A stretch of 64,000 nt of DNA. It comes from Buchnera aphidicola (Cinara curvipes). GTDB lineage: Bacteria > Pseudomonadota > Gammaproteobacteria > Enterobacterales > Enterobacteriaceae. This document shows, one piece after another, positions 1-64,000 of the stretch. The stretch covers positions 369,818 to 433,817 of the forward strand of contig NZ_LR217710.1 in assembly GCF_900698915.1 (NCBI RefSeq), read 5' to 3'. The notes beneath the pieces were generated by a model. The model saw only the letters and a program-made list of their open reading frames with translations. It was not told the DNA's origin and made no database searches. Position 1 is the first letter of the stretch. Every line of letters starts with the position of its first letter. The position numbers were made by a program, and so were the translations under genes.

Positions 1-92
1 ATTTTTAAAGAACATTAAAGTCAATCTTTTTTTTATTACAAAATGATTATATCATATATTTTTTTTTAGTATACAAAAATATTTTTAATTTT

Positions 93-164
93 TGTCCTCT
101 AGGGGATTTGAACCCCTGTTGCCGCCGTGAAAGGGCGATGTCCTAACCACTAGACGAAGAGGAC
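93..164 (-). tRNA. tRNA-Glu (anticodon TTC)
   Basis: The reverse strand folds as a full cloverleaf. The 7-bp acceptor stem is GTCCTCT/AGAGGAC, the anticodon loop CTTTCAC reads GAA/GAG, and the T-loop is GGTTCAAATCC. It closely resembles the E. coli Glu tRNA. CCA is not encoded. It lies downstream of aroE on the same strand. In Buchnera the usual order is aroE, tRNA-Glu, then 23S and 5S rRNA, so the rRNA genes probably lie just left of the window (inference). Confidence 0.97.
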
Positions 165-342
165 TAAAAAAAATCAAATAATCATTAATTTTTAATGTTA
201 CAGAATGAATTAAAAGTGTCAAGTGTTTTTTATATTTTTTATAAAAAATAAATATAAAAACAAATTTTTTTTAATAATTTATTTATCTTTTCTAATAAAA
301 AATATTTTTTTTAAAAAGTTATCTTTAATATAAATTTAAAAT

Positions 343-1188
343 TTATATAGTTAACTTTAAAAGATCAATATTTTTTTTAATATTAGGTAATATTTTAAAC
401 CATAAAAAACACGAATAAGCTGCTTGAGCTACTAACATACCTAGACCATCAGAGCAATATTTACTACCTAAATATTTACATAGTAATAAAAAAGGAGTTA
501 ACAATTTTTTCTTGGCATAAGAAATATCATAACATCTTGTATCAGGAAAAATTAATTTTTTAGGAAAAATTGGAGATTTATTATCTAATCCACAAGAAGT
601 AGCATTAATAATAATATCAAATTTATTTTCATATAAATAATCTGAAAAAATAAAAATTTTTCCAAAATGTTTAAATCTTTTCACTAATTTAATAGAATTA
701 ATAATTGTTCTGTTTAAAACGAAAATACAACATTTTTCTTTTAATAAATGATATACAACAGAATAAGCTGCACCTCCAGAACCTAATAACAATACAATTG
801 TATTATTTTTTTTTAAATATTTTAAACGCTTTAAATCATATATTAAACCAATTCCATCTGTATTATCACCTAAAAAATTATTATCCTCAATTTTTACTAA
901 AGTATTTAAAGAACCAGAAATATATGCTTTTTTACTATATTGATCAGGAATTCTAAATGAGTCTCTTTTAAACGGTACAGTAATATTACATCCATAACCG
1001 CCAGAATTAAAAAATTCTACTACTTTTTTAAAAAAATTTGATTTTGTACATAAAAAAGAGCTATAATTATAGTTTATTTTTATATCTCTAGAAAAATTTC
1101 TATGAATGACTGGTGATAAAGAATGTTTTACTGGATTACCAAATAATCCAATATATTTTATTTTTTTTTTTAATTTTTCTTTTTTCAT
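343..1188 (-). CDS. aroE: Shikimate dehydrogenase (NADP)
   Basis: AroE reduces 3-dehydroshikimate to shikimate in the cytosolic pathway to chorismate and the aromatic amino acids. The 281-residue product has the N-terminal substrate motif SLSP (about 23-26). Catalytic Lys is in VPFK (about 74) and catalytic Asp in GDNTDG (about 111). The NADP-binding loop GSGGAA is near 136-141, followed by an NRT segment that fits NADP preference. Length is close to the family norm (about 272). The short lysine-rich N-terminal extension may be real or a start-choice artefact. aroB and aroK are elsewhere in the window, which supports an intact shikimate route. Confidence 0.96.
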   Translation of the reverse strand: MKKEKLKKKIKYIGLFGNPVKHSLSPVIHRNFSRDIKINYNYSSFLCTKSNFFKKVVEFFNSGGYGCNITVPFKRDSFRIPDQYSKKAYISGSLNTLVKIEDNNFLGDNTDGIGLIYDLKRLKYLKKNNTIVLLLGSGGAAYSVVYHLLKEKCCIFVLNRTIINSIKLVKRFKHFGKIFIFSDYLYENKFDIIINATSCGLDNKSPIFPKKLIFPDTRCYDISYAKKKLLTPFLLLCKYLGSKYCSDGLGMLVAQAAYSCFLWFKILPNIKKNIDLLKLTI

Positions 1189-1338
1189 ACTGTTTCCTAC
1201 AATTTTAATAATTATTTTTTATGAAAATATAAATTATATAAAAAAATAAATTTTTATAATTATACGATTTTACTTATATTTAAAAATTTTATTATAAAAA
1301 TTAACAAATACATTTAACTAATATTATAAATAATGTTT

Positions 1339-1788
1339 ATGTCGATACGCAAAATTTTAAAATTTCCAGATTATCGTTTACGATTAAAATCAAAACCAAT
1401 TAAAATAATTAACTACAAAATAATAAAAATAATACGAGATATGTTTGATACAATGTATGCTAATAATGGAATTGGATTAGCTGCACCACAAATAAATATA
1501 TTAAAAAAAATTATTGTGATCAGTTCATTAGAACCAAATCAATCAGAATTAATTTTAATAAATCCTATTATTTTAAAAAAAAACCAAAAATATATTCGTA
1601 CAAAAGAAGGTTGTTTATCAATTCCTAAAAAAACAGCTATAATTAATCGATCAAGTTATATAAAAATAAAAGCAATTGATCATCTCGGACAGCTATTTAT
1701 ATTAGAAGCGAGATCATTATTATCTATCTGTATCCAACATGAAATGGATCATTTAATTGGGAAACTATTTATAGATTATATTAATTAA
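1339..1788 (+). CDS. def: Peptide deformylase
   Basis: This metallo-hydrolase removes the N-formyl group from nascent proteins. All three family motifs are present: GIGLAAPQ, EGCLS (metal-binding Cys) and HEMDH (catalytic Glu and two metal His). I place the start at the second ATG (1339) because the family begins MS.., although an ATG two codons upstream is in frame. It sits 39 bp before fmt, the conserved def-fmt pair that handles formylation and deformylation. Confidence 0.96.
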   Translation: MSIRKILKFPDYRLRLKSKPIKIINYKIIKIIRDMFDTMYANNGIGLAAPQINILKKIIVISSLEPNQSELILINPIILKKNQKYIRTKEGCLSIPKKTAIINRSSYIKIKAIDHLGQLFILEARSLLSICIQHEMDHLIGKLFIDYIN

Positions 1789-1827
1789 TAATATATTTTT
1801 TATAAATCAATCTATTTATATTATAAA

Positions 1828-2784
1828 ATGTCAAAAAAAACATTAAAAATTATTTTCGCAGGTAGCAATGATTTTTCATTAGCACACCTATACTCATTAT
1901 TTTATTCAAAATATGTTATATCAGCCATAATAACTAAACCAGATAATTTATATTGTAAAAAAAAAGATAATATTTTTTCTTCTATTAAAAAATTTGCAAT
2001 TAAAAATAATATTAAAATATTACAACCAGATAATTTACTAAAAAAAAATTTTTATCAATCTATTTTAGATATAAAAGCAAATATATTAATAGTATCATCT
2101 TATGGATCTATTATACCAAAAAAAATTCTAAAATTATTTCCTTTAGGAGGAATAAATATACACGCATCTTTATTACCAAGATGGAAAGGTGCTGCTCCAG
2201 TACAATGGGCAATATTATCAGGAGACAAAAAAACAGGTATTAGTGTAATAAAAATGAACTCCAGTATTGATTCAGGAAAAATAATTTATATGTTACCCTG
2301 TCCTATTGATTTAACTGATACTACTATAACATTATGTGCAAAACTAATTCCAATCTCATTACAATGTATGTATCAATCTCTAAACATTATAAATAATCCA
2401 AATATAAAAAAATACCTTAAACAAGATAAAACAGTTAAAACTATTGCTCCAAAAATACAAAAAAAAGATTCAAGAATCTCTTGGTCACTTTCTGTAAAAA
2501 AAATAGATCGATTAATTAGGGCATTTACTCCTTGGCCCGGCTGTCAATTCTTAATAAATAATTATTTTATAAAAATAAAAAAACATTCAATTATATCATT
2601 TGATAAAAATAACTTTCATTGTGGAGAAATTATAAAAATAAATAAAAAAGGAATACAGATAAATACTAAAAAGGGAATATTAAATATAGAAAAAATAAAA
2701 ATTCCTGGAAAAAAAACTACACATATTAGTCAAATTATACATACAAAAAAAAAAATATTTGTTAAACATGCAATACTTAAATAA
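1828..2784 (+). CDS. fmt: Methionyl-tRNA formyltransferase
   Basis: Fmt transfers a formyl group from 10-formyl-THF to initiator Met-tRNA. The 318-residue protein has the N-terminal Rossmann-like transferase domain with the Asn-x-His signature in INIHASLLPRWKGAAP and the catalytic Asp in SIDSGKI. The C-terminal OB-like tRNA-binding domain is present, and length matches the family (about 315). It is the second gene of the def-fmt pair. The usual downstream partners rsmB and trkA are absent, and fmt ends at a hairpin facing the ribosomal block. Confidence 0.96.
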   Translation: MSKKTLKIIFAGSNDFSLAHLYSLFYSKYVISAIITKPDNLYCKKKDNIFSSIKKFAIKNNIKILQPDNLLKKNFYQSILDIKANILIVSSYGSIIPKKILKLFPLGGINIHASLLPRWKGAAPVQWAILSGDKKTGISVIKMNSSIDSGKIIYMLPCPIDLTDTTITLCAKLIPISLQCMYQSLNIINNPNIKKYLKQDKTVKTIAPKIQKKDSRISWSLSVKKIDRLIRAFTPWPGCQFLINNYFIKIKKHSIISFDKNNFHCGEIIKINKKGIQINTKKGILNIEKIKIPGKKTTHISQIIHTKKKIFVKHAILK

Positions 2785-2819
2785 TATTTAATATTTTAAA
2801 ATATAAAAATTATCAGAAG

Positions 2820-2846
2820 AACGGCATAAACATGCCGTTTTTATTA
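2820..2846 (+). terminator. Intrinsic terminator of def-fmt
   Basis: A perfect 8-bp GC-containing stem (AACGGCAT / ATGCCGTT, loop AAAC) is followed by TTTTATT. It lies between the convergent fmt and rplQ genes. The T-tract sits on the plus-strand side, so it best serves fmt; the stem may also act on the minus strand. Confidence 0.85.
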
Positions 2847-2889
2847 AACTTATAAATTTAAAAATTAATTAAAAATTGTTTAATAATTT

Positions 2890-3252
2890 TTAAAAATTTC
2901 GACCTACTAATTCTATATATGCTATAGTAGCATTATCACCTTTTCTAAAACCACATTTTAGTATACGCAAATAACCACCTGGTCGAGAATAAAAATAAGG
3001 CCCTAATTCATGAAATAATTTTTTTACTGTAAAAATATTATGAATACGAGAAAATACTAGTCTACGATTAACTATCGTATCATATTTAGATAATGTAATA
3101 ATAGGTTCAACAAAACGACGCAATTCCTTTGCTTTAGGTAAAGTAGTTTTAATATATTCATGTTTAATCAATGAACACGTCATATTCTTTAACATAGATT
3201 TTAAATGACTACGCTTTCTATTTAATAATCGTCCTATTTTTCTATGTCTCAT
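2890..3252 (-). CDS. rplQ: 50S ribosomal protein L17
   Basis: Opening [12 protein letters not shown] and the [11 protein letters not shown] segment identify L17 (120 residues, normal length). L17 lies near the polypeptide exit region of the large subunit. It is the last gene of the alpha operon, after rpoA, the same order as in E. coli. Confidence 0.98.
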
Positions 3253-3321
3253 AGTATTGCTATCCTGTTAAAAATTGAAAAATTTTTAATATATACTAAA
3301 AAATATTTTATTTAAAAGAAT

Positions 3322-4311
3322 TTAATCTTCTATCAGAATTTTAGGTGGCCAATTATCTAATTTCATTCCTAATGATAAACCCCTAGATGCTAATATATCT
3401 TTAATTTCAGTTAATGATTTTTTTCCTAAATTAGGAGTTTTTAATAATTCTACTTCAGTTTTTTGTACTAAATCACCAATATAATGAATACTTTCAGCTT
3501 TTAAACAATTAGCAGATCGTACGGTTAGCTCTAAATCATCTACAGGACGCAATAAAATAGGTTCAAATTCAGGTTTTTCTTCTTTAATTTCTGGCTCACG
3601 AATACCTCTTAAATCTATAAAAGATTCTAATTGATCAGCTAAAATAGTAGCTGCTTTTCTAATAGCTTCTTCTGGATCAATAGTTCCATTAGTTTCCATA
3701 TCTATAATTAATTTATCTAGATCAGTTCTTTGTTTTACACGAGCAGATTCAACATTATAAATAATACGTTCTATAGGACTATATGATACATCTAAAAATA
3801 ATTTACCAATAATTCGATTATTTTTATTTAAATCTTTACTAGATTTAGCTGTCATATACCCCCTTCCACGCATTACTTTCATTCGAATATCAATAGAAAC
3901 ATTAGGACAAGTTAGATGACAAATAATGTGCTTTAAATTTATGATTTCTGTAGAAGAATCATAATCAATATCTGCAGCAATAACTGGCCCTACGCCACTT
4001 TTTTTTAAATGTAATATAACTTCATCTTTCCCAAATAATTTTATTGATAAACCTTTTAGATTTAACAATATATCTAAAATATCTTCTTGAACTCCTTCTT
4101 TATGCATATATTCGTGTAATATACCATTTATCTCAACTTCTGTAACAGCACACCCGGACATAGAAGATAATAAAATTCTTCTTAAAGCATTTCCTAATGT
4201 ATGTCCAAAACCACGCTCTAATGGTTCTAAAGTAATCTTTGCACGTGTAGTACTTATCTGTTTAATGTCTACTAATCGTGGTTTTAAAAAATCTTCTACA
4301 AAATCCTGCAT
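3322..4311 (-). CDS. rpoA: RNA polymerase alpha subunit
   Basis: The 329-residue protein is full length. The N-terminal dimerisation/assembly domain (to about residue 235) contains the signature [20 protein letters not shown] linker ([11 protein letters not shown]) leads to the C-terminal domain with the helix-hairpin-helix region, including the [18 protein letters not shown] segment used for UP-element and activator contacts. Retention of a complete C-terminal domain implies that upstream-element recognition is still possible in this reduced genome. It sits between rpsD and rplQ. Confidence 0.98.
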
Positions 4312-4342
4312 TATTCTCCTCTCTAAATATATTTTATCTAAA

Positions 4343-4963
4343 TTACTTAGAATACAATTCTACAATTAAATGTTCATTAATATCAGAGGACAAATCATCA
4401 CGTTCTACAGCACGTAATAAAACTCCTTCCATTTTTTTATAATTTACATCTAACCAAGAAGATTTTTCACGCTGATTCATAATTTCTAAAGAAGCTTTAA
4501 TTCTTAATTGATTTTGAGATTTTTTAAAAATAGATATTTTATCATTTATAGAAACTTGAAAAGAAGGAATATTTACAATATTATTATTAACACAAATAGA
4601 TTTATGACTAATTAATTGACGTGATTCAGCGCGTGTAGTACCAAAACCCATACGATATACAATATTATCAAGACGTTTTTCTAACAAAAACAATAAATTC
4701 TGTCCAGTATTTCCTTTTAATTTAGAAGCTTTTTTATAATAATTATGAAATTGTCGTTCTAATATTCCATATAAACGACGTAATTTCTGTTTTTCTCTTA
4801 ATTGTTTTGCATATTCAGATAATCGTAATTTTCTAGATCCATGTTGACCTGGAGATTGATCAATATTACATTTAGATTCAATAGAACGAACACCAGATTT
4901 TAAGAATAAATCTGAACTTTCTCGTCGACTTAATTTTAATTTGGGACCTAAATATCTTGCCAT
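4343..4963 (-). CDS. rpsD: 30S ribosomal protein S4
   Basis: [22 protein letters not shown] opening and the S4 RNA-binding domain ([21 protein letters not shown]) identify S4, 206 residues, matching E. coli. S4 is a primary 16S-binding assembly protein. In enterobacteria it represses the alpha operon by binding a pseudoknot near rpsM; I did not find a clear version of that structure here. Confidence 0.98.
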
Positions 4964-4995
4964 ATTTACATTTCTCTTTTTTATTTTAAATAAAA

Positions 4996-5388
4996 TTAAA
5001 CTCTACGTTTTTTAGGTGGTCGACATCCATTATGAGGAATAGGAGTAATATCTTTAATATTAGTAATACGAAAACCTGAAGCATTTAAAGCTCGAATTGT
5101 TGATTCTCGACCAGGTCCTGGACCTTTAACCATTATTTCTAAATTTTTTATCCCGTAATCTTTTACACGATCCGCACATTTTTCTGCTGCCACTTGTGCT
5201 GCAAATGGAGTTGATTTTCTTGAACCTCTAAAACCAGAACCTCCAGAAGTTGCCCAACCTAATGTATTACCTTTACGGTCAGTAATAGTAATAATAGTAT
5301 TATTAAAAGAAGCATGAATATATGCAATACCATCTAAAATTTTTTTTTTTATATTTTTTTTGGAATTACTTACCATTTTTTTTGACAT
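4996..5388 (-). CDS. rpsK: 30S ribosomal protein S11
   Basis: The 130-residue protein has the S11 core [22 protein letters not shown] and C-terminal [15 protein letters not shown]. It forms part of the small-subunit platform near the E site. The position between rpsM and rpsD is canonical for the alpha operon. Confidence 0.98.
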
Positions 5389-5405
5389 AATAAATTATTT
5401 TCCTA

Positions 5406-5765
5406 TTATCTACTTTTAATTAATTTTCTAGGACCTTTACATGTACGAGCATTTGTTTTTGTTCTTTGCCCTCTAACGGGAAGATGTTTACGGTGACGAA
5501 ACCCTCTATAGCAACCAATATCCATTAATCTTTTTATATTAATAGTTTTTTCTCTTCGCAGATCACCTTCAACAATAAATTTAGATATTATTGAACGCAA
5601 TATTTCAATTTGATTTTCTTTTAATTCACTAACTTTTATATTATATGGAATACCTGACTCACAACAAATTTTTTTAGATAATGATACACCAATTCCATAA
5701 ATTCCAGTTAATGCTATTGATATATGCTTATAGTCTGGAATATTTATTCCCGCAATTCTTGCCAT
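5406..5765 (-). CDS. rpsM: 30S ribosomal protein S13
   Basis: [10 protein letters not shown] opening, helix-two-turn-helix region and the C-terminal [18 protein letters not shown] tail (here [10 protein letters not shown]) identify S13, 119 residues. S13 sits in the head of the small subunit and contacts P-site tRNA and L5. It is the first gene of the alpha operon, with rpmJ just upstream. Confidence 0.98.
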
Positions 5766-5878
5766 AAATATTTTTCCTTATAAATATAAATTAATAATAA
5801 AATATTTATTTTACTATTAAATATATAAATTAAACAAATTAATAATTTATTTTTTAAAAATATATAAAACTAATTTAA

Positions 5879-5995
5879 TTAACCTTGTCTTTGTTTATGT
5901 TTAGGATCATTACTACAAATTACACGAATTATATTTTTTCTACGTATAATTTTACAACTTCGACAAATTTTTTTAACAGATGCGCGTACTTTCAT
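5879..5995 (-). CDS. rpmJ: 50S ribosomal protein L36
   Basis: A 38-codon gene lies in the secY-rpsM gap. The product starts [17 protein letters not shown] and ends DPKHKQRQG. The zinc-ribbon ligands are visible (CRSC, a downstream Cys, and His), so this is the zinc-binding form of L36. Size and position, last gene of the spc operon after secY, are exactly those of E. coli. An upstream GGAGA on the minus strand is the likely ribosome-binding site. Confidence 0.97.
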
Positions 5996-6030
5996 TATCT
6001 CTCCAAAAATAAATATTAATTGACAATATT

Positions 6031-7326
6031 TTAATTTTTTAAATATAAATTTGCTTTCTTAAGTATTCTCTTATATTTAGTAGACATCATTAATGTTTGT
6101 ATTTGCATAATAAATTCCATTAATACCACAACAACAATTAATAAAGAAGTACCACCAAAATAAAAAGGAACTTTCAAGTATATTTGCATAATATCTGGAA
6201 TTAAACATATAAATATCGTATAAATAGAACCAATTGTTGTTAATTTAAAAACAATTTTTTTAATAAATTGTGATGTACGTATACCAGGGCGAATTCCAGG
6301 AATAAAAGCACCAGATTTTTTTAAATTCATTGCTGTATCTCGAACGTCAAAGACAATACTTGTATAAAAAAAACAAAAAAATATTATTAATGCAGTATTA
6401 ATTAATAAATAAATGCTATGATTAAATTTAAAATAATTAAAAAATTGTATTAAATAAAAATAATCATGAAAAATATAACGAAAATAAGTAATAACAATAG
6501 ACGGAAATACAATTAAACTAGAAGAAAAAATTACGGGCACTACACCAGCCATATTTAATTTTAAAGGTAAATAACTATTATGTGCAGAATGCATACGATG
6601 ACCTTGTTGACGGCGAGCATAACATACAGTAATTTTACGTTGACTTTTTTCAATAAATACTACTATAAAAATTACAGAAATCATTATAAAAGAAATTAAT
6701 AATATATATAAAAAATTAAAATTATTAATTTTCATAACTTTTAATGTTTGTATAGCAGAAACCGGTAAACTAGAAACTATACCTGAAAAAATAATTAAAG
6801 AAATACCGTTTCCTAAACCTTTTTCAGTAATAAATTCTCCAAGCCACATTAAAAACATTGTTCCTGTAACTAAACTTATAATAGAAAGAAAATAAAAATA
6901 ACGATCTGTACACATTACAAGATTATTCATACCAGGAAGAAAAGGTAATCCAGATACTACACTAATAGATTGAATAGTTGATAATAATAAGGTTAAATAT
7001 TTAGTATATTGATTAATTTTTTTTTTTCCTATTTCTCCTTCTTTTTTTAAATTACTTAAATAAGGAATAATAAAAGTTAATAATTGAATTATTATAGAAG
7101 AGGAAATATAAGGCATAACTCCTAATGCAAATATCGATGCTCTATTTAAAGAGCCTCCAGAAAACATATTGAATATTGTTAACACAGAACTATTTTTATG
7201 AAAAAAAAATTGTTCTAAAATCTTTATATCTATACCGGGGATAGGAATAAAAGAACCGATACGAAATATTATAATTGCTATAAAAACAAGTAGAATTCTT
7301 TTTTTTAAGTTATATAATGTAGACAT
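6031..7326 (-). CDS. secY: Protein translocase channel subunit SecY
   Basis: SecY forms the inner-membrane protein-conducting channel with SecE. The 431-residue sequence has about ten hydrophobic segments. Motifs include the plug/TM2 region [25 protein letters not shown], the cytoplasmic loop YARRQQG, and [28 protein letters not shown] in the C-terminal half. Length is near the E. coli 443. It follows rplO in the spc operon. Its retention shows that Sec export is maintained; secE is not in this window. Confidence 0.98.
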
Positions 7327-7374
7327 AATTGATTTTCTATTAATAAAAAATAGTTTAATAATATTATTATATAT

Positions 7375-7812
7375 TTAATTATTAATCTTTCCTCCTGCTA
7401 ATTCAATACATAAACGAGCTCCTTTAGTAACAGACAAACCAGAAACAATTATAGGTCTCTTAATATTTCCTACTTTAATAATTTTAACATATTTAATATT
7501 TTTTTTAATTAAATTTATTTTTTTTAAAACAGACAAATTTATAGTAGATACACTAGATAAGTTGTTTAATTCAAATAATCTAATTTCATCAACAAGTATT
7601 TTTTTTTTAGAAACAAAACCAAATTTTGGAAGTCTTCTATACAAAGGTGTTTGACCCCCTTCAAATCCTTTTCGAATTTTTCCACCAGATCTAGATTTTT
7701 GACCTTTATGTCCTCTTCCTCCAGTTTTTCCAAAACCTGAACCAATTCCTCTGCATATACGTTTTCTTTTTTTATTTTTATATATAGAATTTGATATTGT
7801 ATTTAAATACAT
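7375..7812 (-). CDS. rplO: 50S ribosomal protein L15
   Basis: A glycine-rich N-terminal half ([39 protein letters not shown]) is diagnostic for L15; 145 residues, normal length. Its start overlaps the end of rpmD by a few bases, suggesting translational coupling. Confidence 0.97.
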
Positions 7813-7997
7813 AATTTATCTCCTTTCTTTATAGATATCATGTAAAAAACCTGTCTTATCATACCTCTAACTGAACCAGTATCTTCTCTTTCTACAGTAT
7901 CACCAATATAACGTAAACCTAGTCCTTTCATAGTTGCTATATGTTTAGGTAAACGACCAATCTGGCTTTTTATTTGTGTTATAAAAATTTTTTTCAT
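7803..7997 (-). CDS. rpmD: 50S ribosomal protein L30
   Basis: This 64-residue L30 contains the core [21 protein letters not shown] and the following [16 protein letters not shown]. It is a few residues longer than the E. coli protein at the C-terminus. It overlaps rplO and lies between rpsE and rplO as in the spc operon. Confidence 0.96.
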
Positions 7998-8018
7998 AAA
8001 TATGAATACACCATATAT

Positions 8019-8513
8019 TTAAAAGTTAGTAATAGATTTACCTAATTTTTTAGCAATCATTTTAGGTGATCTGATTTTTTTCAAACCATCTATAGTTGCT
8101 CGAACTACATTAATTGGATTAGTAGATCCATATATTTTAGCTAAAATATTATGAATGCCAACTACCTCTAATATCGATCTCATTGCACCTCCAGCAATAA
8201 TACCAGTACCTTCTGATGCTGGTTTCATAAATACCTTAGAACCTGTATGCGAACCATATACAGAGTGTTGTATAGTTTTCTGAAATAACGGAATAGTAAT
8301 CATATTTTTTCGTGCTTTTTCCATAGCTTTTTGAATAGCTGCGGGTACTTCCTTTGCTTTCCCGTATCCAAAACCAACTTTTCCATTACCATTACCTACT
8401 ACAGTCAAAGCAGTAAAAGAAAAAATCCTGCCTCCCTTTACTGTTTTTGAAACTCTATTTACAGAAATTAATTTTTCCTTTAAATCTATAGATAATTTTT
8501 TATCAAAATTCAT
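8019..8513 (-). CDS. rpsE: 30S ribosomal protein S5
   Basis: The 164-residue S5 shows the N-terminal dsRNA-binding-like domain ([20 protein letters not shown]) and the C-terminal domain with [20 protein letters not shown]5 helps maintain decoding accuracy and mRNA unwinding at the entry tunnel. Order rplR-rpsE-rpmD is canonical. Confidence 0.98.
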
Positions 8514-8531
8514 ATATACTTCCTTTTTTTA

Positions 8532-8900
8532 TTAAAAAACTAAACCAGATATACGCGCTGATTCAGCCAATTCTTTTACTCTACCGTGATATTTAAAACC
8601 AGAACGATCAAAAGAAACTGTTTGTATACCTTTTTTCAAAGCTCTTTTAGCAATCAACTGCCCTATTAATTTAGCAGATACTTTATTGCCTGTGTATATA
8701 TTTTGTATTTTTAATTTTTTAAATTCTAATGTAGATGCACATACGGAAATAACAGATTTATTATATGAAATAATTTGCGCATAAATATGTCTTGAAGTTC
8801 GATGTACCACTAAACGAAAAGTACAATTACTTTGTATTTTCTTTCTTACTTTTGTATATCGTCTAATACGGGAATATCTTTTATTTATTTTTCCTTTCAT
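8532..8900 (-). CDS. rplR: 50S ribosomal protein L18
   Basis: L18 binds 5S rRNA with L5. The 122-residue protein has the [16 protein letters not shown] core and the C-terminal [20 protein letters not shown] signature. It starts one base after the rplF stop region, a tight spacing typical of the spc operon. Confidence 0.97.
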
Positions 8901-8901
8901 T

Positions 8902-9441
8902 TTACTTCTTTTTTGCCTCTTTAATACGAACTACTTCATTGAAATAACGAATACCTTTTCCTTTATAAGGCTCAGGAATACGATAAGATCGTATATTAGC
9001 TGCTACTTGCCCTACAAGCTGTTTATCTATTCCAGATAAAATAATTTCATTTTGAGGTAATAAAATTGCCTTTATTGAATTTGGAAGTTTATAAAAAACA
9101 GGATGTGAAAAACCTAAATATAATTTTAGAATATTATTTTCTTTTATTATAACACGATAACCAATACCAAATAAATTTAATTGTTTTTTAAAACCAATAG
9201 TAACACCAATAATCATCATATATATTAAAGAACGACAAGTACCTGCTTGCATCCAACCATATGATTCAGAAGAATGATTATGTGAAAAAAATAAACAGTT
9301 ATCTTTTTTTATAATTTTTACACAAATATGAATTACACGTTTTAATGAACCTAATGGACCGCTAATTATAATCTCTAAATTATCTAATGTAATAGTTACA
9401 TTTTTAGGAATAACTATAGGTGATTTTGCTACACGAGACAT
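8902..9441 (-). CDS. rplF: 50S ribosomal protein L6
   Basis: The 179-residue L6 has the two repeated L6 domains and the C-terminal signature [16 protein letters not shown] with a terminal KEAKKK tail. L6 lies at the base of the L7/L12 stalk near the factor-binding site. The N-terminal half is diverged compared with E. coli but length is normal. Confidence 0.97.
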
Positions 9442-9476
9442 TATTTAAATTCCTCTATTTATATAAATTAATGATA

Positions 9477-9869
9477 TTAATTTACGTAACATATAATTTC
9501 TCCACCTAAACCTTTTTCTCTTGCAACACGATCAGTCATAACTCCCCTAGAAGTAGAAATAACTGCAATACCTAAATTATTCATTACTACAGGTAAATTA
9601 TGTTTATTACAATATTTACGTAAACTTGGGCGACTTATTCTAGAAATATGCTCAATAACAGATTTTCCATTATAATATTTTAAAAAAATTTTTAATTCTA
9701 AATTATTAATTTTCTTTATTTTATAATTATAGATATATCCTTCATATTTTAATACTCTTATAATATTTTCTTTTACTTTAGAAAAAGGAACAGTGACAAA
9801 AATTTTATTCGAATTTTGACCATTACGAATACAAGTTAACATATCAGATATTGGATCTTGCATACTCAT
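9477..9869 (-). CDS. rpsH: 30S ribosomal protein S8
   Basis: [18 protein letters not shown] and the C-terminal [25 protein letters not shown] identify S8 (130 residues). S8 is a 16S primary binder and in enterobacteria the spc operon autoregulator, acting near rplE. I cannot confirm a retained regulatory helix from sequence alone. Confidence 0.97.
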
Positions 9870-9926
9870 TATAGTACTCCTTATTTAATAATAAAAAATA
9901 ATTAAAAAAATAATTAATATAATTTT

Positions 9927-10232
9927 TTACCAACTAGCTTTAGTTAAACCTGGTATTTCTCCTCTCATAGCAGATTCACGTAATTTCATACGACTTAATC
10001 CAAATTTTCTCAAAAAAGCATGAGGACGTCCAGTTTGTCGACAACGATTACGTTGTCTGGAAGGACTAGAATCTCTAGGTAATGTTTGTAATTTTAACAT
10101 AGCATTCCAACGTTCTTTATCTGAAGAATATTTAGATTTAATAATATTCTTTAGTTGAGATCGTATAGCATAATATTTTAATGCTAATTTAACTCTTTTA
10201 ATTTCTCTTGCTTTCATAGATTGTTTAGCCAT
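9927..10232 (-). CDS. rpsN: 30S ribosomal protein S14
   Basis: The 101-residue S14 is the long, non-zinc (C-minus) enterobacterial form. It has C-terminal [23 protein letters not shown] and ends LTKASW. S14 lies in the small-subunit head. Position between rplE and rpsH is canonical. Confidence 0.97.
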
Positions 10233-10252
10233 ATAATTCTACCTATATAATA

Positions 10253-10792
10253 TTATTTTTGAAAAGGAAAATTAAAAGCGGAAAGTAAAGATTCGCCTTC
10301 TTGATTGGATTGAGCATTAGTAGTAATTGTAATATTCATACCTCTAATAGAATCAATTTTTTCATAATTAATTTCAGGAAAAATAATTTGTTCTCGAATA
10401 CCTAAACTATAATTACCTCTACCATCAAATGATTTACGAGACATTCCTCTAAAATCACGTATTCTCGGTATTGCAATAGTAATTAATTTATCAAAAAAAT
10501 CCCATTGTCTCTTTCCTCTTAAAGTAACCTTGCATCCTACTGGGTATCCTTTTCGAATTTTAAAAGTTGCAATAGATTTCTTGGCAACAGTAATTACTGG
10601 TTTTTGTCCAGAAATTTGAGTTAAATCATTTATTGCGTAATCCAATATTTTTTTATCTGTAATTGATTTTCCTACACCCATATTTAAAGTAATCTTTTTA
10701 ATTTTAGGAACTGCCATTATTGTAGAATAATTAAATTTATTCATTAATTTTGGAATAACATCAGTAATATAAAAACTCCGTAATCTACACAT
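10253..10792 (-). CDS. rplE: 50S ribosomal protein L5
   Basis: L5 bridges 5S rRNA and the S13 head contact. The 179-residue protein has [14 protein letters not shown], the [18 protein letters not shown] core and the [18 protein letters not shown] region, all in the expected order. Confidence 0.98.
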
Positions 10793-10816
10793 AATAGATA
10801 TACCTCTTATATTAAG

Positions 10817-11131
10817 TTAAAATGATTCGTGATTAGATTTATATCGACGTATTTTTTTTCCTGAAGTCCAAAAAAATTCTACTTTATCTGCTTTATTAAG
10901 TTTTTTATTAAAAATAGATAAATTAGAAATATGAATAGGCGCTTCTTGTAAAATAATTCCGCCAGCCTGTTTTTTTTCTGGTACAGATTTTTGATGCTTT
11001 TTAATTATATTAATTCCACTCACAACAACCATATTATTATTACGATAAATTTTTTTAACTACACCCGTTTTACCTTTATCTTTACCAGTTAAAACTATAA
11101 CTAAATCATTAAAACGAATTTTAGCAGACAT
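10817..11131 (-). CDS. rplX: 50S ribosomal protein L24
   Basis: This 104-residue L24 carries the KOW motif DLVIVLTGKDKGKTGVVKKI near the N-terminus, which contacts 23S rRNA during early assembly. It sits between rplN and rplE as in the spc operon. Confidence 0.97.
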   Translation of the reverse strand: MSAKIRFNDLVIVLTGKDKGKTGVVKKIYRNNNMVVVSGINIIKKHQKSVPEKKQAGGIILQEAPIHISNLSIFNKKLNKADKVEFFWTSGKKIRRYKSNHESF

Positions 11132-11144
11132 TATTAATTTCCTT

Positions 11145-11516
11145 TTATAAAACCTCTGGTGCCAAAGAAATAATTTTCATAAATGATTCTGTTCTTAATT
11201 CTCGTGTTACAGGACCAAATATACGTGTACCAATAGGTTGTCCTGTAGTATCATTTAAAATAACACATGCATTACTATCAAAACAAATCATAGATCCATC
11301 TAATCTACGAATTCCTTTTTTAGTACGCACAATAACTGCTTTCATAACATCACCTTTCTTTACTTTACTACGAGGAATTGCTTCTTTAATAGCTACTTTT
11401 ATTATATCACCAATACGAGCATAACGTCGTCGTGAACCACCTAAAACTTTTATACACATAACTAAACGAGCACCAGAATTATCAGCAACATGTAAAATTG
11501 TTTGTACTTGTATCAT
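11145..11516 (-). CDS. rplN: 50S ribosomal protein L14
   Basis: [22 protein letters not shown] and the C-terminal [21 protein letters not shown] identify L14 (123 residues). L14 makes an intersubunit contact and is the binding site for RsfS. It is the first gene of the spc operon; the upstream 145-bp gap holds the S10-operon hairpin and probably the spc promoter. Confidence 0.98.
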
Positions 11517-11596
11517 ATTATATAATCCTTAAATTTTAAATTTATTTAATAATATTTTTAAAAAATATAATAATATTAATTATTAATAAATTAATA

Positions 11597-11638
11597 GAAG
11601 ACATGAAACTTAACCATAAATGCAATTATCATGCCTTC
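11597..11638 (-). terminator. Hairpin at the S10/spc operon junction
   Basis: On the minus strand just after rpsQ, GAAGGCATGA pairs with TCATGTCTTC (one G-T pair) across a 22-nt loop. It sits exactly where the S10 operon ends and the spc operon begins. No strong U-tract follows, so it could be a weak terminator or an RNA processing/stability structure. Confidence 0.6.
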
Positions 11639-11661
11639 CGGTTATAAAAAATAAAAAATTT

Positions 11662-11916
11662 TTAAATTATAGATTTTTCCAATATTTTTAATAAAATCCA
11701 AGATTTTGTTTTAGATATTGGTCGATATTCACAAATTTCAACTAAATCACCAATATTACAAATATTTTTCTCATCATGTACACATAATTTTGTTCTTTTT
11801 TTTATAAATTTTCTATAAATAGAATGTTTAATTCTACGAATAACAACAACAATAATAGATTTTTGCATTTTATTACTAATTACACGACCTTGTAAAATAT
11901 TTTTTTTCTGATTCAT
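11662..11916 (-). CDS. rpsQ: 30S ribosomal protein S17
   Basis: The 84-residue OB-fold protein has [18 protein letters not shown], the [16 protein letters not shown] region and [12 protein letters not shown], all typical of S17. It is the last S10-operon gene. Its ATG overlaps the rpmC stop by about 4 bp. Confidence 0.97.
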
Positions 11917-12110
11917 GATATATTATTTATCCGATCTGTTAATAAAGTTTTAATACGTGCAATATCTTTTCTGACTTTTCGTATCAAATGTGTCTTTTTT
12001 AACTTTCCTGAAGATAATTGCAATCGCATATTAAATTGTTCTTTTAATAATTCAAGTAATTTCTCTTCTAAATCTTTCTGTAAAATATTTTTTTGTATTA
12101 TCATATTCAT
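11913..12110 (-). CDS. rpmC: 50S ribosomal protein L29
   Basis: A 65-residue two-helix protein with [41 protein letters not shown] sequence matches L29, which lies at the polypeptide exit and contacts trigger factor and SRP. It is tightly packed between rplP and rpsQ and overlaps rpsQ. Confidence 0.95.
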
Positions 12111-12112
12111 AG

Positions 12113-12523
12113 TTACATTACCGTTTTAGATACAAAAATAGTTTTAATAGGTAATTTTGATGAAGCTAGTTTAAATGCATAACGAGATTCTTGTTCTGAA
12201 ATACCATTAACTTCATATAATATTTTTCCGGGTTGTACTAAAGCAACCCAATATTCTACATTACCCTTACCTTTTCCCATACGAACTTCTAAAGGTTTTT
12301 GTGTAATAGGTTTATCTGGAAAAATACGAATCCACATTTTTCCTTGACGTTTTACAGAACGTGTAATAGTCCTACGAGCAGATTCAATTTGCCTAGAAGT
12401 TAATCTTCCTCGAGTAAGAGCTTTTAAACCATATGTGCCAAAACTTATTTTATTATCAATAGATAAACCTCTATTTTTTCCTTTATGCATTTTTCGAAAT
12501 TTTGTACGTTTTGGTTGCAACAT
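12113..12523 (-). CDS. rplP: 50S ribosomal protein L16
   Basis: The 136-residue L16 starts [19 protein letters not shown] and contains [23 protein letters not shown], the conserved loop near the A-site tRNA and peptidyl transferase centre. Length is the same as in E. coli. Confidence 0.98.
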
Positions 12524-12540
12524 ATATAAATCTCCGTAAT

Positions 12541-13245
12541 TTATCTTCGACTTCTTCGAGAATTTTTTTTCACTGAACTAAATTTCTTTTTATCTTTTTT
12601 TTGAGCAAAAACCATTCCATCTAATATTTCACCTTTAAAAATCCATACTTTTACTCCAATTATTCCATATGTAGTATGCGCTTCTGAAGTATTATATTCA
12701 ATGTCTGCTCTTAATGTATGTAAGGGGACTCTTCCTTCTCTATACCATTCTCTACGAGCAATTTCCACCCCTCCTAAGCGTCCACTTACTTCTACTTTAA
12801 TACCTTTTGCTCCTTGACGAATAGCATTTTGAACTGATCGTTTCATAGCTCTTCTGAACATAATTCTTCTTTCTAACTGAGATGCAATGTTATCTGCTAC
12901 TAATTTTGCATCTAATTCTGGTTTACGAATTTCAGAAATATTTATTTGTGCTGGCACATTAGTTAACTTAGAAATTTCTATACGTAATTTTTCAACATCT
13001 TCTCCTTTTTTTCCAATTACAATACCAGGTCTTGCTGTATATATAGTTAATTTAATACTTTTTGAAAGACGTTCAATAACAATTTTAGATATTGAGGCTT
13101 TTATTAATTTTTTCATTATAAAACTACGAACTTTAAAATCATTATCTATATAATTTGAAAATTCTTTTTTACCAGCAAACCAAAAAGAATTCCATGATTT
13201 AATAACACCTAATCGCATTCCATTAGGATGTACTTTTTGACCCAT
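12541..13245 (-). CDS. rpsC: 30S ribosomal protein S3
   Basis: [14 protein letters not shown], the KH-domain motif [13 protein letters not shown] and the C-terminal [16 protein letters not shown] identify S3 (234 residues). S3 forms part of the mRNA entry tunnel helicase. It abuts rplV, sharing one base at the stop/start. Confidence 0.98.
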
Positions 13246-13595
13246 TAGTTCCCCTCCGAATAAATAGCATCAGATAAAATAATTGTAAGATGACTTGTTC
13301 TTTTTAAAATTCTATCAGCTCTACCTTTTGCTCTTGGCATCATACGTTTCATACTACTACCACTATTAACAAAAATTTTTGAAATAATTAATATTTTTGT
13401 ATCACAATTATAATTATGTTCAGCATTCGATAAAGCTGAATTTAATAATTTTTTAACTAAAATAGCTGATTTTTTATTTAAATTTGATAAAATTTGTAAT
13501 GATAATAGTGCATTTTTGCCACGAATAATATTTGTAATTAAACGTATTTTTTGAGCTGAAGAACGAATTTGGTTATATTTAGCTAATATATTCAT
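13245..13595 (-). CDS. rplV: 50S ribosomal protein L22
   Basis: The 116-residue L22 has the [21 protein letters not shown] opening and the extended beta-hairpin region [21 protein letters not shown] that lines the exit tunnel. It is somewhat more diverged than neighbouring ribosomal proteins but complete. Confidence 0.97.
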
Positions 13596-13617
13596 ATTAT
13601 TTTCTTTTTAGTTTTAT

Positions 13618-13899
13618 TTAAGTAGTGTTTTTAATTTTTTTATCTGCAGTATGCCCTCTATAAGTTCTTGTAATAGAAAATTCTCCTAATTTATGACCAA
13701 CCATTTCTTCAGTAATAAATACTGGAATGTGTTTACGACCATTATGTACTAATATTGTTAAACCAATCATATTAGGAAAAATTGTAGAACGTCTAGACCA
13801 TGTACGAACTGCTTTTTTTTTTTCTTCTTGTAATGAATTTTGAATCTTTTTTAATAAATGTACATCAATAAAAGGACCTTTTTTAAGAGATCGAGGCAT
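13618..13899 (-). CDS. rpsS: 30S ribosomal protein S19
   Basis: The real start is the ATG at 13899 ([16 protein letters not shown]), preceded on the minus strand by GGGGAAAAG. The frame stays open 14 codons further upstream, but that part is not conserved. The core [24 protein letters not shown] is intact. S19 sits in the small-subunit head near S13. Confidence 0.96.
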
Positions 13900-13918
13900 A
13901 TACTTTTCCCCTATATAG

Positions 13919-14740
13919 TTATTTATTTCTATGGCGTACAATAAATTTTTCAGTTCTTTTATTTCTTCTAGTTTTTTTACCTTTTGTTTTCATTCCCCAA
14001 GGACTAACTGGATGTTTACCAAAATTTCTACCTTCACCACCTCCATGAGGATGATCTACCGGGTTCATTGCAGTACCACGTACTGTAGGTCTAATACCAT
14101 ATCGACGAGAGGCACCAGCTTTTCCTAAGATACGTAACATATGTTCTGCATTACCTACTTCTCCTATAGTTGCACGACATTCCGTATGAATTTTTCTTAA
14201 TTCTCCAGAACGTAATCGTATAACTGCATACTTATTTTCTTTAGAAATTAACTGAGCATAATTTCCAGCAGATCGAGCAATTTGACCCCCTTTACCAGAT
14301 TTCATTTCAATATTATGTATAATAGTACCAATAGGAATATTTTTTAAGGGTAAAGTATTTCCTATTTTAATCGGTACTAAATTTCCAGATTCAACAATAT
14401 CACCAACTTGAATACCTTTAGGTTCTAAAATATAACTTCTACTACCATCTTTATATAATATTAAAATAATATTCGATGATCTATTAGGATCATATTCAAT
14501 TCTTTTAACTATACCTTTAATATTATCTTTATACCTTTTAAAATCAATACAACGATATAATTGTTTATGCCCACCACCAATATGACGTGTTGTAATACGA
14601 CCGTAATTATTTCTTCCGCCCGTTTTAATCTTTTTCTGTAATAAAGGTGCATATGGTCGACCTTTATATAAATTAGAATGCACTACCTTTATTACATGAC
14701 GTCTACCAGGAGATGTTGGTTTACATTTTATAATTGCCAC
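13919..14740 (-). CDS. rplB: 50S ribosomal protein L2
   Basis: The 273-residue protein has the OB and SH3-like domains of L2 and the C-terminal signature [20 protein letters not shown], including the conserved His needed for peptidyl transferase activity. It lies between rplW and rpsS in the S10 operon. Confidence 0.98.
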
Positions 14741-14758
14741 ATAACCTCCTTTTCATCA

Positions 14759-15064
14759 TTATTGTGTTGAATGACCTAAAAATTCTAAATTTTGACCAGA
14801 TTGTAAAATCACATATGCTTTCTTCCAATCATTACGTTTACATAATTTATTTTTCTGACGTTTTCTTTTTCCTTTTACTATTAAAGTATTAATTTTATAT
14901 ACTCGGACTTGAAAAAATTTTTCAACAGCTGATTTAATTTCAAATTTAGTAGAATTTTTTAATACTTTTAATACTACTGTATTATTCTTTTTCATATTAT
15001 CTGATGTTTTTTCAGAAATATGAGGTGATAAAAGTACTTTTAATAATTTTTCTGTATAAATCAT
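14759..15064 (-). CDS. rplW: 50S ribosomal protein L23
   Basis: The 101-residue L23 matches the family across its length ([46 protein letters not shown]). L23 docks trigger factor and SRP at the exit site. Its start overlaps the rplD stop by 4 bp. Confidence 0.97.
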
Positions 15065-15666
15065 TGCAACATAACCTCAATTTTTTTAATCGCTGAAAAA
15101 GTAATTAATATATTTTCATATGATATTAAACTAATGGGATTAATCGATTTTACATCCAAAACACATATAGAATATAAATTTCTAGATGCAAATAATAAAT
15201 TTTTATTTATATCATCAGTAATAATTAAAGCTCGAATAAAATTCATTAATTTTAATTTTTTCAATAATATTTTTGTTTTTGGAGATTCAATTAAAAAATC
15301 TTTAAATAAAAATAAACGATTTTGTCGAATCAATTCTGAAAAAATACTTTTTATAGCACCTTTATACATTTTTTTATTTACTTTTAAAAAATATTTTTTA
15401 GGTTTAGCTGCAAAAGTAACTCCTCCTGATCTCCAAATAGGACTTCTTAAAGATCCTGAACGAGCTCTACCTGTACCTTTTTGTCTCCAGGGTTTTTTAC
15501 CTGAACCTGATACTTCTGATCTACTTTTCTGAGCTTTACTCCCTTGTCTTTTACGAGCCAAGTATGTAACTACAATTTGATGAATAAGAGGCTCATTAAA
15601 AGAAACGTTAAAAATACGTTCGGATAAACAACATGATTCATCTGTACCTTGAAACATTAATTCCAT
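15061..15666 (-). CDS. rplD: 50S ribosomal protein L4
   Basis: L4 (201 residues) is recognised from the internal extended loop [20 protein letters not shown], which reaches the exit tunnel, and a C-terminal globular region. In E. coli L4 also represses the S10 operon through the leader RNA and RNase E. The 250-bp region upstream of rpsJ shows no obvious match to that leader, so this feedback is probably reduced (inference). Confidence 0.97.
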
Positions 15667-15686
15667 ATTTTTTTACCCCCCTTCCT

Positions 15687-16319
15687 TTATTTATTCTTAA
15701 TTGCTGGTTTAATTAATACATTACTTCCAATACAACCAGGAATAGATCCTTTAATAAATATTATTTTTTTTAGGTCATCTATTTTTATAATACATAAATT
15801 TTGCATTGTAGTACGTTTATTACCTAAATGACCTGACATTTTTTTACCTTTAAAGACATGACCTGGAGTTTGATTTTGACCAATAGAACCGGGAACACGA
15901 TGAGATAAAGAATTTCCATGAGTAGCATCTTGCATACTAAAATTCCAACGTTTTACTGTACCAGAAAAACCCTTACCTTTAGAAATACCTGTTACATCTA
16001 CTTTTTTTATACCATTAAATAAATTTATAGTTATTTTTTGACCACATTTAAATTTTGATGAATCATTACATCTAAATTCCCATAACCCTCTACCAATAGG
16101 TACTTTATATTTCATGTAGTGACCTAATTCAGGTTTTAAAATACTATTTTTTTTTTTAATACCTGTAGTTAATTGAATAGATTCATATTTATCATTATTC
16201 AATGATTTAATTTGTACAATAGTATTATCAAGAACTTCAATTAATGTTACAGGAATAGACGCACCATCATTCATAAAAATACGTGTTATTCCTAATTTTT
16301 TACCAACTAGACCTATCAT
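15687..16319 (-). CDS. rplC: 50S ribosomal protein L3
   Basis: The 210-residue L3 starts [15 protein letters not shown] and contains the [27 protein letters not shown] region, which reaches the peptidyl transferase centre and includes the Gln that PrmB methylates in enterobacteria. It is an early-assembly protein of 23S rRNA. Confidence 0.98.
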
Positions 16320-16369
16320 TACTATTTGCCTTTCTTAATTGAAAATTAATTTTATATAATATTTTTATG

Positions 16370-16681
16370 TTAATCTAAACTAATTTGTACATCAACTCCT
16401 GCAGCAAGATCTAAACGCATCAATGCATCAACAGTTTTTTCTGTAGGTTGTATAATGTCAATTAATCTTTTATGAGTTCTAATTTCATATTGATCACGAG
16501 CATCTTTATTTACATGAGGTGAAACTAAAATGGTAAATCTCTCTTTTCGAGTAGGTAAAGGAATTGGTCCCAATACTTTAGCTCCAGTACGTTTTGCTGT
16601 ATCTACAATTTCTGCTGTAGATTGATCAATTAAACGATAATCAAAAGCTTTTAAACGAATACGAATTCTCTGACCGGGCAT
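16370..16681 (-). CDS. rpsJ: 30S ribosomal protein S10
   Basis: S10 (103 residues from the ATG at 16681, the same size as in E. coli) contains [15 protein letters not shown] and the long loop region [27 protein letters not shown] two codons upstream is also in frame. AAGGAG lies close to both, so the start is not fully certain. First gene of the S10 operon. Confidence 0.96.
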
Positions 16682-16836
16682 AAACACAGAACTCCTTATT
16701 TAAGTAAATTCTATTTTATCAATTTAATTTAATTAATAAAATTATTCAAATAATAATTTATTTTTCAAAAAAAACAACAGATTAAATATTTTTATGTAAC
16801 AATTTTATAAATAATTATTACTTTTCACTAAAACAA

Positions 16837-16867
16837 ATACTACATAATATTTATATATATATGTCAA
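16837..16867 (-). promoter_or_regulatory. Candidate S10-operon promoter overlapping the tuf hairpin
   Basis: On the minus strand the hairpin arm supplies TTGACA (16867-16862), followed 19 nt later by TAGTAT (16842-16837). The distance and orientation suit transcription of rpsJ. The spacing is slightly long and the region is AT-rich, so this is a tentative sequence-only call. Confidence 0.35.
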
Positions 16868-16894
16868 GAAAAGAGAAATACTCTATTCTTGACA
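16862..16894 (-). terminator. Hairpin downstream of tuf (end of str operon)
   Basis: TGTCAAGAA (16862-16870) and TTCTTGACA (16886-16894) form a perfect 9-bp stem, with an inner AGAG/CTCT helix. It lies about 40 nt past the tuf stop, between the str and S10 operons. There is no U-tract, so termination may be inefficient. Confidence 0.6.
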
Positions 16895-16935
16895 AAATGT
16901 CAAAATATTGATATATAATAAAATTTATATTAATA

Positions 16936-18120
16936 TTATGCAATTACTTTTGCAACTACACCAGCTCCGACTGTTCTACCGCCTTCTCGAATCGCAAAAC
17001 GTAATCCTTCAGCCATAGCAATAGGATGTATTAATGTTACTATCATTTTTATATTATCTCCAGGCATAACCATTTCAACATTATCAGGAAGCTCAATAGA
17101 ACCGGTAACATCAGTTGTTCTAAAGTAGAACTGAGGGCGATAACCTTTAAAAAAAGGAGTATGTCTTCCACCTTCTTCTTTTGATAAAACATAAACTTCA
17201 GATTCAAATTTCAAATGAGGATGAATAGTTCCCGGTTTAGATAAAACCTGACCACGTTCAATATCATCCCGTTTTGTTCCCCGTAATAAAACACCAACAT
17301 TTTCTCCTGCACGACCTTCATCTAACAACTTACGAAACATTTCAACACCAGTACATATCGTTTTAGTAGTAGGTTTAATTCCAACAATTTCAATTTCTTC
17401 ACCAACTTTAATAATACCACGCTCAATACGACCAGTTACAACTGTACCGCGACCAGAAATAGAAAAAACATCTTCTATTGGCAATAAAAATGGTTCATCA
17501 ATAGCTCTAACTGGTATAGGAATATATTTATCTAAATAATTTGCTAACTCAATAATTTTATCTTCCCAAACTTTATCTCCTTCCAGCGCTTTTAAAGCTG
17601 ATCCGCGTATAATAGGAATGTCGTCTCCTGGAAAATCATACTGTGTTAATAAATCACGCACTTCCATTTCAACTAATTCTAATAGTTCTTCATCATCAAC
17701 CATGTCACATTTATTTAAAAAAACAATAATATGTGGAACTCCTACCTGTCTTCCCAATAAAATATGTTCTCTGGTTTGAGGCATAGGACCATCAGTAGCT
17801 GCTACTACTAAAATCGCTCCGTCCATTTGAGCTGCACCAGTAATCATATTTTTTATATAATCAGCATGTCCAGGACAATCAACATGAGCATAATGACGAA
17901 CTTCTGTATCATATTCAACATGTGAAGTATTAATTGTAATACCTCTAGCTTTTTCTTCTGGAGCATTATCAATTTGTTCAAAAGCACAAGCCTTACCACC
18001 AAATCTTTTTGATAAAACAGTAGTTATAGCTGCTGTTAAAGTAGTTTTCCCGTGATCTACATGACCAATAGTTCCAACATTAATATGAGGTTTAGAACGA
18101 TTAAACTTTTCTTTTGACAT
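16936..18120 (-). CDS. tuf: Elongation factor Tu
   Basis: The 394-residue EF-Tu delivers aminoacyl-tRNA to the ribosome. G-motifs are intact: GHVDHGKT, the switch region [23 protein letters not shown] and the SAL motif. Domains 2 and 3 are complete with the usual C-terminal [11 protein letters not shown]. It is less AT-biased than its neighbours, consistent with very high expression. It is the last gene of the rpsL-rpsG-fusA-tuf (str) operon. Confidence 0.99.
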
Positions 18121-18180
18121 TATTTTTTCCTTTATTAATAAACTTATTTTTTAAAAATAAAAAATATATAAAAAATATTA

Positions 18181-20292
18181 TTAATATTTTCTCTTAGAGA
18201 TAATAGTATCACAAATTGAACTAGGAGCTTCTGTATACTTTATAAATTCCATAGAATAAGAAGCTCTTCCTTGAGTTTGAGACCGTAAATCAGTAGCATA
18301 TCCAAACATTTCAGATAAAGGAATATATGCTTTAATATTTTTTCCGCCTATTAAATCATCAACCATACCTTCAATAATTCCTCGACGACGATTAATATCA
18401 CCAATTACATCACCCATATATTCTTCAGGTGTCTCTACCTCAACTTGCATAATAGGTTCCAATAAAATTGGATTTGCTTGTTTAAATGCTGATTTAAATG
18501 CATATGAAGCAGCTAATTTAAAAGCAAGTTCTGAAGAATCAACATCATGATATGATCCATCATGTAATCGTACTCCAATATCAACAACAGGATATCCAGC
18601 TAAAGGACCAGACTTTAATTGTTCCTGAATACCTTTATCAATAGAAGAAATATATTCTCCTGGTATAACCCCCCCTTTAATATCATTAATAAAAGAATAA
18701 CCTGATTCATTTGGTTTCAACGGAAAAATATCAATTACAACATGCCCATACTGTCCTCTACCTCCAGATTGCTTAATATGTTTACCTTCAACATCTATTA
18801 CTTTATTTAAAATCGTTTCACGATAAGCAACTTGCGGTTTACCTATATTAGCATCAACATTAAATTCACGTTTCATTCGATCAACAATAATTTCTAAATG
18901 TAACTCTCCCATACCAGCTATAATTGTTTGATTAGATTCATTATCTGTCCATACTTTAAATGAAGGATCTTCTTTAGCTAATCTATTTAAAGCTAAACCC
19001 ATTTTTTCCTGATCAACTTTAGTTTTAGGTTCAACTGCAATAGAAATAACTGGTTCAGGAAAATCCATTTTTTCTAAAATAATTGGATGATTTACATCAC
19101 ATAATGTATCACCAGTAGTAACATTTTTTAAACCAATTGCAGCAGCAATATCTCCAGCTCTAACTTCTTTTATTTCTTCACGTTTATTCGCATGCATTTG
19201 TACAATTCTACCAAATCTTTCAGTATGTGATTTCACTGAATTTAATACTACATCACCTGATCGAACAACACCCGAATAAACACGAAAAAAAGTTAAGTTT
19301 CCAACAAAAGCATCGGATGCAATTTTAAACGCAAGAGCAGAAAAAGGTTGTTTGTCATTAGAACTTCTAAATAAAACAGTCTTTTTTTTATCTTTTATAA
19401 AATTTTTAATTTCATCAATATCTTTAGGTGAAGGTAAATATTCAATAACAGCATCTAATAAAGCCTGTACACCCTTATTTTTAAATGCAGAACCACAAGT
19501 TATTAAAGTAATTTCATTATTTAATGCTCTTTTTCTTAATCCTTTTTTAATATCTTGTTCATTCAAATCTTCATTTTGTAAATATTTTTCCATTAAATCA
19601 TCATCTGCTTCAGCTGCAATTTCAACTAAATTTACATGCCATTTTTTAGAAATAGATAATAACTCTTTTGGAATTTCATAATATTTAAATGTTATACCTT
19701 GATCTTTTTGAGACCATTTTATTGCTTTCATTTTTACTAAATCAACAATACCTAAAAAATTTTCTTCAGAACCAATAGATAACTGAATTGGAACAGCTAT
19801 AGTGTGTAAACGTGTACGGATTTGATTAACAACTTTAAAAAAATCCGCTCCCATTCTATCCATTTTATTTATAAAAGCAATTCTTGGTACTTTATATTTA
19901 TTTGCCTGTCTCCACACCGTCTCTGATTGAGGTTGAACTCCTCCAACAGCACAGTAAATCATTACTACTCCATCTAATATTCTCATTGATCTTTCGACTT
20001 CAATTGTAAAATCAACATGACCTGGAGTATCAATAATATTAATTCGATGTGATAAAAATTGATTAGCCATTCCTGACCAAAAAGTAGTTGTTGCTGCAGA
20101 AGTTATTGTAATCCCTCTTTCTTGTTCTTGCACCATCCAGTCCATAGTAGCAGCGCCGTCATGAACTTCTCCAATTTTATGATTAACGCCAGTATAAAAC
20201 AATATACGTTCAGTCGTAGTTGTTTTACCTGCATCAATATGTGCACTAATACCAATATTTCGATATTGAGTAACAGGTGTTATACGTACCAT
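18181..20292 (-). CDS. fusA: Elongation factor G
   Basis: EF-G (703 residues, E. coli 704) catalyses ribosomal translocation. Visible motifs are [15 protein letters not shown], the switch [23 protein letters not shown] and NKMDRMGAD. Domains II to V follow, including the domain IV region [10 protein letters not shown] and the C-terminal [22 protein letters not shown]. It lies between rpsG and tuf in the str operon. Confidence 0.99.
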
Positions 20293-20373
20293 AAAAATCC
20301 TCTTATTAATATAAGATCCGTAATAAAATAATTTTATATATTTATATATATAAAAATATTTTTATAAATAAAA

Positions 20374-20844
20374 TTACCAACGATAATGTGCAAATGCTTT
20401 ATTTGCATCAGCCATTTTATGAACCTCTTCACGTTTACGTACAGCTGAACCTTTATTTTCTATAGCATCTGCTAATTCATTAGTTAAACGTATTGACATA
20501 GACTTATCAGTACGTTTACGAGCAGCTTCTACAATCCACCTCATTGCTAAAGCATTTCTTCTGACTGGACGAACTTCTACTGGAACCTGATAAGTAGATC
20601 CTCCAACACGACGTGATTTTACTTCTACAAGCGGTTTTACATTATCTAATGCTGATGTAAAAACATCTAATTCTTTTTTTTTCATTTTTTTGGATAAATT
20701 TGATAAGGCTGAATAAACAATATTTTCAGCAATAGACTTTTTACCATCAATCATTAATATATTAATAAATTTAGCTAATAAATCTGAAGAAAATTTAGGA
20801 TCTGGTAAAATTTTACGCTGTCCTATTATGTGACGACGAGGCAT
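20374..20844 (-). CDS. rpsG: 30S ribosomal protein S7
   Basis: S7 (156 residues) has the core [20 protein letters not shown] and [13 protein letters not shown]. It is a primary 16S binder in the head and, in E. coli, the str operon autoregulator acting between rpsL and rpsG. That intergenic space is only 21 bp here, so the E. coli-type control site is unlikely to be retained (inference). Confidence 0.98.
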
Positions 20845-20865
20845 ATATACACTCCTTTAAAATAT

Positions 20866-21240
20866 CTATGTTTTTAATTTTTTAACACCATATTTAGATC
20901 GACCTTTTTTTCGATCCTTAACACCTGAACAATCTAAAGAACCTCTAACTACATGATATCGTACACCAGGTAAATCTTTTACCCTTCCTCCGCGTATTAA
21001 AATAACTGAGTGTTCCTGTAAATTATGACCTTCTCCTCCAATATAAGCTGTTACTTCATAACCATTAGTTAATCGAACACGACAAACTTTTCTTAATGCA
21101 GAATTTGGTTTTTTAGGTGTGGTAGTATATACTCTGGTACAGACTCCTCTTTTTTGAGGACAGCCAGATAAAGCAGGAACATTACTTTTTACTAATTTTC
21201 GTACTCTAGGAGTACGTACTAATTGATTAATGGTAGACAT
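20866..21240 (-). CDS. rpsL: 30S ribosomal protein S12
   Basis: The 124-residue S12 contains [21 protein letters not shown] and the decoding-centre loop [11 protein letters not shown] and GVRYHVVRG. The positions linked to streptomycin sensitivity (PKKPNSA and [10 protein letters not shown]) look wild type. It is the first gene of the str operon, downstream of tusB. Confidence 0.98.
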
Positions 21241-21358
21241 ATATTCTCCTAAATACTCTATTTTTAATATTAAAATTATTAAAAATATTATACCGAATAA
21301 AGTAGTAATAATAAAAATTACTCAATATAAATTATATTAATTTTAACTTTTAAAATAA

Positions 21359-21649
21359 TTACCAAGTCATATTTCTGTTATGACTTAATGTTAATAATAC
21401 AAAACTATAATAGTTAGTCATAATTAAATTATTTTTTTTAGCTAATTTTAATAAACCTCTAGCAGATAAATCATCTTCTAAAAAATAAATTAAATTAAAA
21501 TTTTTATAAAATTTTTCTAAAAAAATATTATTTATAACTCCTAATATCACACCATCCTGAAGACAAATTAAATCATCATATTCAGAACTAAATGAAAACA
21601 AAGATGATATAGATATATCATACGGAGAATTTAATAAAATATGTAACAT
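21359..21649 (-). CDS. tusB: Sulphur-relay protein TusB
   Basis: TusB is part of the TusBCD complex that relays sulphur from TusA to TusE and MnmA for 2-thiouridine at tRNA wobble position 34. The conserved start is the ATG at 21649 (MLHILLNSP). The frame is open to a TTG further upstream, but that part overlaps tusC. The 96-residue product matches the E. coli length (95) and has the conserved LLxLQDGV-like segment (LICLQDGVILGV), the LxDDLxARGL region and a terminal M-T-W. Confidence 0.9.
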   Translation of the reverse strand: MLHILLNSPYDISISSLFSFSSEYDDLICLQDGVILGVINNIFLEKFYKNFNLIYFLEDDLSARGLLKLAKKNNLIMTNYYSFVLLTLSHNRNMTW

Positions 21650-21662
21650 AAATTTTTTATTA

Positions 21663-22021
21663 TCACCACTTAAAAATAAAATCAAATTTATTAATTTTTT
21701 TTTGAATACAAAAACTATTTAAAAATTTTACCGGTAATAAAAATTTATCATTATCTTTTAATCCTCTCTGATAAGCAGAATCTTTACAAAAAAAAAATCT
21801 TTTATATCATATAATGATAGAATCTTAAAAGAAAGAGAATAATTATGTAATTTAATTAAACTTGGTTTTTGATATTTCATTAATTGAAATACACCATCAT
21901 CAATAAAAAACAAAGAAATTTTATTACTAAATAAGGAAAAAGATAAAATAAAATCTAATCCTTCTCTACCTATACTATTTCCATATGGAGCTTTAGAAAA
22001 AACAAAAGCAATAGATTTCAT
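21663..22021 (-). CDS. tusC: Sulphur-relay protein TusC, frameshifted at an A10/T10 run
   Basis: TusC pairs with TusB and TusD in the sulphur relay for wobble-uridine thiolation. The literal frame from ATG 22021 stops at 21758 after 87 residues, ending in unrelated residues. The break is at a homopolymer (plus-strand A10, 21788-21797; T10 in the gene). With one more base the frame reads YDIKDFFFCKDSAYQRGL and continues to a TGA at 21663-21665. That gives 119 residues, the E. coli TusC length, with ERGL-like and C-terminal YDVILRF-like segments aligned. The N-terminal half (AFVFSKAPYG, GREGLD, FFIDDGVFQL) is well conserved. It may be rescued by transcriptional slippage, be a fresh inactivation, or be a read error. 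Confidence 0.88.
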
Positions 22022-22042
22022 TAGGTTGAACTTTATTTAAAA

Positions 22043-22429
22043 TTAGAATTGTATAATACGATCACAATTATTTATAGAATAAGATAATTCATTTAAACTA
22101 GTTAAGTTAAATGAAGATGAATAAATTTCTTGAATATATTTAGGTTTAATAATAGATTTATCTAATAATATCCCCCGTCTATAAGCAGAACCAGGACAAA
22201 TACACAATTTCAAATTATATTTTTTTTTTAAATTTAGCCATCCTTTTAATATATTAAATTCATTTATGGGTGGTGAAATCATAGCATTAGCATTATATAC
22301 ACCCGAAGCATAAAAAAAAATTTTTTTTATATGGTGATTTAAAAAAAGAATAGATTTAACAAATAAAAAAGCGGTTATAGAATTCTGAGTTCCATAAGGT
22401 GGTCCAGATACAAAAAGAATAAAGTTCAT
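22043..22429 (-). CDS. tusD: Sulphur-relay protein TusD
   Basis: TusD carries the active-site cysteine that receives sulphur from TusA. The 128-residue protein equals the E. coli length and keeps SGPPYGTQ, FFYASGVYNAN and the catalytic region LKLCICPGSAYRRG, where Cys at about 78 is present. It ends in CDRIIQF, like the family. It is the first gene of the tusD-tusC-tusB-rpsL run, so the whole cluster may be co-transcribed. Confidence 0.94.
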   Translation of the reverse strand: MNFILFVSGPPYGTQNSITAFLFVKSILFLNHHIKKIFFYASGVYNANAMISPPINEFNILKGWLNLKKKYNLKLCICPGSAYRRGILLDKSIIKPKYIQEIYSSSFNLTSLNELSYSINNCDRIIQF

Positions 22430-22636
22430 ATTAATACCATAATTAATTGAATTTATATAAAAAAAATAAAATATATTATGTTTATAACTATAAATATTTA
22501 ATTTTCAATAATTAATTAAGATTAATAATATAAATATATATTCATAAAAATAATGAAATTATATTTAAAAGATATAAATTTTTTTTATTTAAAAATAAAA
22601 AAATTATTATTTTTTTTTAAAATATTATTATATTAA

Positions 22637-23653
22637 TTATACTAAATTTAATACACTAAAAATTTTCTTTAAATTATTTTTACTATAATTCAATGCAGTC
22701 TTTTTTCCAGACTTTAAAATATCAATTAAATAATCTTCGTTTTTTCTAAAATAGATATATGATTGTTGTATCTTAAAAATTGTATCACAAATAACATCTG
22801 ATAATATTTTTTTAAAACTAGAATATTGATAAAATTTAAATCTTTTTTCTAATATAGAAATATCAGTATTTGTTAGAGATGAAAAAATTGATAATAAATT
22901 AGAAATACCTGGTTTTTTTTTAGGATTAAATACAATTTGAGGTGGGTTATCAGAATCTGTTAATGATTGTTTTATCTTTAAACATATAACATCTATTTTA
23001 TCTAATAAAAAAATTGTATTATCTACATTTATATCTGATTTAGACATTTTTTTTTTAGGATTTTGTAAAGCCATAATTTTAGATCCTATTGATTCTATTA
23101 AAATATCTGGTATAATAAAAATATTTTCATATATAGAATTAAAACGAAGAGCAATTTTTTTTACTAATTCTATATGTTGTTTTTGATCTAAACCAACAGA
23201 AACACAATTAGTATTATATAATAAAATGTCAGCAGCCATTAAAACAGGATAAGAAAATAAAGACAAATTAATTTGAGTATTATTATATAATAATCTTTTC
23301 TTAAATTGTGTCATACGAGACAATTCACCAAAATAAACAAAATTACTCAAAATCCAATATAATTGACTATGTGTATACACGTGAGATTGTAAAAAAATTA
23401 CACTATTAGTAGGATCTACACCACATGATAAATATAAAGCTACCATATCCAAAATATTACTAGAAAAACAATATTTTGAATTATCTATTTTAAAAGTAGT
23501 TAATGAATGTAAATCAGCAATACAAAAAAAACATTGATAATCTTTCTGAATATTTCTCCATCTATACATAGTTCCACAATAATTTCCCAAAGTAAGTAAA
23601 CCAGTTGGTTGAATGCCTGTAAACATAATATCTTTTTTTTTAAAATATAACAT
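22637..23653 (-). CDS. trpS: Tryptophanyl-tRNA synthetase
   Basis: This class I synthetase charges tRNA-Trp. The 338-residue protein has GIQPTGLLTLGNYCG (the HIGH-equivalent) and KKKMSKSD (KMSKS). Between them are the substrate pocket segments VGLDQKQHIELV and PVLMAADILLY. E. coli TrpS is 334. In enterobacteria trpS sits downstream of rpe and gph. Here gph is gone and trpS follows rpe directly. Confidence 0.97.
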   Translation of the reverse strand: MLYFKKKDIMFTGIQPTGLLTLGNYCGTMYRWRNIQKDYQCFFCIADLHSLTTFKIDNSKYCFSSNILDMVALYLSCGVDPTNSVIFLQSHVYTHSQLYWILSNFVYFGELSRMTQFKKRLLYNNTQINLSLFSYPVLMAADILLYNTNCVSVGLDQKQHIELVKKIALRFNSIYENIFIIPDILIESIGSKIMALQNPKKKMSKSDINVDNTIFLLDKIDVICLKIKQSLTDSDNPPQIVFNPKKKPGISNLLSIFSSLTNTDISILEKRFKFYQYSSFKKILSDVICDTIFKIQQSYIYFRKNEDYLIDILKSGKKTALNYSKNNLKKIFSVLNLV

Positions 23654-23719
23654 ATATAAAAAACCCTTAAAAAATATTTTTTAAAATGTATAGAGTACAT
23701 ATTTATATAAACTATAAAA

Positions 23720-24382
23720 TCAAATTAAAATATTTTTAAAATCTTCTATAGTTTGTATACAATCATGAGAGTTAAAAATAGCTGATCCAATTACTAAAAT
23801 ATCAGCACCTGAATGTATAACACTTGAAAAATTTGATAAATTAATCCCTCCATCTACCGATAATAAAATATTTCTTTTTCTTTTATTAATTAAATAACGT
23901 ATATATTTGATTTTTTTTAAAATGTGCTTTAAAAAAAACTGTCCTCCAAAACCAGGGTTAACTGTCATTACTAATATTAAATCTAATTCATCAAGTATAT
24001 AATCTAAAAAATTTAAAGAAGTTGCAGGATTTAAAGCAATACCAACTCCGCAACCGATATTTTTGATAAGTCGTATAGTTTTATCTAAATGATTAGTAGT
24101 TTCAGGATGAATAGTTATAAATTTTACATTTAAATTAGAAAATAAGGAAATTAAAGAATCTACGGGAGAAGCCATTAAATGTACATCAATTTGAACTGGA
24201 ATTTTATTATCTTTTATAGATTGTAATATTATAGGACCCATAGTAAGATTAGGAACATAATGATTATCCATTACATCAAAATGAATAAGATTACAACCAG
24301 CATGTAAAACTTTCCGTATATCATTTTCTAAATTACAAAAATTTGCAGATAAAATTGATGGAACAATTAAAAACTTTTTCAT
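23720..24382 (-). CDS. rpe: Ribulose-phosphate 3-epimerase
   Basis: Rpe interconverts ribulose 5-phosphate and xylulose 5-phosphate in the pentose phosphate pathway. The (beta-alpha)8 protein has LIVPSILSANF, HFDVMDNHYVPNLTMGP, DVHLMA, MTVNPGFGGQFF and VDGGI, covering metal ligands and catalytic Asp residues. Its 220 residues are close to the family length. It is in the aroK-aroB-rpe-trpS run, from which damX, dam and gph of E. coli have been lost. Confidence 0.97.
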   Translation of the reverse strand: MKKFLIVPSILSANFCNLENDIRKVLHAGCNLIHFDVMDNHYVPNLTMGPIILQSIKDNKIPVQIDVHLMASPVDSLISLFSNLNVKFITIHPETTNHLDKTIRLIKNIGCGVGIALNPATSLNFLDYILDELDLILVMTVNPGFGGQFFLKHILKKIKYIRYLINKRKRNILLSVDGGINLSNFSSVIHSGADILVIGSAIFNSHDCIQTIEDFKNILI

Positions 24383-24488
24383 ACACTTCCTATATTATAA
24401 CAGTTAATATATAATTTTTAATGAAAAATATTTATAAAAATAAAATTATAAATAATTATAATGTATAATAAATAGATTAATTAATTTT

Positions 24489-25592
24489 TTAAAAAATATA
24501 TTTTTTTTGAAATTTTTTAATAGATTCTAAAAGAACGTTTTGATCTATAGAAGAAAAAATTTTTACTTTACCAATAGTAATAGGTAAAATCAAACGAATA
24601 ACTCCATTTAATACTTTCTTATCTCGTAACATTAAAAAAAGATAGTCATTTGGTTTCATATTTTTAGGTCCTGTTGTTGGTAAACCAATATTATGAAAAA
24701 TTTTTATTATTCTAAATAAATCATCTTCTTTCAAAATATTTAACTGAAAAGATAAATATGATGCCATTATAATACCAACTGAAACAGCATCACCATGTAA
24801 CCACTTTCCATAACCTGTATAAGTTTCAATAGCATGCGCAAAACTATGTCCTAAATTTAGGAAAGCTCGTGAATTATTTTCTTTTTCATCATTTTCAACA
24901 ATTCGCACTTTTAATTCACAGCATTTTTGTATACAAAATAATAATTCATTTTCATGTAAATTCAATATTTTTAATAAATTTTTTTCTAACCATATAAAAA
25001 AACTATTATCAAAAATAATTGCATATTTAATAATTTCAGCTATACCTGAAATAATATGTTTTTTAGGTAAAGTTAAAAGAAAATCAATATCAACTAATAC
25101 ACCTTTAGGCTGCCAAAATGAACCAATCATATTTTTTCCTAAAGAATGATTAATACCAGTTTTTCCTCCTATAGAAGCATCAACTTGAGCTAATAAAGTA
25201 GTAGGAATCTGAAAAAAATTAACTCCTCTTTGATATATTGATGCAACAAAACCTGTAATATCACCAATAACTCCGCCGCCTAAGGCTATCAATGATAAAT
25301 CACGGCCGTATGATTGATTTAATAAAAAAGATATTATTTTTTCAACAGTTTTAAAATTTTTGTAATACTCTCCATCTTTAATTAAAAAAAATTTTATATC
25401 TTTAATATAATTATAAAAATTAGTTTTTAATTTATTTTTTAAGATAATATTATACACATTTTCATTTATAATAATGACACTATTTTTATTACTTAAAAAA
25501 AAAGATGATATAGATTCATCCTTTAATAATTGACTACCAATATATATATCATAACTATTAAAATTTAAATTTACATGTATTTTATTTATCAT
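24489..25592 (-). CDS. aroB: 3-dehydroquinate synthase
   Basis: AroB converts DAHP to 3-dehydroquinate, step 2 of the shikimate pathway, using NAD and a divalent metal. The 367-residue sequence has the NAD-loop ALGGGVIGDITGFVAS, the substrate segment RGVNFFQIPTTLLAQVDASIGGKTG, the metal ligands in EIIKYA and LNLGHSFAHAIE, and a C-terminal RDKKVLNGVIRLILP. It is adjacent to aroK, as in E. coli, and supports tryptophan and phenylalanine provisioning. Confidence 0.97.
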   Translation of the reverse strand: MINKIHVNLNFNSYDIYIGSQLLKDESISSFFLSNKNSVIIINENVYNIILKNKLKTNFYNYIKDIKFFLIKDGEYYKNFKTVEKIISFLLNQSYGRDLSLIALGGGVIGDITGFVASIYQRGVNFFQIPTTLLAQVDASIGGKTGINHSLGKNMIGSFWQPKGVLVDIDFLLTLPKKHIISGIAEIIKYAIIFDNSFFIWLEKNLLKILNLHENELLFCIQKCCELKVRIVENDEKENNSRAFLNLGHSFAHAIETYTGYGKWLHGDAVSVGIIMASYLSFQLNILKEDDLFRIIKIFHNIGLPTTGPKNMKPNDYLFLMLRDKKVLNGVIRLILPITIGKVKIFSSIDQNVLLESIKKFQKKYIF

Positions 25593-25634
25593 AATATAAA
25601 CTCTTGTTTAATTTAAAAAATTAAAATTATTACA

Positions 25635-26177
25635 TTAATCCAACAAATTACTCGTACGTATATGATATATAATATCAGATATAATTGATTTTATTTTTTT
25701 ATTATAAGTATCAACGATAATATGAGAAACATTTTTATATAAAGGATCGCGTATTTGAAATAAATCATGTAATATTTTTTTATTTTTATTATAATTAATA
25801 GATAATAAAGGTCTTTTTTTTCCAATTTTAGTTCTAATTAATTGTTCATTAACAGTAGCTCGTAAATATACAACAGTACCTCTGGAAAATAAAAAATCCC
25901 TTGATTTAGATGATAAAATTGATCCTCCTCCAGTAGCTAATATTATACCTTTTTTATTGGTTAATTCATTAATAATTTTTTCTTCACGTATACGAAATTC
26001 TGATTCGCCTTCTACCTCAAAAACCCAATCTATATCTACACCAGTTCTCTTTTCAATTTCAATGTCAGAATCATAAAATCGCATATTTAATAATTTAGAT
26101 AAATAACGACCAATAGTGCTTTTTCCTGCTCCCATTGGACCAACTAAAAAAATATTTTTTTTTTTATCTTTATTCAT
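25635..26177 (-). CDS. aroK: Shikimate kinase
   Basis: AroK phosphorylates shikimate at the 3-hydroxyl. The P-loop is GPMGAGKSTIGR (about 13-24), the shikimate-binding residues are in FYDSDIEIEKRTG and FRIREEKII, ATGGGS follows, and the lid arginine is in KKRPLL. The 180-residue length is normal. It is transcribed first in aroK-aroB-rpe-trpS. Confidence 0.96.
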   Translation of the reverse strand: MNKDKKKNIFLVGPMGAGKSTIGRYLSKLLNMRFYDSDIEIEKRTGVDIDWVFEVEGESEFRIREEKIINELTNKKGIILATGGGSILSSKSRDFLFSRGTVVYLRATVNEQLIRTKIGKKRPLLSINYNKNKKILHDLFQIRDPLYKNVSHIIVDTYNKKIKSIISDIIYHIRTSNLLD

Positions 26178-26372
26178 AAATACCTTCCAAAATCATTAAT
26201 AATCATTAAATATAATTATTTTTTTACTAAAAGATTAAAAATCTTAATAATTAAAATAAATATTTAAAAAAATAAAATATAAAAATTGTTAATATAAACT
26301 TAATAATATAATAAAAAGCTTGATTTTAAAAATACTTTTTAATATTATGAATAATTAATATTGTATTATAAA

Positions 26373-26459
26373 GGTGAGATGTCTGAGTGGATTAAGGAGC
26401 ATGCCTGGAAAGCGTGTATATTGTAAAAAGTATCAAGGGTTCGAATCCCTTTCTCACCG
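26373..26459 (+). tRNA. tRNA-Ser (anticodon GGA)
   Basis: The acceptor stem is GGTGAGA/TCTCACC with discriminator G. The anticodon loop CTGGAAA gives GGA, decoding UCC/UCU. A long variable arm is present but AT-rich and weakly paired (TATATTGTAAAAAGTATC), which is typical of type II tRNAs in AT-rich symbionts. Confidence 0.95.
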
Positions 26460-26529
26460 AAAAAATTTAATATAATAATACCAATATAATTATTATTTAA
26501 TTTATTAAATTTATTTATTTAAAAATTAA

Positions 26530-27111
26530 TTAATAATATGAATGTTTACCAGATATATGATTAGTAATGTCACTTACACCAGATATTTCAGGAAAATGCT
26601 TAGTTAATCTTTTTTCTATTCCTATTTTTAAAGTTTGATCTATCATAGAACATCCATTACATCCTCCAGAAAATTTTATAACCGCTATACCAGTAGAACT
26701 GATTCCAATTAAAATAACTGAACCTCCATGTAACAAAAGTTTTGGATTAATTTTAGTAGATAAAAATCTTTTTACATTAAATTCTAGCTGAGAAAATTTT
26801 TTTGATTTTTTTAATATTTTTGCATAAGGAGCTTTTAAAGTAATTTGTGTGCCTAAATCATTTTCTATAATGTCTATAATAGCATTTTTTAAAAATGGAA
26901 GCATAGATTTAGAAATATAAATATTAAATTTACTAAAAGATATTACTTTATCATTTATATTATCAATATCTTGATGATCACAATAAGCCATACCACATTC
27001 AGCATACATGGTACCTGGAGAGTTAACAAAAATTCTAATATGTGTCTTAGTTTTTTTTTTAGATAATAATTTAATAATATATTTTTCAGCTAAATTAGAA
27101 ATTGTAATCAT
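26530..27111 (-). CDS. nfuA: Fe-S biogenesis protein NfuA
   Basis: NfuA carries a [4Fe-4S] cluster to client proteins. The N-terminal A-type-like domain (to about 100) is followed by the Nfu domain, whose cluster ligands are in the motif GGCNGCSM. The terminal HISGKHSYY also matches the family. At 193 residues it is full length (E. coli 191). gntX, which lies between nfuA and bioH in E. coli, is missing. With the isc genes near the window end this gives a complete scaffold-and-carrier route. Confidence 0.96.
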   Translation of the reverse strand: MITISNLAEKYIIKLLSKKKTKTHIRIFVNSPGTMYAECGMAYCDHQDIDNINDKVISFSKFNIYISKSMLPFLKNAIIDIIENDLGTQITLKAPYAKILKKSKKFSQLEFNVKRFLSTKINPKLLLHGGSVILIGISSTGIAVIKFSGGCNGCSMIDQTLKIGIEKRLTKHFPEISGVSDITNHISGKHSYY

Positions 27112-27253
27112 AGAATTGCCCTTTATAATATGTTATTGTATAATAATATAAATAAAATATGTTTATATTAATATAATCATAATAATATACAAAATTTTTA
27201 TTAATTAAATTGTTTTAAAAATATTAATTAATAATAAAAAATTTATAAATTAA

Positions 27254-28033
27254 ATGAACAAAAAAATATATTGGTCTATTATAGGAAAAGGAAAAATAAA
27301 TATAGTTTTTTTTCATGGATGGGGTATACACTCTATTGTTTGGAATAAAATTATTCCAATATTAAAACTATCCTTTACATTACATATAATTGATTTACCG
27401 GGTTTTGGAAAAAGTATTAATTGTTCAGTTATGAATTTTAAAGAAATATCTAATTATTTATTAAAAAAAATAAAAAAAAAAGTAATATGGTTAGGATGGT
27501 CTATGGGAGGGCTTATTGCTCATTATATGAGTTTAAATTATCCAAATTATACCATTGCTATGATTCATGTAACTTCATCACCTTTTTTCATAAAAAAAAA
27601 AGAATGGTTAGGTGTATCAAAAAATATATTAAAAGTAATAAAAAAAAATATATTTACTAATTACAATAAATTTTTAAAACAGTTTATTATATTACATGTT
27701 TTTGATAAAAAAATTAAAAATTTATCAATAAATAATTTTTTTTTAAAAAAATATCCTAATCCAAAAAAAAAAGCTATTGAAGTAGGATATCGATGGTTAA
27801 CAGAAATTGATCAAAGAAACGAAGTACTCTCAAATAATATTCCCGTACTCAAAATATATGGTGAATTAGATAAAATTGTACCTCGAGAAATATGTTATAA
27901 AATAAATTATATACATAAAAATAGTAATTCTATTATTATTAAAGGCGCTAAACATGCTCCTTTTTTATCACACCCTAATATTTTTTGTAATATTTTAAAA
28001 AAATTTATTAAAAATAAAAAAATTGATAATTAA
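27254..28033 (+). CDS. bioH: Pimeloyl-ACP methyl ester esterase
   Basis: BioH hydrolyses the methyl ester of pimeloyl-ACP, closing the early phase of biotin synthesis. The 259-residue alpha/beta hydrolase has the oxyanion region FFHGWG, nucleophile elbow GWSMGG (Ser about 84), catalytic Asp in YGELDKIVP and His in KGAKHAPFLSHP, so the triad is intact. It matches E. coli BioH in length (256) and neighbourhood (nfuA next door). No other biotin genes occur in the window. Confidence 0.92.
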   Translation: MNKKIYWSIIGKGKINIVFFHGWGIHSIVWNKIIPILKLSFTLHIIDLPGFGKSINCSVMNFKEISNYLLKKIKKKVIWLGWSMGGLIAHYMSLNYPNYTIAMIHVTSSPFFIKKKEWLGVSKNILKVIKKNIFTNYNKFLKQFIILHVFDKKIKNLSINNFFLKKYPNPKKKAIEVGYRWLTEIDQRNEVLSNNIPVLKIYGELDKIVPREICYKINYIHKNSNSIIIKGAKHAPFLSHPNIFCNILKKFIKNKKIDN

Positions 28034-28088
28034 AATTAAAATATATTTAATAATAACAGTAATATTAATAAAAAAAATTAATCAATAA

Positions 28089-28619
28089 TTAAAAAGGAAT
28101 ATCTTCATCATCAAAATCAATCTTAGATGTTGTATCTACTAAATGAGATTTATTTTTATAATCTGAAGAAATATCATCATTTAATAATTTATTTTTTCTA
28201 ATAGATTTATTTTTATTATTTGATATATCCTGAATTTTATCAATAGATGTATTCGATACATTGTTTATATTACGAGAACCTAACATTTGCATAGATCCTG
28301 TAACGCTAACAATAACTTCTGTTGTATATCGATCTAGTCCATTTTGATCTTTCCATTTACGTGTTTGCAAAGATCCTTCAATATAAACTTGAGATCCCTT
28401 TTTTAAATATTGGCCTGAAATTTCAGCAATTTTTCCAAATAAAACTACTCTATGCCATTCAGTCTTTTCTTTTGTTTCACCTGTATTTTTATCTTTCCAT
28501 ACATCAGAAGTAGCAATAGTAATATTGACTACCGCTCCACCATTAGGCATATACCGTATATCTGGATCCTGCCCTAAATAACCAATCAAAATAACTTTAT
28601 TTACACCTCTACTAGCCAT
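28089..28619 (-). CDS. ssb: Single-stranded DNA-binding protein
   Basis: The N-terminal OB fold (about 1-110) begins [23 protein letters not shown] and includes the [13 protein letters not shown] strand. A poorly conserved Asn/Lys/Ser-rich linker leads to the acidic C-terminal tip DDEDIPF, which recruits replication and repair partners. Length is 176 (E. coli 178). uvrA, its divergent neighbour in E. coli, is not present. Confidence 0.98.
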
Positions 28620-28893
28620 AAAATTTAACCTAAATGTAATGAATATAAATGTATAAATATTAAAAATTATATCATAAAATATAAAAATATTTTATACTTC
28701 TAACTATTTTAGTTAAATCAAATATATATAGATTAAATTATCTATTTATATAAAAATATATTATAGAAATAGATATACATAAAAATTATTTAACTAACTA
28801 TTATATTTTAAAATAAAAGAAAAAAAATACAACTTTTATATTAGACTAATATATTATCTAATATATCTATATAAGAAAACAAATAAAAAAAAC

Positions 28894-29907
28894 ATGAAAA
28901 ATAATTACTCAAATAAATTTTCTGTTGCTCCTATGTTAAAATATACGGATCAACATTGTCTATTTTTTTATCGACAATTAACAAAAAATACCCTTTTATA
29001 CACTGAAATGATTACTACACAAAAAATGTTACACTCAAGAAACTTGTTTAATAAAAAACAAATAAAAAATAATCACCCTATAGCAGTGCAACTAGCTGGA
29101 AGTAATCCGAAACATATTGAAAAATGTGCAAAAATAGCATATTCAATGGGTTTTAATGAAATAAATTTAAATATTGGTTGTCCATCTAAACATGCGCAAC
29201 TAGGTAATTTTGGTGTATGTTTAATGCATAAACCTACTTTAGTATATCAATTAATTAAATCTATATATTTCACAGTACCTCTTCCAATAAGTGTTAAAAT
29301 TAGAATAGGAACTAATAAAAAAAATGATTATCAATCTCTTAAAAATTTTATTAAAAAAGTATCAAAAAATAAATATTGTATTAAATTTATTATTCATGCC
29401 AGAATTGCTGATTTAAAAATACAAAGCCCTAAAAAAAACCGCAAAATACCTTTATTAAATTATGATTATGTATATAAAATTAAAAAAGATCTACCAGATT
29501 TAATAATTATTATTAATGGAGGAATAAAATCTATTTTAGAAATAAAAAAACATTTACAAAACGTAGACGGAGTTATGATGGGGAGAGAAATATATAAAAA
29601 TCCATTATTACTTCATAAAATTGAAAAAGAAATTTTTTCTTATAAAAAAAATATCAATTTAAAAAAATGTTTAAAAAAAATGTTGATCTATATTAATCAG
29701 GAAAAAAAAAACGGAAATAAAATTATTCATATAATAAAACATATGTTAAATATTTTTTATAATCATCCACAAGCAAAAAAATGGAAATTATATATTTTAT
29801 ATTGCATACATAATAAAAAAAATATATTTAATTTATTTAAAAAAATAAATAAAATTTTTGATAAAAAAAATAAAAATTTTTCCATAAATAATAATATTAA
29901 ATATTAA
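28894..29907 (+). CDS. dusA: tRNA-dihydrouridine synthase A
   Basis: This FMN enzyme reduces D-loop uridines (positions 20/20a) in tRNA. FSVAPMLKYTDQHC, LLYTEMITT, VQLAGSNP, NLNIGCPS (catalytic Cys in the following segment is harder to place) and INGGIKS match DusA rather than DusB/C. The 337 residues fit the family, though the C-terminal third is very lysine-rich and diverged. Confidence 0.92.
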   Translation: MKNNYSNKFSVAPMLKYTDQHCLFFYRQLTKNTLLYTEMITTQKMLHSRNLFNKKQIKNNHPIAVQLAGSNPKHIEKCAKIAYSMGFNEINLNIGCPSKHAQLGNFGVCLMHKPTLVYQLIKSIYFTVPLPISVKIRIGTNKKNDYQSLKNFIKKVSKNKYCIKFIIHARIADLKIQSPKKNRKIPLLNYDYVYKIKKDLPDLIIIINGGIKSILEIKKHLQNVDGVMMGREIYKNPLLLHKIEKEIFSYKKNINLKKCLKKMLIYINQEKKNGNKIIHIIKHMLNIFYNHPQAKKWKLYILYCIHNKKNIFNLFKKINKIFDKKNKNFSINNNIKY

Positions 29908-29972
29908 AAATATTATTTATATAATAATATTAAATTTATATTTAAAAATTTATATAAGAGAAACTATTGTTT

Positions 29973-31346
29973 ATGATAGATTTTAAAAAAAAAATAAATA
30001 AACTAAAAATTCCACCTCATTCATTAGAAGCAGAACAATCAGTTCTAGGTGGTTTAATGTTAGATAATCAACAATGGGATATAGTTTCAGAACATATTGT
30101 TGCTGAAGATTTTTATAATAGACAACATCAATTAATTTTCTGTGAAATGAAAAACCTAATTGAAAAAGGTTCTCCAATAGATTTAATTACATTATCAGAA
30201 TCTTTAGAACAAAAAGGTGAATTAAATAATGTAGGGAGATTTTCTTACTTAGCAGAAATCTCTAAAAATACACCTAGTATTACTAATATTATTGCATATG
30301 CCGAAATAATCAGAGAAAGAGCAATTGTACGCGAAATTATTTTAACAGCACACAATATTGCGTATTCTGGATATTACCCTAAAGGAAGAAAAAGTACGGA
30401 ATTATTAGATTATGCTGAATCTAGCATATTTAAAATATCTGAAACACGAAAAAAAAATAACACAGGTCCAAAGAATATCGAAAAAATTTTAGATAGCACA
30501 ATACAATCAATTGAAAAACTTTTAAAAAAACCTAATAATGGTATTACTGGATTAAATACCGGATATCATGATCTAAATAAAAAAACATTTGGTTTACAAC
30601 AATCAGACTTAATTATTATTGCTGCTCGACCATCAATGGGGAAAACAACATTTGCTATGAATCTATGTGAAAATACAGCAATGTTATATGAAAAACCAAT
30701 TTTAATTTTTAGTTTAGAAATGCCCGGAGAACAAATTATGATTCGTATGTTAGCTTCATTATCAAGAGTAAATCAATCAAAGATTAGAACTGGAAAATTA
30801 AATGATGAAGAATGGAGTAGAATATCTAGCACTATTAATATTTTATTAAAAAAAAAAAACATATATATTGATGATTCATCAGGTCTAACACCTAATGAAG
30901 TACGCTCACGTTCAAGAAAAATATATAGAGAAAATAACGGATTAAGTTTAATTATGATTGATTATTTACAATTAATAAAAATACCATCATTATCGGGAAA
31001 TAGAACATTAGAAATAGCTGAAATTTCAAGAACATTAAAATCACTGGCAAAAGAACTTAATATTCCTATTATAGCTTTATCACAATTAAATCGATCATTA
31101 GAACAAAGATCTGATAAAAGACCAGTAAATTCAGATTTAAGAGAATCTGGCTCTTTAGAACAAGACGCTGATTTAATTTTATTTATTTATAGGGATGAAT
31201 TATATCATGAAAATAGTGAATTAAAAGGAATTGCAGAAATTATCATAGGAAAACAAAGAAATGGCCCTACTGGAACAGTTCGATTAACATTTAATGGACA
31301 ATGGTCAAGATTCGATAACTATTATAATCAAAAATATCAATTCTAA
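29973..31346 (+). CDS. dnaB: Replicative DNA helicase DnaB
   Basis: DnaB unwinds DNA at the replication fork. The N-terminal domain opens KIPPHSLEAEQSVLGGLM. The RecA-like motor has the P-loop ARPSMGKTTFAMN, Walker B region LIMIDYLQLI, SQLNRSLEQR and DLRESGSLEQDADLI. About 457 residues (E. coli 471). A TTG two codons upstream (29967) is an alternative start, better spaced from AAGAG. The gene has an in-frame A12 run near 30848. Confidence 0.97.
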   Translation: MIDFKKKINKLKIPPHSLEAEQSVLGGLMLDNQQWDIVSEHIVAEDFYNRQHQLIFCEMKNLIEKGSPIDLITLSESLEQKGELNNVGRFSYLAEISKNTPSITNIIAYAEIIRERAIVREIILTAHNIAYSGYYPKGRKSTELLDYAESSIFKISETRKKNNTGPKNIEKILDSTIQSIEKLLKKPNNGITGLNTGYHDLNKKTFGLQQSDLIIIAARPSMGKTTFAMNLCENTAMLYEKPILIFSLEMPGEQIMIRMLASLSRVNQSKIRTGKLNDEEWSRISSTINILLKKKNIYIDDSSGLTPNEVRSRSRKIYRENNGLSLIMIDYLQLIKIPSLSGNRTLEIAEISRTLKSLAKELNIPIIALSQLNRSLEQRSDKRPVNSDLRESGSLEQDADLILFIYRDELYHENSELKGIAEIIIGKQRNGPTGTVRLTFNGQWSRFDNYYNQKYQF

Positions 31347-31610
31347 ACTTTAAATAAATAAAAAATATATTTAAATTTTATATATAAAAATATATTAAAA
31401 AAAAATTTATATAAAAAATTATTTATCTGATATAAATAAATAATTCATTTTATGAGAATAATTATGTTATCACATTAAGTTAGATCATATCTCTATAAAT
31501 ATAGAAAATTTTTTATATTTATGATATATTTATTATATAAAAAAAATAATTTTATTTATTTAAATAAATAAAAATATAATAAAATACTTATAAAATATCC
31601 AATTATTAAT

Positions 31611-32015
31611 ATGATTATATTATCTTTTGATTATGGTATTAAAGTTATTGGTGTTGCTATATCTGAAACTAAATTAAATTATTCTATTCCTATAAAATCT
31701 ATTATAAATAATAAAAAAAATACTCTTTGGGAAAAAATTAACAATATAATAAAATATTGGAATCCCAAATATATTATTATAGGTTATCCATATAGAATTA
31801 AAAAAAACATTAATAAAAAAATAAAAAATTTTAGTGAACAAATAAAAATACGATTTAAAAAAAATATTTATTTACATGATGAAAATTATTCAACAACAGA
31901 AGCTAAATTATTATTAAAAAAAAATTTAAAAAAAAAAAAATCACATTGTATACATTCTGTTTCAGCAAAAATAATTCTTGATAGTTGGTTAGAAACTAAT
32001 AAGGATATTTATTAA
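31611..32015 (+). CDS. ruvX: RuvX/YqgF family nuclease (RNase H fold)
   Basis: YqgF proteins are RNase H-fold nucleases implicated in 16S rRNA 5'-end processing. The sequence begins with the DYGIKVIGVA catalytic strand (family FDFGxxxIGVA) and has IIIGYP and DENYSTTEA motifs, including the acidic residue in DE. Its 134 residues match the family (138). gshB and yqgE, which often precede it in gammaproteobacteria, are absent. The 264-bp gap upstream shows no gene. An A13 in-frame run occurs near the C-terminus. Confidence 0.9.
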   Translation: MIILSFDYGIKVIGVAISETKLNYSIPIKSIINNKKNTLWEKINNIIKYWNPKYIIIGYPYRIKKNINKKIKNFSEQIKIRFKKNIYLHDENYSTTEAKLLLKKNLKKKKSHCIHSVSAKIILDSWLETNKDIY

Positions 32016-32108
32016 AATAAGTAAATTGTATTTTTATTCATAAAAATAAATTTTATACAAAAAATATAACTATTTTTATTAAAAAATTAAATTTATAATT
32101 AAAAAACT

Positions 32109-33260
32109 ATGTATAAGAAAAAAATATATATTTTACCACCAATTAGTTTATATATTCATATACCTTGGTGTATAAAAAAATGCCCATATTGTGATTTCCA
32201 TTCATATAAATATTCTAAAAAAATTTCAGAAGAAAAATATATAAAACATATAATCAAAGATCTAAAAGAAGATAAAAAAATAATTTCAAATAGATCAATT
32301 AAATCAATTTTTATTGGAGGAGGAACACCAAGTTTATTAAAGAGTAAAACAATTGAATTATTAATTCAAAAAATAAAAAAAACTATATCAGTTTCTAAAA
32401 AAATAGAAATTTCTATAGAAATCAATCCAGACAAATATCAAAGAGAAAAAATAATAAAATACCATCAATCCGGAATTAATAGATTTTCTATTGGCGTACA
32501 AACATTCAATAATAATTTACTTAAAAAAATTGAAAGAACATATAAAAAAAAATCAGTAATTGATCTTATTAAATCTACTAAAAATATAGTAAATAGAAAT
32601 CTAAATATAGATATTATTTATGGATTACCTCATCAATCTGTTAAAGAAGCTCTTAGTGACTTAATACAAGCAATAAAATTAAAACCAGAACATATTTCAT
32701 GGTATCAACTAGATATTGAACCAAATACTAAATTTTATACACAAGATATTATATTACCTTCTCTTTTAGATATAAAAAAAATAAGATCAAAAGGAAAAAA
32801 AATACTAAGAAAATCAGGATATAAACAATATGAAATATCTGCTTTTACAAAAAAAAAAAAATATCAATGTATACATAATCTTAACTATTGGAATTTTGGT
32901 GATTATATAGGAATAGGATGTGGCGCACATGGTAAAATTACACAATTAAATAAAAAAATTATTCGTACTATAAAAACTAAAAGAGATGAAATTTATATAA
33001 AAAAAAAGTATACAGAAAAAAAATATATTGTACCTAAAGAAGATATTCCATTTGAATTTTTTTTAAATAAATTCAGATTATTAAAACCTATTTCTTATTC
33101 AAGTTTTGAAAAAAGTACTAATTTAAACATACAAATAATTCAAGAGAAAATTTTTTCAGCTAAAAAAAAAGGATATTTAATAGATAAAAATTATCATTGG
33201 ATCATAACAAAATACGGAAAAAAACATTTAAATTCTCTCTTGTCAATATTTTTAAAATAA
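32109..33260 (+). CDS. hemW: Radical SAM heme-related protein HemW
   Basis: HemW is a radical SAM protein related to HemN that is thought to handle heme insertion; in E. coli it lies near yqgF and trmB. The motif IPWCIKKCPYCDFHSY carries the CX3CX2C cluster ligands. IFIGGGTPS, NPDKY and the HNLNYWNFGDYIGIGCGAHG region are also conserved. The 383 residues match E. coli (378). It ends 22 bp from the convergent trmB stop. The actual substrate in this organism is unknown. Confidence 0.93.
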   Translation: MYKKKIYILPPISLYIHIPWCIKKCPYCDFHSYKYSKKISEEKYIKHIIKDLKEDKKIISNRSIKSIFIGGGTPSLLKSKTIELLIQKIKKTISVSKKIEISIEINPDKYQREKIIKYHQSGINRFSIGVQTFNNNLLKKIERTYKKKSVIDLIKSTKNIVNRNLNIDIIYGLPHQSVKEALSDLIQAIKLKPEHISWYQLDIEPNTKFYTQDIILPSLLDIKKIRSKGKKILRKSGYKQYEISAFTKKKKYQCIHNLNYWNFGDYIGIGCGAHGKITQLNKKIIRTIKTKRDEIYIKKKYTEKKYIVPKEDIPFEFFLNKFRLLKPISYSSFEKSTNLNIQIIQEKIFSAKKKGYLIDKNYHWIITKYGKKHLNSLLSIFLK

Positions 33261-33282
33261 AATTAAAAAAAATATTCATAAA

Positions 33283-34002
33283 CTATTTAAAATATAATTG
33301 ATATTTATAATCAAAAATATCATGATTTAATAAAATAGCTTTTTTTTCAAATTTAGTTTGCACATATATATTATGTAATGGAAAGAAAAATTTTTTAAAA
33401 AAAATACGTTTAAAAATAGAATTTTGTGACATCAAAGTAAATATATTATTTGAGTATAAATGACAATCAGTTCTTATATGTAAGTAACCCTTATAAACTA
33501 TTTTTTTTTCTATTAAGTGAATAAAATTATTATTTATTAATCGTCTTTTATGATGTTTTAATTTAAACCAAGGATCAGGAAAAAAAATTTGAAGAATAAA
33601 TACTGAAAAATCTGGAATCATATACATTAAAACTTCAACAGCATCATGAAATATTATTTTTAAATTATTTACTTTATATAAGCAAGCATACTTAATAGCT
33701 GAATAAATACTTAATGGATATACTTCAATTCCAATAAAATTTATATGAGGATTATTTAAAACTTTTTGTATGAATGAATATCCATCACCAAAACCAATTT
33801 CTACAATAATTTTTTGATTTAAAAAAAATAATAACGAAAAATTTAATTGAGTATAACAAAAATCAATCCCATAATTTTTCCAGTTTAATAATATAAATTG
33901 TTTTTTTTTTTTATTCATATATCTTTTTCTAATTACATAACTTTTAATTGTATATAAAGACTTATTTTTTTTTTTATAAATACGATAATTAATAGAACAC
34001 AT
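33283..34002 (-). CDS. trmB: tRNA (guanine-N7-)-methyltransferase
   Basis: TrmB methylates G46 of tRNA. The SAM-binding motif VEIGFGDGYSF, the acidic IGIEVYPLS and the catalytic segment QIFFPDPWFKLKHHKRRLI are clear. The C-terminal half is diverged and aromatic-rich. Length is 239 (E. coli 239). It is divergent from mutY across a 130-bp AT-rich gap, as in E. coli. Confidence 0.94.
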   Translation of the reverse strand: MCSINYRIYKKKNKSLYTIKSYVIRKRYMNKKKKQFILLNWKNYGIDFCYTQLNFSLLFFLNQKIIVEIGFGDGYSFIQKVLNNPHINFIGIEVYPLSIYSAIKYACLYKVNNLKIIFHDAVEVLMYMIPDFSVFILQIFFPDPWFKLKHHKRRLINNNFIHLIEKKIVYKGYLHIRTDCHLYSNNIFTLMSQNSIFKRIFFKKFFFPLHNIYVQTKFEKKAILLNHDIFDYKYQLYFK

Positions 34003-34133
34003 TAGTATTCACCAATATAAAAAATATTTATATAAATTTAAAAAAAATATTTTATTAAAAACAAAAAAATATTAATTTTTTAAAAAATAAAATAAATTAT
34101 AAATTTCAATTTATTAATAATATTAGGATAAAT

Positions 34134-35423
34134 ATGTTATTTGCACAAAAAATACTTAATTGGTTTCATCACCACGGAAGAAAAAATCTACCATGGCAAA
34201 AAAAAAATATTTATCTTATTTGGATATCTGAAATTATGTTGCAACAAACACAAGTTAAAACAGTAATTCCATATTTTAATAAATTTAAAAAAAAATTTCC
34301 TACCATGAAATCACTAATAAAAGCAAACATAAATGACATACTGTATTTGTGGAGTGGTTTAGGATATTATCAAAGAGCACATAATATATATAAAACAGCT
34401 ATAATTATAAAAAAAAAATATAATGGACTTTTTCCAGAAAATATCAATGAAATAAAAAAATTACCAGGTATTGGCCAATCAACAGCTGGAGCAATTCTAT
34501 CTTTCGCATATAATTTTGGATATGCTATTTTAGATGGCAACATAAAACGTATCTTAATAAGATTTCATGCAATTAATATAGTTAATAAAAAAAAAAGACA
34601 ATTAGATATTTTATTATGGAATTTGATTAATAAATATCTTCCTATTCATCATGCTAATAAATTTAATCAGTCTATGATGGATATAGGATCATTAATTTGC
34701 ACAAATAAAAATCCTAAATGTTCTATATGCCCTTTGAATAATACTTGCAATTACTCTTATAATCAACCTTTTTATATAAAAAAAATAAAAAAAAAAAGTA
34801 AAATTGGAATATTATTTTCAATAATACAATATAAAAATTTATTTTTTATAAAAAAACAAAAAAAAATTTCTATTTGGAAAGGATTATTTTATTTTCCTGT
34901 AACTCCTTTTCTAATATCAATAAATGAATGGAAAAAAATTATACACAAAAGTAAAAAAAAAAAAAATACAAATATACTACCTTTTACTCACTATATTAGT
35001 AATATAAAATTATATATAATTACTCAGTTAATCAAAATAAAAAAAAAAAAATATAAATTAAATAAAAAAGAAAATATATGGTATAACATATTTTTAAATA
35101 AAAAAATTGGTATCCCCGCTCCAGTAAAAAAAATATTTATAATTTTAAAAAAAAAAATAAAGGAAGAAAATATGAAAAAAAAAAATAAACGTATAATTTT
35201 TTGTTCATTTTTTAAAAAAAATGAAGAAGGTTTAGATTATCCTTTTTTTACCGGAGAGATTGGACAAAAAATTTATCAAGAAATTTCTAAAAAAGCATGG
35301 ACATGCTGGTTAAAAAAGCAAACGAAAATAATTAATGAAAAAAAACTAAACATGTTTATTGATGAAGATCGTGAATATTTAGAAAAAAAAATGAAAAAGT
35401 TTTTATTTTCTAATAATAATTAG
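34134..35423 (+). CDS. mutY: Adenine glycosylase MutY fused in frame to YggX
   Basis: Residues 1 to about 345 are MutY, which removes A opposite 8-oxoG: HHHGRKNLPWQ opening, MLQQTQVKTVIPYF, helix-hairpin-helix LPGIGQSTAGAIL, catalytic Asp in ILDGNIKRIL, and the [4Fe-4S] ligands CTNKNPKCSICPLNNTC. From residue 347 the frame continues into a full YggX iron-trafficking/oxidative-protection protein (RIIFCSFF, EISKKAWTCWLKKQTKIINEKKLNM). These are adjacent separate genes in E. coli. Here an A11 run (35147-35157) removes the MutY stop. The internal AGGA site and ATG (35172) remain, so YggX may also be made separately. An A14 in-frame run lies at 34953-34966. Confidence 0.93.
   Translation: MLFAQKILNWFHHHGRKNLPWQKKNIYLIWISEIMLQQTQVKTVIPYFNKFKKKFPTMKSLIKANINDILYLWSGLGYYQRAHNIYKTAIIIKKKYNGLFPENINEIKKLPGIGQSTAGAILSFAYNFGYAILDGNIKRILIRFHAINIVNKKKRQLDILLWNLINKYLPIHHANKFNQSMMDIGSLICTNKNPKCSICPLNNTCNYSYNQPFYIKKIKKKSKIGILFSIIQYKNLFFIKKQKKISIWKGLFYFPVTPFLISINEWKKIIHKSKKKKNTNILPFTHYISNIKLYIITQLIKIKKKKYKLNKKENIWYNIFLNKKIGIPAPVKKIFIILKKKIKEENMKKKNKRIIFCSFFKKNEEGLDYPFFTGEIGQKIYQEISKKAWTCWLKKQTKIINEKKLNMFIDEDREYLEKKMKKFLFSNNN
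35172..35423 (+). CDS. yggX: YggX, Fe(II)-trafficking protein (internal start within mutY frame)
   Basis: The start is ATG 35172, preceded by AGGAAG 6-11 nt upstream, a good ribosome-binding site. The 83-residue product aligns along most of E. coli YggX (91 residues): RIIFCSFF for RTIFCTF, GEIGQKIYQEISKKAW and INEKKLNM. It lacks the last few residues. The conserved start signal suggests that YggX can be translated on its own despite the fused frame. Confidence 0.8.
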   Translation: MKKKNKRIIFCSFFKKNEEGLDYPFFTGEIGQKIYQEISKKAWTCWLKKQTKIINEKKLNMFIDEDREYLEKKMKKFLFSNNN

Positions 35424-35433
35424 AAATACATTT

Positions 35434-36885
35434 TTATTTAATTAAATTATTGATTTTATATGTAATTTTATTTACATAATCAATTAATTTTTCTAATAAA
35501 ATATAATTACTATGTTTAATATCATATTTTAATTGCAATAAACGAATATTTTCAATATATGTATTAACAAATTTAGAATTTATTTTTTTTTGACAATAAG
35601 ATTTCCATATTTTTATTTCAGATTTACTTAGTAAATTTATAAAATTACGTGCTTTTAGTCGAAAAAAAATTTCCTTAATTCTATTATCAATAAATTTAGG
35701 ATTCCAATTAATCCAAAAAGAAGGAGGATTACAATGAATAAAAGAAAATAATGATTTATCTTGGTAAGTAAAAAAATTTTTATATAGTAGTAAATCTACA
35801 TCTTGAATAATCTTGTTTTTATTTCTATTTGAAAAAAATGAAATAATCCAATTTTTAATCTGTATATTATCTTTTAATAAAAAAAAATTTTTCTGACAAC
35901 GTAGATAATTAATATTTAATCTCTTACAATTTTTATCGGAAAGAGAGTTATAGGAAAATAATAATGGAGCTTTATTAATATTAATAACTTGAATTCCACA
36001 ATGAAATAATTTTTTAATTTTTAATATTTTATTTATAGAATTATTGTATAAACTAAATAAATTTTTTATATTTATCGATAAATCAATAACAATAATGTTA
36101 CTATTATATATTGGATGAAAATCTAAAATCATTACACAGCCAAAATTATTATTTTTAGAACCAAAATAACTAGATAAGTAAAAAAAAGGTTTTTTATAAT
36201 TTTTATATATAAAAGATAATATATTTTTTTTATGAGATATTTTATACAAAAACAAAAAAAATTTTTTATTTCGATAATATAGATATCGAGCTATTAAAAC
36301 AGTAGCTGTTACATCAGAAAAAGCATCATGAATATTAGTATGTTCAATCTTATTAACTAAAGTAACATCAGATAATTTAAAACTAATAGTTCCGTCAATT
36401 TTATGACACCACAACATAACTTCAGGATAAAATATATAAAATGAACGTAAAATATTTAAAATATCCCAACTAAAATTATTATTTTTCCAACACCATTCAT
36501 AAGGATCAAGTAAATTTCTATAAAAAAGATTACGTGTAATTAAATTATCAAAATTAATATTATTATACCCTACTATACATATATTTTTTTGAGAAAAAAT
36601 ATCATATATTTTTTTAGTAAAAAAATATTCATTTAATCCGTGTATTTTTGTATATTGAGGTAATATTTTAGTAATTAAAACAGATTTTGGATCAGGTAAA
36701 TAATCTAAAGGAGGATAACAAAATAAAACTGTCTTTTTACGAATAATATTAAATGAATTATCTGTTTCTATACTACAAAACTGAGATACCTTATCTAGAG
36801 ATACATTTGTACCAAAAGTTTCATAATCATAAAAAACAAAAGAATTTTTTGTAGAAAAATTAACACTATACTTTTTCTTTAACAT
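35434..36885 (-). CDS. sbcB: Exodeoxyribonuclease I
   Basis: ExoI degrades ssDNA 3' to 5' in recombination and mismatch repair. The DEDD-type motifs are visible: DYETFG (Asp/Glu), GYNNINFDNLITRN, and HDAFSDVTATV. The 483 residues match E. coli (475). The C-terminal SH3-like and helical domains are strongly diverged and rich in Asn/Lys/Phe. It is convergent with mutY, 10 bp between stops. Confidence 0.94.
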   Translation of the reverse strand: MLKKKYSVNFSTKNSFVFYDYETFGTNVSLDKVSQFCSIETDNSFNIIRKKTVLFCYPPLDYLPDPKSVLITKILPQYTKIHGLNEYFFTKKIYDIFSQKNICIVGYNNINFDNLITRNLFYRNLLDPYEWCWKNNNFSWDILNILRSFYIFYPEVMLWCHKIDGTISFKLSDVTLVNKIEHTNIHDAFSDVTATVLIARYLYYRNKKFFLFLYKISHKKNILSFIYKNYKKPFFYLSSYFGSKNNNFGCVMILDFHPIYNSNIIVIDLSINIKNLFSLYNNSINKILKIKKLFHCGIQVININKAPLLFSYNSLSDKNCKRLNINYLRCQKNFFLLKDNIQIKNWIISFFSNRNKNKIIQDVDLLLYKNFFTYQDKSLFSFIHCNPPSFWINWNPKFIDNRIKEIFFRLKARNFINLLSKSEIKIWKSYCQKKINSKFVNTYIENIRLLQLKYDIKHSNYILLEKLIDYVNKITYKINNLIK

Positions 36886-36966
36886 AAATTTAAATATTAT
36901 TTAATTATTTCATTTATAAAATATTTTAATATTTTATTTACATATTATTATAAATAATAAAACATT

Positions 36967-37039
36967 CTCCCCTGACTGGACTCGAACCAGTGACATACGG
37001 ATTAACAGTCCGCCGTTCTACCAACTGAACTACAGAGGA
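36967..37039 (-). tRNA. tRNA-Asn (anticodon GTT)
   Basis: The reverse strand is nearly identical to E. coli tRNA-Asn. The acceptor TCCTCTG pairs with CAGGGGA (one wobble), the anticodon loop CTGTTAA gives GTT, and the T-arm has CTGGTTCGAGTCCAG. CCA is not encoded. Confidence 0.97.
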
Positions 37040-37216
37040 ATATAAAATATATATCATACAGATAATATGATGTCAATTTATAATTAAAAATATTTTTTAT
37101 ATTATTTAAAATTTTAAAAATAATTATTAATTATAAAATAAAAAAAATATAGATTAGTATTTCAATTTGTTCTATAATATGTTATTAATAATTAAAGTAT
37201 ATTAATATCTTAATAA

Positions 37217-37289
37217 GGCCCTTTAGCTCAGTGGTTAGAGCACACGACTCATAATCGTTTGGTCGCTGGTTCAAATCCAGCAAGGGCCA
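37217..37289 (+). tRNA. tRNA-Ile2 (anticodon CAT, lysidine type)
   Basis: The anticodon is CAT, but the body matches E. coli tRNA-Ile2, not Met: GGCCCTTTAGCTCAGTGG, ACGACTCATAATCG and GGTCGCTGG. The acceptor is GGCCCTT/AAGGGCC-A. In this class C34 is converted to lysidine by TilS, so the tRNA reads AUA, a heavily used codon here. Automated annotation may label it Met. Confidence 0.92.
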
Positions 37290-37347
37290 TAATATATCTA
37301 ATAAACAAAATAAAAATATATAAACTTATAATTAAATAATTAAATTT

Positions 37348-37758
37348 TTATATGTATAAAAATTTAATTTTTTTCTTAGTAAGAATTATTAATTTAGCAA
37401 TCCGTTCACCTGGATACACACAAAAAATTTTTTTACTACAATTCCATATAGATATTTTCAATTCATTATTATAAAAAAAATTCTTTAGAATAAATGGATT
37501 TCCTATAATTATTTTATATTTTTTCTTTACTTTATATAAAGGTTTAATAAGAAAATCTAAGTTTTTATCAAAAATATTAATTAATATTCCTGTAGAAATT
37601 AATGTTGTTTGTTCAGGTGAAATATATATTTTTTTTTTAATACAAGCTCTTAAATAAAATCCAAGTAATCCATCAGATAAATATTCAGGAAAAAAAAAAA
37701 TAGTTCCAATACGAGAATCAAGAATTTTTATATTTAATTCTAATACATCTAAACACAT
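37348..37758 (-). CDS. dut: Degenerate dUTPase homologue with lost catalytic motifs
   Basis: The order of conserved pieces identifies dUTP diphosphatase: IKILDSRIG, TTLISTGILINI, GN, KISIWN and YPGERIAKLI. The trimer active-site motifs, however, are missing. Motif 1 AGLDLRA reads LGFYLRA (catalytic Asp lost), motif 2 PRSGLGHKHG reads PLYKVKKKYK, motif 3 GLIDSDYQG reads FILKNFFYNN, and C-terminal motif 5 (GEGGFGSTG-type) is absent. The 136-residue frame is still open (E. coli 151). It is probably catalytically dead, or in the process of decay. Confidence 0.85.
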   Translation of the reverse strand: MCLDVLELNIKILDSRIGTIFFFPEYLSDGLLGFYLRACIKKKIYISPEQTTLISTGILINIFDKNLDFLIKPLYKVKKKYKIIIGNPFILKNFFYNNELKISIWNCSKKIFCVYPGERIAKLIILTKKKIKFLYI

Positions 37759-37782
37759 AAAAAATCCTATTTTAATACAATT

Positions 37783-38232
37783 TTATTTTGATAGAATAAC
37801 TACTTTAAATACAGTAGAAATATTTTTATATGGAGTAAATATAACTTCATGAATTCCTAAATAACGTAATAAACCTTGAGGTAATTTAATTTCACTTTTT
37901 TGAACAAAAATACCAATCAAGGATAATTGTTTAATAATATCTTTAATTCCAATAGAACCAAAAATTTTTTTCTTCTCACTTGATTTCATAAAAAAAATAA
38001 TTGCTCCTATTAAATTCATAGAATTGATTTTTTTTGTTGCTTTTTTTATTTTTTCAGATTCTTGTTTTTCTTCTAATATTCTATTTTGTTCAAAAATTTT
38101 AATATTACTTAGCGTCGCTAATAATACTTTATTAGTAGGTATCAAATAATTTCTAGCGTATCCATTTTTTACAAAAATTATTTGTCCTTTTTTTCCTAAT
38201 TTTTCTATTGTATTTAATAAAATAACTTTCAT
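37783..38232 (-). CDS. rplI: 50S ribosomal protein L9
   Basis: The 149-residue L9 begins MKVILLNTIEKLGKKGQIIFVKNGYARNYLIP, the rRNA-binding N-terminal domain. A long helix leads to a diverged C-terminal domain ending in GIHEVIF..NISTVFKVVI. It is last in the rpsF-rpsR-rplI operon. priB, which follows rpsF in E. coli, is absent. Confidence 0.97.
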   Translation of the reverse strand: MKVILLNTIEKLGKKGQIIFVKNGYARNYLIPTNKVLLATLSNIKIFEQNRILEEKQESEKIKKATKKINSMNLIGAIIFFMKSSEKKKIFGSIGIKDIIKQLSLIGIFVQKSEIKLPQGLLRYLGIHEVIFTPYKNISTVFKVVILSK

Positions 38233-38290
38233 TTAATATAAACACCTTAAAAAATATTACTTTTAATATTATAAAAAAATAATTACTTTT

Positions 38291-38518
38291 TTATTTATGT
38301 TGATCAGTATACGGAATTAAACTGATAAAACGAGCTATTTTAATGGCACGGGATAATTTTCTTTGATATTTTGCTTTTGTTCCAGTAATACGACTAGGAA
38401 CTATTTTTCCACTTTCAGTAATATAATTTTTTAACATAATAATATCTTTATAATCTATATATTTTATTCCTTCTACTGTAAATCTACAAAATTTTCTACG
38501 ACGAAAATAACGCACCAT
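38291..38518 (-). CDS. rpsR: 30S ribosomal protein S18
   Basis: The start at 38518 ([13 protein letters not shown]) matches S18; two further codons upstream are open but not conserved. The core [27 protein letters not shown] and [21 protein letters not shown] C-terminus are intact. S18 binds with S6 on the platform. Confidence 0.96.
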
Positions 38519-38587
38519 AATCAAACCCTTAATCTTTAATTAAAATTAAATATTATATTTAAAATAAAATAAAAATATTCTTATAAT

Positions 38588-38971
38588 TTAATATTTTTTT
38601 ATATTTTTATGTATTTTCTTTCTAGAAGAAATTAATTCTTTTTTATTATTTTCTTGAAGTTGTAATATAGGAGACATTTTTTTAAACGCTTCTGTACATA
38701 AAAGAATAAGATGACGAATTATATTTATATTAAATTTAAAATCATTTTCTAAATGTTTTAAACATTCAATTGATACTTCTATATTAATTAAAATATAATG
38801 CGCTTTTTGTAATTTCTTTATTGGGTATGATAATACACGTTGTCCCCAATCTTCTAAACGATGAATTATCCCTTTTTTAGAAGTGATTATATTTGAATAA
38901 TATTCAATAATTTGTGAAATTTTTTCACTTTTATCTGGATGAATCATTAAAACTATTTCATAGTGACGCAC
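38588..38971 (-). CDS. rpsF: 30S ribosomal protein S6
   Basis: The most likely start is a GTG at 38971 (RHYEIVLMIHPDKSE). It sits 8 nt after a strong AAGGAG on the minus strand, whereas the upstream ATG has no support from homology. The rest aligns with S6, including IHRLEDWGQRVLSYPIKKLQKAHYILINIE. S6 forms a heterodimer with S18. Confidence 0.95.
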   Translation of the reverse strand: MRHYEIVLMIHPDKSEKISQIIEYYSNIITSKKGIIHRLEDWGQRVLSYPIKKLQKAHYILINIEVSIECLKHLENDFKFNINIIRHLILLCTEAFKKMSPILQLQENNKKELISSRKKIHKNIKKY

Positions 38972-39271
38972 TAATAAAACTCCTTTAAAATATATAAAAT
39001 ACAATTTTTAAATTATTTATTAAAATATAAAGTTAAATAAAAAAATTTAATATACATAAAATTTAAAAATAATTTTAAAAATTTAATTATTTTTAAATTC
39101 AAAAAATATTCTATTATATTAACATAATTATATTCATGAAAAAAAAATAGTTTTAATAAAAAATATTTATTATTAAATAAATTACACAAATTTTATTTTT
39201 TTAAAAGATGAAAAATAATTAAATTATATATATAAAAATTTTTTAAAAAAAAATAAACAATTAATTAAAAA

Positions 39272-40210
39272 TCATTTATTATATTCTATTACTTTTTTAA
39301 TTTTATTTATCAAAATATCTATTTGATTATCATTTATTAAGATGATATCTTTCCAATTATTTAACCAAGTTAATTGATGTTTAACTAATTTGCGGGTAGA
39401 TTTAATTGTATTATCAATCATTTCTTGATATGTACACTTATTTTTTAAATAAAACCACATTTGTCTATAACCAATACTATTAATAGACGGAAAAGAAGAA
39501 TTTAAATTCTTAATTTTATATAAATTACGTACTTCTTCTTCAAATCCATTGTTTAACATATTATAAAAACGTTTTTCTATTTTATTATATAAAATATCTT
39601 TTCTATATGGAATTAATCCAAACTGAAATATTTTATATGGTAACTTTACATGTATAGATTTAATTAACTTACTGCGTGAAAATCCTCCAGAAACAAAAAA
39701 TATTTCAACTGCACGTAAAACACGCTGAATATCATTCATATGAATTTTCTTACTAGAATCAGGATCAATTTTTTTTAAAATATCAAATAATTTTTTTTTT
39801 TTTTTTAAACATATTTCTTCAAAAATATATTTTCTAATTAATGGATTAGAAGGAGGTAAATAAGCAAATCCATTCAATAATAATTTAAAATAAAACATTG
39901 TTCCTCCAACTAACAAAGGAATTTTACCAAATTTTAAAATATTTTTTATTTCCTTAACAGAATCCTTATAAAAATCAACAGCTGAATAGATTTCTTTGGG
40001 TGATTTAATATTAATTAAACGATGCAAATTTTCTTTTAAATCTTTTTTATTTGGTTTATCTGTACCAATATCTAAACCTTTATATACTAATTTTGAATCT
40101 ACACTTAATAACTCTATTTCAGGAAATTTTTTTTTTATTTTTAACGCTAAAGAACTTTTTCCTACTGCTGTTGGACCCATTAGAAAAAATACAACTGATT
40201 TAATATTCAT
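39272..40210 (-). CDS. miaA: tRNA dimethylallyltransferase
   Basis: MiaA adds the isopentenyl group to A37 of tRNAs reading UNN codons. The P-loop is GPTAVGKSSLA (about 13-23). SVDSKLVYKGLDIGTDKP, GGTMFYFKLLLNG, MNDIQRVLRAVEIF and the C-terminal GYRQMWFYL and TRKLVKHQLTW complete the family pattern. The 312 residues match E. coli (316). An unbroken T16 run on the plus strand (39791-39806) encodes five Lys in frame, so this transcript is very prone to slippage. Confidence 0.96.
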   Translation of the reverse strand: MNIKSVVFFLMGPTAVGKSSLALKIKKKFPEIELLSVDSKLVYKGLDIGTDKPNKKDLKENLHRLINIKSPKEIYSAVDFYKDSVKEIKNILKFGKIPLLVGGTMFYFKLLLNGFAYLPPSNPLIRKYIFEEICLKKKKKLFDILKKIDPDSSKKIHMNDIQRVLRAVEIFFVSGGFSRSKLIKSIHVKLPYKIFQFGLIPYRKDILYNKIEKRFYNMLNNGFEEEVRNLYKIKNLNSSFPSINSIGYRQMWFYLKNKCTYQEMIDNTIKSTRKLVKHQLTWLNNWKDIILINDNQIDILINKIKKVIEYNK

Positions 40211-40372
40211 TTTTTATTTTTCAAATTTAATTAAAGATAATTTATATAAATAATTTGTAAAAAATTTTCAAAAAAATTTAATTAAATAACTTTATAAAAA
40301 TATTTTAAAAATATTTATTAAAATACTTTTAATAATAATACTTTTTATTTTAAAAATTATTATTAATTTATA

Positions 40373-42013
40373 TTAAAGATTATTCCATTTTTTATAAATT
40401 TTCAATAATCCAATAGTAGAACTATCATATTTTTTATGAAGATTATTACAAAATAAATCATGATATATATTATTTGCTACAGATTTTCCTAATTCTACAC
40501 CCCATTGATCAAAACTAAATATATTTAAAATAATACCTTGAACAAAAACCTTATGTTCATATAACGAAATTAAAGAACCTAAAGAATATGGAGTAATTTT
40601 TTTTAAAATAATAGAATTGCTTGGTTTATTACCATTACAAAATTTATAAAATGAATTTTTATTTTTAATAAAATCATTTGATATTTTTTCTTTATTAATA
40701 TAAAAATCATTACCGAAAGCTAAAGATTGAGTCTGTGCTAAGAAATTTGATAATAATTTTTCATGGTGGTTGTTAATAGGGTTGTGACTAATAGAAGGAA
40801 TAATAAAATCACACGGAACTAAATTTGTTCCTTGATGTAACAGTTGAAAAAAGGAATGTTGACCATTAGTACCGGATTGACCCCAAATAATTGGACTGGT
40901 ATTCCAAGTAACTAAGTTACCATTACGATCTATAGATTTACCATTAGATTCCATAAAACTTTGTTGCAAATAATCAGGAAAAACATGCATATATTCATCA
41001 TAAGGAAAAATTGCTTCTGTTTCTGTATGAAAAAAATTTGTATACCAAATACTTATTAGAGCCAATATAACAGGAATATTAGTAGATAATTTTTCATTCA
41101 AAAAATGTTGATCCATAATATATGCGCCATATAATAATAGTTCAAAATTTTTAAATCCTATTGATAAAGCAATAGATAAACCAGAAGCAGACCATAAAGA
41201 ATAACGACCACCAACCCAATCCCAAAATTTAAAAATGTTTTTTTTATGAATCCCAAAATTTAATGCTGAACTGGTATTTTCACATAAAGCAAAACAATGT
41301 TTGGAAAAATAATTAATAGAATTAGTCTTAAAAGAAAATTGATCTTTTAAATAATTAGCATTACTAATAGTTTCATCAGTAGAAAATGATTTAGAAGCTA
41401 TTAAAAAAATAGTTGTTTCTAAATTAACTTTTTTTAATACTTCAATAATATTAGTACCATCAATATTAGATACATAATGAATATTTAAGTGATTTTTATA
41501 AGCTTTTAAAGATTCAGTAACCATATAAGGACCTAAATGTGATCCACCAATACCAATATTTACAACATCTGATATATTTTTTCCAGTATATCCTTTCCAA
41601 TAACCTTTAATTATTTCATTAGAAAAATTTTTTATTTTTTTTAATTCTTTTTTTACAGAAAACATAATATCTAAATTATTAATAATAATTTTATTATTTA
41701 ATTTATTACGCAAAGCAATATGTAAAACCGATCTATTTTCAGTTTTGTTAATTAGTTTTCCCGAAAACATATTTTTTATGGCATCACTTAAATAACATTC
41801 TTTAGAAAGATCTAATAATAATTGCAAAGTTTTTTTAGTAATACGATTTTTAGAAAAATCTACTAAAATTTCATTATTAAAAGAAATAGAATAATTTGTA
41901 AATCTATTTTTATCTAAATTAAATAAATCTTTAATATGAATATTTTTAATATCAAAAAAATGATTGTGTAATTTTTTCCACGCAACAGTATTTGTTGGAT
42001 TAATATTTTTCAT
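40373..42013 (-). CDS. pgi: Glucose-6-phosphate isomerase
   Basis: Pgi interconverts glucose 6-phosphate and fructose 6-phosphate. The 546-residue protein (E. coli 549) has GIGGSHLGPYMVTESL, SKSFSTDETI, the signature DWVGGRYSLWSA, the GTNGQHSFFQLLHQGT segment and FDQWGVELGKSVA. Catalytic Glu is in FMESNGKS and His in GQHSF. Its retention indicates that glycolysis begins at glucose 6-phosphate. Confidence 0.98.
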   Translation of the reverse strand: MKNINPTNTVAWKKLHNHFFDIKNIHIKDLFNLDKNRFTNYSISFNNEILVDFSKNRITKKTLQLLLDLSKECYLSDAIKNMFSGKLINKTENRSVLHIALRNKLNNKIIINNLDIMFSVKKELKKIKNFSNEIIKGYWKGYTGKNISDVVNIGIGGSHLGPYMVTESLKAYKNHLNIHYVSNIDGTNIIEVLKKVNLETTIFLIASKSFSTDETISNANYLKDQFSFKTNSINYFSKHCFALCENTSSALNFGIHKKNIFKFWDWVGGRYSLWSASGLSIALSIGFKNFELLLYGAYIMDQHFLNEKLSTNIPVILALISIWYTNFFHTETEAIFPYDEYMHVFPDYLQQSFMESNGKSIDRNGNLVTWNTSPIIWGQSGTNGQHSFFQLLHQGTNLVPCDFIIPSISHNPINNHHEKLLSNFLAQTQSLAFGNDFYINKEKISNDFIKNKNSFYKFCNGNKPSNSIILKKITPYSLGSLISLYEHKVFVQGIILNIFSFDQWGVELGKSVANNIYHDLFCNNLHKKYDSSTIGLLKIYKKWNNL

Positions 42014-42335
42014 ATATAACCTTTTTTTATTAAAATAATTCCATAAAACAATGAATACTCATTTTCTGTATATATAAAAATAGATGTAGAAAAATATTCC
42101 TATTAATTTTAAATAAATAATAATATTTTTTACATAAAAAAAATATAAATGTAATATAATTACAAATTGAATAAAAATTATAAATATATATTTATTAATA
42201 AAAATTAAATATACATTTTATTAAAAATTAATAAAAATAATAAATTTTTTAAAAAAATTTTTATATAAATAATATTTTTAAATAATTCTTGCAAAAAAAA
42301 AATAATTTTTATATAATCAAGAATGATAATTTATT
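42014..42335. other. Gene-less AT-rich spacer
   Basis: This 322-bp gap between the divergent pgi and tRNA-Gly is almost all A/T with no open frame, tRNA or GC hairpin that I can support. It presumably holds the promoters of both genes. Confidence 0.6.
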
Positions 42336-42408
42336 GCGGGAATAGCTCAGTTGGTAGAGCACAACCTTGCCAAGGTTGCGGTCACGAGTTCAAATCTCGT
42401 TTCCCGCT
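42336..42408 (+). tRNA. tRNA-Gly (anticodon GCC)
   Basis: Acceptor GCGGGAA pairs with TTCCCGC, discriminator T. The anticodon stem CAACCTT/AAGGTTG encloses GCC, and the T-arm has GAGTTCAAATCTC. It closely matches E. coli tRNA-Gly3. Confidence 0.97.
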
Positions 42409-42622
42409 TAAAATTATTAATTTTAACTATTCTTAAAAATTAAAATAAAAAAATTTTTTATATTACATTTTTTTAAAATAATTTTTTTTTTAATAAAATC
42501 CTGTATATAAGATTTAATTTAATAACAATTATTATAACTAAAAATTATTAAAAGAAATAAATAATATAAATATATAATTCTTATATTTTAAAAAAATATA
42601 TTTTTTTTAAAAAAATAATCCT

Positions 42623-42835
42623 TTACTTTATTTCCAAAAAATTAAAACGTTTTTGAAATCTTTTTATTCTCCCTTTATTATTTGTAGTTCTCTGTTTTCC
42701 TGTATAAAAAGGATGACACTGCGAACATAAATCAAGTAACATATCACTATTTTTAGTAGAAAAAACGGGAATTTTATATCCACATGAACAGATTGCAAAA
42801 ATTTTTTTATATTCTGGATGAACATTTTTTTTCAT
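42623..42835 (-). CDS. rpmE: 50S ribosomal protein L31 (zinc form)
   Basis: The 70-residue L31 keeps the four cysteine zinc ligands (CSCG near 16-19 and CSQCHPF near 38-44) and the family tail TGKQRTTNNKGRIKRFQKRF. It therefore belongs to the zinc-containing type rather than the YkgM type. priA, which often neighbours it, is not here. Confidence 0.96.
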   Translation of the reverse strand: MKKNVHPEYKKIFAICSCGYKIPVFSTKNSDMLLDLCSQCHPFYTGKQRTTNNKGRIKRFQKRFNFLEIK

Positions 42836-43071
42836 AATATTTTCTCTGTATAAAGTATACTAATACTAATAATATCAGAAATAATAATTTCGATTCTTAT
42901 ATCAAATTTTATTAAAATAATTTTTATTTTTAATAAAAACTATATATATAGTATATGTAATATTTTTTAAAATCAATATTTAATTATACAAAAATATACA
43001 TACTAATAATAAAAAATATATTCTAAAAATTAAGATATATATAATTATAAAAATAAGAGAATCTATTAATT

Positions 43072-43602
43072 ATGACTACTATATTAAGTGTTCGCGTACA
43101 AGGAAAAGTAGCAATAGGTGGGGATGGACAAGCTACTTTCGGGCATACTGTTATGAAAAGTAATGTAAAAAAAGTTCGTTTAATTTATAAAAATCAAGTA
43201 ATTGCAGGTTTTGCTGGAGGAACTGCTGATGCTTTTACATTATTTGAATTATTCGAAAAAAAATTAGAAAAATATCAAGGACAATTACAAAGATCTGCAG
43301 TAGAATTAGCAAAAGATTGGAGAAATAATAGATTACTAAGAAAATTAGAAGCTTTATTAGCAGTAGCAGATAAAAAAAATTCTTTGATTATAACAGGCAC
43401 TGGAGATGTAATACAACCTGAAAATGATATTATTGCAATTGGTTCTGGGGGACCGTTTGCTCAATCAGCAGCTTATGCTTTAATAAAAAATACTAATTTA
43501 AATGCAACCACAATAGTGAAAAAATCCTTAAAAATTGCAGCAAATATTTGTATATACACAAACAAATCATTTACTATACATGAAATACACTCAAAAAAAT
43601 AA
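43072..43602 (+). CDS. hslV: HslV protease subunit (ClpQ)
   Basis: HslV is the peptidase of the HslUV complex, with N-terminal Thr nucleophile exposed after Met removal (MTTILSVR). [36 protein letters not shown] and [15 protein letters not shown] are conserved. Length is 176, as in E. coli. The stop is 13 bp before hslU, so the two are co-transcribed. The E. coli heat-shock promoter is not clearly recognisable upstream. Confidence 0.98.
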
Positions 43603-43615
43603 TAAGGAAATATGC

Positions 43616-44950
43616 ATGTCCGAAATGACTCCTCAAGCCATTGTAGAAGAATTAAACAAATATATAATTGGACAAGACAACGCTAAACGCGCTGTTGCTA
43701 TTGCTTTAAGAAATAGATGGAGGAGAATGCAATTAAATTCAGAATTACGTCATGAAATAACTCCTAAAAATATTTTAATGATAGGACCAACAGGGGTAGG
43801 AAAAACAGAAATTGCACGCAGACTATCCAAACTAGCTAATGCGCCCTTTATAAAGGTAGAAGCAACAAAATTTACTGAAGTAGGATATGTAGGAAAAGAG
43901 GTTGATTCTATCATTCGAGATTTAACTGACTTAGCAATAAAAATGATTCGCACACAAAATATTGAAAAAAATAAAGAACAAGCAAAAAAACGTGCAGAAG
44001 AAAAAATTTTAAAAATATTAATACCTGTACCAGATAATCAATGGAATAAAGATAATTCAGTAGAAAAACCAGAAAATACAATAAAAATTTTTCGTAAAAA
44101 ACTTCGTGAAGGAAAACTTGATAATAAAGAAATTGAAATACAAGTTTCTTCTACACCTATTGGTATAGAAATAATGTCACCTCCAGGAATGGAAGAACTA
44201 ACAAATCAATTACAATCTTTATTTCAAAATTTAGGAGGTAAAAAAAAAAATTTACGTAAATTAAAAATCAAAGATGCAATGAAATTAATAATTGAAGAAG
44301 AAGCAACAAAATTACTAAATTTAGAAGAATTAAAAGAACAAGCTATATATTCAGTAGAACAAAATAGTATTGTTTTTATTGATGAAATTGATAAAATTTG
44401 TAGACATCATTCTTCTTCATCAAACTCTGATGTATCTAGAGAAGGTGTACAAAGAGACCTCTTACCTTTAATTGAAGGGTGTACTGTATCTACAAAACAT
44501 GGTTCTGTAAAAACAGATCATATCTTATTTATTGCATCAGGAGCATTTCAAACATCTACTCCTTCTGATTTAATACCAGAATTACAAGGAAGGCTTCCTA
44601 TTCGAGTGGAATTAAACGCGCTAACGATAGATGATTTTGAAAGAATACTTACAGAACCTAATGCATCAATTACAACACAGTATATTGCTTTAATAAAAAC
44701 AGAAGGGGTAGATATTATTTTTACAAAAAAAGGTATTCGTAAAATTGCAGAAGCTTCATGGAAAATAAATGAATCTATGGAAAATATTGGAGCTCGTAGA
44801 TTATACACCGTCTTAGAAAAACTAATGGAAGAAATTTCATTTCATTCAAATGAGCAATCTGGAAAAAAAATATATATTGATGAAAATTATGTTAGTCTAC
44901 ATTTGGATAAATTGGTAGAAAATCAAGATTTAAGTCGGTTTATTTTATAA
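43616..44950 (+). CDS. hslU: HslU unfoldase ATPase (ClpY)
   Basis: This AAA+ partner unfolds substrates for HslV. The true start is ATG 43616 ([34 protein letters not shown]), after AAGGAAA. The frame is open upstream into hslV, but that part is not conserved. Walker A is [12 protein letters not shown], Walker B VFIDEIDK, with [14 protein letters not shown] (pore loop GYVG), [10 protein letters not shown] (sensor 2) and the C-terminal [20 protein letters not shown] that enters HslV. Confidence 0.98.
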
Positions 44951-44993
44951 AAAAATTTAAACATATCCAATTTAAAAAAAATATTTTCATTAA

Positions 44994-45039
44994 AATAATT
45001 GCCAATCTTAGACATAATTGTCTAGGGCAGGCAATTATT
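44994..45039. terminator. Bidirectional hairpin between hslU and zapB
   Basis: AATAATTGCC (44994-45003) pairs with GGCAATTATT (45030-45039), and an inner TTAGACA/TGTCTAG helix closes a short AATT-containing loop. It lies between convergent hslU and zapB, which suits a shared terminator. ibpA, found here in some Buchnera, is missing. Confidence 0.75.
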
Positions 45040-45072
45040 AATTGCTAATATTATTTAAAAATCAAATATTAA

Positions 45073-45315
45073 TCATTCTAAATGATTAATTTTTTCTAAA
45101 AGAGATTTAATTTTATTTTTCCATTTAATTCTTTCTTCTTGTATAAGAAGATTTTTTTTTTCAATACGTTCTTTTAAAGAATAAATATTTTTTAATTTTT
45201 TCTTTAAATTTTTATTTTTTAATTCTAAATCATTAATTTTTAATTTTAATAATGAAATATAATCTACAGATTCTTGCACTTTTACTTCTAAATTAGAAAA
45301 TACTTCTAAAACCAT
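45073..45315 (-). CDS. zapB: Cell division coiled-coil protein ZapB
   Basis: The 80-residue product from ATG 45315 opens MVLEVFSNLEVKVQESVDYISLLKL, clearly ZapB, which stabilises the Z ring through ZapA. The remainder is a lysine-rich coiled coil of normal length (E. coli 81). A TTG five codons upstream extends the frame but lacks homology. In E. coli the glp genes separate zapB and fpr; here they are gone. Confidence 0.9.
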   Translation of the reverse strand: MVLEVFSNLEVKVQESVDYISLLKLKINDLELKNKNLKKKLKNIYSLKERIEKKNLLIQEERIKWKNKIKSLLEKINHLE

Positions 45316-45639
45316 AACGTTACCATTCAAATATAAAATATATATTGATATAATAAAAAGAATAAGTTATATATTTAAAAAAATATTTTTATTTTTAAAA
45401 AAATATATAAATGTTTTAGAAAAAAATTTTTATATATATATTATGCATAATAAAATTATTAAATATAGTTATATTAGTAATTTTTTTAAATAAATTTTAC
45501 AAAATATATATATAAAAAATAACATTTCTTTACAAAAATAAAATCGATCAAAAAAATTAAATATTTACATATATTTAATGTAATTAATATCCATATAAAC
45601 AAATTTTTATATAAAACATATTATTTGGAATACTACTTT
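45316..45639. other. Gene-less AT-rich spacer
   Basis: This 324-bp gap between the divergent zapB and fpr genes replaces the glpFKX region of E. coli. It is nearly pure A/T and holds no frame I would call a gene; presumably both promoters lie here. Confidence 0.55.
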
Positions 45640-46386
45640 ATGAATCAATGGTTAGAAGTAGAATTAATAAATCTAAAAAAATGGAAAAATAATTTATTTA
45701 CATTAATTATAAAAGCTCCCATTAATTCTTTTATAGCTGGCCAATTTACAAAATTATCATATATAAACTCAAAAAAAAAAAGAATACAAAGAGCTTATTC
45801 GTTTGTCAATAAACCTAATAATAAAAATTTAGAATTTTATATTCTATTAATTAATAAAGGAAAACTTACTCCAAAATTATATAACATTTATAACAATAAG
45901 ATTTTTATTAAAAAAAATTCATTTGGTTTTTTTACTCTTTCAGAATTACCAAATAAAGAAAATATCTGGATGATTTCTACCGGTACAGCCTTAGGGCCAT
46001 ATTGTTCTATACTACAACATGAAAATGTACTAAGTAAATTTAAAAAAATAATTTTAATATATGCAGTAAAGTATAGTGAAGATTTAAATCATTTAGAATT
46101 ATTTAAAAAAATAAAAAAAAAATATAAAGATAAAATAAAAATAAAAATAATATTAAGTCAAGAAAAAAATAAAAAATATCTATATGGACGCATAACTAAT
46201 TTAATTATTTCAGGAGAATTAGAAAAATCTATACAAGAACCATTAAATAAAAAAAAATCACATGTAATGTTATGTGGGAATCCTAATATGATAAAAGATA
46301 CACAAAAAATATTATTTTCATTAAAAAAAATGAGAAAACATTTTCGTAGAAAACCTGGACATATAACAAGTGAAAATTATTGGTAA
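45640..46386 (+). CDS. fpr: Ferredoxin/flavodoxin-NADP reductase
   Basis: Fpr reduces flavodoxin or ferredoxin with NADPH. I choose ATG 45640 (MNQWLEVELINLKKW) over the upstream TTG. FAD-binding RxYS appears as RAYSFV, with the flavin-binding GKLTPKL. The NADP region is STGTALGPYCSILQ, then YAVKYSEDL and MLCGNPNMIKDTQ. The conserved C-terminus RRKPGHITSENYW is complete. Length is 248 (E. coli 248). Candidate electron donor for the Fe-S route (fdx) at the window end. Confidence 0.97.
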   Translation: MNQWLEVELINLKKWKNNLFTLIIKAPINSFIAGQFTKLSYINSKKKRIQRAYSFVNKPNNKNLEFYILLINKGKLTPKLYNIYNNKIFIKKNSFGFFTLSELPNKENIWMISTGTALGPYCSILQHENVLSKFKKIILIYAVKYSEDLNHLELFKKIKKKYKDKIKIKIILSQEKNKKYLYGRITNLIISGELEKSIQEPLNKKKSHVMLCGNPNMIKDTQKILFSLKKMRKHFRRKPGHITSENYW

Positions 46387-46414
46387 TAATTGATTTTATA
46401 GAAAATTATTTACT

Positions 46415-46453
46415 TTAGAATTGATTCTCATATAAAAAGGGAATCAATTCTAA
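46415..46453. terminator. 13-bp hairpin between fpr and the orphan gene
   Basis: TTAGAATTGATTC (46415-46427) pairs perfectly with GAATCAATTCTAA (46441-46453) across a 13-nt loop. It sits between convergent genes and probably stops transcription from both sides. It is one of the longest perfect stems in the window. Confidence 0.75.
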
Positions 46454-46511
46454 GTATATGCAAAAATATATAAATTCTATAAAATTAACAAATAATTACA
46501 ATTTAGTATAA

Positions 46512-47405
46512 TTATTGCACAAAAAATGAATATTTCATTTTCGGGTTAGAATCTTTAGTAACAATTATAGAAGCTCTAAGAGCATATTGATTTACTTGAT
46601 CTATTTTTTCTGAATAAGAAGGTTCTAGGTCTGCCATTTTTGTTACTGCTAATTTGTACATACCTGGACCAATATTATCAATTTCATAAGCATAATGAAT
46701 ATTATAAGATTTTCTATTTTGAACTTCTGGATAACGTAAAGATAAATTTTTCCATGCTACTTCTAATATTTCAGGATGTAAGTATGTAGAAATTAATTGT
46801 TGTGATTTATAATCTGTAATAGAAGTTTGAAACTCATTAATTATATCAACAGCTTCAAAAGAAGGAATCATTTTTCCGTCTAAAAAAACCATTTTATCAT
46901 TTATATTTCTTAAAAATTTTTCTTCTAAAACACCTGTTTTAATTAATTTTCTAAATGATGCTTGTAATTTTTCTGATTCGCGAGTAGTTTTATCTGAAAA
47001 ATTAGAAGAATTTAAAATATTCCATTTAATATTATTTTTATTAAACACTTTTAAAAAAATATCCTGAATGCTATATTTTAAATTTTCATTTTGAGAGATA
47101 TTAAGAAAATCAGATTCACTCATTGGATTATCAAAATATTCTTTACTAGATACAGTATTAACAAAATTAGTATTTTTATTCTGCTCTAATGGCTTAGTAG
47201 TATCTTGATTAGAATAAACTATATTTTTCCTATCATATTCACTTTTAGGGATAATATGCGCCATGTATTCTTGATTAGATGTATTAACAATGGCAATATC
47301 AACATTTTTTAAACTTTCATTATGTAATATACGGACATTATCAACTTTTTTTATGATTTTTGAGTTAAGATTAAAATTAGATCTTATTAAAGAAACTGAT
47401 GACAT
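46512..47405 (-). CDS. Orphan protein of unknown function between fpr and dapF
   Basis: This gene codes for a 297-residue soluble-looking protein. It starts MSSVSLIRSNFNLN with AAAGGA upstream and ends YSFFVQ. I see no signal peptide, membrane segment, P-loop, Cys cluster or repeat. It has few poly-Lys runs and is richer in Ser, Asp, Glu and Gln than its neighbours, so its codon and amino-acid make-up stands out. Buchnera genomes are known to carry lineage-restricted unknown ORFs (named yba3/yba4) near here, and this may be one of them; that link rests on position only. No function is claimed. Confidence 0.8.
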   Translation of the reverse strand: MSSVSLIRSNFNLNSKIIKKVDNVRILHNESLKNVDIAIVNTSNQEYMAHIIPKSEYDRKNIVYSNQDTTKPLEQNKNTNFVNTVSSKEYFDNPMSESDFLNISQNENLKYSIQDIFLKVFNKNNIKWNILNSSNFSDKTTRESEKLQASFRKLIKTGVLEEKFLRNINDKMVFLDGKMIPSFEAVDIINEFQTSITDYKSQQLISTYLHPEILEVAWKNLSLRYPEVQNRKSYNIHYAYEIDNIGPGMYKLAVTKMADLEPSYSEKIDQVNQYALRASIIVTKDSNPKMKYSFFVQ

Positions 47406-47849
47406 AATATTTCTGTCCTTTTATATGTATTAAATACAAGATATCAATAAAATTAATTTATAAAAATATTTTTTAAAAAAAATAATCAAAATAATTAAAA
47501 TATTAAATTTTAATTATAAAAAATATTTTTTCATATATATTTAATTTTTAATTAAATATGTTTTCAAAAAAAATCTATATTTTATTAATTATACATTAAA
47601 AATTAATATAATTTTTCTAATATAAAAAAATTTTATATATATTTAAAATTAATTTAAATATTAGTTTATATTGCTTATATACTTCACTATACAAAAAAAG
47701 TCAAACAATAAAATTGTTATTACTAAAAAAAATAAAAAATAAAATTAATAAAATTATTGTTTTAATTGATATTTTTTAAAAAAAAATAAATAAAAAAAAT
47801 ATCTAACTAATAAAAAATTTCTTTAAAAAAAATATAATATTAAAATAAA
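47406..47849. other. 444-bp gene-less region upstream of the orphan gene
   Basis: One of the largest gene-free gaps in the window, between the orphan start and the dapF stop. It is A/T only with short runs and no hairpin of note. It may be the remnant of a lost gene, or hold the orphan promoter on its right edge. Confidence 0.5.
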
Positions 47850-48697
47850 TTAATATGTAATAATTCCATCATAAACATGAACAGCTTCCCCTGACATATA
47901 TAATGAATGTTCTAACACTCCATCCCAAAAAATTTTTAATTTACCTTTTAATAATTTTACAGTTACAGAATTATATAAAATTTTATTATTAATTCCTATA
48001 GCAACAGCAGCACAAGCACCACTACCACAAGCTTGTGTTTCACCAACATGTCTTTCATATACTCGTAATAAAATTTTTCTTTTTGAAATTATCTGCATAA
48101 ATCCAACATTAACCCCTTCAGGAAATAAAAAATATTTTGATATCTTAAAACCAATCTCTTGAACAGGAAAATTATCAATATTTTCTACCTGAATAACACA
48201 ATGAGGATTACCTAGAGATACAACACTAATTAAATATTTTCTTTTATCAATATAAATACTATAATATAACTGTGTATTTTTTTGTAAAAAGGGAATCTTT
48301 TTAGGTAAAAAAATTGGTTCACCCATATTTATTTTAAAAATATTTTTTACAACATGTTCTAAAAATAAATATCTATTTTTAGTACTAACACAAATTTTTT
48401 TTTTTCTAATTTTTCTTTTAATAAATAAGTAATATGCAATACATCGAGCACCATTTCCACATTGCTCAACTTCTTTACCGTTTGAATTAAAAATTCTATA
48501 ATGGAAATGAGCTTTTTTGGATACTGATTTTTGAATTATTAATAGTTGATCAAATCCAATACCTAAGAATCTATTTGACCATTTTTGTATTAATTTTGAA
48601 GAAAAAAAAAATTATATTTTGTAGAATCAATTAAAACAAAATCATTTCCTAAACCATGCATTTTAGAAAAAAAAATAGTGTTTTTTTTTAATAACAA
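47850..48697 (-). CDS. dapF: Diaminopimelate epimerase, frameshifted at an A10 run
   Basis: DapF turns LL-DAP into meso-DAP for lysine and peptidoglycan. Start is TTG 48697, 7 nt after GGAG; MHGLGNDFVLID follows. The literal frame ends at TAA soon after a T10 run in the gene (plus-strand A10, 48602-48611). With one extra T it reads YNFFFSSKLIQKW and then GIGFDQLLIIQ, CGNGARC (first catalytic Cys), GNPHCV, ETQACGSGACAAVA (second Cys) and AVHVYDG to 47850. That gives 282 residues (E. coli 274) with no other break. It may be rescued by slippage or be a read error; without rescue, lysine provisioning fails. Confidence 0.9.
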
Positions 48698-48784
48698 ATT
48701 AATTCTCCTTATATAAAAAAAACAAATGTTATAATCAAATTTAAAAGTAAACTATCCAATATAATATTTAATACTAGGGTCAAT

Positions 48785-49126
48785 ATGAATATATTATCAT
48801 TTAATAAAAAATTTAAGAAAACATTATTAATTATAGAAAATATAATAAATCAAAATGAAGAAAAAATAGATATAGATTATATATATTTAGAAAATATGAT
48901 AACTATAACATTTAAAAACAAAAAAAAAATTATCATTAATTCACAAGAATATTTAAAACAATTATGGATTGCTACATCAAATCAAGGATACCATTTAATA
49001 CTTAATAAAAATACTTGGAAATGTATTCGAACACAAAAAAAAATAGCAAACATTTTAGAACAAGAATTTTTAAATCAAACAAAAAATATAATATATTTTT
49101 CAGATTTAGACAATATTAAAGAATAA
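48785..49126 (+). CDS. cyaY: Frataxin-like protein CyaY
   Basis: CyaY binds iron and regulates IscS during Fe-S assembly. The core ITITFKNKKKIIINSQEYLKQLWIATSNQGYHL aligns with E. coli CyaY. The acidic ridge is partly retained in the N-terminal NEEKIDIDYIY segment. Length 113 (E. coli 106). It is divergent from dapF; cyaA and hemC, the E. coli neighbours, are missing. Confidence 0.93.
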   Translation: MNILSFNKKFKKTLLIIENIINQNEEKIDIDYIYLENMITITFKNKKKIIINSQEYLKQLWIATSNQGYHLILNKNTWKCIRTQKKIANILEQEFLNQTKNIIYFSDLDNIKE

Positions 49127-49150
49127 ACAATATAAATAAATTTATTATAA

Positions 49151-49224
49151 TCGGCGAAAGAGGATTTGAACCTCTGACCCACTGGTCCCAAACCAGTTGC
49201 GCTACCAAGCTGCGCTATTCGCCG
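49151..49224 (-). tRNA. tRNA-Pro (anticodon TGG)
   Basis: Acceptor CGGCGAA/TTCGCCG, discriminator A. The anticodon stem CTGGT/ACCAG encloses TGG, and the D-arm AGCGCAGCTTGG is like E. coli proM. Unmodified or cmo5U-type TGG could read all four CCN codons. Confidence 0.97.
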
Positions 49225-49309
49225 ATATTATTTTATAAAAATTTTATTTAATAGTTTAAAAAATTTAATTACATTATTTTTTTTAATAAAATTAAAAAAA
49301 TATATTTGG

Positions 49310-49383
49310 GGTGGTCAATGGGATTTGAACCCATGACCGCTGGAATCACAATCCAGAGCTCTACCTACTAAGCTATGACCACC
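49310..49383 (-). tRNA. tRNA-His (anticodon GTG)
   Basis: The extra G at position -1, opposite C73, is visible, followed by GTGGTCA/TGACCAC. The anticodon loop TTGTGAT gives GTG. The T-arm has ATGGGTTCAAATCCCAT. Confidence 0.96.
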
Positions 49384-49411
49384 AAAAAAATAAAAATATA
49401 TACATAAAAAT

Positions 49412-49486
49412 TGCGCCCGACAGGATTTGAACCTGAAACCTTTACTTTCGGAAAGTAATGCTCTATCCGAACTGAGCTACGGACGC
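49412..49486 (-). tRNA. tRNA-Arg (anticodon CCG)
   Basis: Acceptor GCGTCCG pairs with CGGGCGC (one G-T pair), discriminator A. The anticodon stem TTACT/AGTAA encloses TTCCGAA, giving CCG. It reads CGG, a rare codon in such AT-rich genes, yet it is kept. The order Pro-His-Arg precedes rho as in other Buchnera. Confidence 0.95.
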
Positions 49487-49719
49487 AAAGATATTTGCGT
49501 AAATTTAATATAAAAAATAATATTTATTATAAAAATAAATTTTTACTATTTATTAAATTATAGTATATATATACTAATAAAAAAAATCTAGTATTTTATT
49601 TTATTTATTAAATAAAATAAAGTTTTTTCTATAAAAATAATAATATTTAATATAAATTAACTTTAAATTTAAAATCATTAATTAAATTGAATATAAAAAA
49701 ATAATATTTATAAAAAATA

Positions 49720-50982
49720 TTATTTTGATCTTTTCATCATATCAAAAAATTCATCATTTGTTTTTGTCATAGATAATTTATTAATTAAAAATTCCATGGC
49801 ATCTATCTCGCTCATAGGATGAATAATTTTTCGTAAAATCCACATTTTTTGTAATTCTTCAGGAACAGTTAATAATTCTTCTCTCCTTGTACCTGAACGA
49901 TTATAATCTATAGCTGGAAAAACACGCTTCTCTGCTATTTTTCTAGATAATGGTAATTCCATATTACCAGTTCCTTTAAATTCTTCATAAATTACTTCAT
50001 CCATTTTAGAACCTGTGTCAATTAAAGCTGTAGCAATTATAGTTAAACTACCACCTTCTTTTACATTACGTGCAGCTCCAAAAAATCTCTTAGGTCTATG
50101 TAAAGCATTAGCATCTACACCCCCAGTTAAAACCTTCCCTGAAGCTGGAACTACAGTATTATATGCTCTAGCTAAACGAGTAATTGAATCTAATAAGATA
50201 ACAACATCTTTTTTATGTTCAACCAATCTTTTTGCTCTCTCAATTACCATTTCTGCAACTTGAACATGTCTAGAAGCAGGTTCATCAAAAGTAGAGGCTA
50301 CGACTTCTCCTTTTACTAAACGTTGCATTTCTGTTACTTCTTCAGGTCGCTCATCAATTAATAAAACCATCAAAACGCAATCAGGATGATTATATGCAAT
50401 ACTTTGTGCTATATTTTGTAATAATATCGTTTTTCCGGCTTTAGGAGGTGCTACAATTAAGCCTCTTTGACCTCTACCAATTGGAGATGACAAGTCTAAT
50501 ACTCTAGAAGTTAAATCTTCTTTAGAACCATTACCTCGTTCCATTTTTAATCTAGAATTAGCATGTAAGGGAGTGAGATTTTCGAACAATATTTTATTAC
50601 GTGAGTTTTCTGGTTGATCATAATTTACTGTATTTACTTTTAATAAAGCAAAATATCGTTCTCCTTCTTTAGGAGGTCTGATTTTTCCAGAAATTGTATC
50701 TCCAGTTCTTAAGTTAAAACGACGAATTTGACTAGGGGATACATAAATATCATCAGGACCAGCTAAATAAGAACTATCTGAAGATCTCAAAAAACCAAAA
50801 CCATCTTGCAAAATTTCTAAAACACCATCTCCAAATATATCTTCTCCACTTTTTGAATGTTGTTTAAGTATAGAAAAAATAATATCTTGTTTACGTATAC
50901 GTGCTAAATTTTCAAGACCGATTTTTTCACCTAAAATAATAAGCTGTGATACCGATGTATTTTTTAAAACAGTAAGATTCAT
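49720..50982 (-). CDS. rho: Transcription termination factor Rho
   Basis: The 420-residue Rho (E. coli 419) has the RNA-binding domain with GFGFLRS and [18 protein letters not shown]. The ATPase core has [15 protein letters not shown] (Walker A), [13 protein letters not shown] (Walker B) and the Q- and R-loop segments, and the C-terminus is complete. It lies between the tRNA trio and trxA. Presence of intact Rho matters because many hairpins here lack U-tracts. Confidence 0.98.
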
Positions 50983-51233
50983 AATAGTGACTTTCTCAAT
51001 CTATTTGAAAAAAAATCTATAAAATACTTTATATATAAAAAGATTACTATATATAGAATTATTAAATAATTTATATTAAGTGGGTTATTTTTATATAAAA
51101 ATATAATGATATTATTGTAAATGAAAGATGAATTTTTAAAATATAAATAAAAAAAAATTAATTTTTATTAAATAATTATTTATTTTATTATTTTCACCCA
51201 TATTAAAAAATTAAAAAAAATAAAATAATTTAT

Positions 51234-51569
51234 CTAATCTAATAATTTTTTATCCAAAAAATCTTTCAATTCTGTTTTCGATAAAACACCTATCTTAGTT
51301 CCTATAATTTTATTTTTATTAAATAATAATAAAGTAGGAATACCTCGTATAGAATATTTTATAGGTATTTTTTTATTAGTATCAATATTAATTTTTCCAA
51401 CAATAATTTTTTTTAAATATTCATTAGCAATTTCTTCTAAAATAGGTGATAATATTTTACAAGGTCCACACCAATCCGCCCAAAAATCTACTAAAACATA
51501 TTTTGAAGCTAGAAAAACTTCTTTTTTAAAATTTTGATCTGTTAATTCAATAATTTTAGTAATTTTCAT
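51234..51569 (-). CDS. trxA: Thioredoxin
   Basis: The redox motif WCGPCK lies in VLVDFWADWCGPCKILSPIL. The cis-Pro segment RGIPTLLLF follows, then KTELKDFLDKKL. Length 111 (E. coli 109). It reduces ribonucleotide reductase and other disulphides in the cytosol. It keeps its E. coli place next to rho. Confidence 0.98.
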   Translation of the reverse strand: MKITKIIELTDQNFKKEVFLASKYVLVDFWADWCGPCKILSPILEEIANEYLKKIIVGKINIDTNKKIPIKYSIRGIPTLLLFNKNKIIGTKIGVLSKTELKDFLDKKLLD

Positions 51570-51716
51570 AAAAATCCTTATATATATTTTTTGTAATAAA
51601 AATTATTTTAATAATAAATAATTTTATTTATTAAAAAAATAATTATTTTTAATATAAAATTAATACATATTATTAAAAACAATATATACAATTTTTTTCT
51701 TAATAAATCATTATTT

Positions 51717-53663
51717 TTATTTCATTGTATACTTTATCCAAGAAATTTCTTTTTTTGGTAACTCAAATAAAAAACGACTTGGTTTTAAATCAACAACCAT
51801 ACCAAATTTTTTCTTTTTTTTACAAAAACTAAGAAGTAATTGATTTTTTGCTCTTGTGATTCCTACATACATTAAACGACGTTCTTCTGTAATATTACCG
51901 TCTATAATACTTTTATGGTGAGGTAAAGTTCCTTCTTCTAAACCAATAATACAAACTACCGAAAATTCTAATCCTTTTGATGCATGTATTGTCATTAGTT
52001 GCAACTGATCTAATTCTTGATTTTCATCATCCTGAATGGAATTATTAAAATCACCACAAAAAAAACGTATTAATACATCCTCTAATTTCATAGGTAAATT
52101 AAAATTATCACCAACTAACATTTTATTTAACTGATTTGAAAAAAAAATTATATTTTGTATTCTTTTTTCTGAAATAATTACATCATCATAATAAGACATA
52201 ATCCATGCAAAATAATTTGTATCTTGAAGAATATTTTTTAAAATTTTTTCAGGTGAAACAGATAAAAAAGAAGAAAGTTTTAAAATCCATGAAGAAAAAT
52301 TATTTAATCTCAATACAACACTTTTCATTAATTTTACTGTAATTCGTTGATCTGTACTAGCAATGAAAAGACTAATTTGATTTATCTTAGCAAAATTTTT
52401 TAATTTTTTAAGTGTAACTAATCCTATTCTTCGATTAGGAGTATTAATAATACGTAAAAAAGCTAGATCATCATTATGATTTATAATTAATCTTAAATAT
52501 GCTAATAAATCTTTTATTTCTAATGAATCAAAAAAAGACCGACCTGAATGAATATAATAAGGAATATCTTGATAAATTAATTCTGATTCTACTACACGAG
52601 CTTGATAATTACTGCGATACAAAATCGCGTAATCTTTATATTTTTTGTTATTTTTTATTCTGTGTTTTTTAATAAATTTAATTATTTTTTGAGCTTCATT
52701 AATTTCATTAATTGACATAATTATATAAATTTTATTACCATAACCTAACTTGGAAAATAATTTTTTGTTAAAAAAATTAGTATTATTTGAAATTAAAATA
52801 TTAGCCGCATGTAATATACAACCCGAAGAGCGGTAATTTTGCTCCATTTTAATAATATTTAAATTTTGAAAGTCATATTTTAATAAATGAAATATTTTTT
52901 GCTGAGCTCCCCTCCAAGAGTAAATAGATTGATCATTATCACCTACTACAGTAAAATTAGAATTATAATCACATAATAATTTAATTAATTCATATTGGCT
53001 AATATTAATATCTTGATATTCATCTACTAACAAATATTGAATTTTTTTTTGCCAACGTAATCTAACATTAACATTATTTTTTAATAGAAGAGTTGGTAAA
53101 AAAATTAAATCATTAAAATCTAATATATTATGTTGCTTAAGAAAATAATCATATTGTTCATAAAAAAAAATACAATTTTTTTCTAAAGAAGAATTAATGT
53201 GTTTACGTGCTAAATTTGGATTTAATAATTTATTTTTCCAACAAGAAATTTGATAAAGCAGTTTTTTTAAAAAAAAAACATTACTATTATCTGTATTATA
53301 TATTATATTTTTTAAGAGACGTAATTGCTCATTTTCATCAAACAAAGTAAAATTTGATTTTAAACCTAATAATTTATATTCATTTCGAATAATTTTTAAT
53401 CCAAGTGAATGAAATGTAGATATTGTAATATCCTGAATTTGATTAATAGTTAATTTTTCAAATAAACGCAATTCTATTTCTTTAGCTGCTTTATTAGTAA
53501 ATGTAAGCGCAAAAATTTTTTTAGGATCATATTGATATATTTTAATTAATGCTATTATTTTATTAATTATAACGCTGGTTTTTCCTGAACCAGCTCCAGC
53601 TAAGATTAAACAAGGATTATTAATTATATGAATAGCTTTTTGTTGAATTTTATTTAATATCAT
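51717..53663 (-). CDS. rep: ATP-dependent DNA helicase Rep
   Basis: Rep is a 3' to 5' SF1A helicase that clears proteins ahead of the fork. Motifs are LILAGAGSGKTSVI (I), FALTFTNKAA (Ia), LLVDEYQDINISQY (II), VVGDNDQSIYSWRGA (III), YRSS (IV) and TIHASKGLEFSVV plus EERRLMYVGITRA (V and VI). Length 648 (E. coli 673). A UvrD identity is possible by motif, but the gene order with rho, trxA and ilvC supports Rep. Confidence 0.95.
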   Translation of the reverse strand: MILNKIQQKAIHIINNPCLILAGAGSGKTSVIINKIIALIKIYQYDPKKIFALTFTNKAAKEIELRLFEKLTINQIQDITISTFHSLGLKIIRNEYKLLGLKSNFTLFDENEQLRLLKNIIYNTDNSNVFFLKKLLYQISCWKNKLLNPNLARKHINSSLEKNCIFFYEQYDYFLKQHNILDFNDLIFLPTLLLKNNVNVRLRWQKKIQYLLVDEYQDINISQYELIKLLCDYNSNFTVVGDNDQSIYSWRGAQQKIFHLLKYDFQNLNIIKMEQNYRSSGCILHAANILISNNTNFFNKKLFSKLGYGNKIYIIMSINEINEAQKIIKFIKKHRIKNNKKYKDYAILYRSNYQARVVESELIYQDIPYYIHSGRSFFDSLEIKDLLAYLRLIINHNDDLAFLRIINTPNRRIGLVTLKKLKNFAKINQISLFIASTDQRITVKLMKSVVLRLNNFSSWILKLSSFLSVSPEKILKNILQDTNYFAWIMSYYDDVIISEKRIQNIIFFSNQLNKMLVGDNFNLPMKLEDVLIRFFCGDFNNSIQDDENQELDQLQLMTIHASKGLEFSVVCIIGLEEGTLPHHKSIIDGNITEERRLMYVGITRAKNQLLLSFCKKKKKFGMVVDLKPSRFLFELPKKEISWIKYTMK

Positions 53664-53762
53664 AAATATAATACTGTAAAAATAATTTTAAATTAATATA
53701 TTTTATTTAAAAAAATAAAAAAAATATTTATACAAAATACTTTTATACATAATTATATTAAA

Positions 53763-55247
53763 TTAATTTTTATTATTATATGCTGTAGATTTCATAACAT
53801 TCATATATAAACGTAATTTTTTTCCAATTTTTTCAATAGGATGTTTATCAACTAAATTATTTAAATTTAATAATTGAATATTACTAATATAAGATTCTTT
53901 AATTGATTCTCCTAAATCATCACTATGAAGTGATATTAAAAATTTTTTTAGTAAAGGAAGTGCTCGTTCTGAGAATAAATAACTGCCGTACTCAGCTGTA
54001 TCTGATATTACTAAATTCATTTCATATAATCTCTTTCTAGAAATGGTATTTGTTATTAAAGGTAGCTCATGTAATGATTCATAGTATGCTGATTCAGGTG
54101 TAATCCCAGTATCAATCATAGTTTCAAAAGATAACTCTACACCAGCTTTTAACATAGCAACCATTAAAGAACATTTATTAAAATATTCATGATCTAAAAT
54201 TTTTCTATTATTGTATAAACTTGCATTCTCAAAACTAGATTTTCTTAGATTTTTTCTCCATTTAATTAACTGTTTATCTCCACACTTCCAATCAGAAATC
54301 ATTTTTTTAGAGAAAACACCAGAAATAATATCATCCATATGTAAACAAAATAATGGTTTTAATAAATTTTTTAATTGAATAGATAGTTCATGTACACGAA
54401 TTCTAGCAACACTTGATAAACGAGATAATAATAATTTTATTCCACCTTCTTTCATACACTCAGCTAATTTTTCCCACCCAAATTGTAATAGTGTAGCAGA
54501 ATAATCAGAACTATATCCTTTTTCTATAAGATGTTCATAACATGATAAAGAGCAAGCTTGTAACATTCCACATAAAATTGTTTGCTCTCCCATTAAATCA
54601 GATTTAACTTCAGCAATAAAAGATGATTGTAAGACTCCAGCTTTATGCGAACCTAATCCACAAGCCCACGCTTTAGCAATATTTAATCCTTTTGAATATG
54701 GATCATTTTTTTTATGAACAGCAATTAAAGTGGGCACACCAAAACCCATTAAAAACTCTTTTCGTACTTCAGTTCCCGGGCATTTAGGAGCAACCATAAT
54801 CACTGTAATATCTGAACGGATTTCTTCTCCTTCTTCAACAATATTAAAACCATGAGAATATCCTAAGACAGAATCTTTTTTCATTAATTTTTGTAATTTT
54901 TTTACCACCATTGAATGTTGTTTATCTGGTGTTAAGTTAATAACTAAATCAGCATTAGGAATTAATTTTTCATATATATCTACATAAAAATTTTCTTTTG
55001 TAACATTTTTCCAAGAAATAGATTTATTTTTTATAGAACTTTCAGGAAGAACAAAAGAAACATTAAAACCAGAATCTCTTAAATTTAATCCTTGATTTAA
55101 TCCTTGAGCACCACATCCAACTATAACAATTTTTTTATCTTTTAGTATTTCTTGAGAATTTAAAAAATCATTTTTTTTCATTAAAAAACCAGTTTTTAAC
55201 TCAATTAACTGCTCTCTAAAAGAGAGAGAATCAAAAAAATTTTTCAT
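53763..55247 (-). CDS. ilvC: Ketol-acid reductoisomerase (class II)
   Basis: IlvC rearranges and reduces acetolactate or acetohydroxybutyrate in valine and isoleucine synthesis. The 494-residue product has the NADPH loop [28 protein letters not shown], the metal-binding [12 protein letters not shown] and the duplicated C-terminal domain typical of the long enterobacterial class II form (E. coli 491). It pairs with ilvD, 40 bp away, in what is probably one operon for host branched-chain amino acid supply. Confidence 0.98.
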
Positions 55248-55286
55248 ATTCTTATTCCTTTGTTTATTATAGATAATAATTAAAAA

Positions 55287-57137
55287 TTAAAGATATATTT
55301 TTTTTAAATCTCTAACAGCTCCTTTATCTGCACTAGTAGCAAAAATACTATACAGTTTTAAAGAATTAGAGATTTTTCGTAAACGATTTTTAGGGGTATA
55401 TGCTTTTTTTCCTCTTTTTTCTTCTTTTTTTCTTCGAATATTCTCTTCTTCTGAAGAAATATTTAATATAATACTACGCTTAATAATATTAATACTAATT
55501 AAATCACCATCATATACTAATGCAATTAACCCTTTACTTGCAGCTTCAGGAGAAATATGTCCAACAGAAAAACCAGATGTTCCCCCAGAAAAACGACCAT
55601 CTGTTATTAAAGCACATTTTTTGTTTAAACCAATTGATTTTAAATATGTTGTAGGATACAACATTTCTTGCATTCCAGGTCCACCACAAGGTCCTTCGTA
55701 TCGAATTACTATTACATCTCCAGGTTTAACTTTTTTATGTAAAATAGCATATACAGCATCATCCTGACTTTCATATACTTTAGCTGGTCCTGAAAAAATC
55801 ATATTATCTTGATCAATAGCAGCGGTTTTTATTATACTTCCTTTTTTTGCTAAATTACCTGTTAATATAGCTAATCCACCATCTTTATTATATGCATGTT
55901 TTTCAGAACGAATACAGCCATTTATACGATCTTTATCTAGTGTACTCCATCTAAATGATTGTGAAAAAGGAATAATAGTCTTTATTCCTCCAGGTCCTGA
56001 TGCATAAAAAGAAAAGTTTTTTTTATTTTTTTTATTAAAAATATCATATTTTTTAATTGTATCTTTTAATGTTAATCCAAGTATATTATATACTGAAGTA
56101 TCTAATAAATTAATCTTGTTTAATTCAGATAAAATACCAAATATCCCTCCCGAACGATGTAAATCTTCCATATGATATAATGATGTACTAGGTGATATTT
56201 TACATAAATGAGGAACTTTTCTAGATAAATAATCAATATCTGTCATATGAAAATTAATATCAGCTTCATAAGCCATAGCAAGAAGATGGAGAACGGTATT
56301 TGTTGACCCTCCCATTGCAATATCTAAAATCATAACATTTTTTAAAGTTGATTTTGTTACAATACTCTTTGGTAATAAATTAATATTATTATTTTCATAA
56401 TAATCTTTTGTATTTTTTACAATAACTTTACCAGCTTTTAAAAATAATTTTTTTCTATCAATATGAGTAGCTAATATTGTTCCATTACCCGGTAATGCAA
56501 GACCTATAGCTTCAGTTAAACAATTCATTGAATTAGCAGTAAACATACCTGAACATGAACCACAGGTTGGACAAGCAGAATTTTCAATATCAGATAAAAT
56601 TTTATTTGAAGTATTTTTATTAACTCCATGTGCAATAGCATCAACTAAATCAATTTTAATTATACTATCATTTAATGTAATTTTACCTGATTCCATAGGT
56701 CCTCCAGAAACAAAAACAGATGGAATATTTAATCTTAATGCAGCTAATAACATACCAGGTGTAATTTTATCACAATTAGAAATACAAACCATAGCATCTA
56801 CACAATGTGCATTTATCATATATTCAATAGAATCTGCAATTAACTCTCGTGATGGTAAAGAATATAACATACCAGAATGACCCATAGCGATTCCATCATC
56901 AATAGCAATTGTATTGAATTCCTTTGGAATTCCTCCAGATTTAATAATTTCTTGAGAAACTAATCTTCCTAAATCACGTAAATGTATATGTCCAGGAACA
57001 AATTCTGTGAAAGAATTTACAACAGCAATAATTGGTTTTCCAAAATCTGTATCCTTCACGCCGGTTGCACGCCATAATGCTCTTGCTCCGGCCATATTTC
57101 TTCCATTAATAGTTGTAGATGAACGATATATTGGCAT
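55287..57137 (-). CDS. ilvD: Dihydroxy-acid dehydratase
   Basis: IlvD dehydrates dihydroxy acids to the 2-oxo acids for Ile and Val. Fe-S ligand cysteines appear in [11 protein letters not shown] and [28 protein letters not shown]-type (here [14 protein letters not shown]), [28 protein letters not shown] and [23 protein letters not shown] follow. Length 616, the same as E. coli. It depends on the Isc system encoded nearby and lies upstream of ilvC. Confidence 0.98.
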
Positions 57138-57371
57138 TTATTTTACTCATTTCGTATAAAACTTAAAAAAATTTTTATTTAGATAAAATTTTATAAAAAT
57201 TTATATTTTATATAAAATTATAATTACATATAAATTATAATAATTATTATGAATATCTATTTTTATAAATAAATAATTATTAATAATAATATATAAAGTA
57301 TTTTATAAATTAACTTATTTATTGAAAAAAATTTTAGGATAAGAAAATAAAATATATATTTTATTTTTTAA

Positions 57372-57445
57372 CAGGGGCGGAGGGAATTGAACCCCCAACT
57401 TTCGGTTTTGGAGACCGATGCTCTACCATATTGAACTACGCCCCT
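57372..57445 (-). tRNA. tRNA-Trp (anticodon CCA)
   Basis: Acceptor AGGGGCG/CGCCCCT, discriminator G. The anticodon loop TCTCCAAAA region gives CCA, with TTGGGGGTTCAATTCCC in the T-arm. Nearly identical to E. coli trpT. Confidence 0.96.
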
Positions 57446-57629
57446 AAAAAAGTAAAAATTTACAGAATGTAGAAAATAAATGAACATAAATATATTAGTT
57501 AAAAACTATTATACATGAGAGAAAAAAAAACACAACTGTATATAATTTATGATAAATCATCTTGATAAATTTTTAAAAAAATTATCTAATTACATTTTTA
57601 ATCAAAATTTTTAAATAATTTATTTGTAC

Positions 57630-57647
57630 AAAAAAAAAAAAAAAAAA
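57630..57647 (+). repeat. 18-base poly(A) run upstream of iscS
   Basis: An uninterrupted run of 18 A is located 74 bp before the iscS ATG, the longest homopolymer I noticed in the window. Being intergenic it may act as an UP-like or length-variable promoter element. Confidence 0.8.
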
Positions 57648-57721
57648 TATATAATATTTTATAAATATTTATATTAAAATAAATTAATTATATATATTTA
57701 ACTAAATAAGGTTATATAAAA

Positions 57722-58930
57722 ATGAAATTTCCTATTTATTTAGATTATGCAGCTACAACTCCAGTAGACCCAAAAGTGAAAAAAAAAATGAATAAATATT
57801 TTTCAATAAATGACACTTTTGGAAATGCAGCATCTAGATCTCATAAATTTGGATGGGAAGCTGAAGAATCAGTAGATATTGCAAGAAATGAAATTGCTAA
57901 ATTAATTAATTCAGATTCTAGAGAAATAATTTTTACTTCAGGTGCCACAGAATCAAATAATTTAGCTATTAAAGGAATTTATGAATTTCATAAAAATAAA
58001 AATACACATATTATCACTAGTAAAATAGAACATAAATCCGTTTTAGATTGTTGTCGATATTTAGAGAATAATGGATGTGATGTAACATATTTAACACCTA
58101 ATAAATATGGTATTATTGATATACATCAAATTAAAAAAAGAATTAAAAAAAATACAATATTAATTTCTATTATGCATGTCAATAATGAAATTGGATCAAT
58201 TCAAGATATTAAAAAGATTAGTAAATTTTGTAAAAAAAAGGGAATATTTTTTCATGTAGATGCTACCCAAAGTATTGGAAAAATAAAAATAGACATAAAA
58301 AAAATACACGTTGATCTTTTATCTTTTTCTGCTCATAAAATATATGGACCAAAAGGAATAGGAGCATTATATATTCGTCGAAAACCACGCATAAGATTAT
58401 CACCACAAATACATGGTGGAGGACATGAAAGAGGATTTCGTTCCGGAACATTACCTGTTCATCAAATCGTTGGATTCGGAGAAGCTTGTAGAATCTTAAA
58501 AAAGAAAATGAATCAAGATATTTTACATACTGAATATTTACGTAATATGTTGTGGAAAGGTTTATATAAAGTTGAAGAAATTTATTTAAATAGTCATTTT
58601 AATTATGTTACTAGTCATATACTTAATATAAGCTTTAATTTTATTGAAGGTGAATCATTATTAATGGCTTTAAAAAATTTAGCGGTTTCTTCTGGATCAG
58701 CATGCACATCAGCAAGCCTGGAACCATCATATGTTTTGCGAGCAATTGGAGTAAAAGATGAATTAGCACATAGTTCAATTAGATTTTCTATCGGTCGCTT
58801 TACAACATCTGAAGAAATTAAGTATGCTATAATAGCAATTAAAAATGCAATTAATAAATTAAGAAAACTTTCCCCTCTTTGGGAAATGTTTCAATCAGGC
58901 ATTAATATGGATAAAATTTTTTGGAATTAA
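57722..58930 (+). CDS. iscS: Cysteine desulphurase IscS
   Basis: IscS is the PLP enzyme that supplies sulphur for Fe-S clusters and for the Tus relay. [13 protein letters not shown] opening, the PLP Lys in [27 protein letters not shown], and the sulphur-carrying Cys loop [19 protein letters not shown] are all intact. Length 402 (E. coli 404). It starts after an AGG site. iscR is absent, so the classical Fe-S feedback repressor does not act here. Confidence 0.98.
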
Positions 58931-58957
58931 TACTTTTTATATAGGAATTTTAAAATT

Positions 58958-59365
58958 ATGACATATAGTAAGAAAGTATTAGATCATTATGAAAATCCAA
59001 GAAATGTTGGATCTTTTTCAGAAAAAGAAAAAAATGTTGGAACAAGTTTAGTTGGAGCTCCCGCTTGTGGCGATGTAATGAAATTGCAAATAAAAGTTAA
59101 TAAAAAGGGAATTATTGAAGATGCTTGTTTTAAAACATATGGATGTGGATCTGCTATAGCTTCAAGTTCTTTAATGACAGAATGGGTAAAAGGAAAAACT
59201 TTAAATGAAGCTAAAAAAATAAAAAATACGGAAATAGCAAAAGAATTAGAGTTACCTCCTGTAAAAATTCATTGTTCTATTTTAGCTGAAGATGCCATTA
59301 AAGAAGCAATTGCTAATTATAATAAAAAATATAAAAAAATAAAACAAGCAAAAATAAAAAATTAG
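58958..59365 (+). CDS. iscU: Fe-S cluster scaffold IscU
   Basis: IscU assembles [2Fe-2S] clusters. Ligand cysteines are in GAPACGDVMKL, KTYGCGSAIASS and IHCSILAEDA. The HscA recognition motif LPPVK is exact (ELPPVKIHC). Length 135 (E. coli 128), with a lysine-rich tail. iscA, its usual downstream neighbour, is missing. Confidence 0.98.
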   Translation: MTYSKKVLDHYENPRNVGSFSEKEKNVGTSLVGAPACGDVMKLQIKVNKKGIIEDACFKTYGCGSAIASSSLMTEWVKGKTLNEAKKIKNTEIAKELELPPVKIHCSILAEDAIKEAIANYNKKYKKIKQAKIKN

Positions 59366-59380
59366 TATATTATTATATCG

Positions 59381-59414
59381 GTGCTGAAATTAAGTATATT
59401 TTTATTCAGCACTA
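59381..59414 (+). terminator. Hairpin after iscU
   Basis: GTGCTGAA (59381-59388) pairs with TTCAGCAC (59407-59414) across an AT loop, right after the iscU stop. No U-tract follows, so it may only partly terminate or protect the iscSU RNA from decay, giving more IscSU than HscBA. Confidence 0.55.
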
Positions 59415-59515
59415 ATTATATTAAAAATACATTAATTTATGTTTTATATTTTTTTATTTATTTTCTAAAAAAAATACTTTTTTTAGAAATAAAAATCTAT
59501 TTTATAGGTATAAAA

Positions 59516-60046
59516 ATGAATTATTTTCATTTATTTCAATTACCTCAACAATTTGAAATAGATAAACAAATATTAATTAATACATTTTATGAATTACAAA
59601 AAAAATATCATCCAGATATGTGTAATAAAAAAATTCTTCATAAAAAAAATCAACTATCTATGGCAATTAAAATTAATCAAGGTTTTAATATACTAAATAA
59701 TAAATTTACTAGAGCAAATTATTTATTAAAAATATACAAAAAAAAATTTTCTTTTAAAGAGAATCATACTATTAATGAAAAAGAAATACTTTTAGAAAAA
59801 TTTAAACTATATGAAAAAATACAAAAAATAAAAAATAAACCAAATTCATATAAAAAAATAAATTTTTTTATTAAAAAAATTAAAAATAAATTATCATTTA
59901 ATTTCCAAAATTTTAATAAGAATATTAAAGAAAAAAAAATTAATTCTGCAAATAAAATATTTTTTCATATATCTTTTATCTATAAAATTTTACAAAAGTT
60001 AAAAAAAATAAAAAAAATAATGTATAAAAAAAAGGAAAAAAAATGA
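59516..60046 (+). CDS. hscB: J-domain co-chaperone HscB
   Basis: HscB delivers IscU to HscA. The start at ATG 59516 (MNYFHLFQLPQQFEID) matches the family. The frame extends 45 codons upstream to a GTG in the iscU hairpin, but that part is hydrophobic and non-homologous. The J-domain HPD is in KKYHPDMCNK. The C-terminal helical domain is lysine-rich and diverged. Length 176 (E. coli 171). Its TGA overlaps the hscA ATG (ATGA). Confidence 0.93.
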   Translation: MNYFHLFQLPQQFEIDKQILINTFYELQKKYHPDMCNKKILHKKNQLSMAIKINQGFNILNNKFTRANYLLKIYKKKFSFKENHTINEKEILLEKFKLYEKIQKIKNKPNSYKKINFFIKKIKNKLSFNFQNFNKNIKEKKINSANKIFFHISFIYKILQKLKKIKKIMYKKKEKK

Positions 60047-61547
60047 AAGAAAAAAAAAAATTGCTATAGGAATCGATTTTGGAACTACCTACTGTTTAAT
60101 ATCTATAGTAAAAAAAAATAAAATTAAAATCATTAAAGAATTTAATAAAAAAAATTTTTTTCCAACAATTATAAATTTTAATAAAAAAAAAATTTCTATA
60201 GGATGGAAAGCAAAAAAATTTTTATCTAAAGATATAAAAAATACAATATCATCTATAAAAAGATTTATTGGAATATCTTATTCTGAAATAAAGAAAAAAA
60301 AAATAAATATTCCATATAATATTTCAGAAAATGATAAAAAAGAATTAATCTTTCATACTAGTGCCGGAGAAATAACTGTTTCTTCTATTATTCAAAAATT
60401 CTTCATATATATGAAAAAAAAAATAGAAAAAAAATTTCATAAATCTATTTATGGTGTTGTAATTACAGTTCCTGCATACTTTAACAATATACAAAAAAAT
60501 ATAATAAGAAAATCTGCAGAATTAGCTAAATTAAAGATATTACGCTTACTTAATGAACCTACTGCCGCAGCTATAGCATATGGATTAGAAAAAAAAAGAA
60601 AAGGAATTATTTGTATATATGATTTAGGAGGAGGGACATTTGATATATCTATTTTAAGAATATCACAAGGAATATTTGAAGTTCTTGCTACTAATGGAAA
60701 TCCTAAATTAGGCGGTGATGATTTTGATTATTTATTAGCTCATTTTCTATATTTGAAAATAAAGAATAAATTAAAATTAAATTATAAAATTTTTAAATAT
60801 TTACTTATAATTGCTGAAAAAGTTAAAATTAAATTAAGTATAAAAAAATCAGTAAAAATTAAATTTTTAAATTATAAAATTAATTGTACAGTTACAGAAT
60901 TTAATAAATTAATTAATGAATATATTAATAAAACATTACATATTTTAAAATGTACTTTAAATGATGCTAAAATAAAAAAATGTGATATAAATGATGTAAT
61001 TTTAGTTGGTGGTTCTACATATATTCCTTTAATTCGAAATAAAATTTATTCATTTTTTAAAATTAAACCATTAATTTTAATTAACCCAGCAGAAGTTGTT
61101 GCAAAAGGAGCTGGATTACATGCAAATTTTTTATTTAGTAAAAATAAAAATACAGAAAAATCTATATTATTATTAGATATAATACCAATGTCTATCGGTA
61201 TAGAGTTATTAGGTGGAATTATGGAAAAAATGATTTTAAAAAATACTAAAATTCCTACTGAAGTTATTAAAATATTTACAACCGGTAAAGACAATCAAAC
61301 AGGATTTTGTATTAATATTTTTCAAGGAGAAGATAAATACGTTAAAAATTGTAAATTATTATCAAAATTTAAAATTCAGCGATTACCATTAAAACCGGCT
61401 GGTAAAATAAAAATAATAGTAATATTTCGTATAGATACAGATGGTTTACTTTCAGTAATTGTTAAAGAAAAAAAATTAAACATTAAACATAGTATTAAAA
61501 TTGATACAATTTATCAAAATAATAATACTATTAATATAGATATTTAA
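60043..61547 (+). CDS. hscA: Hsp70-type chaperone HscA, frameshifted near its start and lid-less
   Basis: HscA uses ATP to move clusters off IscU. ATG 60043 overlaps hscB, but the literal frame stops within nine codons. An A11 run (60050-60060) is one base short; with A12 it reads MKEKKKIAIGIDFGTTYC and stays open to 61547. Phosphate loops (IDFGTT, DLGGGTFDIS), LRLLNEPTAAAIAYGLE, GGSTYIPLIRN and the substrate beta-domain follow. The protein ends soon after TDGLLSVIV at about 501 residues, against 616 in E. coli, so the C-terminal helical lid is gone. IscU keeps LPPVK and HscB keeps HPD, which suggests the chaperone still works. An ATT codon at 60060 is an alternative start. Confidence 0.88.
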
Positions 61548-61652
61548 TTTAATTAATATTATAAATATATTTTTTAAAAAATTTTTTATAAAAAATATTT
61601 TTTTTATAAAAAAAATATTTTTTACTAATATTTAACATTATCGGAAAATTTC

Positions 61653-61985
61653 ATGCCTAATATAATATTTTACCCACAAAAATTTATTTTACCCAAAGGT
61701 TTATCTGTTAAGGGTAAGACAGGAGAAACAATTCTTGATATAGCTTTATCAAATAAAATTAAAATGGAACACGCTTGCGAAAAATCTTGTGCATGTTGCA
61801 CTTGTCACTGCATAATAAGGAAAGGATTTTATTCTTTATCAAAATGCAAAGAAAAAGAAGAAGATTTATTAGATAAAGCATGGGGGTTAGAAAAATTTAG
61901 TCGTTTAGGGTGTCAGGCGCGTTTAGGGACTGAAGATATTGAAGTTGAAATTCCAATGTATAATGTTAATTATGTAAGTGAATAA
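61653..61985 (+). CDS. fdx: [2Fe-2S] ferredoxin of the Isc system
   Basis: The adrenodoxin-type ferredoxin supplies electrons for cluster assembly on IscU. The 110-residue protein has ACEKSCACCTCHC, giving the CX5CX2C ligands, with the fourth Cys in LGCQARL. Length matches E. coli (111). Reduction by Fpr (45640) is the expected route. iscX, which follows in E. coli, is absent; der is convergent 36 bp away. Confidence 0.97.
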   Translation: MPNIIFYPQKFILPKGLSVKGKTGETILDIALSNKIKMEHACEKSCACCTCHCIIRKGFYSLSKCKEKEEDLLDKAWGLEKFSRLGCQARLGTEDIEVEIPMYNVNYVSE

Positions 61986-62021
61986 AAAATACATAATATT
62001 ATAAATAAATTTTTTGATAAT

Positions 62022-63395
62022 TTAATTTATTAATTTTATATAAGGATTTATACTTTTTTTAAAAAAAAGTTGAATGGGTGTATTCGGGATTTGTAATTCT
62101 TTTTGAAAGAAATGCATTAAATATTTTTTATATGTTCTAGATACATATTGTGTTTGTGTACCATGAATTATAATAAATAATGGATTTTTTTTACCTAAAT
62201 GTGCATATTTTAATCGTATTGCTTTTCCTGTTACACCCGTAGGTAAAGGATGTTGAATGATAGCTTTATTTAAAATACTTGTTAAACATGATGAACTAAA
62301 AGTTTTTAATGATTCTTGATAAACAAGATTAATATGATGAATAAATTTTTTTAATCCTGTTTTATATAGAGCTGAAATATAAATTATTTTAATATTCTTT
62401 ATAAATTGTAAACGACTATTAATATTTTTTTTTATTTCATTTTTTTTACTTTTTAATATTAAATCCCATTTATTTACTACTATAAAAAATGTACATTTTG
62501 ATTTTATAACTAGATTAATTATAGATAAATCCTGATCATAAATTTCTGTATTAGCATCTATAACAACAATAGATATGTTATTTTTTTTTATTACATTTAT
62601 AGATCTTTTTTCGGAAACTTTTTCTAAAATTGTTTTTCTTTTATTTTTTTTTTTTATACCCGCAGTATCTGTAAAAATATATTCAATATTTTTATTATTT
62701 AATGAAACTTTAATTATGTCCCTAGTAGTTCCCGGTATAGAACTTGTAATCATTCTATTATAATTTACTAAACTATTAATAAGAGAAGATTTACCTACAT
62801 TAGGTTTACCAATAAAACAAATTCTTATTTTTATAAGATAGTTAAGTTTATTAGATAAAACTGTTTTTATTTCTTTTTCTTTTATTATTTTTTTTGATGA
62901 AATATATATTTCTTTTAATAAATTAGATAAACCTTTTTTATGTGAAACAGAAATTTTATAAATTTTTTTTATACCAAAACGATAAAAATCAATTATTTTT
63001 TCTTTATTGCTAATTTTATCAATTTTATTTATTACTAGTATTATAGATTTATTCTCTTTTCTTATTTTTTTTAAAATATAAAAATCTAATTCTTGAATTC
63101 CTTCTTTAGCATCTACCATAAAAATAACAAAATTTGATTCTTTTATAGCAAATTTTGTCTGATTATAGGATTCTATTTTTAGAAAATTTTTTTTTTCTTT
63201 TTTTTTAAAAAAATCAATTCCCGCTGTATCAATAATACAAAAATTTTTTTTTTTTATTACAAAAAATCCATAGTTTCGATCACGAGTTGTTTTTTCTTTA
63301 TTATTTATAAGTGAAGAATTTGTTTTAGTTAATAAATTAAATAAACTAGATTTCCCTACATTAGATCGACCTATTAAAGAAATAATTGGAATCAT
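62022..63395 (-). CDS. der: Ribosome-assembly GTPase Der (EngA)
   Basis: Der has two tandem GTPase domains and a KH-like domain, and acts in 50S maturation. G1 motifs are GRSNVGKSSLFN (near 8) and GKPNVGKSSLIN (near 198). DTAGI occurs twice and the NKxD motifs are NKID and NKWD. The KH-like C-terminal region follows. Length 457 (E. coli 490). Its ATG overlaps the yfgM stop (TAATG), so the two are translationally coupled. Confidence 0.97.
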   Translation of the reverse strand: MIPIISLIGRSNVGKSSLFNLLTKTNSSLINNKEKTTRDRNYGFFVIKKKNFCIIDTAGIDFFKKKEKKNFLKIESYNQTKFAIKESNFVIFMVDAKEGIQELDFYILKKIRKENKSIILVINKIDKISNKEKIIDFYRFGIKKIYKISVSHKKGLSNLLKEIYISSKKIIKEKEIKTVLSNKLNYLIKIRICFIGKPNVGKSSLINSLVNYNRMITSSIPGTTRDIIKVSLNNKNIEYIFTDTAGIKKKNKRKTILEKVSEKRSINVIKKNNISIVVIDANTEIYDQDLSIINLVIKSKCTFFIVVNKWDLILKSKKNEIKKNINSRLQFIKNIKIIYISALYKTGLKKFIHHINLVYQESLKTFSSSCLTSILNKAIIQHPLPTGVTGKAIRLKYAHLGKKNPLFIIIHGTQTQYVSRTYKKYLMHFFQKELQIPNTPIQLFFKKSINPYIKLIN

Positions 63396-63898
63396 TAAAT
63401 TTTTTTCTCTTTATAATAAGAAGGAATATTTTCTTTATTTTTTTTAAAAACACCAATCCAAGATTTATCATAAATATTATTAATTATTTTTAAAGCTAAA
63501 GTAAATTTTTTTTGTTTAATATAAATTTTTACTAAATTTAATTTTATTAAATATCTTAAATTTTCTTCTTTAGTATACGACAAAATTTCTTCAAATATAA
63601 GAATTGATTCTGTATATTTTTTTTGAAAAAATAATTGTTTTGCTAAATTAATTCCAATAAGCGTTCCGTATATATTTTTATTTTTTTTAAAAAAAATTTT
63701 TTTACATTCAAGAGAATATTTTTTTTTTTTTTGAAAATCGTTTATTATTTTTACAAACTCTTCTATATTTTGATTCAATGTTTTTCTTTTATTTATTTTA
63801 TTCATTACAATTGTACAGATTGATAAAGATAAAATTAAAAAAAATAAAATTGAAAAAAAATATTTTTTATATGAGGTAAAAAAATTTATATATTTCAT
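63395..63898 (-). CDS. yfgM: YfgM-like membrane-anchored TPR protein, short C-terminus
   Basis: YfgM is an inner-membrane ancillary subunit of the SecYEG translocon with a periplasmic TPR domain. The 167-residue product has an N-terminal hydrophobic segment (about 13-32: YFFSILFFLILSLSI) with a short Lys-rich cytoplasmic side. TPR-like helices follow (NLAKQLFFQKKYTESILIFEEIL, LVKIYIKQKKFTLALKIINN). It is about 40 residues shorter than E. coli (206), missing the last TPR. bamB, between yfgM and der in E. coli, has been lost. Identity rests on position and architecture. Confidence 0.8.
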   Translation of the reverse strand: MKYINFFTSYKKYFFSILFFLILSLSICTIVMNKINKRKTLNQNIEEFVKIINDFQKKKKYSLECKKIFFKKNKNIYGTLIGINLAKQLFFQKKYTESILIFEEILSYTKEENLRYLIKLNLVKIYIKQKKFTLALKIINNIYDKSWIGVFKKNKENIPSYYKEKKI

Positions 63899-64000
63899 AT
63901 ATATGATCTTTATTTTAAAAATTAAAAAAAATTTAATTTATTTATTATTTTTAATATAATATCATAGTTTATTTTTCATTTCAATTTTTATATATATTTA

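Follow-up and report, generated by a model that had tools for sequence, protein, structure and literature searches.

The diaminopimelate epimerase gene (dapF) of Buchnera aphidicola (Cinara curvipes) is, to judge from its sequence, very probably functional even though its DNA lacks one base at a run of ten T. A fraction of its mRNAs probably gains one U by transcriptional slippage at this run, thereby encoding full-length DapF. The gene lies in a 64,000-nucleotide stretch of contig NZ_LR217710.1 (the window; Table 1). The same out-of-frame T10 occupies the same codon in 12 of 16 genomes of the window's genus, which rules out chance, and selection maintains the C-terminal part of the gene.

Table 1. 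Features of the two frame-disrupted genes in the window (window coordinates).
Feature	Position	Strand	Remarks
dapF (diaminopimelate epimerase)	47850..48697	-	frame disruption of -1; likely start TTG 48697-48695; stop codon 47850-47852
AGGAG, probable ribosome-binding site of dapF	48705..48709	-	7 nt ahead of TTG; read from sequence
dapF N part, frame 0	48590..48697	-	leader, MHGLGNDF, FFF; ends at TAA 48592-48590
dapF T10 run	48602..48611	-	frame junction; A10 on plus strand; in-frame length minus one base
dapF C part	47850..48602	-	250 codons plus stop; carries CGNGARC and ACGSGACAAVA
Second long run in dapF	48395..48405	-	A11 in coding strand; in frame
tusC (sulfurtransferase TusC)	21663..22021	-	same -1 disruption as dapF, at T10
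tusC T10 run	21788..21797	-	frame junction; out of frame

The reading frame of dapF changes exactly at the T10 run, and no lesion is found elsewhere in the gene. Read from ATG 48661 on the minus strand, one frame gives MHGLGNDFVLIDSTKYNFFFLQN ahead of a stop; frame 0 thus passes from MHGLGNDF to FFFLQN before its stop at 48592-48590, and the other frame (-1) runs from the last T of the T10 through FFFSSKLIQKW to the stop codon of the gene. The initial annotation had placed the switch precisely at this A10 run (48602-48611) and had given the gene 282 codons; both statements hold, the latter with a TTG start at 48697, while its term "poly(A)" is wrong for the coding strand, which has T10. The two parts that it assigned to different frames are matched separately and in order by the NCBIfam DapF model TIGR00652, the N part with 21.1 bits (model positions 2-26) and the C part with 220.1-222.3 bits (positions 27-269; curated cut-off 114.65). 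No second TIGR00652 match was found elsewhere in the window's genome, and dapF is single in 5/5 genomes tested, the window's own included. The C part aligns almost full length with solved DapF structures, best with 1bwz (E 4e-76), as do CGNGARC and ACGSGACAAVA, which we take to be the two catalytic cysteine motifs of DapF. An open in-frame leader of 12 codons (13 in G013) precedes the methionine of MHGLGNDF in all 16 genomes of the genus. The codon at the start position is TTG in the window and ATG in 11 of the 16; G007 and G006 have TTG, G012 has GTG, and G013 has TTG one codon earlier.

The 16 genomes of the comparison set appear to be Buchnera of the Cinara/Lachninae type. In the window's genome, the plasmids are most similar to those of Cinara Buchnera, with C. 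pseudotaxifoliae as the best match at 80% identity over 80% of the query and C. confinis at 75%. All 16 genomes possess dapF, with MHGLGNDF identical throughout. Twelve carry the out-of-frame T10 at the same site and in the same frame, three (G004, G010 and G014) have an in-frame T11, and in G009 the gene is in frame without a run. On a midpoint-rooted tree of eight neighbouring proteins with ultrafast bootstrap, nine T10 genomes form one clade (bootstrap 89), with subclades of three and six supported at 100 and 99, and the shifted allele has very probably been inherited by whole clades. The other T10 genomes, G012, G013 and G008, pair with the in-frame sisters G004, G010 and G014 (supports 84, 100 and 100). 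By parsimony, the frame state switched four times, the root being undecided; no dated Cinara phylogeny was found in the literature consulted. Outside the genus, in the loci read from some of the 198 family genomes, no locus with a recognised N part has a T run of at least ten at the dapF site; L026 has an in-frame T9 there and L062 an in-frame A10. The N part was unrecognisable in L028, L037, L050 and L061, and L064 and L074, both fragments, did not enter this reading.

The C part is intact in 16/16 genomes, at 249-250 codons, in agreement with the earlier claim that dapF has no other lesion. Its dN/dS is 0.11-0.32 over ten pairs of shifted genomes and 0.13-0.33 over four pairs with an in-frame member, the ratios of distant pairs being rough because their dS is close to saturation. 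The initial annotation had inferred purifying selection on both halves: the rates bear this out for the C part, and the N part gives dN/dS of 0.05-0.43 where defined, its 17 codons being insufficient for a rate test. Measured against eight pooled genes, the protein distance of dapF ranges from 1.52 to 1.99 for shifted pairs and from 1.42 to 1.74 where one member is in frame; the ranges overlap, with shifted pairs slightly higher. Unique amino-acid changes in the shifted and in-frame lineages of the four comparisons number 16/18, 29/17, 29/27 and 13/23 in dapF, alongside 162/151, 114/122, 258/192 and 138/158 in the pooled other genes. The second of these (G013 with 29, G010 with 17) has the excess in the shifted lineage, the fourth in the in-frame one, and the four lineage comparisons show no consistent acceleration of dapF in shifted lineages. 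A neutral simulation (substitution only, A+T 80%, scaled to a dS of 0.68 across the nine-genome clade, 300 runs) left 0/9 copies intact in 300/300 runs, with a mean of 14.6 stops per taxon. The earlier proposal that the gene works despite its shift is thus well supported by the shifted state in 12/16 genomes, the lack of further lesions and the constraint on the C part, and "broken", the word then applied to it, is the wrong term for an allele retained so widely.

A scan of the window for frame switches at runs of at least eight bases identified tusC, which lies between tusD and tusB/rpsL, as the sole other convincing case. The gene is shifted in 7/16 genomes and in frame in 9/16, the in-frame alleles having T11 in six genomes and, in three, T10 after a codon that does not end in T. 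From an in-frame root, the frame state of tusC switched four times by parsimony. The C part of tusC has only 41 codons, and the shifted pair G002/G015 has a dN of 0.083 and a dS of 0.099, so constraint is less sure here than for dapF. The hits at 21788 and 21695 both fall in the tusC/tusB stretch; those at 60026/60036 and 12563, presumably hscB/hscA and rpsC/rplP, were rejected as shifts because they look like ordinary adjoining genes. The scan also flagged 58297. A short ilvC ORF in G010 and G013 was likewise discarded as a shift, since tblastn finds one frame over its full length. In a second Buchnera genus, dapF is shifted in 2/11 genomes (G215 and G219; loci L071 and L072), the remainder of the gene being intact in both. 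The shift there lies about 90 bases beyond the T10 site, in an A tract with 10 A after a TCT or CCA codon, and a dapF tree of 10/11 genomes of that genus does not join the two as sisters. All 21 shifted alleles (12 of dapF, 7 of tusC and the 2 in G215 and G219) are one base short of frame.

In the mechanism that we favour, RNA polymerase would cross the T10 tract, and the U-rich RNA:DNA hybrid may slip. A fraction of transcripts would then carry one extra U and encode full-length DapF which, going by its family and pathway, would supply meso-diaminopimelate for lysine; the other transcripts would presumably yield a short dead peptide. Several features of dapF fit a homopolymer frameshift rescued by slippage: two frames of one gene meet at a lone indel within an A/T tract of at least nine bases, there is no further lesion, the C part is constrained, and the shift is retained across lineages. 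In Buchnera, according to the accessible text of a transcriptome study (PMC5574713), transcriptional insertions fall in homopolymers in 151/157 cases and deletions in 16/57; 80% of the insertions are single bases, and up to 11 nt their frequency grows exponentially as runs lengthen. The one-base deficit of every shifted allele has the direction that insertions by Buchnera RNA polymerase would correct; a deletion bias in replication could also account for this uniform deficit. Frameshifted endosymbiont genes are described, in the part of PMC5009743 available, as having 12-50% corrected transcripts. Slippage as the rescue, already proposed by the initial annotation, remains the best, if inferred, explanation; against it, the run also contains a slippery heptamer, and the transcriptome study, as far as its accessible text goes, reports no frame-restoring transcript error (PMC5574713). 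Slippage at the in-frame A11 within the C part should likewise ruin some dapF transcripts; this second run is A10 in G007 and G006 through a change in the neighbouring codon, with no shift.

If tracts of 10 and 11 both give mixed mRNA, a change between the two lengths may be cheap in evolution, a suggestion based on the at least four frame-state changes on the tree. One extension, which we regard as tentative and rather unlikely, is that the long T tract acts in these Buchnera as a length-insensitive element: with T10 roughly equivalent to T11, tract length would drift, and the share of slipped transcripts would hold DapF and TusC at a constant, low level. If true, this would amount to tolerance at the level of the genome, and possibly dosage control, instead of the mending of isolated accidents.

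Programmed -1 ribosomal frameshifting acts on heptamers of the form X XXY YYZ, and the same full-length protein would arise if the mRNA stayed U10 and the ribosome slipped back on U UUU UUU, a reading that we hold to be unlikely. As in such systems, a slippery heptamer lies in the right frame: all T10-shifted alleles, 12 of dapF and 7 of tusC, contain U UUU UUU in frame 0, and those of G215 and G219 contain A AAA AAA. The direction of all shifted alleles is one that a -1 ribosomal shift could correct, and in single-sequence folds of the shifted G000, G007, G006 and G001 a stem lies about 7 nt past the run, within the 5-9 nt expected of a stimulatory structure. Stems near the run are, however, predicted in the in-frame G009, G010 and G004 too, and the consensus hairpin begins about 21 nt downstream and is unchanged when in-frame genomes are included (-4.96 for T10, -5.04 for all). 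Neither single-sequence nor consensus folds revealed a stimulatory structure that tracks the shifted dapF alleles, a point of difference from programmed frameshifting, and inspection by eye found no Shine-Dalgarno-like stretch 10-14 nt upstream of the run. Seven U suffice for a ribosomal shift, yet the tract is interrupted in 0/19 shifted T alleles against 4/13 in-frame ones, counts that are not independent in that three of the four interrupted in-frame alleles belong to one clade. On the side against slippage, selection for an uninterrupted tract could not be demonstrated convincingly: for the 12 shifted genomes, the full set of invariant two-fold columns puts the chance at 0.03, and Phe columns for three codons (0.19) multiplied by the frequency of the preceding codon (180/428) put it at about 0.08; for the nine-genome clade, the first measure gives 0.07. 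The tract and structure arguments against ribosomal shifting are not decisive.

The remaining readings place the explanation in the DNA, in the data or in the fate of the protein. Buchnera cells are highly polyploid, and a minority of T11 genome copies might supply intact mRNA beneath a T10 consensus. Sister genomes one base apart at the dapF tract would accord with such mosaicism, as would the single-base indel polymorphism within Buchnera samples described in the accessible text of PMC3164680, but nine related genomes with a T10 consensus would require a permanently minor functional allele, which makes this reading improbable. That T11 was undercounted in sequencing or assembly, a read error that the initial annotation had itself allowed for, is more improbable still. 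Homopolymers are prone to error on some platforms, and exact 11-runs inside recognised ORFs are absent from the 20 kb stretches of G002, G012 and G011; against this, the state of the dapF tract follows the tree, and within such ORFs 11-runs occur in 13/16 assemblies and 10-runs in 16/16. Furthermore, G001 and G008 have an in-frame T11 at tusC but T10 at dapF, so these assemblies can call T11 in a similar context. In comparisons between close relatives, the share of runs of at least nine bases with unchanged length is 5/12, 8/10, 6/11, 5/10 and 5/12 outside recognised ORFs (the dapF run included) and 11/14, 9/10, 4/11, 7/13 and 8/14 inside them; the dapF run is constant in all five comparisons, like some other runs, so its constancy alone proves little. 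Loss of dapF, whether as a decaying pseudogene or through replacement of DapF by a partner or the host, is suggested by the disrupted frame and by the frequent interpretation of homopolymer indels in Buchnera as recent inactivations (PMC3164680, accessible text). We consider it extremely unlikely, given that 12 genomes share the shift without decay, with a C-part dN/dS of 0.11-0.32 and no consistent acceleration, and that the neutral simulation leaves no copy intact; in addition, the available text of PMC6908640 describes the Erwinia symbionts of Cinara as incapable of de novo synthesis of any essential amino acid. Classification as a pseudogene was rejected, neither further lesions nor relaxed constraint having been found. 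Just as hard to credit is a split protein, in which the N peptide and the C part are made separately, the latter from an internal start. Both parts are conserved, as this reading would expect, but the earliest ATG, GTG or TTG in the C frame, at 48326, would give 158 aa without CGNGARC, and the first-ATG ORF spans 158-189 aa in 12/12 shifted genomes.

Transcriptional slippage, which we prefer to these readings, has precedents in insect symbionts. Rescue of frameshifted endosymbiont genes by poly(A) slippage was described by Tamas et al. in 2008, as summarised in the accessible parts of PMC5009743, PMC3017870 and PMC3164680. Their cases, Buchnera itself among them, resemble the present one in combining a lone indel in a long A/T tract with an otherwise intact gene in an obligate insect symbiont. 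They differ in that cell-wall or histidine genes were affected there, whereas here the tract is T in the coding strand and lies in dapF and tusC, both known from DNA sequence. Wernegreen et al. (2010), as cited in the text available of PMC3017870, reported ancient Blochmannia frameshifts kept by selection, and the same source describes Blochmannia frameshifts common to species, with independent shifts or reversions. The dapF shift is similarly common to species with no detectable degradation. Unlike the Blochmannia cases, as far as that source describes them, it extends over 12/16 genomes, nine of them in one clade, and is accompanied by the parallel tusC case, in which some genomes have T10 and others T11. 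The dapF case is a further example of a known phenomenon, unusually broad and deep, with a parallel in tusC. Among the titles and abstract openings of the papers listed, no earlier description of a dapF or tusC shift in Buchnera was found.

The gene serves the supply of lysine, a nutrient that the aphid requires from its symbiont, and lysA is present in 16/16 genomes of the genus. Nearly all peptidoglycan genes have been lost in Lachninae Buchnera according to the accessible text of PMC9116674, which makes lysine a plausible reason for retaining dapF. So widely shared a shift is a natural experiment on whether slippage sustains function, set against the negative finding in the accessible text of the published transcriptome (PMC5574713), and the T10/T11 sister pairs (G012/G004, G013/G010 and G008/G014) allow direct comparison. 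It is also a warning against discarding frameshifted genes: such genes have been removed by script in symbiont annotation (PMC9116674, accessible text), a step by which dapF would go in 12/16 of these genomes.

Three further observations concern other parts of the window. In miaA (39272-40210, minus strand), an A/T run of 16 lies near 39791, and the aligned runs are 8 in G007 and 13 in G006. Adjoining dapF is cyaY (48785-49126, plus strand); tblastn searches of the 20 kb stretches found no match to it in G012, G004, G010 or G013 and only incomplete matches in G008 and G014. Downstream of dapF, an ORF of 297 aa (46512-47405, minus strand) has no NCBIfam match, and a similar ORF is found in 14/16 genomes of the genus.
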